The position numbers were made by a program, and so were the translations under genes. The notes under the pieces are model-generated. The model did no database searches, had not been told where the DNA came from, and saw nothing but the letters and a program-made list of their open reading frames with translations. 32,546 nt of DNA from a virus, in the IMG/VR virus record IMGVR_UViG_3300008262_003150, positions 1 through 32,546 of that record; one strand, 5' to 3'. Below, in pieces: positions 1 to 32,546 of the stretch (position 1 is the stretch's first letter; each line of letters opens with the position of its first letter).

Positions 1-627
1 ATCGGCTCTCATTGCTTCGTAATTTTTACCATTTGATGGTTTTACAACAGAAAAGAATTTTTCCATCTGTTTCACTAATCGGTCGTGCCATCCATTCACA
101 ACTAAAAAAGGAATTGCTAAATTTAACCGAGAAGTAAAAGCCGTATCTTTATTTTGAGTTTCAACATAACTGTAAATTCCTATTTTTTTTGTCCAAGCAT
201 CCAACTGTTGTTGATTTGTGATTGTTTTCCAAACTTGTGGTGAATATTCTTTCATTTTATTTTCTGAAAATAAAGCAAAATAGTAACAAAAAAAAGCTTC
301 AGAAAAAACTTCAACTTCTTTTCCACCTACTGTCGTAGATTTTTCACCAGTATCTTCTTTTTTTGCTGGATTACCTCCAAAATCAATATCTTTGACAATA
401 TATCTCAATGTAACATTAAATTTTTTTGAACCTAATTTAGCGATTAAAACATTTGTTTTGTCATTCCACTCTAATCCTTGAACAACAGTAATTTTTTTCT
501 TATCATCTTCTAAAAGAAAAGGTGATTTTGCTTTAATTTTTAATTTGAAAATATCTTTTCTTTTTTTACCTTTAAATGGTCCTGAACTTGCAACTTTAGC
601 AAGGTCACCTGTCGATAATGTTCCCAT
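1..627 (-). CDS. Hypothetical protein, partial (C-terminus beyond window)
   Basis: This open frame runs off the left edge; 209 codons are visible from ATG at 627. The start follows a GGAG Shine-Dalgarno and lies just downstream of a combined early/late promoter (652-685). The N-terminus is MGTLSTGDLAKVASSG, followed by a very basic stretch (GPFKGKKRKDIFKLKIK) and a mixed region rich in aromatic residues and lysine (about residues 105-209). I see no membrane segment, signal peptide or catalytic motif. I do not recognise the family. The TATAAATA late promoter suggests expression late in infection, possibly as a structural or packaging-associated protein, but that is only an inference from the promoter. 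Confidence 0.8.
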   Translation of the reverse strand, partial: MGTLSTGDLAKVASSGPFKGKKRKDIFKLKIKAKSPFLLEDDKKKITVVQGLEWNDKTNVLIAKLGSKKFNVTLRYIVKDIDFGGNPAKKEDTGEKSTTVGGKEVEVFSEAFFCYYFALFSENKMKEYSPQVWKTITNQQQLDAWTKKIGIYSYVETQNKDTAFTSRLNLAIPFLVVNGWHDRLVKQMEKFFSVVKPSNGKNYEAMRAD

Positions 628-651
628 TTATTTCTCCGATATTTAATGGAG

Positions 652-685
652 TATTTATACTATCACAATTACCGAATAATGTCAA
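652..685 (-). promoter_or_regulatory. Overlapping sigma70-type and T4-type late promoter
   Basis: On the minus strand TTGACA (680-685) is followed by a 17-base spacer and TAGTAT (657-662). The octamer TATAAATA, the T4 late promoter consensus, overlaps at 652-659. Both would start transcription about 20 bases before the ATG at 627. The -35 element lies inside the 3' end of the upstream gene. One region could therefore serve host polymerase early and gp55-polymerase late. Confidence 0.6.
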
Positions 686-1784
686 GTTCTTTGTCGCCTG
701 TCCAGACTTCAATCTCCGAACGCAATCTTCCTTCAGTCTTTAGATTGTCATATCTGGCCTGTGCTTTCTTCTTCCACCACTCTATAATCGATTCCAGATA
801 GTGTTTGTCATAGTTCTCTTTGTCTGGTATCAACTTATCTGTTCTGCCCATGACCACATCGGTAAAGTTACTGAATCCATAATTTGAGGCATAATACCGT
901 TTCTTTTCTGTCAACAATAAGGCATTTTCAATCGTTTTACCGAACTTCTCACCTTCAGGTGTTCCTTTGAGTGCCACTTTAGTCATTGAAATGATGGCAT
1001 TAGAAATTTTCAATTTGCGAGAAGATGCATCGGCAGGTACAAACTCACCTACAATACCTTCAACATAATCTTTCAAATCTTCATATGGTTTGCCATGCAT
1101 CATTGGAAGAAAATTAGAATCGGTAAGTCCTTTAAATCTTAACAGAGGCTTCATGCCATCATATTGTGAAGAAGATTTCGAACTACCATAAAGACTGGTT
1201 GTTTCAAACAAACAAGTATTCATACCATACTTCTTATTGAGCATTTCACGGATTTCATGTGAACAACAAATGGCTGCCAATAATTTACCACCTAGATAAT
1301 TGAAACCAAATGGTTGAGCAGGCACAATCACAAAGCCCATAATCGAGGTATGATTAAATGCTTTAGAAGATTCTGGTGTTTGTGTGAATACACCATCAAG
1401 CATTTCATTGCGAGGTTTCATATTGATAACAGGAGAACCTAGTCGAATGAAACCAACCCACTTCTTTGTTTTCTTTTCTAAGATTGCCAATCTCAAACAA
1501 CGGCCAGGAATACTGGTCATATTTGAATGTGATGAAATCATATTGAGATAAATGTCCCAAGTGTCTTGTGGCAATTCAACAAGTTCAAATTGCATGTCAC
1601 TTGGGTTGATTGTAAAATCTGAAAACAAATCATCTTCAGGTCCCATACCTGGTAATCCAGGTGGTCTTTCTGAAAGACTATTCAGTTTTTGGTCACGAAT
1701 GTAATCATCGATTCTTTCAAATCGGTCAAAATAATTTGAGAATACACTCGCACAATGTATTGCTTGGTCTTTTGTCAAACTCAT
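669..1784 (-). CDS. DruA/DUF4338-like protein, paralogue 1
   Basis: A 371-residue protein whose middle (about residues 108-225) has the layout of the DUF4338 family, which includes DruA of the Druantia defence system. There is a WVGFIRLGSP strand, an RNEMLDG segment, an NHTSIMGFVIVPAQPFGFNY block followed by GGKLLAAIC, an ETTSLYGSS motif and a final Y-x(5)-L-x-F-x-G element. The second copy at 22872-24149 shares these blocks in the same order but differs strongly elsewhere. The start overlaps the helicase stop by four bases (ATGA), so it is translationally coupled to gp41. No nuclease or helicase motif is present. Function in the phage is unknown; assignment rests on motif order, not on a search. 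Confidence 0.65.
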   Translation of the reverse strand: MSLTKDQAIHCASVFSNYFDRFERIDDYIRDQKLNSLSERPPGLPGMGPEDDLFSDFTINPSDMQFELVELPQDTWDIYLNMISSHSNMTSIPGRCLRLAILEKKTKKWVGFIRLGSPVINMKPRNEMLDGVFTQTPESSKAFNHTSIMGFVIVPAQPFGFNYLGGKLLAAICCSHEIREMLNKKYGMNTCLFETTSLYGSSKSSSQYDGMKPLLRFKGLTDSNFLPMMHGKPYEDLKDYVEGIVGEFVPADASSRKLKISNAIISMTKVALKGTPEGEKFGKTIENALLLTEKKRYYASNYGFSNFTDVVMGRTDKLIPDKENYDKHYLESIIEWWKKKAQARYDNLKTEGRLRSEIEVWTGDKELDIIR

Positions 1785-3184
1785 ACCTTAATGCCATCAA
1801 ACTTTGCATTTAAGTTTCTTTCACGACCACCAAAAGTATTTAATGGTGGTGTGTCATCATCTTGTCCTGCATCAGCAAGACCTTCTTGTGCAGTTTGTTC
1901 TGCATCATACAAACGCATTTTTGTTCTATCGATACCGACAACAAATCGTTTGTAATAGTTAGGGTCAGAATAACGATTCTTCAATTGTTTAACGAGAATT
2001 TGATTTAGACCTTCAAGTTCTTCATTTGATACAAGTGCAAACATAAAATCGGCAGTTGCAGGCAAACCAAAAGATTCTGAAGTATCTTCAAGACCTGGAT
2101 CCGAATTACTGAAACCAGAACGAGTTGTTTGAGTTGCTGAAACAACAGGTAATGCAAACTCAACGGCAAGACCACGAAGTTCTTCTGCAATAGATTTAAT
2201 GTATGTGTAACTATTCACATTACCACCAGGTTTAATTCTTGCTGACGAACAAATGTTTAGATAGTCGATGAAAATGATATTTGGTTTAAAGTTCTTTTTC
2301 AAACGCAATTCATTTAATAATGCTCTGAAATGTAAAACAGAAGCACTTGCAGTTGGATATTCTTTGATGATTAGTTTACCTTGTGTTTTGGATTTCAACA
2401 CATCAAACTTTCTCTCATAATCACCACGACTGATTGTTTGTAATTCATTCAAATCAATATTTAGCAAATTAGCATCGATTCGTTCTGCAATCTTTTCTTC
2501 TGCCATTTCAAGTGTGATATACAACACATTATGACCTTGACTGATACAACTTGCGGCCACATGGCACATAAACAAAGATTTACCAACACCTGTACCTGCA
2601 AGTGCAATATTCAAAGTCTTAATTGGCAAACCACCTTTTGTAATCTTGTTAAAGATATCAAGGTCAAAACGAACACGGGTTTCTACACGATGATAGAAAT
2701 CATATCGTTCTTCAAAGTCTTGCATGTAATCGTGACCAACATTACTGTCAAAAGATACACCAAGTGCATCTGCAAGTAATTGTGGAATTTCACCTTTTGT
2801 TTTGTTGCCTTTTTTATCATCAAGAATCGATACAGATTCCATGATGGCATTGTAGATTGCTTTGTCTTGGCAAAACTTCTCAGTTTGTTCGGTCAACCAT
2901 TGCAGTTCAACCTTATCATCTTTTGTTTGTTCGATATCTCTGAGAAGGTCAATCGATTCTTTTACTTGAGGTTCAGTAAGATTTGTTTTCTCTGTAATGT
3001 TGATTACGAGAGATTCGTGTGTTGGAAGATTCTTGTATTTGTTTACGAAATCATAAACTTCTTTGAATACAAGTTTTTCGGTTTGGTCGGAGAAATATTC
3101 TCCCTTTATAAAAGGAAGAACTTTTCTGGTATATTCTTCATTGTGTATCAGGTTCTTTAGAATAATCTGTTCTAATCTGTTCAT
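1781..3184 (-). CDS. 41: Replicative DNA helicase (T4 gp41, DnaB family)
   Basis: Hexameric 5'-3' helicase that unwinds the replication fork and works with primase. At 467 residues it is close to T4 gp41. The N-terminal domain resembles gp41 in a QIILKNLI...YTRKVLPF...EYF pattern. The RecA-like core has Walker A GTGVGKS (residues 197-203), the ITLEMAEEKIAERIDAN block, Walker B IIFIDYLN (about 303-310) and the SFGLPATADFMFAL segment typical of gp41. It follows the gp40-like gene, overlapping its 3' end by 47 bases, and precedes a DruA-like gene by a four-base overlap. The order uvsX-40-41 is that of T4. I kept the first ATG because the N-terminus aligns with gp41 from there. Confidence 0.95.
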   Translation of the reverse strand: MNRLEQIILKNLIHNEEYTRKVLPFIKGEYFSDQTEKLVFKEVYDFVNKYKNLPTHESLVINITEKTNLTEPQVKESIDLLRDIEQTKDDKVELQWLTEQTEKFCQDKAIYNAIMESVSILDDKKGNKTKGEIPQLLADALGVSFDSNVGHDYMQDFEERYDFYHRVETRVRFDLDIFNKITKGGLPIKTLNIALAGTGVGKSLFMCHVAASCISQGHNVLYITLEMAEEKIAERIDANLLNIDLNELQTISRGDYERKFDVLKSKTQGKLIIKEYPTASASVLHFRALLNELRLKKNFKPNIIFIDYLNICSSARIKPGGNVNSYTYIKSIAEELRGLAVEFALPVVSATQTTRSGFSNSDPGLEDTSESFGLPATADFMFALVSNEELEGLNQILVKQLKNRYSDPNYYKRFVVGIDRTKMRLYDAEQTAQEGLADAGQDDDTPPLNTFGGRERNLNAKFDGIKV

Positions 3185-3452
3185 CTTGTGTTTTTCTAGT
3201 CAATATTTCGGTGAGTATGTCACCCATAATTATACGAAATTTTTCGTTACTATTCAAGTCATCTATGTTAAAATTACCTGGATGAACAATAGTATATCCA
3301 AATTGAAGTCTTGCAATTTCACCTTCTTCAACAACTCTTGCTTTATTATAATGGTAAATGACACCATTGAATTCTTCATTCAATAGTGCCACTCCTGTTA
3401 TTTCAGAATTATCAAAATCTAAAAAGGTGTAGTCAATACCTTCTTTAAGCAT
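3138..3452 (-). CDS. 40: gp40-like protein (head vertex assembly chaperone family)
   Basis: A 104-residue protein beginning MLKEGIDYTFLDFDNSE. In T4 the gene between uvsX and 41 is gene 40, whose product is linked to prohead vertex assembly. The sequence layout agrees: an N-terminal DYTFLDF strand, a FNGVIYHYNKARV strand, a predicted beta hairpin (LQFGYTIVHPGNF) and a helix with IMGDILTEIL. I chose ATG at 3452 rather than the upstream in-frame ATGs because it overlaps the uvsX stop (ATGCTTAA), giving translational coupling; the longer frame would read deep into uvsX. Identification rests on synteny plus general resemblance to gp40, so it is probable rather than certain. Confidence 0.7.
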   Translation of the reverse strand: MLKEGIDYTFLDFDNSEITGVALLNEEFNGVIYHYNKARVVEEGEIARLQFGYTIVHPGNFNIDDLNSNEKFRIIMGDILTEILTRKTQDEQIRTDYSKEPDTQ

Positions 3453-3723
3453 CGTCCGTTTCTTCTTCCAGAATTGCAGTTTCTCCCATAATGTTTCCAT
3501 ATGCGATACCATATTTTCCATTTACGAATTCCTTAAACGATTCGTTTTTGAGTAATGGTTGCCAAAATTCATCTGTTTGCGTGGCATCAAAACGAACTTT
3601 TTCACCAATCTCTCCAGTTTTCTGGTCAACTTTTGCATACCAACCTGGTGATGGTTTAGAAATAAAATTACCCTCAATCGCAATGTCGACCAAGCCAGAA
3701 TACTTTTGAATACCACATACCAA
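3445..3723 (-). pseudogene. uvsX: UvsX recombinase, detached C-terminal fragment
   Basis: About 90 codons encode the C-terminal part of T4 UvsX: GIQKYSGLVDIAIEGNF, PSPGWYAKVDQKTGEI and EFWQPLLKNESFKEFV match the T4 GGIDPYSGLLDMALE, PKNGWYA and FWGPLFKHQPF blocks. It lies in a different frame from the N-terminal part (3674-4318). Its first ATG is only an internal codon created at the junction, with no Shine-Dalgarno. Compared with T4 UvsX, about 60 residues between HTYKEIGM and GIQKYSGL are absent. The fragment ends at TAA overlapping the start of the gp40-like gene. Either the gene is genuinely broken or the assembled sequence has lost roughly 185 bases here. Confidence 0.85.
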
Positions 3724-4318
3724 TCTCTTTGTAAGTATGATTCACAACTACCATTGGAATATCTTTTAAGTTGAGGTGAGGTGTTACCATTCTAAACAAT
3801 GATTTAACTTGTTTAGCACGGCTCATATCTGCAACAGATTTACCTTCAAGTGCATCTTCTACTTCTTTCTTAGATGCTAGATTACCAATACTATCTAATA
3901 TAATGATGAGTTTATCACCACGATTCACTTCTTGAAGCTGTTGCATTATATCGAACTTCAACTGCTCAATGTCAGTCAAAGGTGTGTGTAGAACTCTGTC
4001 CATATCAATTTGAAATGTTTCAAAGTATTTGACAGGTGTTCCGAATTCTGAATCATAGAATAACAATACCGCTTCAGGGTATTTGTCCATGTAAGCTTTT
4101 GCCATCAATAAACTGAAAGCGGTCTTAAAATGTTTTGATGGTCCTGCCCACATAGTAAGACCAGGAATAATACCACCATCAAGGCGTCCTGATAGTGCCA
4201 CATTAATCATTGGCACATCAGTTGGTACCATATCTTTTTCAGTAAAGAATTTTGATTTGGATAGAATCGCACTATCTTTAATCGTTGTATTCTTTTTTAA
4301 TTTATCAAGTAAACTCAT
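3674..4318 (-). CDS. uvsX: UvsX recombinase (RecA-like), truncated N-terminal part
   Basis: UvsX coats single-stranded DNA and catalyses strand invasion in T4 recombination-dependent replication. This frame keeps the N-terminal and ATPase regions: SKFFTEKD near residue 22, Walker A GPSKHFKT (about 58-65), a FYDSEFG block, Walker B LIIILDSIGNLASKKE and RMVTPHLNLKDIPMVVVNHTYKEIGM. After that methionine it continues about 13 residues in the wrong frame (WYSKVFWLGRHCD) and stops. The region holding the DNA-binding loop and the VEKSR-type segment is missing, and the C-terminus follows in another frame at 3445-3723. Start at 4318 is chosen because GGAGGT lies ten bases upstream. As written the product should not be an active recombinase. 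Confidence 0.85.
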   Translation of the reverse strand: MSLLDKLKKNTTIKDSAILSKSKFFTEKDMVPTDVPMINVALSGRLDGGIIPGLTMWAGPSKHFKTAFSLLMAKAYMDKYPEAVLLFYDSEFGTPVKYFETFQIDMDRVLHTPLTDIEQLKFDIMQQLQEVNRGDKLIIILDSIGNLASKKEVEDALEGKSVADMSRAKQVKSLFRMVTPHLNLKDIPMVVVNHTYKEIGMWYSKVFWLGRHCD

Positions 4319-4319
4319 T

Positions 4320-5147
4320 TTAAAAAGTACCTCCATCCATTTTGGTTATCTTATTTTTAGGTATATGTTCCATGCCTTCTCCTTCATCTACAAAGAAGGA
4401 TTCTAAACTAGGACCACTGCTCGTGTCAAGCGTTTTCTTCTTCTTTGCCTTTCTGATTTTGATTTCAGGTTCAGGCAATTTAGTGTTTCGTAGTGTTTGT
4501 TGTGCTGCTATGAGTAGAAGAATGGCAAGAGGGTCAAACACCACGATGATTATTACAATAACAGTCCTTACTGCTTTATCTATAAATGATGGGTCATCTT
4601 TAGAGTAGAATAACTCGGCGATATACTTAATAGGACCAATCTCTGCCGCTAACTTGTTTTCTTCTGCCATTAAAGGCAACTTCTCATTTGTAATTCGTTT
4701 TAGTTCTGCCTGTGTTTCTTGGATTTGTTTATCAATTTTATTTGATGCAGTTGCCGGGTCACCTGCTCTTTGTAACAAATAGGTCAATCTCTCTTTAGCA
4801 ATCTTTTCTTGTGTCTCTAGTGTTTTTAATTGAACACTATTTGCACCAAGAGTTACATTTGATTCAAGGTGTGCCTTTGACAAGTAACCAAAGATACCCA
4901 TTGATGTGATAAGCATTAACAAAACAATTGCGATACTGAAATAGTAACGCATTATTCGCACAGTAACATTCCAATTGTTATATAGCCAAGAAACTGTTAC
5001 CAATTTAGCAACTTCTAATATTGAACCCATCAATATAATTGGCCAGAATGAACCTGGAAATATTTGTGCAAGGCCTATTACCGAATAAAAAGCGGCAACA
5101 GCAGATAAAGCAATTGCAGTTAAAAAAGGTAATAGAACTTGTGTCAT
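4320..5147 (-). CDS. Membrane protein with long coiled coil
   Basis: A 275-residue integral membrane protein of unknown function. Three hydrophobic segments lie near the N-terminus (about residues 4-27, 34-56 and 66-88). They are followed by an approximately 90-residue heptad-rich coiled coil (SVQLKTLETQEKIAKERL to PLMAEENKLAAEI), a fourth membrane segment (about 193-216, VIVIIIVVFDPLAILLLIA) and a basic tail with RKAKKKK. The layout puts the coiled coil between membrane segments 3 and 4, so it is a large loop on one face of the membrane. It stops two bases before the uvsX start and overlaps the oxygenase stop by four bases, so it sits in the replication operon. A role in membrane anchoring of replication or in lysis control is possible but not shown. 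Confidence 0.8.
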   Translation of the reverse strand: MTQVLLPFLTAIALSAVAAFYSVIGLAQIFPGSFWPIILMGSILEVAKLVTVSWLYNNWNVTVRIMRYYFSIAIVLLMLITSMGIFGYLSKAHLESNVTLGANSVQLKTLETQEKIAKERLTYLLQRAGDPATASNKIDKQIQETQAELKRITNEKLPLMAEENKLAAEIGPIKYIAELFYSKDDPSFIDKAVRTVIVIIIVVFDPLAILLLIAAQQTLRNTKLPEPEIKIRKAKKKKTLDTSSGPSLESFFVDEGEGMEHIPKNKITKMDGGTF

Positions 5148-5689
5148 GGATTAGATTTATGATGTGGAACATCGAACACAAAAGTTATTCGTGTCACATC
5201 TCCTATATTTTTTGCACCATGTGGTTTCTTATTATCAAACCAAAGTAGAGTTCCTGGTTCGACATTTACAACATCATCACCACAATGATATTCATATCGA
5301 CCTTGTATCGATAAATGATATCTATCTTTATTTAAGTAATATGTTCCTTGGTCAGTATGTGTGCCAACCATTTCACCTACAGGCAAAGCTAAAAATCCAC
5401 AACGACAAAATTTATGGAAATGTCTTTTTAAGAAACGAATGACTTCGGTATGTCTCTCATATGCAGGTGTCTCAATGCTTATTTCAGTATTGTAAACCAT
5501 TTCATCTGGATGACTAATGCCTCCCATTACTAATTGCATTACACCTGCTTCAATCCTGTGAAAATCAGGATCAATTTGTTGAGCACCTTCTATTTCTTTT
5601 TGAACACCCCAATCAGAGGGGTATTGTTCGAGTTGTTTTAAAATTTTAGAAACATTGATGCCCGTTTTGATTATACGAATATCAGCCAA
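5144..5689 (-). CDS. 2-oxoglutarate/Fe(II) oxygenase-like protein
   Basis: A 181-residue protein of the double-stranded beta-helix (cupin) oxygenase type, resembling aspartyl/asparaginyl hydroxylases. The iron ligands are visible as H-x-D in VGTHTDQGTYYL and a distal His in KPHGAKNIGDVTRITFVFDVPHH; the Arg of TRITFVF is the expected 2-oxoglutarate anchor. I favour a TTG start at 5689: GGAGAG lies five bases upstream and the start overlaps the polymerase stop (TTGGCTGA). The first ATG, at 5731, would extend 50 bases into the polymerase gene with no ribosome site. Substrate unknown; phage members may act on protein side chains or nucleic acid. Confidence 0.75.
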   Translation of the reverse strand: MADIRIIKTGINVSKILKQLEQYPSDWGVQKEIEGAQQIDPDFHRIEAGVMQLVMGGISHPDEMVYNTEISIETPAYERHTEVIRFLKRHFHKFCRCGFLALPVGEMVGTHTDQGTYYLNKDRYHLSIQGRYEYHCGDDVVNVEPGTLLWFDNKKPHGAKNIGDVTRITFVFDVPHHKSNP

Positions 5690-8216
5690 AGAAACTCTCC
5701 AACGAACTAATTTTTTCAGTTTGCCAACCAATACAATTTAAAATAACTTTGATTGGTTCAATAAATGCTTTTTCAAATTGCAAATCATAATTTACATACT
5801 CATGCAGACCAAATTCTTTTGGCAATCTAACAGGGAAAGAAATAACATCTTCTTTCAAAGGATTTGGCGTTTTAAGATATGTGAATTTCAACTTCTCACC
5901 TTCTTGAATTAAAGGATATGATTTAGTTAAATTCTTTTCTTTCATCATGTAATTGTAAAGAATTGCACCTCGCACATGAATTGGTGTGCCTTTTTTGTAT
6001 AGATTTGCAGAATCAGAATAATCTTTTAGACCATTAATGCCACGGGGAAACGCAACTTCTTCTGGAGGTAAACTCTTAAATTCATTTTTAAATTTTTCAA
6101 TAAATTCTTGAACATCCGATTCGGTAGAACGAACAATTAATTTAATTGTTTCTTTCATCTTCTCACGAATGACAGAGGGTGTGGAACTTTTAACCATCTC
6201 AAGTCCCATCACCTTCATGTCTGGTTCATTATACTGAACACCTTCGTTATTGTAAACATTTAAGATATATCTTTTCTTTGCAGTCCAAATGCCTTTATCT
6301 GAGAGCGCTTCACGCTTCATTCTCATTTTTTGGGCATACGCATGGACATATAAAGCAAGTTCCTGATAACCTTGGTTAATATAAGGTTGTATCTTTTCTT
6401 CACAGACTTTATCCATGAATTCGATGATTCGGAGAGTATCCGGTTTTTCCTTATACACTTTATCAACAAGGTTACCAAGGCGGAGATATATCGAATCTGT
6501 GTCTGAGGCGATAACATAATCTTCATTCTCCGTTTTCAATAGTTTGTTCATGTAAGCGTTGATTTTATTTTCAATCCAACGAATTGAAAGCTGACCTGCC
6601 ATAGTAACTGCCAACGCTTGGCGCAGGTCATAGAATCGAAAGTATTGTGAACCAAGAGCACCATAAGCGGAGTTTAGTGATACTTTCTTTGCAAGTTGCA
6701 GATTATTATATCGTGCAACAAGTTTACCAATTTCGTTCTTCTTTGTTTCATCTTTTTCATTTACATAATCTTGTTTTGCCTTCAACATCATGTTCTTAAA
6801 CTTCTTTCGATCCTCATACATTTCTTCCATCATTTTAGGAAGAAAACCTTGCAAGTCTGTTCTGAAAAACTGACCATTCGGTGTTAGTGCGGCATCTTTT
6901 AGTTTTGAAGTATCAATTTCTGATGACAATAATCTATCGACAGTTACACTTTGCGAAAGAATTTGTTTCATTTCTGGTGTGTAATTGTCAGGCTCAATAA
7001 GAGTTTCTGGTGAAATATTATACTGCATCATTAAATGTGGATATAGAGAATCTAAGTCGAATGATGCAACATAACGATGCATGCCAACTTGTGGTTCTTT
7101 AACATACGCACCTTCAAACGCAGAGTTCTTTCGTTGAACTACTTTTGGTGGTACAACAATCTTCTTCGCAAAAAGATGATTGTAGATTAGGGCATCCCAC
7201 ATACGAGTTTGTGCAAACACATCTTCAAAGTTTGTCTTTGTGTCGTATGCAAGAGTTAATGCCAATTCAAGGAGTTTTAACTTATCTTCTAGTTTAACGA
7301 TAAGTTCCACATCTTTGATATTATATTCGATAAATTTTTGATAGTTGAGTTTATACAACTGATGAAGGTTGTCATATTCATCATAAGAAAGTTTACTCTC
7401 ACCTAGTTCAACATTGGCGATATTATCCAACTTGTATGATTCTTGTGACTTACCACCAGGCGCATACCACTTATACAGTTCAATGTAATCAAGTGCAGAA
7501 ACGCCACCAATGTTGTATTGAATCAACTCACGACCATTGATTGTTACTTTTCTTTCCCACAAATAATTCCATGGTGAAAGTTTCTTAACCTCATCTTCAC
7601 CAAGAACACTTCTGATTCGATTGACAAGATATGGCACATCAAAGAAGTCAATGTTCCAACCAGTAATTACATCTGGACAATTTTCTTGCCAATCTTTTAA
7701 AAACTTTTTACAAAGGTCAGATTCACTATCACATTTAATATATGTTTCACTACCTTTTACTTCATAGTCACCACAACCATAGACTGTAACATCACCGCCT
7801 AGTTTTTTGATGGCGATGGCAGTAATAGGTTCTGTGGCTTTATATGGGTCAGGAAAACCATTCTCTGAACCAACCTCAATATCAATAATGGCAACATGAA
7901 TGTCTTGCAAGTCCCAATCAATTTGACCTACAAATTCATCTGCGATAAACGCATATTCAAATCGGTCATTGCCATAGATTTTAAAGTTCTCGACACCATC
8001 ATACTTGCGAACAAAATCACGAGCATCACGGATATCTCCGAACTTCATTGGTTCTAAGTTTTCATTGAATAGTGTTTTCCATTCAGATGTTTTCTTGGAT
8101 GGCAAAAACAAAGTAGGCGAGTATTGAATTTTCATCTTTACTCGCCTGCCGTTTTTAACCCCTCTGAAAAGAATGTTGTTGCCTTGAACGGCAACATTCG
8201 TGTAGTATTTACTCAT
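5682..8216 (-). CDS. 43: DNA polymerase, family B (T4 gp43)
   Basis: The replicative polymerase with proofreading exonuclease, 844 residues (T4 gp43 has 898). Exonuclease motifs: DIE at 112-114, GWNIDFFDVPYL at about 186-197 and YNIKD ending at D302. Polymerase motifs: A, SFDLDSLYP around D387; B, KKVSLNSAYGALG at about 510-522; C, SDTDS at 571-575. All catalytic acidic residues are present, so it should be active. The C-terminus (SSLESFFG) is a plausible clamp-interaction tail. In T4 regA directly precedes 43; here about 4.4 kb of cargo genes separate them. No strong Shine-Dalgarno is visible before the ATG at 8216. Confidence 0.97.
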   Translation of the reverse strand: MSKYYTNVAVQGNNILFRGVKNGRRVKMKIQYSPTLFLPSKKTSEWKTLFNENLEPMKFGDIRDARDFVRKYDGVENFKIYGNDRFEYAFIADEFVGQIDWDLQDIHVAIIDIEVGSENGFPDPYKATEPITAIAIKKLGGDVTVYGCGDYEVKGSETYIKCDSESDLCKKFLKDWQENCPDVITGWNIDFFDVPYLVNRIRSVLGEDEVKKLSPWNYLWERKVTINGRELIQYNIGGVSALDYIELYKWYAPGGKSQESYKLDNIANVELGESKLSYDEYDNLHQLYKLNYQKFIEYNIKDVELIVKLEDKLKLLELALTLAYDTKTNFEDVFAQTRMWDALIYNHLFAKKIVVPPKVVQRKNSAFEGAYVKEPQVGMHRYVASFDLDSLYPHLMMQYNISPETLIEPDNYTPEMKQILSQSVTVDRLLSSEIDTSKLKDAALTPNGQFFRTDLQGFLPKMMEEMYEDRKKFKNMMLKAKQDYVNEKDETKKNEIGKLVARYNNLQLAKKVSLNSAYGALGSQYFRFYDLRQALAVTMAGQLSIRWIENKINAYMNKLLKTENEDYVIASDTDSIYLRLGNLVDKVYKEKPDTLRIIEFMDKVCEEKIQPYINQGYQELALYVHAYAQKMRMKREALSDKGIWTAKKRYILNVYNNEGVQYNEPDMKVMGLEMVKSSTPSVIREKMKETIKLIVRSTESDVQEFIEKFKNEFKSLPPEEVAFPRGINGLKDYSDSANLYKKGTPIHVRGAILYNYMMKEKNLTKSYPLIQEGEKLKFTYLKTPNPLKEDVISFPVRLPKEFGLHEYVNYDLQFEKAFIEPIKVILNCIGWQTEKISSLESFFG

Positions 8217-8228
8217 TCAAATAGTATA

Positions 8229-8540
8229 TCATACTTTTGGAATTGCAGAGGCAATTTGAATGCCAGAACCGAACACTTGATTGTATTGATTTTCTAATTC
8301 ACGGCTAGGTGTAGTAACACATAATACATCCGCTTTATTCAGTTCAATACCTGATGCAAATTCTTCGGCATAATCTAAGAAAGGTGCGAAACCCAGCATA
8401 GGTCCTTCTTTTGTTGGTTGAACAACAACCTGAACAGGTTTTTTAATTTTGAAATCATTGAACAATTTATTACTCAATTGTTCATCAGCATCACCTAGGA
8501 TCGTATGATTCGTTTTGAATGTTATAAGTTTTATTGTCAT
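8229..8540 (-). CDS. Conserved Sm-like phage protein, paralogue A
   Basis: A 103-residue protein with no named function. It starts with a beta strand (IKLITFKTNHTILGDA), then KKPVQVVVQPTKEGPMLGFAPFLDYAEEF, a DVLCVTTPSRELENQYNQVFGSGI block and a short tail. The pattern resembles the protein at 29307-29726: strand, x-P-x-x-hydrophobic strand, P-x-G, P-h-h, D-h-L, P-x-x-x-L-x-x-x-Y. Both may be small beta-barrel (Sm-like) proteins, as suggested for similar proteins of marine T4-like phages. It sits immediately upstream of the polymerase. A GAGATT ribosome site precedes the ATG. Function unknown; nucleic-acid binding is a guess from the fold pattern. Confidence 0.8.
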   Translation of the reverse strand: MTIKLITFKTNHTILGDADEQLSNKLFNDFKIKKPVQVVVQPTKEGPMLGFAPFLDYAEEFASGIELNKADVLCVTTPSRELENQYNQVFGSGIQIASAIPKV

Positions 8541-8664
8541 ATTTTTTAATCTCTATCACCGAATTAATCGGTTGTTTATTTGAAAAATCTATTGCTTCAG
8601 CGAAGGTTTCAAATTCTCTAAATGCAACAGTATTGCCAGTCATGTAGTATGAAACTCTATACAT
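8491..8664 (-). CDS. Small hypothetical protein (57 aa)
   Basis: A 57-residue protein beginning MYRVSYYMTGNTVAFREFET. The start at 8664 overlaps the stop of the upstream gene (ATGTATAG) and has GGAG about ten bases upstream, so I prefer it to the earlier in-frame ATG at 8688. The 3' end overlaps the next gene by 50 bases. Predicted as beta-alpha-beta (RVSYYM, FETFAEAIDFSNK, VIEIKKYD), a common layout for tiny phage proteins. No motif recognised. Confidence 0.65.
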   Translation of the reverse strand: MYRVSYYMTGNTVAFREFETFAEAIDFSNKQPINSVIEIKKYDNKTYNIQNESYDPR

Positions 8665-8881
8665 TAACTTTTGTCTCCGCAGGTACAACTCCGATGGTCA
8701 CCCATCGTTTTGGAAAGAGCATTTCTCTCCCTTGAAAGTCTCTCATGTCACATGTTGGGTCTTGCATCCAACCAATTACTTCAACCATATCATCAAACTC
8801 TCGCAAGAATAAATCGTACCTTTCGGCACGGGGCATTTTGTTTTCAATTGCAAGTCTCTTGGCGATTTCACGGGTGTTCAT
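8657..8881 (-). CDS. Small hypothetical protein (74 aa)
   Basis: A 74-residue soluble protein, MNTREIAKRLAIENKMPRAERYD at the N-terminus, with a charged helical first half and a WVTIGVVPAE strand near the end. ATG overlaps the upstream stop by four bases (ATGA) and is preceded by AAGGAAAG, so translation is coupled. I do not recognise a family. It belongs to the run of small genes between the MazG-like gene and the polymerase. Confidence 0.7.
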   Translation of the reverse strand: MNTREIAKRLAIENKMPRAERYDLFLREFDDMVEVIGWMQDPTCDMRDFQGREMLFPKRWVTIGVVPAETKVNV

Positions 8882-9528
8882 TCTTTTCTTTCCTTAAAGT
8901 CATAGAAAAAATCATTGTTATTTCTTGCAGAGTGTTTATTGAATTTCTCTACTGAATATAACTTTGTTGCTATTTTAAAATCTGGCATCTTAAACTCTGG
9001 AACAGTCAAAGAAGCATCATAGAATAATGTTTTATTGTTAGGTTGTGCGGCAAATTGTCCGTTATCTAACTTAATAAAATTATAACTCTTATGTTCTTCT
9101 ACTGTTTCAGAAAATCCTGTATTAAGATAACCAGGGTCGTTTTGGCAAAAATCTACGGTGAACATATACTCACCGAAATGCCAGTTTCTTTCTTTGTCAA
9201 GGAACTTACACTTCAACATTCGAAGGTTGTCCTTTTCAATTACAGTAACATTATAACTCAAACAGTCCCATATTTGCAAGTAATCCAAAGGCAAAGATGC
9301 ATCATTTAAGTTATCTTGCCGAGAAACAAAGGCATGTAAAGGTAGTTTATCATACAAGGCACCGTAATTAGGTAATAGTGCTTCAATACGAAATGCTTGA
9401 CCTTTAATGCATTTGATTGTCATCCATATACATGGTTCATATTCACCAAAACCTTTTTCAAAGTCATAGAGAAACTCTTTCTTAACAAAGCATTGAACTG
9501 GAGGTAAGTTATGGACAAGAAAGGCCAT
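8878..9528 (-). CDS. Conserved hypothetical protein of marine T4-like phages
   Basis: A 216-residue protein beginning MAFLVHNLPPVQCFVKKEFLYD. The blocks FVKKEFLYDFEKGFGE, RIEALLPNYGALYDKLP, LQIWDCLSYNVTV, FGEYMFTVDF and SYNFIKLDNGQFAAQPNN look like those of a conserved, functionally unassigned protein I associate with cyanophage-like T4 relatives. The sequence is rich in beta strands and aromatic residues, without membrane segments or obvious catalytic motifs. Its start overlaps the MazG-like stop by one base (TAATG). Its position in the replication and nucleotide-metabolism run suggests an early or middle role. Confidence 0.75.
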   Translation of the reverse strand: MAFLVHNLPPVQCFVKKEFLYDFEKGFGEYEPCIWMTIKCIKGQAFRIEALLPNYGALYDKLPLHAFVSRQDNLNDASLPLDYLQIWDCLSYNVTVIEKDNLRMLKCKFLDKERNWHFGEYMFTVDFCQNDPGYLNTGFSETVEEHKSYNFIKLDNGQFAAQPNNKTLFYDASLTVPEFKMPDFKIATKLYSVEKFNKHSARNNNDFFYDFKERKE

Positions 9529-9896
9529 TATTTTTTTACAAACTTACTAAAGTCTGGTGGTTGCCAACCTTCAGGTTTCAAAACTTTACCATCTTCTCTC
9601 TTTATTACTTTACGAGTTTTGGTGTCAATCTTTTTTAAGTTACTAAGTGCGCCTTCATCCCAAATTCTTTCACCTTCCCATCCTCTTGAATACATGTAAC
9701 CAACAATTACCCATATCATATCGAAACACGCATCAATGGTTTCTTTATCATCATTATCAAGTCGAGCGGCACAAAACTCATTGTATTCTTCTGTAATTAA
9801 CCTATGATATAATAATGCTTGTTCATCGTTATTTCTGGACACAGTTTGTTCTGCAGCAATCATAAAGACCTGCACATCACTAAAAACTTTACTCAT
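9528..9896 (-). CDS. MazG-like nucleotide pyrophosphohydrolase
   Basis: A 122-residue all-alpha NTP pyrophosphohydrolase-like protein. The metal-binding pattern is seen as EEYNEF (about residues 36-41) and KETIDACFDMIWV (about 52-64), the E-x-x-E and E-x-x-D pair of the MazG/phosphoribosyl-ATP hydrolase superfamily. The C-terminus has the N-x-x-K...GKVLKPEGWQPPD tail common in phage versions. Such enzymes hydrolyse (d)NTPs to monophosphates and may adjust nucleotide pools or ppGpp-related signalling during infection. It is coupled to the neighbouring genes (1 base apart upstream, 1-base overlap downstream). Confidence 0.8.
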   Translation of the reverse strand: MSKVFSDVQVFMIAAEQTVSRNNDEQALLYHRLITEEYNEFCAARLDNDDKETIDACFDMIWVIVGYMYSRGWEGERIWDEGALSNLKKIDTKTRKVIKREDGKVLKPEGWQPPDFSKFVKK

Positions 9897-9897
9897 A

Positions 9898-10359
9898 TTA
9901 AACCTTTTTTGTTAACTCAGATTGATAAGTTCTTTGTCTCAATTCGGAAGAACTAAACCGATGTGTGCGAGAATTATAATATGTTTTAATGCCACGGGTG
10001 TCACAGATATCACGACCTGTTAAATGTTTGTCTTTATATTCTTCACCACAAATACGCATACTAATGGGTAAGAACATTAACAAATCTTCGAGGTCTTTTT
10101 CGGTATCATAGACGATAATCTCATCTACAAATTTGACAGCAGAAAGTTGAACATATCTTTCTACAATTGATTGAACTGGTTTGTTTTTGGTTTCTGGTCT
10201 ATCGATTGTTGGGTCTGTTTGCAAACCAACAATAAGATAATCACAGATTGACTTGCACTCAGCAAGCATTAGAATATGACCTGCATGAAGAAGGTCAAAA
10301 GTAGAACAGGTAAAGCCGATTGGCCGACCAATCATATCATCAGGTAATACTAGCATCAT
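9898..10359 (-). CDS. Cytidylyltransferase-like protein (TagD/GCT family)
   Basis: A 153-residue nucleotidyltransferase. It has GFTCSTFDLLHAGH with the HxGH motif at about residues 26-29, a CDYLIVGLQTDP strand, and RTHRFSSSELRQR near the end, equivalent to the R-T-x-G-I-S-S-T motif. These are the active-site elements of glycerol-3-phosphate or similar cytidylyltransferases, which transfer CMP from CTP to a phosphorylated alcohol or sugar. In a phage it could build an activated precursor for surface or DNA modification, or act on an NAD-type substrate. GGAGTTAT precedes the start. It lies 54 bases downstream of pqqA, with a hairpin between. Confidence 0.85.
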   Translation of the reverse strand: MMLVLPDDMIGRPIGFTCSTFDLLHAGHILMLAECKSICDYLIVGLQTDPTIDRPETKNKPVQSIVERYVQLSAVKFVDEIIVYDTEKDLEDLLMFLPISMRICGEEYKDKHLTGRDICDTRGIKTYYNSRTHRFSSSELRQRTYQSELTKKV

Positions 10360-10382
10360 ATAACTCCATTATCTAAAGGTTA

Positions 10383-10404
10383 GTCCGGTCAATTAAGACC
10401 GGAC
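10383..10404 (-). terminator. Perfect hairpin after pqqA
   Basis: GTCCGGTC and GACCGGAC form a perfect 8-bp stem around a six-base loop, 9 bases after the pqqA stop. On the minus strand it is followed by TAACCTTTAG, not a clean U tract, so it may be a weak terminator, a 3' end-stabilising hairpin or a processing site that sets the level of the short pqqA message apart from the cytidylyltransferase. Confidence 0.5.
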
Positions 10405-10413
10405 TCCTATTTA

Positions 10414-10485
10414 TTAGCGATTCATTACATACATTGTGACTTCGAATCCATAACGCATTTCAGTTGCAGTTGGTTTTGTCCACAT
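10414..10485 (-). CDS. pqqA: PQQ precursor peptide PqqA
   Basis: A 23-codon gene. The peptide reads MWTKPTATEMRY then GFEVTMYVMNR. It keeps the PqqA signature: N-terminal MW-x-KP, an acidic residue and Arg before the core, then G-x-E-V-T-x-Y and a terminal NR. Glu15 and Tyr19 are spaced exactly as the two residues that PqqE cross-links to make pyrroloquinoline quinone, and the 23-residue length equals the short proteobacterial PqqA. The ribosome site (AGGAG, six bases before ATG) is strong. It has its own leader hairpin (10507-10522) and probable promoter. No pqqB, C, D or E lies in the window, so the peptide would depend on host enzymes, or compete for them. Chance is unlikely given the full-length match. 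Confidence 0.88.
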   Translation of the reverse strand: MWTKPTATEMRYGFEVTMYVMNR

Positions 10486-10506
10486 GATAATCTCCTTTAT
10501 AAAAGA

Positions 10507-10522
10507 GTGGAATTATTTCCAC
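10507..10522 (-). other. Leader hairpin of pqqA
   Basis: GTGGAA and TTCCAC form a perfect 6-bp stem with a four-base loop, placed right after the expected transcription start and 21 bases before the pqqA ATG. A hairpin at the extreme 5' end often protects short messages from decay. Confidence 0.45.
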
Positions 10523-10530
10523 ACCTCTAT

Positions 10531-10557
10531 ATTATACTAAACTACAACAAATTTCAA
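10531..10557 (-). promoter_or_regulatory. Putative promoter of pqqA
   Basis: A perfect TATAAT (10531-10536) with TTGAAA (10552-10557) 15 bases upstream on the minus strand. The spacer is shorter than the optimum 17, so strength is uncertain. It lies in the 98-base gap between the rubredoxin stop and the pqqA start and would give a transcript of about 140 bases to the hairpin at 10383-10404. Confidence 0.5.
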
Positions 10558-10583
10558 TACAGAAAAGCATGAATTTATTATAG

Positions 10584-10718
10584 TTAAAACTCAACTAATT
10601 CATAATCTTCTTTACCAACACCACACTCAGGGCAAACAAAATCATCTGATAAATTTTCCCATTTGCCTTCTGTTTCTTCATCGTGAATATGACCACAAAC
10701 TATGCATATATGTTCCAT
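10584..10718 (-). CDS. Rubredoxin
   Basis: A 44-residue one-iron electron carrier. The four cysteine ligands are in two knuckles: CIVCGHIHDEE (Cys5 and Cys8) and CPECGVGKEDYE (Cys29 and Cys32). The typical G-x-W-x-x-L-x-x-D-F spacer and the D-Y-E (for D-x-F-E) end are kept. It overlaps the rubrerythrin stop by one base (TAATG), so the two are made together. Classical rubrerythrins carry this domain fused at the C-terminus; here the domain is a separate gene, and it is the expected electron donor to the di-iron protein. It could also serve other host or phage redox enzymes. Confidence 0.92.
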   Translation of the reverse strand: MEHICIVCGHIHDEETEGKWENLSDDFVCPECGVGKEDYELVEF

Positions 10719-11161
10719 TATTGCACCTCTTGTAACATTGTTTGATAAGCAGTTGCATGACGCTTTTCAACTTTAGCAAGAGCTGCAAATCGTTTTTCTG
10801 CTTTTGTTAAAACTATTTTAAATTGTTCAGCATGTTCTTTACTTTCTGCAATCTGCTCATTGAATTCGGATTTCTCCTGTTCAGATACCGCAGAAGCCAA
10901 AAATTCAGGATACATTGTGGTGAACTCATATGTTTCACCTTCGATTGCTTTTTCCAAACATTCTTTGGTGTTTGGTTTGCCAATCAACAACTCAAGGTGA
11001 CCCCATGCGTGGAGTAACTCTTGGTCTGCTGTGTGTTCAAAGTGTTTTGCAACATCTTCATAACCTTCTTCACGAGCAATTTTGGCGAAATAACGATATT
11101 TAATATGCGCCTGACTTTCTCCTGCCAATGCACTCTCAAGGTTTTTAATTGTGATACTCAT
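10718..11161 (-). CDS. Rubrerythrin (ferritin-like di-iron protein)
   Basis: A 147-residue four-helix di-iron protein, lacking the C-terminal rubredoxin domain of classical rubrerythrin. Ligand candidates are Glu14 (ALAGESQAHIKY), E-x-x-H in QELLHAWGH (Glu48, His51), Glu75 (AIEGETYE) and the Glu/His of ESKEHAEQF (about 109-112). Rubrerythrins reduce hydrogen peroxide to water with electrons from rubredoxin. Start at 11161 is chosen because GGAG lies seven bases upstream; the earlier ATG at 11173 contains that ribosome site. A promoter lies directly upstream (11205-11233). Together with the overlapping rubredoxin it forms a complete peroxide-reducing pair. Confidence 0.92.
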   Translation of the reverse strand: MSITIKNLESALAGESQAHIKYRYFAKIAREEGYEDVAKHFEHTADQELLHAWGHLELLIGKPNTKECLEKAIEGETYEFTTMYPEFLASAVSEQEKSEFNEQIAESKEHAEQFKIVLTKAEKRFAALAKVEKRHATAYQTMLQEVQ

Positions 11162-11177
11162 TTTAATCTCCATAGAA

Positions 11178-11198
11178 AAGTATTATCGATTAATACTT
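11178..11198 (-). other. AT-rich leader hairpin before rubrerythrin
   Basis: AAGTATTA and TAATACTT form a perfect 8-bp stem with a five-base loop, starting at the predicted transcription start and ending about six bases before the GGAG ribosome site. It may stabilise the 5' end or affect translation. Confidence 0.4.
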
Positions 11199-11204
11199 AT
11201 TCAT

Positions 11205-11233
11205 AGTATAACTTAATTACAATGGTTTGTCTA
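11205..11233 (-). promoter_or_regulatory. Putative sigma70-type promoter of rubrerythrin-rubredoxin
   Basis: TAGACA (11228-11233) and TATACT (11205-11210) with a 17-base spacer on the minus strand. Each hexamer differs from consensus by one base. The -35 lies in the end of the AbrB-like gene, so the redox pair can be expressed apart from the genes before it. Confidence 0.6.
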
Positions 11234-11411
11234 ATGATATTTTTCTATCTTCTTCATCGATTTTTTTAATAATTATTTTGCCATCTTTTTCGGAGATATC
11301 TAATGTGTCGCCTTCTTTCCAACCCATTTCTTCCAATAACTCAGGTGGCAATTCAATGATTGCATCACCATTATCGCATATTTCAACTACTTTTGAGGTA
11401 AATGTTTTCAT
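11217..11411 (-). CDS. AbrB/MazE-like DNA-binding protein
   Basis: A 64-residue swapped-hairpin (SpoVT-AbrB type) protein: TSKVVEICDNGDAIIELPPELLEEMGWKEGDTL is the classical beta-loop-beta pattern, followed by the DISEKDGKIIIKKI hairpin. Such proteins bind DNA as dimers and act as transition-state regulators or antitoxins. No toxin gene adjoins it, so a regulator is likelier than an antitoxin. It overlaps the dCMP deaminase stop by four bases. It lies just before the rubrerythrin promoter, so control of that promoter is a reasonable hypothesis. Confidence 0.8.
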   Translation of the reverse strand: MKTFTSKVVEICDNGDAIIELPPELLEEMGWKEGDTLDISEKDGKIIIKKIDEEDRKISLDKPL

Positions 11412-11869
11412 ACTTTACTCACTTCAACTTTACAATGTTTCAAAAAATCAATACCTTTTTCATCTCGGTAACTGTTTCTATAATAGATACTGTTTATACC
11501 TGATTGGTAAATTAACTTTGCACAATCGAGACAAGGTGCGTGGGTGACAAACAAAGATGCACCATCACTTGAATTTGTTGACTTAGCAATTTTTGTTAAA
11601 GCATTTGTTTCTGCATGAAGAACTTCTGATTTTGTTACCAATCGTTCCTCAATATAGGTAATACTTCTACTTTCAATGTCAACAATCTCTTGTTCAGGTA
11701 TCAAGACTTCACATTCATTATCCCAACCAGATGGCATTCCATTATAACCAATACCAATGATTGTGTTATCTTTTACAACAACACACCCGACTTGTAATCT
11801 TTTTGCAGATGAGAGTTTAGAATAAACCTCGGCTGCTGCCATATGGGCATCAACAAATTTCTGCTTCAT
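11408..11869 (-). CDS. cd: dCMP deaminase
   Basis: A 153-residue zinc deaminase converting dCMP to dUMP for thymidylate synthesis. The zinc site is HAE (residues 85-87) with APCLDC (Cys113, Cys116). The GIGYNGMPSGWDNEC segment is the usual substrate-loop signature of the family, including T4 Cd. It is about 40 residues shorter than the T4 enzyme. It overlaps the upstream small gene by four bases (ATGA). It fits a phage that makes its own pyrimidines; no dCMP hydroxymethylase or thymidylate synthase lies in the window. Confidence 0.93.
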   Translation of the reverse strand: MKQKFVDAHMAAAEVYSKLSSAKRLQVGCVVVKDNTIIGIGYNGMPSGWDNECEVLIPEQEIVDIESRSITYIEERLVTKSEVLHAETNALTKIAKSTNSSDGASLFVTHAPCLDCAKLIYQSGINSIYYRNSYRDEKGIDFLKHCKVEVSKV

Positions 11870-12042
11870 GCTTGAGCAGATTCTTTTTTATTTTTCTTTT
11901 CGGATTTAAACGGGACTGAAGAAGCAAGTTGTGCTTCAATCATGGCGTTTTTATAGTCAGACCTTTTAATTGGGTCGACAATAGTTGCCAAGAATCGTTT
12001 TGTTTGTTTGTTTAGTTTGAAATTTTTATCACGCTTTACCAT
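11866..12042 (-). CDS. Small basic hypothetical protein (58 aa)
   Basis: A 58-residue, lysine-rich protein, MVKRDKNFKLNKQTKRFLATI at the N-terminus and ending EKKNKKESAQA. Other T4-like marine phages have similar short proteins with a K-R-D-K-N-F start. Start is supported by GGAG seven bases upstream and the end by a four-base overlap (ATGA) with the dCMP deaminase gene. Charge suggests nucleic-acid contact; no known domain. Confidence 0.75.
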   Translation of the reverse strand: MVKRDKNFKLNKQTKRFLATIVDPIKRSDYKNAMIEAQLASSVPFKSEKKNKKESAQA

Positions 12043-12058
12043 AATATCTCCATAATTT

Positions 12059-12082
12059 AAAAAGTGGGGCGAAATGCCCCAC
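12059..12082 (-). terminator. Rho-independent terminator after hsp20
   Basis: GTGGGGC and GCCCCAC form a 7-bp GC-rich stem with a five-base loop, followed on the minus strand by TTTTT. It lies 4 bases after the Hsp20 stop. Confidence 0.85.
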
Positions 12083-12086
12083 TCGG

Positions 12087-12569
12087 TTACGCAGCTGACT
12101 TCTCTTGTAGAAGTTGTGGTTTAAATTCTTTCAAATTTTCACCAATAGCAATCTTGCGTGGTTTCTTGTGTTCGGGAATAATATTCTCTAAACCAATTCT
12201 GAGAATACCATCTTTGAACTCAGCACCTTTCACTTCGATTGTATCTGCAATAGTGAGTGTTTTGGTGAAAGACCTTGTACCAATACCTTTGTGTAGATAT
12301 TGCACATTGCTTTCTTTTTCATCTTTCTCACCTTTTACAGTTAATGTACCTTCTTCAACTGAGATTTCAATTTCATCTTTAGAAAAGCCTGCAACGGCCA
12401 ATTCTACGATGTAACGAGATTCATCCAGTTTAAGAATGTTATGTGGTGGGAAATTAGAAACTGATTTTTGGACATCCATGCTCATTAGTCTTTCAACATC
12501 ATCGAAAAACTTATCAAAACCCAAAGTTGATTGGGTTAATGGTCCAAATGAAATACGACCTAGTGTCAT
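12087..12569 (-). CDS. Small heat-shock protein Hsp20
   Basis: A 160-residue alpha-crystallin-type chaperone. The N-terminal arm is MTLGRISFGPLTQSTLGFDKFFDD. The core (about residues 36-135) includes YIVELAVAGFSKDEIEISVEEGTLTVKGEK and the family hallmark GAEFKDGILRIGL. Such proteins hold unfolding proteins, and homologues are common in marine T4-like phages, where they may assist capsid folding. Start at 12569 follows AGGAG; the earlier ATG would contain that site. A TATAAATA late promoter precedes it and a strong terminator follows, so it can be a single-gene late unit. Confidence 0.93.
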   Translation of the reverse strand: MTLGRISFGPLTQSTLGFDKFFDDVERLMSMDVQKSVSNFPPHNILKLDESRYIVELAVAGFSKDEIEISVEEGTLTVKGEKDEKESNVQYLHKGIGTRSFTKTLTIADTIEVKGAEFKDGILRIGLENIIPEHKKPRKIAIGENLKEFKPQLLQEKSAA

Positions 12570-12602
12570 AGTTTTTTCTCCTTTTAAGCGAGTTATCAAA
12601 AG

Positions 12603-12625
12603 CGGCGACCCATTTGGCATCGCCT
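12603..12625 (-). other. Leader hairpin between regA and hsp20
   Basis: GGCGA and TCGCC pair around an inner CC/GG with an AAAT loop, followed on the minus strand by GCTTTTG. It could be a weak terminator of the regA unit or a leader structure of the hsp20 late transcript. Confidence 0.35.
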
Positions 12626-12629
12626 TCCA

Positions 12630-12637
12630 TATTTATA
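12630..12637 (-). promoter_or_regulatory. T4-type late promoter before hsp20
   Basis: A perfect TATAAATA octamer on the minus strand, 60 bases before the Hsp20 ATG and just after the regA stop. No -35 element is needed for gp55-type promoters. Confidence 0.6.
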
Positions 12638-12643
12638 TTCAAA

Positions 12644-13051
12644 TCAATAATCTATTGATTTTTTACCTATATTGTATTTTGTGATTAGTTGCCAATCATC
12701 TTTTTCTTTGAAAGAAATAATCTTTATTTGATGTAAAGGTGCAATATTATCTTTCATCAAAATTGGATTAAGAATCTTTACAAGACCCCATTCTTCTAGG
12801 AGTTTTGCAATTGCGTTTCTTCTTTGAATATCATTCTCAGTCAGATTAGATGGTTTTCCATCTAACGCAAATAACTCTTTGAAATGCACGATATAATATC
12901 TGCCCTGCTTATGCAGAATGTGGCATGACTGGTACAACACTTTTTCCTTGCGGGAAGATACGCCAATTCTGGTAAGTGTTTCTCTTACCTTTAAAAAATC
13001 ATCTTGTTCCGTCAAGGTGACTTCTATAAATTTAGACAAGTCTACCATCAT
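12644..13051 (-). CDS. regA: RegA translational repressor
   Basis: T4 RegA binds the start regions of many early messages and blocks their translation. The 135-residue sequence matches T4 RegA in long blocks: DFLKVRETLTRIGV, KEKVLYQSCHILHKQG, YYIVHFKELFALDG, LLEEWGL and VISFK-like IISFKEKDDWQLITKYNIG. The start overlaps the gp62 stop by one base (TAATG) after GAGG. The order 44-(insert)-62-regA is as in T4. The downstream partner in T4 is 43, which here lies 4.4 kb further on behind inserted cargo. Confidence 0.96.
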   Translation of the reverse strand: MMVDLSKFIEVTLTEQDDFLKVRETLTRIGVSSRKEKVLYQSCHILHKQGRYYIVHFKELFALDGKPSNLTENDIQRRNAIAKLLEEWGLVKILNPILMKDNIAPLHQIKIISFKEKDDWQLITKYNIGKKSIDY

Positions 13052-13440
13052 TACCTCTTAGTCAATCCACCCGTTTGGGTTTGTTCTTTTAGTTGTTGGA
13101 TTTGTTCTTTGCTGAGTAAGCGGAGCGCTTCACGGGCTTTTGTGTCGGAGAAACCAAAGACAGTCTTTATACATTCCAAATCGTCACTTTTCTCAGATTT
13201 TATCCACTTCGCAAACGGTCGTTTCTGTGACCTGACGGTATTTAGTAAAAAGTCATTTTGCAACTTCTTGTCGATAAAATGTCTGCGGTTCATCTCATTT
13301 GCATACAAAACGCAGTCTTTATGATAAGATAAGCTACGATTTACCAAAAAAGAAACATAGTCTTTTTCTGTAATTTCATCGACAATTAACTGTTTCTTAT
13401 TTTGTAGTATTGCATTAACATAATCAAAAGGATTACTCAT
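13051..13440 (-). CDS. 62: Clamp loader small subunit (T4 gp62)
   Basis: A 129-residue protein, shorter than T4 gp62 (187) but like the compact versions in cyanophages. The typical blocks are DEITEKDYVSFLVNRSLSYHKD, NEMNRRHFIDKKLQNDFLLNTVR and KRPFAKWIKSE. It forms the clamp loader with gp44 and lies between gp44 and RegA as in T4. Adjacent coding regions overlap by one to four bases. Confidence 0.9.
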   Translation of the reverse strand: MSNPFDYVNAILQNKKQLIVDEITEKDYVSFLVNRSLSYHKDCVLYANEMNRRHFIDKKLQNDFLLNTVRSQKRPFAKWIKSEKSDDLECIKTVFGFSDTKAREALRLLSKEQIQQLKEQTQTGGLTKR

Positions 13441-13724
13441 GTCAACATCCTAATCAGACCAACGGTATCGATGGTAGTGAGTAAAACATAATTAGCAAGG
13501 AGGCCAAATGATTTCCGAGTATAAGCAGCCCAAGCATACAAAGCACACCCAATAATCCAAATAGGATAAAGAACAAGTAACGGAGGGTTCGGTACCGTAA
13601 GAGCCATCGTAACACTACAGCCAATGCTAATACCCCAAGCAAAAAGTTCAACAATAAAACGCCAACGATTAGACTGCCAATCATCTTTTATCCATTCGAA
13701 TATTCCGGTAAATACATCATTCAT
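13437..13724 (-). CDS. Small membrane protein between gp44 and gp62
   Basis: A 95-residue hydrophobic protein with about three membrane segments (near residues 22-44, 48-66 and 73-93). It contains aromatic residues reminiscent of small transporter-like proteins (YPIWIIGCALYAWAAYTRKSFG). It overlaps gp44 upstream and gp62 downstream by four bases each, so it is expressed at clamp-loader levels. T4 has no gene here. A PnuC-like fragment or a membrane anchor are possibilities; I cannot assign a function. Confidence 0.75.
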   Translation of the reverse strand: MNDVFTGIFEWIKDDWQSNRWRFIVELFAWGISIGCSVTMALTVPNPPLLVLYPIWIIGCALYAWAAYTRKSFGLLANYVLLTTIDTVGLIRMLT

Positions 13725-14653
13725 ACAAACTCACAATTTACCATCAACTCAGTTAAGCAGGCAACAGTATTAATTTCTTGGTCTGCAACAAACGCAGCCT
13801 TGTATTGATAGTCAGCAAGAATCAAAACTGCTTGTGGAATTGATGCGGGTTTCATTGTATCATACATTGCATCATATAATTTACGGAACAATGTATTACT
13901 ATCTATTTCATTTGATGCAACCCATTTACGAATCGCACCAAAATCTTTTTGTTGAACAAACTTTACGATTTCTGTAATCGATACATCACCAATTTGTGCA
14001 AGAATACCAGTATCAATCTTACCAAATTGTGAATATCGTTGAAGTTCATTTAATACACGGCGAAAATCTGGAAAATGTTTTTTGACAAGTTCTGCAATAA
14101 CCGAATCATCAAAGTCAACTTTTTCACTTTGCAAAATTGTCTGAATTCTCTTAAAGAACGCAGATGCCATCTTGGCTTTCTCACCATTCTTTAAACCAAA
14201 ATCAATTACTGCACACCGTGAATGAAGTGGTTCAATAATACGATTCTTATAGTTACATGTAAAAATAAACGAACAGTTCGGTGCGAATTCTTCAATCGCA
14301 TTACGAAGCGCAGGTTGAGTTGAGTTTGGATTTAGATAATCTGCTTCATCAATAATGATGACCTTACGACCACCAGATAGTGACATAGATGAAGCATAGT
14401 TTTTGATTTTGGTTCTGAAAGTATCGATACCACTTTCATCAGATCCATAGATAACCATGAAATCGCAACCGATTTCGTTGCACATTGCTTTTGCTACGGT
14501 TGTCTTTCCTACGCCTGCACCACCACTCAATAAGAGATTAGGAATCTGTTTCTGATTCACATATTCTTGAAATGGTTTCTTTAGGCGTTCAGGTAGAATA
14601 CAATCTTCGATTGTTTGTGGACGATACTTCTCTGTCCAAAGTAGATGTTCCAT
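13721..14653 (-). CDS. 44: Clamp loader large subunit (T4 gp44, AAA+)
   Basis: ATPase that opens and loads the gp45 clamp. 310 residues, near T4 gp44 (319). Walker A GGAGVGKT (44-51), Walker B IIIDEADYL (about 99-107), sensor 1 in FTCNYKNRII and the SRC arginine-finger motif (145-147) are all present. Starts MEHLLWTEKYRPQTIEDCILP, the usual gp44/RFC opening. AAGGTT lies upstream. A terminator hairpin (14681-14702) separates it from the DUF262-like gene. Confidence 0.96.
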   Translation of the reverse strand: MEHLLWTEKYRPQTIEDCILPERLKKPFQEYVNQKQIPNLLLSGGAGVGKTTVAKAMCNEIGCDFMVIYGSDESGIDTFRTKIKNYASSMSLSGGRKVIIIDEADYLNPNSTQPALRNAIEEFAPNCSFIFTCNYKNRIIEPLHSRCAVIDFGLKNGEKAKMASAFFKRIQTILQSEKVDFDDSVIAELVKKHFPDFRRVLNELQRYSQFGKIDTGILAQIGDVSITEIVKFVQQKDFGAIRKWVASNEIDSNTLFRKLYDAMYDTMKPASIPQAVLILADYQYKAAFVADQEINTVACLTELMVNCEFV

Positions 14654-14680
14654 AATAACCTTTCACATAAATCATAATTT

Positions 14681-14702
14681 AAAAGTGGGGCTTTCGCCCC
14701 AC
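14681..14702 (-). terminator. Rho-independent terminator after the DUF262-like gene
   Basis: GTGGGGC and GCCCCAC form a 7-bp stem with a four-base loop (GAAA on the transcript), followed by TTTT on the minus strand. The stem sequence is identical to that of the hsp20 terminator at 12064-12082. Confidence 0.8.
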
Positions 14703-14705
14703 ATC

Positions 14706-16241
14706 TTACGCAACTCGGCGAACTCTGTCGCTTTGTGTGCGATTTTTGTCTTTTGGTAACGCTTCAATGTTACCAATTACACGCTTACCACCTTTTGAAA
14801 CAGGAACAATTTCGTTTATTTCAATTTCATCTGACAATGAAAGTGGTACATCAAGTGCTACAAGTGCTTCTTCACGGGTCATTGTAGTTCTCGAACCCGT
14901 CTTAGCAATTATATTCAACTTTTCTAGTTCTGTCAAGCCGTTATTCAAATCTTCAAGGAGATATTGAACACGAGCCCAACTATCAAAGGTATACTTCGAA
15001 CCGCCATCACCTTTTACACTCTCTTTACGAGCATGCTTTTGGTCTGCATTGTGTTTGGCAAATGACCAGTCGTGTATCTGATACTTAGTCTTACCTGTTG
15101 CGTTCTTATAAGGAACTTTTGTGCCTGGTGTATTGATTCGTTTAAATTCTTCATCAAAGAACCATTTCACAAATAAGGTAGGGTCAGTAACTTTATAGTT
15201 ACCATCGATTTCTTTTTTCTTACCCCAAACATTTCCTTTTTGTAGGACAAAGGAGAGAGTATAGAAAAGGTTATAGAAACTTGACTTAGTGAATTTCTTC
15301 AACTTTTTGGCATCATATTGCGAACAACCATCTGCCATAATTTTGAAAATCTTCTTCGTAATCTCTTTATCAACACTAGAGATATTCACTTTACCTGAAG
15401 GATAAGGACCAAGAACATCATCGAGGATGTCTGAATCATAACCATCATAGAAATTATTATTGATATACATTAACATTTCTGAAACAAAGAGTGTGTCACC
15501 CTTATGGTCAAGAGAATACTCACCTGTCATACCAGAACCAATATGTTCAAACATATCACGAATATTGATATCATTCAAACACAACTGATTCAACCAACGA
15601 TTGTTTTCGTTGTAATTGAGAATACGCTTTTCATGCTTAGTCATTGGCATCATACTGTTTGCAGTAATAAAGATGCGAGCAAGTTCACGCAAATCACCAG
15701 TTTTGTAGATAACTACAATTAAAGGTATATTCATCATTAAGTGATTTTGAATTTCTTCAGGAAGTTTTTCAAACTTACCTTTCACATCAATACCACCTCT
15801 TTCACCTTCGATTTGCATTGTAATTAATTCTTCTGGTTTGAAGAAGAACTCATTATCGAAATATCGAACAATCGTATCAATGCGATGCTGACCATCAAGC
15901 ACAAGATATTCATAACCTTTATCAAGTAAATCTTGGAAGTATGCCAGATTTTCTTCGATAAAACGATAGTTCTCTGCGTTTGGTTTAAGTGATTTCTTTA
16001 AGTCCTCAACAATTGGTTTGATTTCCGCAAGTTGAAAACAATCTTTAACAGATGCACCATTAAATGCGGTAAACAAATACGAATTAACTTTCGCATCATG
16101 CCAACGCACCAGAAGTCTTTGCAACTTCTCACGGTCATAGAACAGTTTATTGTTCTTGTGTAACTGATAAAGAAAATATGGTGATTTAATTTTAGCTTCA
16201 CCACAAACTTTTTGTGTCAAATTTACTACATTACTTTTCAT
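14706..16241 (-). CDS. DUF262/ParB-like protein with degenerate HNH-type C-terminus
   Basis: A 511-residue protein inserted between clamp and clamp loader genes. The N-terminal half has YLVLDGQHRIDTIVRYF (DGQHR at 116-120), the nucleotide-binding motif of DUF262/GmrS-type and related ParB-fold proteins. The C-terminus, EINEIVPVSKGGKRVIGN then LPKDKNRTQSDR (about 474-507), reads like an HNH/DUF1524 finger, but the histidine expected in the x-D-H-I-V-P core is Glu477. It may thus be a non-cutting binder. GmrSD-type enzymes attack modified phage DNA; a phage copy may exclude rivals or block host enzymes. AGGAG precedes the start; terminators lie at both ends. Confidence 0.65.
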   Translation of the reverse strand: MKSNVVNLTQKVCGEAKIKSPYFLYQLHKNNKLFYDREKLQRLLVRWHDAKVNSYLFTAFNGASVKDCFQLAEIKPIVEDLKKSLKPNAENYRFIEENLAYFQDLLDKGYEYLVLDGQHRIDTIVRYFDNEFFFKPEELITMQIEGERGGIDVKGKFEKLPEEIQNHLMMNIPLIVVIYKTGDLRELARIFITANSMMPMTKHEKRILNYNENNRWLNQLCLNDINIRDMFEHIGSGMTGEYSLDHKGDTLFVSEMLMYINNNFYDGYDSDILDDVLGPYPSGKVNISSVDKEITKKIFKIMADGCSQYDAKKLKKFTKSSFYNLFYTLSFVLQKGNVWGKKKEIDGNYKVTDPTLFVKWFFDEEFKRINTPGTKVPYKNATGKTKYQIHDWSFAKHNADQKHARKESVKGDGGSKYTFDSWARVQYLLEDLNNGLTELEKLNIIAKTGSRTTMTREEALVALDVPLSLSDEIEINEIVPVSKGGKRVIGNIEALPKDKNRTQSDRVRRVA

Positions 16242-16265
16242 ACTAATCTCCTTAGAGAAATATTT

Positions 16266-16287
16266 AAAAATGGTAACCTTAGTTACC
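16266..16287 (-). terminator. Putative terminator upstream of the DUF262-like gene
   Basis: GGTAAC and GTTACC form a 6-bp stem with a four-base loop, followed on the minus strand by ATTTTT. It would end transcripts from the clamp unit before the DUF262-like gene. Confidence 0.6.
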
Positions 16288-16296
16288 GCCTATCAA

Positions 16297-16325
16297 ATCT
16301 AAGTCCTTGGACTTAAATGAGATTC
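16297..16325 (-). repeat. Bulged inverted repeat after the 72-aa gene
   Basis: AAGTCC and GGACTT pair across two bases, and AATCT and AGATT extend the stem beyond a five-base bulge. It sits directly before the terminator hairpin, making a two-hairpin 3' end. Confidence 0.4.
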
Positions 16326-16334
16326 TTTTGTCGA

Positions 16335-16553
16335 TTAATCTCTTTCGTTTAATCGAGCAACCACATCAAGATAACTGTCTGTAACTTGCCATGAATTTCC
16401 CGTTACACCAAAAATTATGGTTACAGAATTCACTTCGATAGTTTCAGGGTTTGTAAAAACGGACTCATACACAGACATGACATGATTTGGATTAATGGCA
16501 ATACTATCACTAGCATTGCCTTTAAATGCATTAGTAAAGTATTTGAGTGCCAT
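16335..16553 (-). CDS. Conserved small protein next to the clamp (72 aa)
   Basis: A 72-residue protein, MALKYFTNAFKGNASDSIAINPNHVMSVYES at the start and SYLDVVARLNERD at the end. Similar short proteins of this form occur in cyanophage-like T4 relatives. The NPNHVMSVYE...TIIFGVTGNSWQVTDSYLDVV pattern resembles the small beta FlbD-like family, a weak likeness. Two bases separate it from the gp45 stop, so it is cotranscribed with the clamp. Function unknown. Confidence 0.75.
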   Translation of the reverse strand: MALKYFTNAFKGNASDSIAINPNHVMSVYESVFTNPETIEVNSVTIIFGVTGNSWQVTDSYLDVVARLNERD

Positions 16554-16555
16554 TA

Positions 16556-17239
16556 TTATACGGCCTCAAATTTAGAACCTGCTTCAGTAGAAATGTAATA
16601 TTGAAGTGGAACATTTTTGTTTTTGAAGTGCGAAACGCCTTTTGAAGAAATTGCAACTTCATAAACACCAGGTAAAACTTTGGTTAGATTTTCAGTTTTA
16701 AAAATCATTTTAAATTTGTTGCCATTGCCATCTGCAATTTCAAGTGCATCGGTGTGGGCAGCATCGTTTTGTAAATCGAGCGTGACGATACTAATTTTCT
16801 TACCATCAGATTCGATTGCAATGTGTGGTGAAGAAAGAACAGAAGCCGCACGGAGAACCCAATCAAAATCTTCTGAAGAAAATGTAAATTTGATTTCAGC
16901 TTCAGGCATTACGAATTGTTTCTCAGGAGGAGTAACAATCATTGTTGGTTCACAGAAACGATATTTAATCTTACTGCGACCTTTGTTACCAACAATCACA
17001 ACATGTTTTTCATCAAACTCAAATGATGGGTCGTCTTTGTGTAAAGAAACAACCGACAAGAAATTGTTTAAGTCATACACACCAAAGTCAGCAGGAATTT
17101 CTTCCTTGATTGTAACTTCAGCAAGAATGTTTTTATGTGACGAGACAGTTTTAAGTGTCTTGCCTTGTTTAAAGAAGATACCTTGATTGATTGTTCCAAA
17201 GTTCTTCAATACAGATAGTGTTTCACCAGAAAGTTTCAT
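16556..17239 (-). CDS. 45: Sliding clamp (T4 gp45)
   Basis: Trimeric processivity clamp of the polymerase and, in T4, activator of late transcription with gp55 and gp33. 227 residues, the same length class as T4 gp45 (228). The opening MKLSGETLSVLKNFGTINQGI and the VYDLNNFLSVVSL block match T4. The C-terminal half carries the second clamp fold (KMIFKTENLTKVLPGVYEVAISSKGVSHFKN). GAGGTATTAA precedes the start. Its presence with gp55 supports T4-style late transcription. Confidence 0.95.
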   Translation of the reverse strand: MKLSGETLSVLKNFGTINQGIFFKQGKTLKTVSSHKNILAEVTIKEEIPADFGVYDLNNFLSVVSLHKDDPSFEFDEKHVVIVGNKGRSKIKYRFCEPTMIVTPPEKQFVMPEAEIKFTFSSEDFDWVLRAASVLSSPHIAIESDGKKISIVTLDLQNDAAHTDALEIADGNGNKFKMIFKTENLTKVLPGVYEVAISSKGVSHFKNKNVPLQYYISTEAGSKFEAV

Positions 17240-17253
17240 TTAATACCTCATAA

Positions 17254-17592
17254 TTAAGTTTTATCAATAGAATACAGTATATCATGTTCATACAGAAACA
17301 TGAGGCAACAAAGTGCATGTGCCAAGTGATGTTTACCTGATTCTGTATCCATCTGTTCGCCTTCTTTCCATGCCCATAAATGCCTTTGTAATGCATCAAA
17401 ATACCTGCGTTTGGAATCTGGAACATTTTTCCAATTATCAGGTTCGTATTTTTCTGCACCAAAAGTTAATACATCAACAGTTGCTTTTAATGCAAGTGGT
17501 GGAAGTAAACCATATTGTAGTTTACCGCCATCGAACTTGCGACCTCCCGTTGTAGCAGTTTGACTTGCTGTAACTAGGTCTTTTTTAATCAT
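17254..17592 (-). CDS. MazZ/DUF5664-like dATP/dGTP diphosphohydrolase
   Basis: A 112-residue protein of the DUF5664 family. GGRKFDGGKLQYGLLPPLAL, FGAEKYEPDNWKNVP, RRYFDALQRHLWAWKEGEQMDTESGKHHLAHAL are the conserved blocks, with metal-binding acidic and His residues in the last. Members such as MazZ of cyanophage S-2L hydrolyse dATP and dGTP to monophosphates; there the pathway replaces adenine by 2-aminoadenine. Here no PurZ is in the window, and the family also occurs widely without it, so simple control of purine deoxynucleotide pools is likelier. It overlaps the glycosyltransferase stop by four bases. Confidence 0.8.
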   Translation of the reverse strand: MIKKDLVTASQTATTGGRKFDGGKLQYGLLPPLALKATVDVLTFGAEKYEPDNWKNVPDSKRRYFDALQRHLWAWKEGEQMDTESGKHHLAHALCCLMFLYEHDILYSIDKT

Positions 17593-18404
17593 AGTTTACC
17601 TGTATATTGTGCAACGGCAGGCATGTTGCCAGTAAACGCATATGTTCCAATATGTTGCGTTTTCATCCAAGGACACAAGAAGATTTTGCCACCCATTTTA
17701 CGCCACATCTGACAGAACATATAATCTTCACTCAGATATCTGTCGGAACCACCTCCAACGATGGACTCTTTAGTGTCGATTACTGTATCAAAGTAAGCAT
17801 GAATGTATCTTGTACCATCAAAATTAGCCTGGCCAACATGGTCTGGTTTGTATCGAATCATTGGATATTCTTTTTCCATTTTTTCAAATACTTCCCTTTT
17901 AACCATCATAAAACCTGTGCCGATTTCCATCACTTCAAGTGGTTCGGTAACAGTAAATTGTTTTGTGCCTTTTACAACATTGAAAACATATTCGCCAACT
18001 AATTGTTCTAGTTCTCTTGGTTCCATATTTGGTTGAGAACGGGCAGCTTGTGCAACATTACTCCAATTAATTGATTTTTTAGGATAAGGACCACCAATTA
18101 CATCCTTGTCCAATGCCATACAGGCAAGAACATCTTGTGGATTGTAGTGAATGTCCGAATCAATGAATAATAAGTGTGTGTGGTCTGAGCGGAGAAATTC
18201 GTCAACTAGGTAATTTCTAGCTCGTGTGATAAGTGATTCATTGAACAAGAATGAAAACTTAGTTTCGATTCCATATTTGTTCATAGTTGTCTGTAAATCG
18301 AGGCTTGATTTGATATACAAACCATGTGCCATGCCACCATACATCGGTGTCGCAATAAACAGTTTATTTTTTCTTAGTTTTTCTAATTCAACTTTAATTT
18401 CCAT
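17589..18404 (-). CDS. GT-A type glycosyltransferase-like protein
   Basis: A 271-residue family 2-like glycosyltransferase. It opens with a Rossmann strand (KLFIATPMYGGM), has RARNYLVDEFLRSDHTHLLFIDSDI with the DxD metal/nucleotide-sugar motif at residues 82-84, and DVIGGPYPKKSINW. A C-terminal EDYMFCQMWRKMGGKIFLCPW block corresponds to the catalytic ED-x motif. Homologues are common in T4-like marine phages; acceptor unknown (DNA, capsid or cell surface). GGAG precedes the start. It is the first gene after the terminator at 18421-18458. Confidence 0.8.
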   Translation of the reverse strand: MEIKVELEKLRKNKLFIATPMYGGMAHGLYIKSSLDLQTTMNKYGIETKFSFLFNESLITRARNYLVDEFLRSDHTHLLFIDSDIHYNPQDVLACMALDKDVIGGPYPKKSINWSNVAQAARSQPNMEPRELEQLVGEYVFNVVKGTKQFTVTEPLEVMEIGTGFMMVKREVFEKMEKEYPMIRYKPDHVGQANFDGTRYIHAYFDTVIDTKESIVGGGSDRYLSEDYMFCQMWRKMGGKIFLCPWMKTQHIGTYAFTGNMPAVAQYTGKL

Positions 18405-18420
18405 GACAACTCCATAAACG

Positions 18421-18458
18421 AAAAAGAGGAAGTGGTACCTATATGTATCACTTCCTCT
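18421..18458 (-). terminator. Rho-independent terminator after the winged-helix gene
   Basis: AGAGGAAGTG and CACTTCCTCT form a 10-bp stem, extended by a wobble and three pairs, with a six-base loop and TTTTT on the transcript side. It is the strongest terminator in the window and closes a single-gene unit. Confidence 0.9.
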
Positions 18459-18476
18459 ATTACTTTTTACCCTAAA

Positions 18477-18752
18477 TTAGGCAAAAGCACGCTCACCTTG
18501 TGAACGAATTGCAGCGATACCAGCAGCAACCATGCGCTTGGTAGGAGTGCCAAGACGATAGAAAGAAACTTTATCGCCACTAGCATTGATACGGCTATTC
18601 AAGTAAATAGCATGACCTTCGTTACGCAACTCATTAATGGTTGCAGAAGGATTTGCAACACCAAAAACAGACTGCATCTTCTGTGCGGTCAAGGTGTTAT
18701 ATTCGCTGTCTTTAGAAAGATATGCAAGAACTTTTTGTTTTGCTGATTTCAT
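18477..18752 (-). CDS. Small winged-helix-like DNA-binding protein
   Basis: A 91-residue protein, MKSAKQKVLAYLSKDSEYNTLTA at the start. Its middle, QKMQSVFGVANPSATINELRNEGHAIYLN, matches a winged helix-turn-helix: a first helix, a turn, a recognition helix (SATINELRNEG), then a wing. The basic tail ends RSQGERAFA. Start at 18752 rather than further upstream is supported by the promoter and leader at 18753-18834. The gene is a complete unit: strong promoter, structured leader with pseudoknot, terminator. The palindromic leader suggests it could control its own synthesis. Target unknown. Confidence 0.75.
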   Translation of the reverse strand: MKSAKQKVLAYLSKDSEYNTLTAQKMQSVFGVANPSATINELRNEGHAIYLNSRINASGDKVSFYRLGTPTKRMVAAGIAAIRSQGERAFA

Positions 18753-18776
18753 TACAAAATACTCCAGTATTAAAAT

Positions 18777-18820
18777 GGTCTCACTAGGTAAACATTTGAG
18801 AGGAGACCGTTCTCTCAAAT
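18777..18820 (-). promoter_or_regulatory. H-type pseudoknot in the leader of the winged-helix gene
   Basis: Stem 1: ATTTGAGAG with CTCTCAAAT (18812-18820 with 18794-18802), nine perfect pairs. Its nine-base loop contains GGTCTC (18803-18808), fully complementary to GAGACC at 18777-18782, just before the ribosome site. Loop lengths (3, 0 and 11 bases) allow a classical coaxial H-type pseudoknot. It lies between the promoter and the ATG at 18752. Confidence 0.65.
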
Positions 18821-18828
18821 TAAAAACA

Positions 18829-18857
18829 AGTATATCATATAGTGCGCTGGTTGTCAA
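18829..18857 (-). promoter_or_regulatory. Strong sigma70-type promoter of the winged-helix gene
   Basis: TTGACA (18852-18857), 17-base spacer, TATACT (18829-18834) on the minus strand. The spacer includes TATATGA just before the -10. It drives only the winged-helix gene before the terminator at 18421-18458. Confidence 0.75.
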
Positions 18858-18877
18858 TAGATATACAGGTAAAGAAT

Positions 18878-18906
18878 AAAAAACTCCCACAGTTTACCTG
18901 TGGGAG
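18878..18906 (-). terminator. Rho-independent terminator after the MoxR-like gene
   Basis: CTCCCACAG and CTGTGGGAG form a perfect 9-bp stem with a five-base loop, followed by TTTTTT on the minus strand. It lies 17 bases after the MoxR-like stop. Confidence 0.9.
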
Positions 18907-18922
18907 AAGTGCCGAACTACTA

Positions 18923-20122
18923 TTAGAAAGGAATATCTTCCACTTTAACATCAACAGGTTCTTCAGGTTCAATTACAGGGGCAAGCAACTGTTCTGCCGA
19001 AGCACCTGCATCAACTTTGGTATACAAATCAACGAATGATGCCTTAGTGTCATCATCGAAACGATTCAAACAGAGGGTAATTGCCTTCATTTTATCACCA
19101 AAGATGCCGTATGTTTCAACAATATGTACCAAACGGCGAGTAGAAATCACTTCGTCACAACCGCCATCGGCGAATGTTTTACGAATCACATCAGCCCATG
19201 TAACAAGTTTCTCGGCGAAATCATTGTCAGCACGACCAACTGAGGTCAATTCTTTTTCGATAATCTTGCGCTCTGTTTTAACAGGAGGAAATTCCTGTTC
19301 CATTGTAGTGCGGAATCTTTCTAAGAAAGCTTCGTTAAGAACATTGGTAAACATATAACGACCATCGTCACTACCTTTACCTTTTGTATTCGCAGTAGCA
19401 AATACTGTAAAACCGGGTGCAGGTGTAATCAATTCACCTTTCTTTTTCAACATGAAAGGTTTACCTTCGAGAACCCGTTGCAAAGAGGAAAGGTTCTGAG
19501 CACCATAATCAATCTCATCGATACACAATACGGCACCTTGACGAGCAGCAGTGGTCACAGGACCATCACGCCATTCCATATTACCATCAATCAGAACATA
19601 GTTACCAAGTAGGTCACTTTCATCGGTTTCAGGTGTCATTGAAATGCAAACGAATTTGCGTTTTGCTTTGGCACATGCCTGTTCAATAGACATTGTTTTA
19701 CCATTACCAGAATGACCAGAAATGAAAACAGGAAAAAATCTCATCGATTGAACGATTGAAAGAACATCATCAAAGTTGCCAAATGCTACATAATTTTTGT
19801 AAACATTAGGAACTAGGTTAGTATTGTCCAAATCAGTTTGGACATTTTGAATTTTGTGTTCAGATTTTTCAACTGGTCTTGTCATTGGAACAACCTGTGC
19901 TTGTAGTGCAATTGTTTGAGAAGGTTGTGCAACAGAGGCAGAACCAGGTACTTTGTAAACTCCACGCTTTACACGATTCACATCATCATTAGTGAACCAG
20001 TAAGGGTGAGCAATATCTACTTTACTACAAATTTCTTTAATTTCATCGGTCGTTACAGTAGGTTTACCAAGAGCAACAATTGCATTAATAAACTTTTCAC
20101 GAATTTCGGCACGCTTAGTCAT
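18923..20122 (-). CDS. MoxR/CobS-like AAA+ ATPase
   Basis: A 399-residue AAA+ protein of the MoxR/CobS class. A charged N-terminal region (1-105) precedes Walker A GHSGNGKT (136-143), an ETDESDLLG segment, Walker B LCIDEIDYG (about 199-207), a sensor-1 Asn in FATANTKGKG and an FLERF arginine-finger region. It ends in an acidic tail (EPEEPVDVKVEDIPF). Such ATPases act with VWA-domain partners in metal insertion or protein remodelling, and the VWA protein is the preceding gene. Start at 20122 is set by AGGAG ten bases upstream, which lies inside the longer frame. Own promoter upstream and terminator downstream. Confidence 0.9.
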   Translation of the reverse strand: MTKRAEIREKFINAIVALGKPTVTTDEIKEICSKVDIAHPYWFTNDDVNRVKRGVYKVPGSASVAQPSQTIALQAQVVPMTRPVEKSEHKIQNVQTDLDNTNLVPNVYKNYVAFGNFDDVLSIVQSMRFFPVFISGHSGNGKTMSIEQACAKAKRKFVCISMTPETDESDLLGNYVLIDGNMEWRDGPVTTAARQGAVLCIDEIDYGAQNLSSLQRVLEGKPFMLKKKGELITPAPGFTVFATANTKGKGSDDGRYMFTNVLNEAFLERFRTTMEQEFPPVKTERKIIEKELTSVGRADNDFAEKLVTWADVIRKTFADGGCDEVISTRRLVHIVETYGIFGDKMKAITLCLNRFDDDTKASFVDLYTKVDAGASAEQLLAPVIEPEEPVDVKVEDIPF

Positions 20123-20156
20123 AATATAAAAACTCCTATTCACAATTTATACATCA

Positions 20157-20210
20157 ATTTTAACACGGCTAATCTCAAATGTCAACCAGCCGTGTCGCAT
20201 TTAAACAACA
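20157..20210 (-). promoter_or_regulatory. Promoter with upstream box and operator-like repeat before MoxR-like gene
   Basis: TTGACA (20180-20185), 17-base spacer, TAAAAT (20157-20162). The 31 bases 20180-20210 match 22702-22732 at 26 positions, including TGTTGTTT and GCTGGTTGACA. ACACGGCT and AGCCGTGT flank the -35 hexamer as perfect 8-bp inverted arms 17 bases apart, a good operator candidate. Confidence 0.75.
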
Positions 20211-20211
20211 C

Positions 20212-22650
20212 TCAGGCAGCAATGCCTTGAATGAACTTCGATACGAGCACTCGGTTAATTTGCTTCTTTTTATTCATTTTCATAAACGCAGTTTTCAACT
20301 TATTTGCGGTTACTTTACCTTCGATTTCAATTTCTTCTTCTTCGGTTTTCAGGTCATTACCACCGGCAACCAAGAAGAATGAATTGAAACCTTGAGTATT
20401 GGATACAAGGAACTTTTCTGCTTTGAATTGTTTTGTAACATCTTTCACTTTTTGCTCAATAGCATATTGTTCTTGCCAACGATTTGGGTCTCTACGGGTT
20501 TCTTCGTATAAGTCAGCATAGGTTTTGCCATCAGCAAGAACATAACGATGGTTAATTGTACCACGAACCCAAGATGGTCGACCATCAGGAATCAGGAAGA
20601 AACCAAATACTTTAGAACCAGTTGTTTTCTTAAACCATTCAAGTGCAACTTGCATATACACATCACGATTCTTGGTACTAATCTTCATTTCAAAGTTATT
20701 TTTGGTATCACGGAAAATCACATTCTTGTTTACAGTATCAACACTACTATAACCCATCTTCTTAACTGGTTTGCCATCGCCATCGGTATAATCTTTTTCG
20801 TCATTATAGTAATTTGTCCAATCAGAATCGCCATCGTGAACAATTACCAAACTGGTCATATCAAGATTGTTTGTTGCCTTGAATGTTTTCATCACTTCGG
20901 CAGTTGCAACAATTGCTTGAGTTAATGGTGTATTTGAAAGGTGTTCACTTTCAGGACGACCACAATCGCCACCATAACGACCACCTTCGAATGATTTTTT
21001 CAATAGAACCATATTACGCAAAGATGCATTGAACTCAGCATTGGTCATTTTGTTGTTGATATATTCACGCAAGAATACCGTATCTAAACCTAATGACTTG
21101 ATAGGTTGTTCAAAACAATTTTTTCTGACTTTATTATATTCATGTTGTTGTTCATAGGTTGTTAGACCAAGGTCTTGCCAACGGGACTCAATTGAATCAC
21201 CGAAACCATATACAACAAAAGGAATATTCACTTTGCGACAGAACATGGCAAGAACCAAAATCTGTTCAATTGAACCTGCCATATTGTTTGACATAGAACC
21301 AGACTTGTCGAGCAATAGAACCAAACCATGATTCTTACCTTTTGGTGTCAACATCACTTTACGGAAGATGTTATCATCAAATTTATATGATGCCAATTTA
21401 TTAATATCAATATCGCCAGTATCAGACAATCTGGACTTACTGAAAGCTTTGGCAGCTTTACGCATTTCAAATTCTTTGGCAAGTAGACCAATGTAGCGGT
21501 CATTTTTGTTTTTGAAATCGTTTACCCAATTTTTAACTTTCTCATTTGTGAGATAACCTCTGGCAATTTCATGCTGATAGTGTTTGGTCAACAATTCTTG
21601 CACCCGTTTGGCAGGTGTAACAATGTTTGAAAGAATTGGTTTTGGGAATGTTAGATACAAATACTCTTTGCACTTTTCATCCAAAAGCAAAACTTCATTG
21701 GCACGATAGTTTTGGTCAGTCTCGCATATTGGATTAAACATATCACGGGTTGCAGGTTCAGAATCTTTGTAACGATTATACGAATCACTACCTTCAGAAT
21801 TAGAATCTTTGGTTGATTCACCGCCATCAGAATTAGATTCCGAATTAGAATTAGATTTGGATTGTTTATCGGTTTTCTCACCATTGCCATCGCCATCATT
21901 ACCATCATTCGATTCTTCTGATTCTTCACCAGAATCACCAGACTTTGATTTTACGGAAGAATCTTCATTGAATTCATCACCGTCATAATCATCACCATCG
22001 GTATCATAATCGTAATCATAATCATTATCACCATATTCATCAGAATAATTGAATGATTGAAAATCTTGCAACATCATTTCATATTGTTCATCTTTAGAAT
22101 AAGCATACACTTCATTGGTAACACGAACAACATCTTCCCAAGTTTCACATGCTTGGACTTTTTTAACTAAAAGTTCCTCTTGAGCAGAGAATTCAATAGG
22201 CATGGTATATTGAGATTTGGTAAAAATATTCAATCTCTCAATAAATGCCATTGTATTAATATCACGGTTACGCAAACCGAAAAAGTCTCTCTTTATCAAT
22301 TCAGCATAAGCATCTTTGAATTGCTTTGTGAGACCAGGGTATTTGCGTTTTACTTTTTTCTCAATACGAGCATCTTCGACCACATTGAGAAAAGATTTAT
22401 ATCCTTTACCTTTTGATTCATCAACAACGGCATCATGCCAACCTGAAGCTGGTGTATAAAGTGCATGACCAACCTCATGACCGCAAAGCAGGTCATAAAG
22501 AGAACCAGTCATGTTTTGCCAGATTGGGAGATATAGGATACGATTCTGTGGGTCGAATCGTGCGGTTTGAATCTTTTGGTGTTCAACCGTAAGGTTCTCA
22601 GTTGCCATTAGTTTGGCAAGTTGAGATTTTTGTTCAGCAGTAAATAGCAT
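20212..22650 (-). CDS. Metallopeptidase-like VWA-domain protein (CobT-like partner of MoxR)
   Basis: An 812-residue protein in three parts. The N-terminal part has GHEVGHALYTP, an HExxH-type zinc site (His58, Glu59, His62), with a possible third ligand in NVVEDARIE (Glu92). A low-complexity acidic linker of D, S, N, G and E spans about 203-298. The C-terminal VWA domain has the MIDAS set: DKSGS (448-452), Thr in SNTPLTQAI, and Asp in VHDGDSDW. This is the expected partner of the adjacent MoxR/CobS-like ATPase, as in CobS-CobT pairs. The start at 22650 follows AAAGGA; the promoter is consensus-perfect. Role in infection unknown; a protein-remodelling or chelatase-like complex is inferred. Confidence 0.85.
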   Translation of the reverse strand: MLFTAEQKSQLAKLMATENLTVEHQKIQTARFDPQNRILYLPIWQNMTGSLYDLLCGHEVGHALYTPASGWHDAVVDESKGKGYKSFLNVVEDARIEKKVKRKYPGLTKQFKDAYAELIKRDFFGLRNRDINTMAFIERLNIFTKSQYTMPIEFSAQEELLVKKVQACETWEDVVRVTNEVYAYSKDEQYEMMLQDFQSFNYSDEYGDNDYDYDYDTDGDDYDGDEFNEDSSVKSKSGDSGEESEESNDGNDGDGNGEKTDKQSKSNSNSESNSDGGESTKDSNSEGSDSYNRYKDSEPATRDMFNPICETDQNYRANEVLLLDEKCKEYLYLTFPKPILSNIVTPAKRVQELLTKHYQHEIARGYLTNEKVKNWVNDFKNKNDRYIGLLAKEFEMRKAAKAFSKSRLSDTGDIDINKLASYKFDDNIFRKVMLTPKGKNHGLVLLLDKSGSMSNNMAGSIEQILVLAMFCRKVNIPFVVYGFGDSIESRWQDLGLTTYEQQHEYNKVRKNCFEQPIKSLGLDTVFLREYINNKMTNAEFNASLRNMVLLKKSFEGGRYGGDCGRPESEHLSNTPLTQAIVATAEVMKTFKATNNLDMTSLVIVHDGDSDWTNYYNDEKDYTDGDGKPVKKMGYSSVDTVNKNVIFRDTKNNFEMKISTKNRDVYMQVALEWFKKTTGSKVFGFFLIPDGRPSWVRGTINHRYVLADGKTYADLYEETRRDPNRWQEQYAIEQKVKDVTKQFKAEKFLVSNTQGFNSFFLVAGGNDLKTEEEEIEIEGKVTANKLKTAFMKMNKKKQINRVLVSKFIQGIAA

Positions 22651-22678
22651 GTAATGTCCTTTTGTCACTATACACTAT

Positions 22679-22732
22679 ATTATATCACGGGTATTCCGAA
22701 TTGTCAACCAGCTATGTTGCATAAAAACAACA
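22679..22732 (-). promoter_or_regulatory. Consensus sigma70-type promoter with upstream box before VWA gene
   Basis: TTGACA (22702-22707), exactly 17 bases, TATAAT (22679-22684): both hexamers are perfect. The upstream box 22702-22732 shares 26 of 31 bases with the one before the MoxR-like gene, and CCGTG just before the -10 is also shared. Confidence 0.85.
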
Positions 22733-22759
22733 GTCTGGAAGTCAATAGGAACAAGTATT

Positions 22760-22822
22760 TGGAGCGGTTAACAGGAGTTAAACCTGTCTGCCTACGGGGG
22801 TAGGTTGTCTCGGACTCACCGC
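22760..22822 (-). ncRNA. tRNA-like structured RNA (no D arm)
   Basis: In RNA order: GCGGTGA pairs with TAACCGC (7-bp acceptor, one mismatch at position 6). Between them is a hairpin CCTAC-CCCC-GTAGG, then ACAGG-TTTAACT-CCTGT, a 5-bp T stem with a 7-base loop that directly adjoins the acceptor 3' strand. The 3' strand is followed by a discriminator T and an encoded CCA. The T loop fits TTCRANY except T for C. The D arm is missing and the middle hairpin is too tight for an anticodon arm, so this is not a normal tRNA. It may be a degenerate tRNA or a functional tRNA mimic. A strong promoter starts 10 bases upstream. Confidence 0.55.
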
Positions 22823-22831
22823 ATTAAGGAC

Positions 22832-22860
22832 ATTCTATCTTATATGTAGTCAATTGTCAA
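22832..22860 (-). promoter_or_regulatory. Strong sigma70-type promoter of the tRNA-like RNA
   Basis: TTGACA (22855-22860), 17-base spacer, TAGAAT (22832-22837) on the minus strand. The predicted start (about 22825) lies three bases before the acceptor-like stem, as expected for a promoter dedicated to this RNA. Confidence 0.75.
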
Positions 22861-22871
22861 GTGTTTTTTGT

Positions 22872-24149
22872 TTATCTGCCGACTTGTGGTAGATACTTTG
22901 CCTTAGTTTCTTCCCAAGTTAGGTAGATAAGGTCATCATAGAACAATGATTCGGTAGATACATTATTCTTTTTGACAAGTTGTTTGATACGAGGTTTGGC
23001 ATGTTTCTGTTTCCATATATCAACCAAATGTTCTACACTTGTATCAAATGACTTTGTTAAATCTTTTACTTCACATTCTTTTCGTAAGAATTCACAACTC
23101 TTATCATAGAGTGGTGTGTAATAAATGCCACGAGCATGTTCACTACGAATCAATTCTTTTGGAATATTCAACTGAGAATATGCAAAGTTCAATGACCGAT
23201 TCTTGTGGTCTCTCTTATGAGGTTGACCTGATGGTTTCTTGGCAACATACCATTCAAAATATTTTCTTGTGTGATTCTTCTTTAACCATTCTCTAATTAG
23301 ATAACGAGTATCTCTCAATGGTTCAAATGATACAGAACCAGAGGTGAATCCCATAGGTTGCCAATAATCAAGGTTGTCATATTGTGATAGACCACCTGCC
23401 TTAGTTTTACCATAAAGTGATGTGGTTGTTACAGAGACAAGTTTATCACCATATAATTTTTCCCACAATTCTTGCACAGGATCGGATAAACATAATAGTG
23501 CAAGTAACTTACCACCAACATAATTAAAACCAAGTGGTTGTAATGGCACAATTGTAGAACCGATTGCAGTATGATTAATCATCGCACCTTGCGTTTTAAT
23601 TTCTCTTGACCAACCGATAAAGTTATCTCTCGGTGTTAAATCAAGGAAGTCGGAACTAATACAGATAACACCAAGATACTTCTTAGTGGGTTTATCTCTC
23701 ACAACAAAATTGAGATTTCTGCCAATGTTTGAATTGTTTTTCATTGTGGATGAAAATGTTCTTATTGTATTCCACAATTCAGGCAAATCTTCTTCTTTGT
23801 TTGTATATACTAATTCAGGTTGTAATTTAAGGTAGTCATCAGGGTCTTTTTGAATCCAAAAGTTTGATTTAACTTCTGCAATTGCACGGCGTTGTTTCTC
23901 ATCAGAAAGGACTTTTGTTTCACCTTCCCACAAATCATTGACTGTGACAGTAGGATATTTTTCTTGCACTTCACACCATTTTTGAAAGAGTGTGTATTCA
24001 CGAACATCCATGGCAGACACATAGGTCAATTCATTGATTGTCCGTTCTTTTAAATGTTCAAAGTCAACATCTGTGTATTCAATACCAGAATCAGACCACT
24101 TCTGCCATTGGGCTTCTACATCATCTTTTGGATCAAAACTATACGCCAT
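22872..24149 (-). CDS. DruA/DUF4338-like protein, paralogue 2
   Basis: A 425-residue protein with the DUF4338/DruA block order: KYLGVICISSDFLDLTPRDNFIGW (about residues 152-175), MINHTAIGSTIVPLQPLGFNY plus GGKLLALLCL, ELWEKLYGDKLVSVTTTSLYGKTK, then YDNLDYWQPMGFTSG. These align with the copy at 669-1784 across the same blocks; the N- and C-terminal thirds differ. The C-terminal third is basic (KPSGQPHKRDHKNRSLNFAY, KQKHAKPRIKQLVKKN), suggesting nucleic-acid contact. Its start overlaps the glycosyltransferase stop by 11 bases. Function unknown in phages; the Druantia link is by family only. Confidence 0.65.
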   Translation of the reverse strand: MAYSFDPKDDVEAQWQKWSDSGIEYTDVDFEHLKERTINELTYVSAMDVREYTLFQKWCEVQEKYPTVTVNDLWEGETKVLSDEKQRRAIAEVKSNFWIQKDPDDYLKLQPELVYTNKEEDLPELWNTIRTFSSTMKNNSNIGRNLNFVVRDKPTKKYLGVICISSDFLDLTPRDNFIGWSREIKTQGAMINHTAIGSTIVPLQPLGFNYVGGKLLALLCLSDPVQELWEKLYGDKLVSVTTTSLYGKTKAGGLSQYDNLDYWQPMGFTSGSVSFEPLRDTRYLIREWLKKNHTRKYFEWYVAKKPSGQPHKRDHKNRSLNFAYSQLNIPKELIRSEHARGIYYTPLYDKSCEFLRKECEVKDLTKSFDTSVEHLVDIWKQKHAKPRIKQLVKKNNVSTESLFYDDLIYLTWEETKAKYLPQVGR

Positions 24150-25131
24150 TCAATATCTCATTCATTCTATTTTCAAATTTTTCGTAGTACCATGATTTGG
24201 GTTTCATTGTATTACGCACATAATAATCTTCAATTGCAGGAAACATCTTAGCTACATCTTGCATTTTCTCATACAGTTCTTCAACTGAATCAACTCTCTG
24301 CCATTGGTCAGCAACCAAAGTGTTATTACAATCATAATTCTGCCAAACAAATGGAAGAATGCCGCAGGCAATGGCTTCGTGGTATCGACTTGTTGTTGCG
24401 GCAGGATCCAACCAATTAAAGCAGAGAGTTGACCTTGCACCAGTTAAATCATTTAATAGATTATACATCGAATCTATCTTCTTGTCAGGCACAATTGAGT
24501 TATATTTGCCAATAAAATAAGATTTTATCTTGGCATCTTTCTTTATTCGTTTGAATACTAGGTGTCTTTCATCACCAGATTCAATGTTATCAATGAGTTT
24601 GCGTTTATCACAACCCCAATAAATGAAATCATATTGCCTGTCATCATCAAATAATCGCATCGGCATATTTTCTTTAATGAAATGGTACTTCATGCCGTGG
24701 AGACCACCAGGTATATCCATCTCATCAAAAATTGAAAACTTACCAATTGTTTGGTCTTTGAAAGTTCTTGTGCGATAGAGTTCTTCATTATCAGCACGGT
24801 CACTACGCATCAGAATAACATGTTTATTTGCCAGATGTTCACCAATTTGATGAATGAATTCATCTGACCTTTCTTTATGCCTTGGGTCAACATACCCTTT
24901 GATGTGTTGAAAGAATTCATTCTCACTTGGAATGATTACAACATCTGCATCAAGTATGTCATCTAACTTCTTACGATTGGCTGCATTCCAACCAAAGTTA
25001 CACACACCATAAGTATGTTGCGAATTCTTAGAGATATACTCTTTATATAACTCATAAAAAGAATCCATGATATCATGGAGTGGAGTTTTGTAATTTGTGC
25101 CACTTCTAAGGCGTGTGATTGTTAATTTCAT
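24139..25131 (-). CDS. GT-B type glycosyltransferase-like protein
   Basis: A 330-residue protein with a two-domain GT-B look. The C-terminal half has YDFIYWGCDKRK, an IKSYFIGKYNSIVPD strand-turn, and SRYHEAIACGILPFVWQNYD, the nucleotide-sugar binding E-x-x-A-x-G-x-x-P pattern. A VDSVEELYEKMQDV helix follows. The order resembles T4 beta-glucosyltransferase (IYGGS...FFGNAR...WETMASDAVML), which glucosylates hydroxymethylcytosine in DNA. That likeness is at the level of fold pattern, so DNA glycosylation is possible but unproven. It overlaps the peptide deformylase stop by four bases. Confidence 0.65.
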   Translation of the reverse strand: MKLTITRLRSGTNYKTPLHDIMDSFYELYKEYISKNSQHTYGVCNFGWNAANRKKLDDILDADVVIIPSENEFFQHIKGYVDPRHKERSDEFIHQIGEHLANKHVILMRSDRADNEELYRTRTFKDQTIGKFSIFDEMDIPGGLHGMKYHFIKENMPMRLFDDDRQYDFIYWGCDKRKLIDNIESGDERHLVFKRIKKDAKIKSYFIGKYNSIVPDKKIDSMYNLLNDLTGARSTLCFNWLDPAATTSRYHEAIACGILPFVWQNYDCNNTLVADQWQRVDSVEELYEKMQDVAKMFPAIEDYYVRNTMKPKSWYYEKFENRMNEILNGV

Positions 25132-25709
25132 TTTTTCTTATGACGAACAATTTTTTTAATAATCTTTTCTTGTTTCTTTCGTGCCATTTGTAATGCTACA
25201 GGACCAATATGGTCAATCATACGAATACCATTCATGTGGTCAAGTTCATGTTGAAAACATCTGGCAGTTATACCTTCAAGTCTCATTTGTTTTAGTTCAC
25301 CCATTTCATTTGTAAACTCTACCTCAACCCAATCTGGTCTGTCTAGTTTAACATGAAGGCCTGGAAAAGAGAGGCAACCTTCTTCTGCTTTAATTGTTGA
25401 TGGTGCTTGCCCTATAATTCGTGGATTGATACATGCAATTTGAAAGTGGTCTGTACCAATAACAAATACTCTTTCAAATACTCCGCATTGATTGGCAGAT
25501 AGACCGATACCGCCATATAGTTTCATTGTCATCTTTAATCTTTTGACTAACATTTCCATTAGTGGATTTGGCAAATCAAATTTATATTCTGGTATTTGAA
25601 CTTTCAACATTGGATGATTTTCATCATACAACGGCAAAGGTTCTACTCTGGCTTGTTGTGTTGGCGTTCCAATTGCCGCACCAGTATCAATTATTAATGT
25701 TTCACTCAT
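25128..25709 (-). CDS. def: Peptide deformylase
   Basis: Removes the formyl group from nascent proteins. 193 residues with all three motifs: GIGLSANQ (67-74), EEGCLSFPG (Cys112 as metal ligand) and QHELDHMNG (His154, Glu155, His158). The tail is basic (RKKQEKIIKKIVRHKKK). Phage deformylases are known in marine T4-like phages, where they are thought to speed maturation of host or phage proteins during infection. The start is preceded by AAGGAT, and it overlaps the gp46 stop by four bases. Confidence 0.95.
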   Translation of the reverse strand: MSETLIIDTGAAIGTPTQQARVEPLPLYDENHPMLKVQIPEYKFDLPNPLMEMLVKRLKMTMKLYGGIGLSANQCGVFERVFVIGTDHFQIACINPRIIGQAPSTIKAEEGCLSFPGLHVKLDRPDWVEVEFTNEMGELKQMRLEGITARCFQHELDHMNGIRMIDHIGPVALQMARKKQEKIIKKIVRHKKK

Positions 25710-27418
25710 TTCATTATCCTTGAAAAGTTTTTCTCTTTCACAAATCGAATAACATTTGCAAATTTATCTTGCAGTATATCGCCTTTGTGTGAAATTACAA
25801 ATAGGTTTACACCTTCTAACATATGTAGGATTTTCATCAGTTCTTCTGTGCCATTGGCATCTAGTGAAGAATCAAATGTTTCATCCAAAATTAATAAGTT
25901 TGTGTTTGATGAATTCTTTAACTTGGCAACAGCACGCCAAGTCAACATCAATGCCATATCAATTCGTTGTTTCTCACCTTCAGAAAAGTTATTGTATGTA
26001 AACTCATCACGGTGACGAGACTTGATTGTTTCTTTAAATGATTCGTCTAGGTTAAAGTTTACAAAGAAATCTAATGATGCCAAATATTTGTTCACCAACT
26101 TATTGATAACAGGCAAATACTGTTTAACAATCTTTGTTTTGATACCTGTATCTTTCAGTAGATTACCTGCAACTTCATAATAAGTTCTTTCATCGATAAA
26201 CACTCTTAAATCGTTCTTTAAGTTGGTTAAGCACTCTTTTATGTCACTTAATTCTTTTTCTTCTTTATCAGATACCGTTTTAGAGTTTTTCAATTCTTCT
26301 GCCAACTTTTGCAAACGAGCAATCATCTTGTTTGTTTCGGTGATTGTTGTGTTATATGTGGCAATTTCAACTTGTTTTCGTTGCAGTTCTTTTTGTTTTT
26401 CTGCAATGTCATTTAATTTTTCTTGCTCTGCATTTAATTTTTGTTCAAGTTGTGTGAGTCCATGTTCACATTCTGTAACTTTGGTAGAGAGATTGGTAAG
26501 TTCTTCTTCTTTAAACTCCATGGCAATGGTTTGCCTACATGTTGGACAATTATCATGCGATTGAAAGAAACCGATATCCTTACGAAATTTGGATAAGTTG
26601 CTTTCAATTTGCGATTCAAGTTTTGTAATCGTCTTGACCTTAGCCTCTGTTTCAATTTTAACTGCCACAGAGTTCTGCAATGTTTCGACCTCTGTTGTAA
26701 GGATGGTAACATTTGCCAATAATGAGGATACGGTATCGCTATTACATTGAATCTCTGTCTCATACTCTTTCACCTTATCTTCATTGTTTTGCTTCAACTC
26801 ATCGATATGTTTTTTTTGCATATCGTGTTTCTGTGTTGCCAAATCTATTTCATGTTTCTTGTTTGCAACCAAATCTTTGTTGTTACTCAATCGGTCTTTT
26901 ACCAATGAGTTCATGGTAGAAAAGATTTGAATGTCAAGTAAGTCCTCAATAATTTCTCTGCGGTCTGCCGATTTCAATTGCATGAAAGGAGTAAATGATG
27001 CAGAACCTAAAATTACAATCTGTGTAAATGATTTGTAATTTAGTTTGAGAATAAACTTCTCTAGGTATTCTTGGTAGTCTCTTACAGCGGCATCTTGATT
27101 GACAAGTTCACCATTGCAATAAATTTCAAATACATTTGGTTTGATACCACGAATGATTTTATATGCTTTATTGCCAGTATCAAATTCAACCTCAACGACA
27201 CAATCTTTATTGTTAATCGAATTTAACAATTGAGGTTTGTTGATATCACGGAATGGTTTGCCAAATAGAGCAAAGCACAACGCATCGAGCATCGTGCTTT
27301 TTCCTGAACCGTTTTCACCTACAACTAATGTGTTAGTGTTACCCGACAGATTGATTTCTGTAAAGTAATTTCCGGTGCTTAGTAAATTTTTCCAACGAAC
27401 ATAACGAAATAGTATCAT
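25706..27418 (-). CDS. 46: Recombination endonuclease subunit gp46 (SbcC/Rad50-like)
   Basis: ATPase subunit of the nuclease that resects DNA ends for recombination-dependent replication. 570 residues (T4 gp46: 560). Walker A GENGSGKST (34-42), a Q-loop in ILGSASFTPFMQL, a long coiled coil with the zinc-hook CPTC (291-294), the signature NFSEGEKQR (about 478) and Walker B LLILDETFDS (about 512). All ATPase motifs are intact. It overlaps gp47 by four bases, as in T4 where 47 precedes 46. Confidence 0.96.
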   Translation of the reverse strand: MILFRYVRWKNLLSTGNYFTEINLSGNTNTLVVGENGSGKSTMLDALCFALFGKPFRDINKPQLLNSINNKDCVVEVEFDTGNKAYKIIRGIKPNVFEIYCNGELVNQDAAVRDYQEYLEKFILKLNYKSFTQIVILGSASFTPFMQLKSADRREIIEDLLDIQIFSTMNSLVKDRLSNNKDLVANKKHEIDLATQKHDMQKKHIDELKQNNEDKVKEYETEIQCNSDTVSSLLANVTILTTEVETLQNSVAVKIETEAKVKTITKLESQIESNLSKFRKDIGFFQSHDNCPTCRQTIAMEFKEEELTNLSTKVTECEHGLTQLEQKLNAEQEKLNDIAEKQKELQRKQVEIATYNTTITETNKMIARLQKLAEELKNSKTVSDKEEKELSDIKECLTNLKNDLRVFIDERTYYEVAGNLLKDTGIKTKIVKQYLPVINKLVNKYLASLDFFVNFNLDESFKETIKSRHRDEFTYNNFSEGEKQRIDMALMLTWRAVAKLKNSSNTNLLILDETFDSSLDANGTEELMKILHMLEGVNLFVISHKGDILQDKFANVIRFVKEKNFSRIMK

Positions 27419-28485
27419 TCAGCCACTTCTGTATTCAATGCTTCAACATAAAGTTCACGCATTAATGTTTTAAGTTTTTCGGGTTCAACATCAAGTGTTA
27501 AATTATCAATATACTTAGAAAGTATAGTTATTGTATCTTCAGCTTGGTCAATAATGTCTTGGTCTAAATCAACATTCACATCTGTAAAATCTTCTACAAT
27601 TGACAAATCAGAAACACCTGCTTTATAAAGACTGTCTATTACATGGTCGAACAAGAACGGATTTTGTTTATTCAATACAACAACTTTAACATAACACTCT
27701 TTGAGTTTTGAAAAATCATATTCTTTCCAATCTTCAAAAGTTGTTTTACCATCATCATATGTAATTTTGTGAAACATTGAAAAGGTGTTTTTCACAAAAT
27801 TCATTTCACGGGTTTCAGTATCAAAGATATGAAAACCTTTTGGGTCGTTCCAATCTGCCCATGTCATTTCATAAGGAGTGCCAATATAGGTAATATTACC
27901 ATCTGTTGATTTGTGATGAAAGTGTCCTGTTAACACTACATCATACTTGGATAATGATTGTTTGTCAATACCACTTTCACAAACATTGCCTCTGTCCATT
28001 TCAAAACCGGCAATCTCAAAGTGTCCAAAACAAATTTGTGCCTTTGATTCTTTCATTCGGTTGAATATATCATCTACATTGTCATCACAAATCCAAGGCA
28101 CAACATCGATTGATACACCATCAAAATCTACGGTATCAAATTCTTCATAGATTTCAATATTACTATATTCATTTAATAATAGAGATGGTGAGTTTACTTC
28201 AAGTGTATTCTTATAGGCAACATCGTGATTACCTATCAATGTATGTAATTTGATACCTAGTCTTTCGCATTTTTCAAAAAAATATTTGCGAGATAGGTAG
28301 AGAGAATTGAAATTGATAAACTTTCGGCGGTCGAACAAGTCGCCCATCTGAAAGACTACCCTAATATCATTTTCAATTAGGTATGGAAAAAATACTTCAT
28401 CATAAAATTTCTGGAAGTATTTGTGAAAATCTAAAGAATCACCTCGAGCACCGAAGTGAGTGTCACCCAAAATGCATAATTTCAT
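27415..28485 (-). CDS. 47: Recombination endonuclease subunit gp47 (SbcD/Mre11-like)
   Basis: Nuclease subunit of the gp46/gp47 complex. 356 residues. Phosphoesterase motifs: GDTHFGARGD (Asp8, His10), QMGDLFDRR (about 46-54), GNHD (about 87-90), CFGHFE and LTGHFHHKS (about 150-190). All metal ligands appear present, so it should be active. It overlaps the small gene upstream by four bases. Confidence 0.96.
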   Translation of the reverse strand: MKLCILGDTHFGARGDSLDFHKYFQKFYDEVFFPYLIENDIRVVFQMGDLFDRRKFINFNSLYLSRKYFFEKCERLGIKLHTLIGNHDVAYKNTLEVNSPSLLLNEYSNIEIYEEFDTVDFDGVSIDVVPWICDDNVDDIFNRMKESKAQICFGHFEIAGFEMDRGNVCESGIDKQSLSKYDVVLTGHFHHKSTDGNITYIGTPYEMTWADWNDPKGFHIFDTETREMNFVKNTFSMFHKITYDDGKTTFEDWKEYDFSKLKECYVKVVVLNKQNPFLFDHVIDSLYKAGVSDLSIVEDFTDVNVDLDQDIIDQAEDTITILSKYIDNLTLDVEPEKLKTLMRELYVEALNTEVAE

Positions 28486-28661
28486 ATTAATTGGCTTTTG
28501 AAACCTTCTATTTCATCCTTGAGTTTAAGTTTCTTCTTTTTGAGAAAGGTAACTAAGGCATCGTTACCATAATGTTTTTCTTCTTCTTTAATATCTTTAT
28601 CTAAACCATCATGCATTTCTTGAAGATGTTTTATATGATGCTCAATTTTTAATCTATCCAT
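28482..28661 (-). CDS. DUF465-like small coiled-coil protein
   Basis: A 59-residue helical protein: MDRLKIEHHIKHLQEMHDGLDKDI, then FLKKKKLKLKDEIEGFKSQLI. The H-x-x-L-x-x-x-H...LD-x-x-I...L-K-K-x-K-L-x-L-K-D-E-I pattern is that of DUF465 (YdcH-like) proteins. Start at 28661 is chosen because AAAGGCG precedes it; the longer frame begins inside the gp55 end region. Function unknown. Confidence 0.7.
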   Translation of the reverse strand: MDRLKIEHHIKHLQEMHDGLDKDIKEEEKHYGNDALVTFLKKKKLKLKDEIEGFKSQLI

Positions 28662-28691
28662 TATATCGCCTTTTTGAGAGGTTGTCAATAG

Positions 28692-29237
28692 TTATTCAGG
28701 TAATTCTTCTTCCATAAATTTTTCTAGGCCTTTGGTCTTGCCTTCTTTTTTCTTTCGTTTATTTTCTTCAAAGTTAAAAATGAACTCGGAAATATTATCA
28801 TACAATTCAAACTGCCTCATATTTCCATTTTCATCTTCGAACATTTCATGTTCATCAAGAATACCAAACTGTTCTGTTGCCTTGTATTTGACATAGAGTT
28901 GTTTTTTCTCTTTCATAATACGGCGTAAAAAGGCATAGTAAATAATCTGCGTGAAATAGGCAAATGGGTTCTTTGATTTGTCAGGATCAAAATTACGGAA
29001 ATACATGAGGCAATTTTCAATGCCATCTGAAATCATTTCATCTCGGAAAGAATATGATATGAAGTTGGGTTTGCGTGATAGATGGTCAGCAATTTTATAG
29101 AAACACTCTCCAATGTAGTTTGGAATTTGAGGATCTTCTTTGCCATCTTTTTTAGCAATCGCACATTTGTCACGATAATCAATTAAAGCCGACAAAAAGT
29201 CTGCGTTGTTTACATAGTGTTTAGTTGTTTTAGCCAT
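28692..29237 (-). CDS. 55: Late-promoter sigma factor gp55
   Basis: A 181-residue reduced sigma factor that directs host RNA polymerase to TATAAATA late promoters with gp33 and the gp45 clamp. The conserved core is FISYSFRDEMISDGIENCLMYFRNFDPDKSKNPFAYFTQIIYYAFLRRI, equivalent to region 2, followed by basic and acidic stretches. Start at 29237 follows CAGGTAAA; the earlier ATG is less likely. Three TATAAATA sites in the window (652, 12630, 32415) are its expected targets. Confidence 0.9.
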   Translation of the reverse strand: MAKTTKHYVNNADFLSALIDYRDKCAIAKKDGKEDPQIPNYIGECFYKIADHLSRKPNFISYSFRDEMISDGIENCLMYFRNFDPDKSKNPFAYFTQIIYYAFLRRIMKEKKQLYVKYKATEQFGILDEHEMFEDENGNMRQFELYDNISEFIFNFEENKRKKKEGKTKGLEKFMEEELPE

Positions 29238-29306
29238 AATATTTACCTGTTTAACTGTTGACAAAGAGCTTGACAAAGTGTATCATCTCGGTGTCCCTTT
29301 TGAAAA

Positions 29307-29726
29307 TTAATGTAACTTGTGCTTCTTTTTTTCCTTAAGCACTTCAAATAATTCTTCTTCATCTATTTCTTCCTCATCATACTCATCATCTTCTTCTTCA
29401 TTCGAGAAGTCTCTTTTTTCTTCCATTCTTTGTTGTGCCTCAATTACAACTGTACCATAATAGTCAACTAAATCTTCTTTAGGTTCAATAATTGTAAGTA
29501 TGTCTGAAGAATAAACAATCGCACTATTCTCTTTAATGATTTCAATTGGCAACCAAGGCATCATCATCATTACAGTTTGACCTGTAGGTATTCTTTTAAA
29601 GATAATATGCATTGGGTTATCTAAAAAGATGGTATCGTTTTCTTCATCTTCAATGATATCTGCCATAATATCTTCACCACTTTGCAGTCTTACTATTTTT
29701 ATATTGTTATTAGGAGTTAGTTCCAT
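29307..29726 (-). CDS. Conserved Sm-like phage protein, paralogue B, with acidic tail
   Basis: A 139-residue protein. The first 95 residues are a probable small beta-barrel: KIVRLQSGEDIMADI, NPMHIIFKRIPTGQTVMMMMPWLPIEII, SSDILTIIEPKEDLVDYYGTVV. The same element order occurs in the 103-residue protein at 8229-8540. The tail is strongly acidic (EEEDDEYDEEEIDEEELFEVL) and ends basic (KEKKKHKLH). Its start overlaps the uvsW stop by 17 bases. Position next to gp55 and the acidic tail leave open a role in transcription, but it does not look like gp33. Confidence 0.75.
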   Translation of the reverse strand: MELTPNNNIKIVRLQSGEDIMADIIEDEENDTIFLDNPMHIIFKRIPTGQTVMMMMPWLPIEIIKENSAIVYSSDILTIIEPKEDLVDYYGTVVIEAQQRMEEKRDFSNEEEDDEYDEEEIDEEELFEVLKEKKKHKLH

Positions 29727-31182
29727 TTTTTATTTCTATGTTGTAAAACTTGTAATTAAATTTTTCTTCATCGTATATTTTAACACGCTCGATGAAATGT
29801 TTCAATGTGTAATTGGCAAATTTGCCTACACGGAAGTCATCAACAATATCAAATAGTGTTGCCTCTGTTTTATTTTCACCTATACGAAGTCCTCGACCTA
29901 TCGACTGAAGATTACGGATGCGGGATTTGGATGGACTGGCAAATATGATATTGTGAAGGTTACGGATATTAACACCAGTGCTAAAAGTGCCGTAAGAAGC
30001 AACAATGATTGCATCTGTTTCTTTTTCAGTAATTGACCGAACTGATTCACGAATCTCAACATCGGTACCACCAAATACGAAAAATACATGCCTATTTTTT
30101 GCGTGTTCTTTAATATTTGCATATAAATCTTTTCCATGTTTTTCAACGAATTGAAATAATATAAGAGAGTTGCCTTCTAAAGACAATGATAAGTTACGAA
30201 TGAAATCGTTTCTATTTTTGTTTTGGACAATATAATCTATTTCTGTGTTATAGTCCCAATCTTTTGCCATCTTGCAAGTTGCTTCTGGATATTTTAATAT
30301 CAGACATTTAATTTTAAAGTCAGCAAGTTGTCCTTTCTCAATGAGTTCGGATGTAGATGTTGCTTTATAAACAGGTCCAAATAAACCTTCTAACACAAGG
30401 CGATGTGTCTGTGTACCATCTAAAGTACCTGTTGTACCTATTCTATATTTAGCGTTAGTGCAACCTGAAAGAATAGTTGTCAACGATTTGGCCTTAAACT
30501 GGTGAGCTTCATCACCAAGAACAAAGTCAAATTGTTCAAAGTATTCTTTGTCGTTTTTATAGATTGATTGCCATGTAGTGATGGTAAGAAACTTGTTTGT
30601 ATGTTTTTCTTTACCTGCATATTGGCGGTGGCAGTATTCTTCTGAATCATATCCATACGATTCAAAGTCACTATACATCTGTTCAACAAGTGAGGTTGTA
30701 GGAACAATTAATAATCCTCTTTTATGTTCTTGTTGTAAATAACAAACAATAAGATATAAAATTAAACTTTTGCCACTAGCCGTTGGTGACAGTAGTAAAA
30801 TACGCTTGTTGCGTATCGCATGAATAAAGGACTTTAATTGATAGTCTCTAACTTCATGTGGCAAATTTAAAGTATCAATAAGTTGTTTTGCTTCTACTAC
30901 CGAATAGTTTTCAGTAGTTGAGATATCTGAATCAATTTCTAATACATAATCTCTTTCCTTACAAAACTTTTCAATGTAAGGAACAAGTCCATGGTAAATT
31001 GTAAACGACCGAAGGTCGGCTAATCTTATTTTTCCATCCCACATACGAGATTTGTATGCAGGTGTAAATTGATAACCAGGAACATAAAAAGTAAAGTAGT
31101 CACTCAGTTCTTGTGCAGTACCTTTATCGCACTCAAACTGAATAAATGCTTCATTCTTTTTGTGAAGAATAATATCAGACAC
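29710..31182 (-). CDS. uvsW: UvsW RNA-DNA/DNA helicase
   Basis: Superfamily 2 helicase that in T4 removes R-loops at origins and remodels stalled forks, shifting replication to the recombination mode. 490 residues (T4 about 500). N-terminal UvsW domain (YKSRMWDGKIRL), motif I SPTASGKS (132-139), TTWQSI, DEAH in VLGDEAHQF (about 225-228), TGTLDG, and motif VI QSIGRGLR. All ATPase motifs are intact. It overlaps UvsY by eight bases; in T4 the two are also close neighbours. Confidence 0.95.
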   Translation of the reverse strand: MSDIILHKKNEAFIQFECDKGTAQELSDYFTFYVPGYQFTPAYKSRMWDGKIRLADLRSFTIYHGLVPYIEKFCKERDYVLEIDSDISTTENYSVVEAKQLIDTLNLPHEVRDYQLKSFIHAIRNKRILLLSPTASGKSLILYLIVCYLQQEHKRGLLIVPTTSLVEQMYSDFESYGYDSEEYCHRQYAGKEKHTNKFLTITTWQSIYKNDKEYFEQFDFVLGDEAHQFKAKSLTTILSGCTNAKYRIGTTGTLDGTQTHRLVLEGLFGPVYKATSTSELIEKGQLADFKIKCLILKYPEATCKMAKDWDYNTEIDYIVQNKNRNDFIRNLSLSLEGNSLILFQFVEKHGKDLYANIKEHAKNRHVFFVFGGTDVEIRESVRSITEKETDAIIVASYGTFSTGVNIRNLHNIIFASPSKSRIRNLQSIGRGLRIGENKTEATLFDIVDDFRVGKFANYTLKHFIERVKIYDEEKFNYKFYNIEIKNGTNS

Positions 31183-31609
31183 CTTGAATAAATCTTTCCC
31201 ATGCTATGAAGTCACGCAATTGAAATGTGCGACTGTTCAGTTCTTTTAATATGGCGGTGCAAACTTCAACAATCTCATCATGCATAATTTTTTGTGCAGA
31301 GTATTTGTTTAAATCTTCATCGCTCTCCATATATGTAGAGAGGTCTGATTTAAGAACATATGGAAAAGGATCCCATTCATATTTTTTCAAATCATCATCA
31401 TCTAACTTACCTGTGTAATATTCCCATTTAAGTTTCTTCATTTTATTATACTTAAACTCCGCTTCTTTGGAAAGCAAACGGTGTCGGCTAAGTATGTTCA
31501 AATACTTACTGTGTAATTTGGGAATATCAAGAAGTGCCTTACCAGGTTCGGTTCGGTCAATGTCGGCGTCTTTACGCCATTCTTCCAATAGTTCGTCTAA
31601 TTTGCTCAT
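31175..31609 (-). CDS. uvsY: UvsY recombination mediator
   Basis: UvsY loads UvsX on single-stranded DNA coated by gp32. 144 residues (T4: 137). It starts MSKLDELLEEWRKDADID, then PKLHSKYLNILSRHR, KKLKWEYYTGKLDDDDL and an ILKELNSRTFQLRDFIAWERF end, matching the T4 pattern (ELKKDVFID, YSKWLNKHS, LDYYSGRGD, IKSRGFAIKHI). Start at 31609 follows GGAGG at proper spacing; an earlier ATG precedes that site. It has its own strong promoter. An intact UvsY beside a broken UvsX is notable. Confidence 0.92.
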   Translation of the reverse strand: MSKLDELLEEWRKDADIDRTEPGKALLDIPKLHSKYLNILSRHRLLSKEAEFKYNKMKKLKWEYYTGKLDDDDLKKYEWDPFPYVLKSDLSTYMESDEDLNKYSAQKIMHDEIVEVCTAILKELNSRTFQLRDFIAWERFIQGV

Positions 31610-31630
31610 AATAAAAGCCTCCTTCAGAGG

Positions 31631-31659
31631 AGAATACACTAATTGACGGTGATTGTCAA
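31631..31659 (-). promoter_or_regulatory. Sigma70-type promoter of uvsY-uvsW unit
   Basis: TTGACA (31654-31659), 17-base spacer, TATTCT (31631-31636) on the minus strand, 22 bases before the uvsY start. It lies right after the tail-tube-like gene, so it separates early uvsY/uvsW/47/46 expression from the late unit upstream. Confidence 0.7.
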
Positions 31660-31666
31660 GCGTTTT

Positions 31667-32206
31667 TTAAAATAATTTTTCAATATCGTAGTAACTGTAC
31701 CTGAATGTTCCGTCTGCCGTCATTTGACTTTCGGGACTATCGGTAGTTGACATGATGAAAGTTGATAGTGTTGTGGGAAACACATCATAGAATTTAAATC
31801 TGAAATAAGGTTTGTTTGAAGATGACAAAAGGGTAACTGAAGCATCTGAGTATTGTGGTTTTAATGATTCTCTCACACCTGCACTTTTACTTAAACGACC
31901 TAAATTGCGATACTCAGAAAAGTCTGTTGGGAAAGTCATTGCACGAATCCAATCATGTATCTCTCTCCATGCCACAAGTTCTTCATCAATATAAAAAGTT
32001 ACATTCAATAAATCATAAATTGCTTTTTCACCTGGAATATACAAATCAACAAATGGAGTATTTTGTGGTATTTCGGACAATGATATACCTGGCACACTTA
32101 CTGATTGACAAAAGAATTGTGTGTTAGGTAACCTAGAAAAGTTTAGTGTAAACTTATTAGGTTGTAAAAAGTTTTGATTTGTAGGATTTCTAGTAAGTGC
32201 AGTCAT
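31667..32206 (-). CDS. gp19-like tail tube family protein
   Basis: A 179-residue structural protein of the T4 gp19/gp54 tail-tube fold family. NKFTLNFSRLPNTQFFCQSVSVPGISLSEI is the typical N-terminal hairpin, then IPGEKAIYDLLNVTFYIDEELVAWREIHDWI, and YFRFKFYDVFPTTLSTFIM with a FRYSYYDIEKLF end. It may be the tube initiator or a tube protein; length fits a single tube domain (T4 gp19: 163). It overlaps the upstream small gene by four bases and is presumably late, from the TATAAATA at 32415. Confidence 0.75.
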   Translation of the reverse strand: MTALTRNPTNQNFLQPNKFTLNFSRLPNTQFFCQSVSVPGISLSEIPQNTPFVDLYIPGEKAIYDLLNVTFYIDEELVAWREIHDWIRAMTFPTDFSEYRNLGRLSKSAGVRESLKPQYSDASVTLLSSSNKPYFRFKFYDVFPTTLSTFIMSTTDSPESQMTADGTFRYSYYDIEKLF

Positions 32207-32391
32207 AAAGTTTTCTTAATATGCAAACCAATATCAATAAGTTGTTCTTTTTCAATCATGTTGATGATACGATTTGTCAAAGTTATTTCCTGTTGAATAA
32301 AAACCATCTTCAGTTGAAGTTCTTTCAACTGTTGGTTGTAAAATTCCAACTCTTTTAGTTTTCTTGCCCGTATGTCAAGCAAGTCAGACAT
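32203..32391 (-). CDS. Small coiled-coil hypothetical protein (62 aa)
   Basis: A 62-residue helical protein, MSDLLDIRARKLKELEFYNQ, with heptads through about residue 50, ending LIDIGLHIKKTL. The start is uncertain: 32391, 32409 (which lies at the predicted late transcription start) or further upstream; no clear ribosome site favours any. It is coupled by a four-base overlap to the tail-tube-like gene. T4 also has small uvsY-adjacent genes of unknown function here. Confidence 0.6.
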   Translation of the reverse strand: MSDLLDIRARKLKELEFYNQQLKELQLKMVFIQQEITLTNRIINMIEKEQLIDIGLHIKKTL

Positions 32392-32414
32392 TACTATGAT
32401 ATCGGTCATACTCT

Positions 32415-32422
32415 TATTTATA
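32415..32422 (-). promoter_or_regulatory. T4-type late promoter before the tail gene unit
   Basis: Perfect TATAAATA on the minus strand, directly after the terminator at 32426-32453 and just upstream of the 62-aa and tail-tube-like genes. Confidence 0.65.
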
Positions 32423-32425
32423 TGC

Positions 32426-32453
32426 AAAAAAAAGACCCACCGAAGTGGGTCTT
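32426..32453 (-). terminator. Rho-independent terminator with TTCG loop
   Basis: AAGACCCAC and GTGGGTCTT form a perfect 9-bp stem closed by the very stable TTCG tetraloop, followed by a run of eight T on the minus strand (32426-32433, its first two bases shared with the stem). It ends the gene entering from the right edge. Confidence 0.92.
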
Positions 32454-32500
32454 TTGAATATAGTCTCTTATTGTTATTATTATTAACGAGACTTTATAAA

Positions 32501-32546
32501 TTACATCAAGTTGGAAATCTTGAACGCACGGTAGTAAACATTGGAG
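32501..32546 (-). CDS. C-terminal end of an upstream gene (partial)
   Basis: The only coding sense I can read at the right edge: fourteen codons, SNVYYRAFKISNLM, then TAA, 48 bases before a strong terminator. The rest lies outside the window. The other frames lack a matching stop near the terminator. Family unknown. Confidence 0.4.
   Translation of the reverse strand, partial: SNVYYRAFKISNLM

Follow-up and report, generated by a model that had tools for sequence, protein, structure and literature searches.

In the PQQ precursor peptide PqqA, a glutamate and a tyrosine with E-x3-Y spacing are cross-linked by PqqE (PMC10906245). Genomes of Methylophilaceae contain multiple pqqA genes, with 3 to 12 copies reported (PMC4109929), and the multiple stand-alone copies suggest that precursor dosage matters. 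A phage-borne copy has also been described. In the T4-like phage VP_266 from Lake Baikal, pqqA is accompanied by genes for a deformylase and a methanol dehydrogenase, and an enhancement of methanol oxidation was proposed (Coutinho et al. 2020, PMC7678222). That study reports one pqqA and covers neither its occurrence in phage isolates nor its conservation and regulation. The existence of phage pqqA has been on record since 2020 (PMC7678222), and what is added here is its wider distribution and its regulation. In the literature that we searched, the occurrence of pqqA in phage isolates of several lineages, its conservation, a shared leader RNA and a promoter element were not described. Methylophilaceae and members of the marine OM43 clade oxidize methanol and thereby contribute an important step to carbon cycling in aquatic habitats.

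The stretch of DNA analysed here (the window) is the viral record IMGVR_UViG_3300008262_003150, a 32,546-base fragment of a T4-like phage with a G+C content of 35.1%. It resembles VP_266, which is also T4-like, carries pqqA and peptide deformylase and has a G+C content of 35%. The predicted host of VP_266 belongs to the Methylophilaceae (PMC7678222), the same family as inferred below for the window. VP_139 and VP_266 both encode a glycerol-3-phosphate cytidylyltransferase (PMC7678222), and the window contains a cytidylyltransferase of that type as well as a deformylase. The methanol dehydrogenase encoded by VP_266 has no counterpart that we could see in the 32.5-kb fragment. The window appears to stem from a phage of the VP_266 type, a likeness noted without direct sequence comparison.

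Identification of pqqA in the window

The preliminary description of the window proposed a phage-encoded PqqA and gave the position of a 23-codon gene, but not its strand. The position was exactly right, and the gene lies on the minus strand, read from 10485 to 10414 (Table 1). The translation, MWTKPTATEMRYGFEVTMYVMNR followed by a stop codon, is an intact PqqA, and the plus-strand reading of the same interval does not give this peptide. The peptide scored 34.6 bits against Pfam PF08042 (curated cut-off of 21.1) and 35.2 bits against NCBIfam TIGR02107 (curated cut-off of 20). When the PqqA profile was searched against the record in six frames, this ORF was the sole match (E = 6e-9). The window contains a single instance of the pattern MWxKP-x9-EVTxY, which gave no chance matches in 100 dinucleotide shuffles, and Glu15 and Tyr19 of the translation have the spacing of the PqqE cross-link, as had been claimed. 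Neither PHROGs nor a sequence search of the PDB gave a match for the window peptide. The original observation is therefore confirmed at the level of sequence. The only point in favour of an artefact is that the ORF has just 23 codons. A chance ORF or bacterial contamination is ruled out by the E-values, the shuffles, the gene order shared with T4-like core genes in L045, L251, L346, L365, L368 and L372 and the deposited phage genomes described below, so the probability that the ORF is an artefact of either kind is negligible.

Table 1. Features of the pqqA locus (window positions, unless a locus is named)
Feature	Position	Strand	Basis or remark
HldE/glycerol-3-phosphate-type cytidylyltransferase, next gene downstream	9898..10359	-	kept neighbour in pqqA-bearing T4-like relatives
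Terminator-like hairpin AGTCCGGTC-TTAATT-GACCGGACT, strong, 3' of pqqA, before the cytidylyltransferase gene	10382..10405	-	
pqqA, 23-aa PQQ precursor peptide MWTKPTATEMRYGFEVTMYVMNR	10414..10485	-	scores exceed the cut-offs of Pfam PF08042 and NCBIfam TIGR02107
Shine-Dalgarno AAGGAG	10492..10497	-	sequence
5'-UTR hairpin TATAGAGGTGTGGAA-ATAA-TTCCACTCTTTTATA, abuts ribosome site	10498..10531	-	core stem 10507-10522
TATAAT-like -10 box	10531..10536	-	sequence; kept in L346, L365, L372, L267
Operator-like site CATGCTTTTC	10562..10571	-	25 nt before -10 box
Rubredoxin, next gene upstream of pqqA	10584..10718	-	Pfam PF00301
Rubrerythrin	10718..11173	-	Pfam PF02915
Hsp20	12087..12620	-	profile match and gene order
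RegA translation repressor, T4-like marker	12644..13051	-	phrog_242, E 5.8e-62
Leader RNA examples	L045:6019-6057, L052:3033-3071, L027:811-849, L085:6668-6702, others; host loci L485-L505		

Genomic context and inferred host

The T4-like genes of the window encode a clamp, clamp loader, RegA, a gp47-like SbcD subunit, a late sigma factor, a helicase and a tail tube, and its DNA polymerase is ∼52% identical to those of cyanomyoviruses. T4-like genes of the window recur in approximately 20 pqqA contigs, and the peptide of one of these contigs (L251) is identical to the window PqqA. The order rubrerythrin-rubredoxin-pqqA is kept in L346, L365, L368 and L372, and in the last three it is followed by the cytidylyltransferase gene, which also adjoins pqqA in L045, L052, L267 and L284. 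In close T4-like relatives, pqqA sits between hsp20 and gp43. The window pqqA is thus encoded among phage core genes and has relatives with the same surroundings, as is required of an auxiliary metabolic gene. In a sample drawn by RegA rather than by pqqA, most relatives had much the same gene order and no pqqA, so the gene acts as a cassette that is plausibly tied to the host. The rubredoxin-rubrerythrin pair (window 10584-11173) is common in IMG/VR contigs; 347 relatives of the rubrerythrin were found there, and the 80 that were inspected mostly lack pqqA.

A 4.6-kb stretch around the window pqqA had matches in 177 of 187 Methylophilaceae genomes. Nearly all of the matches listed correspond to positions 10420-10499, i.e. 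pqqA and its ribosome site, at 80-90% nucleotide identity, mostly 82-90%, and a few correspond to hsp20. A Methylophilaceae host is inferred for the window's phage from the association of pqqA with phages of this family, the host-like DNA and the likeness to the Baikal phage. The assignment is indirect, as only the pqqA and hsp20 fragments of the tested stretch resemble Methylophilaceae DNA.

Distribution of pqqA among phages

Among 50,697 phage records searched at the protein level, PqqA was detected in nine records of Methylophilales/Methylophilaceae phages (four of Melnitz, and Venkman, MEP301, MEP401, MEP402 and P19250A), which represent several unrelated lineages. Besides these, the matches comprised one metagenomic phage (Manatee Spring) and two contigs labelled Acinetobacter phage, and the 50,697 records contained no further true phage with a PqqA match. 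The matches to 'Acinetobacter phage MD-2021a' were set aside; the record inspected, CAKLQF020000010.1, is mislabelled, being a contig of bacterial DNA that contains the complete pqqABCDE operon. A query with PqqA of the alphaproteobacterial type found no phage among the phage records. When the regions around pqqA of MEP402, Venkman and MEP301 were used as blastn queries, the main or only DNA common to these otherwise unrelated methylophages was pqqA with its immediate surroundings.

A DNA pattern search of IMG/VR yielded at least 120 contigs with pqqA. The pattern allowed a gap of 25-31 bases, every match has the in-frame gap of 28, and all of the copies listed are intact 23-aa ORFs. Clustering by shared proteins, a rough single-linkage procedure, gave 18 groups at three or more shared proteins. 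None of the deposited methylophage records inspected carries a pqqA annotation, in line with the earlier expectation that annotation overlooks the gene in related phages, and a keyword search of the papers that describe Melnitz, MEP401/402 and MEP301 gave no mention of phage pqqA. The short length of the gene, only 23 codons, is the reason why it is missed. Its presence may also be useful as a marker of the host when a virus is uncultivated.

Conservation of phage pqqA and its pathway partners

With a search pattern that left both cross-linking residues free, Glu15, Tyr19 and the length of 23 aa were found in 115 of 115 viral copies among the matches listed, and the two residues are also invariant across 139 unique viral coding sequences. 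For these 139 sequences, pN/pS, computed on codons not fixed by the search patterns, was 0.25 (0.14 for close pairs); the corresponding values for host pqqA were 0.24 and 0.12. Viral pqqA is thus mostly intact and is under purifying selection like the host copies. In eight contigs of one subclade, pqqA reads MWTTPSATEMRFGLI followed by a stop codon, or ends in LIL and a stop codon; beyond codon 13 the sequence is unrelated, and Glu15 and Tyr19 are absent. In these contigs (L434, L445, L449, L461, L465, L466, L469 and L476), the leader RNA described below is still present upstream. According to the preliminary description, its interpretation would be refuted if related phages lacked the peptide or carried it in broken form. 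This condition was fulfilled in part, by the many T4-like relatives without the gene and by the eight broken contigs; otherwise, intact copies under purifying selection (pN/pS of 0.14-0.25) dominate.

The broken copies are relevant to the possibility that the phage peptide is a decoy that occupies host PqqD/PqqE, lowers PQQ and stops methanol oxidation or a PQQ-dependent defence. The leader part of PqqA that is expected to bind PqqD/PqqE is fully kept in the phages, and the eight contigs retain leader residues without Glu15 and Tyr19. A decoy, however, would not need the cross-linking residues, yet they are invariant in both sets of viral copies, and phage copies are like host copies at all positions. 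Moreover, the unrelated sequence after codon 13 looks like local breakage and not like a parallel design. We therefore regard a decoy as unlikely. Supply of a working substrate is favoured, in the absence of activity data, because of the invariant cross-linking residues, the host-like constraint and the host-like control signals described below.

Each of 50 pqqA-bearing phage records contained exactly one pqqA, and none of the 50 contained a PQQ alcohol dehydrogenase or a PqqE above cut-off. These records were chosen for pqqA and include one from each deposited lineage, and many are fragments. Weak matches to the PqqE profile in two phage records were far below cut-off, were also obtained in 14 of 14 control genomes and were taken as other radical-SAM proteins. 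Among Methylophilaceae, pqqA was found in 80 of 80 genomes, with 1-12 copies each; PqqE was above cut-off in 39 of 41 genomes, and PQQ alcohol dehydrogenases were matched in 40 of 41 (above cut-off in 36 of 41). At the family level, therefore, the inferred host carries PqqE and PQQ-dependent methanol-type dehydrogenases, the partners on which the preliminary interpretation depended. Host genomes with up to 12 scattered copies would also be compatible with passive hitch-hiking, in which a small, repeated host gene is often picked up and kept without benefit, and both the patchy occurrence of pqqA among T4-like relatives and the broken copies fit such a course. We nevertheless find it improbable, given purifying selection equal to that on host copies, the single intact copy in all 50 tested records (chosen for pqqA) and the presence of pqqA as the main common DNA of unrelated lineages.

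Regulatory signals upstream of pqqA

The ribosome site of the window pqqA, correctly described as strong in the preliminary description, has comparable counterparts before nearly all viral pqqA copies. The 5'-UTR hairpin is kept in the sister phages L267, L346, L365, L368 and L372, and its core is present in L251, where it is cut by the contig end. Downstream of the gene, the terminator-like hairpin is followed by a T-run on the plus strand in the window and on the pqqA strand in L251. The promoter that the gene was proposed to have of its own received mixed support: a plain consensus promoter scan of the window pqqA gave no more matches than expected by chance (1 against 2.4), but the TATAAT box and the operator-like site are kept in sister phages. 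The claim thus rests on conservation in L267, L346, L365, L368 and L372. The operator-like site shows small changes among sister phages (it is AATGATTTTC in L365), and in the window it is one mismatch from a shared 10-base element, [CA]ATG[AG]TT[TA]T[CA].

This element, counted in either direction, precedes pqqA at a distance of up to 130 nt for 50 of 149 phage copies and 57 of 165 host copies; in random windows taken from these loci, its frequency was 1.0% (phage) and 1.6% (host). The element had first been noticed by visual inspection of the very sequences that were later counted, and its measured strength is therefore optimistic. In phages, it is often located 26 nt before a -10-like box. 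In the host, the dyad-like element reads CTCATGATTTTCATGAG or CTAATGATTTTCATTAG, and both Methylophilaceae and unrelated phages have it ahead of pqqA. It is probably the binding site of a host regulator.

In some phages, pqqA is preceded by a leader RNA, CUCAAG-[N4]-ACYU...CUCU-[N4']-UGAnCUG. Its general form, CUCAAG-[4-bp stem]-ACYU...UCU-[stem]-YGAnCUG, precedes pqqA by 31-46 nt in methylophages and in bacteria of the OM43 type. A scan of IMG/VR without a pairing condition gave 65 matches, in 63 of which the two 4-mers are fully complementary. A pqqA start follows 61 of these 63 leaders (eight belong to broken copies and two are interrupted by the end of a contig); the remaining two, which both lie at a contig end, had no start after them. 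Across 33 distinct sequences, each of the four base pairs varies on both sides and pairing is kept in 100% of cells, compared with at most 66% in slid controls. In 21 small Methylophilaceae genomes, the leader occurs once each, upstream of two tandem pqqA genes and with an inner covarying stem; in one further genome match (G033), the pattern is unpaired and there is no pqqA. Outside the Methylophilaceae, a sample of the order gave only matches that were taken as chance, the downstream genes of which were not examined. At the gathering threshold, Rfam 15 had no match at the pqqA leaders of 14 loci, and a search with E up to 10 returned one chance-level match (L045). The leader RNA was present in 9 of 100 loci searched, nearly all of them pqqA-bearing; a covariance model did not find it at pqqA of the window, which has a different leader hairpin.

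The leader is a candidate for a new riboswitch or another cis-regulator. Riboswitch control of pqqA would have a precedent of another class, as a c-di-GMP riboswitch is listed before a pqqA in Methylophaga (PMC12530212). A broader proposal, that pqqA is a near-universal signature of methylotroph phages and that some of them took it together with a regulatory RNA, perhaps a new riboswitch for PQQ or another C1 signal, common to host and phage, remains tentative and may well not hold. Other RNA elements were also identified in pqqA loci: ROSE_3 RNA thermometers (Rfam RF02523) at phage hsp20 (L045:4506-4572 and L052:1445-1510) and two tandem glutamine riboswitch aptamers (Rfam RF01739) in a pqqA-bearing T4-like contig (L116:3696-3808, minus strand).

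Discussion

We consider it likely that phage pqqA provides extra precursor for the host PQQ pathway during infection, its activity being untested. The phage would carry one working copy of host-type PqqA, translated during infection. Host PqqD would bind the peptide, host PqqE would cross-link Glu15 to Tyr19, and host proteases together with PqqB and PqqC would complete PQQ. As one peptide is consumed per PQQ, an additional strong pqqA unit could keep PQQ supplied, and PQQ-dependent methanol oxidation, the source of energy and of formaldehyde for C1 assimilation, may then continue while host transcription is disturbed. This interpretation, already put forward in the preliminary description, is supported by the data, although no activity was measured. 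The processing of phage PqqA to PQQ by PqqB-E, an altered host metabolism during infection and a limiting amount of PQQ in infected cells are all inferred. Some points stand against supply: hosts already have several pqqA genes, so that the benefit of an additional copy is not self-evident, and the gene is missing from most of the window's T4-like relatives and broken in one subclade. Moreover, the host of the window is itself inferred, and the record is a fragment.

Phages can reuse small host peptides, and the PqqA function itself is only inferred, which leaves room for a role outside PQQ synthesis, as a host-takeover peptide or an alternative RiPP precursor. Such a role is hard to reconcile with the retention of every PqqA-defining residue, with hosts that possess the matching enzymes and with promoter and leader signals that are those of host pqqA, and we hold it to be quite unlikely. 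Returning to precursor supply, if phages of these bacteria carry the PQQ precursor irrespective of lineage, infected cells probably face a bottleneck in PQQ supply, an idea that is testable with published phage-host pairs.

The auxiliary metabolic genes of cyanophages, such as psbA, are host-derived and keep host energy metabolism running. Phage pqqA differs from psbA in that its product is a peptide substrate that is consumed, and not an enzyme or a protein subunit. Bacterial PqqA (PF08042/TIGR02107), above all that of Methylophilaceae, is similar to the window copy in length, conserved residues, the promoter-like element and nucleotide sequence (up to 90% identity). Unlike bacterial pqqA, the window gene stands alone, away from pqqBCDE and within a cluster of phage replication genes. 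The extra stand-alone pqqA genes of Methylophilaceae (PMC4109929) are chromosomal, whereas the window copy is phage-borne.
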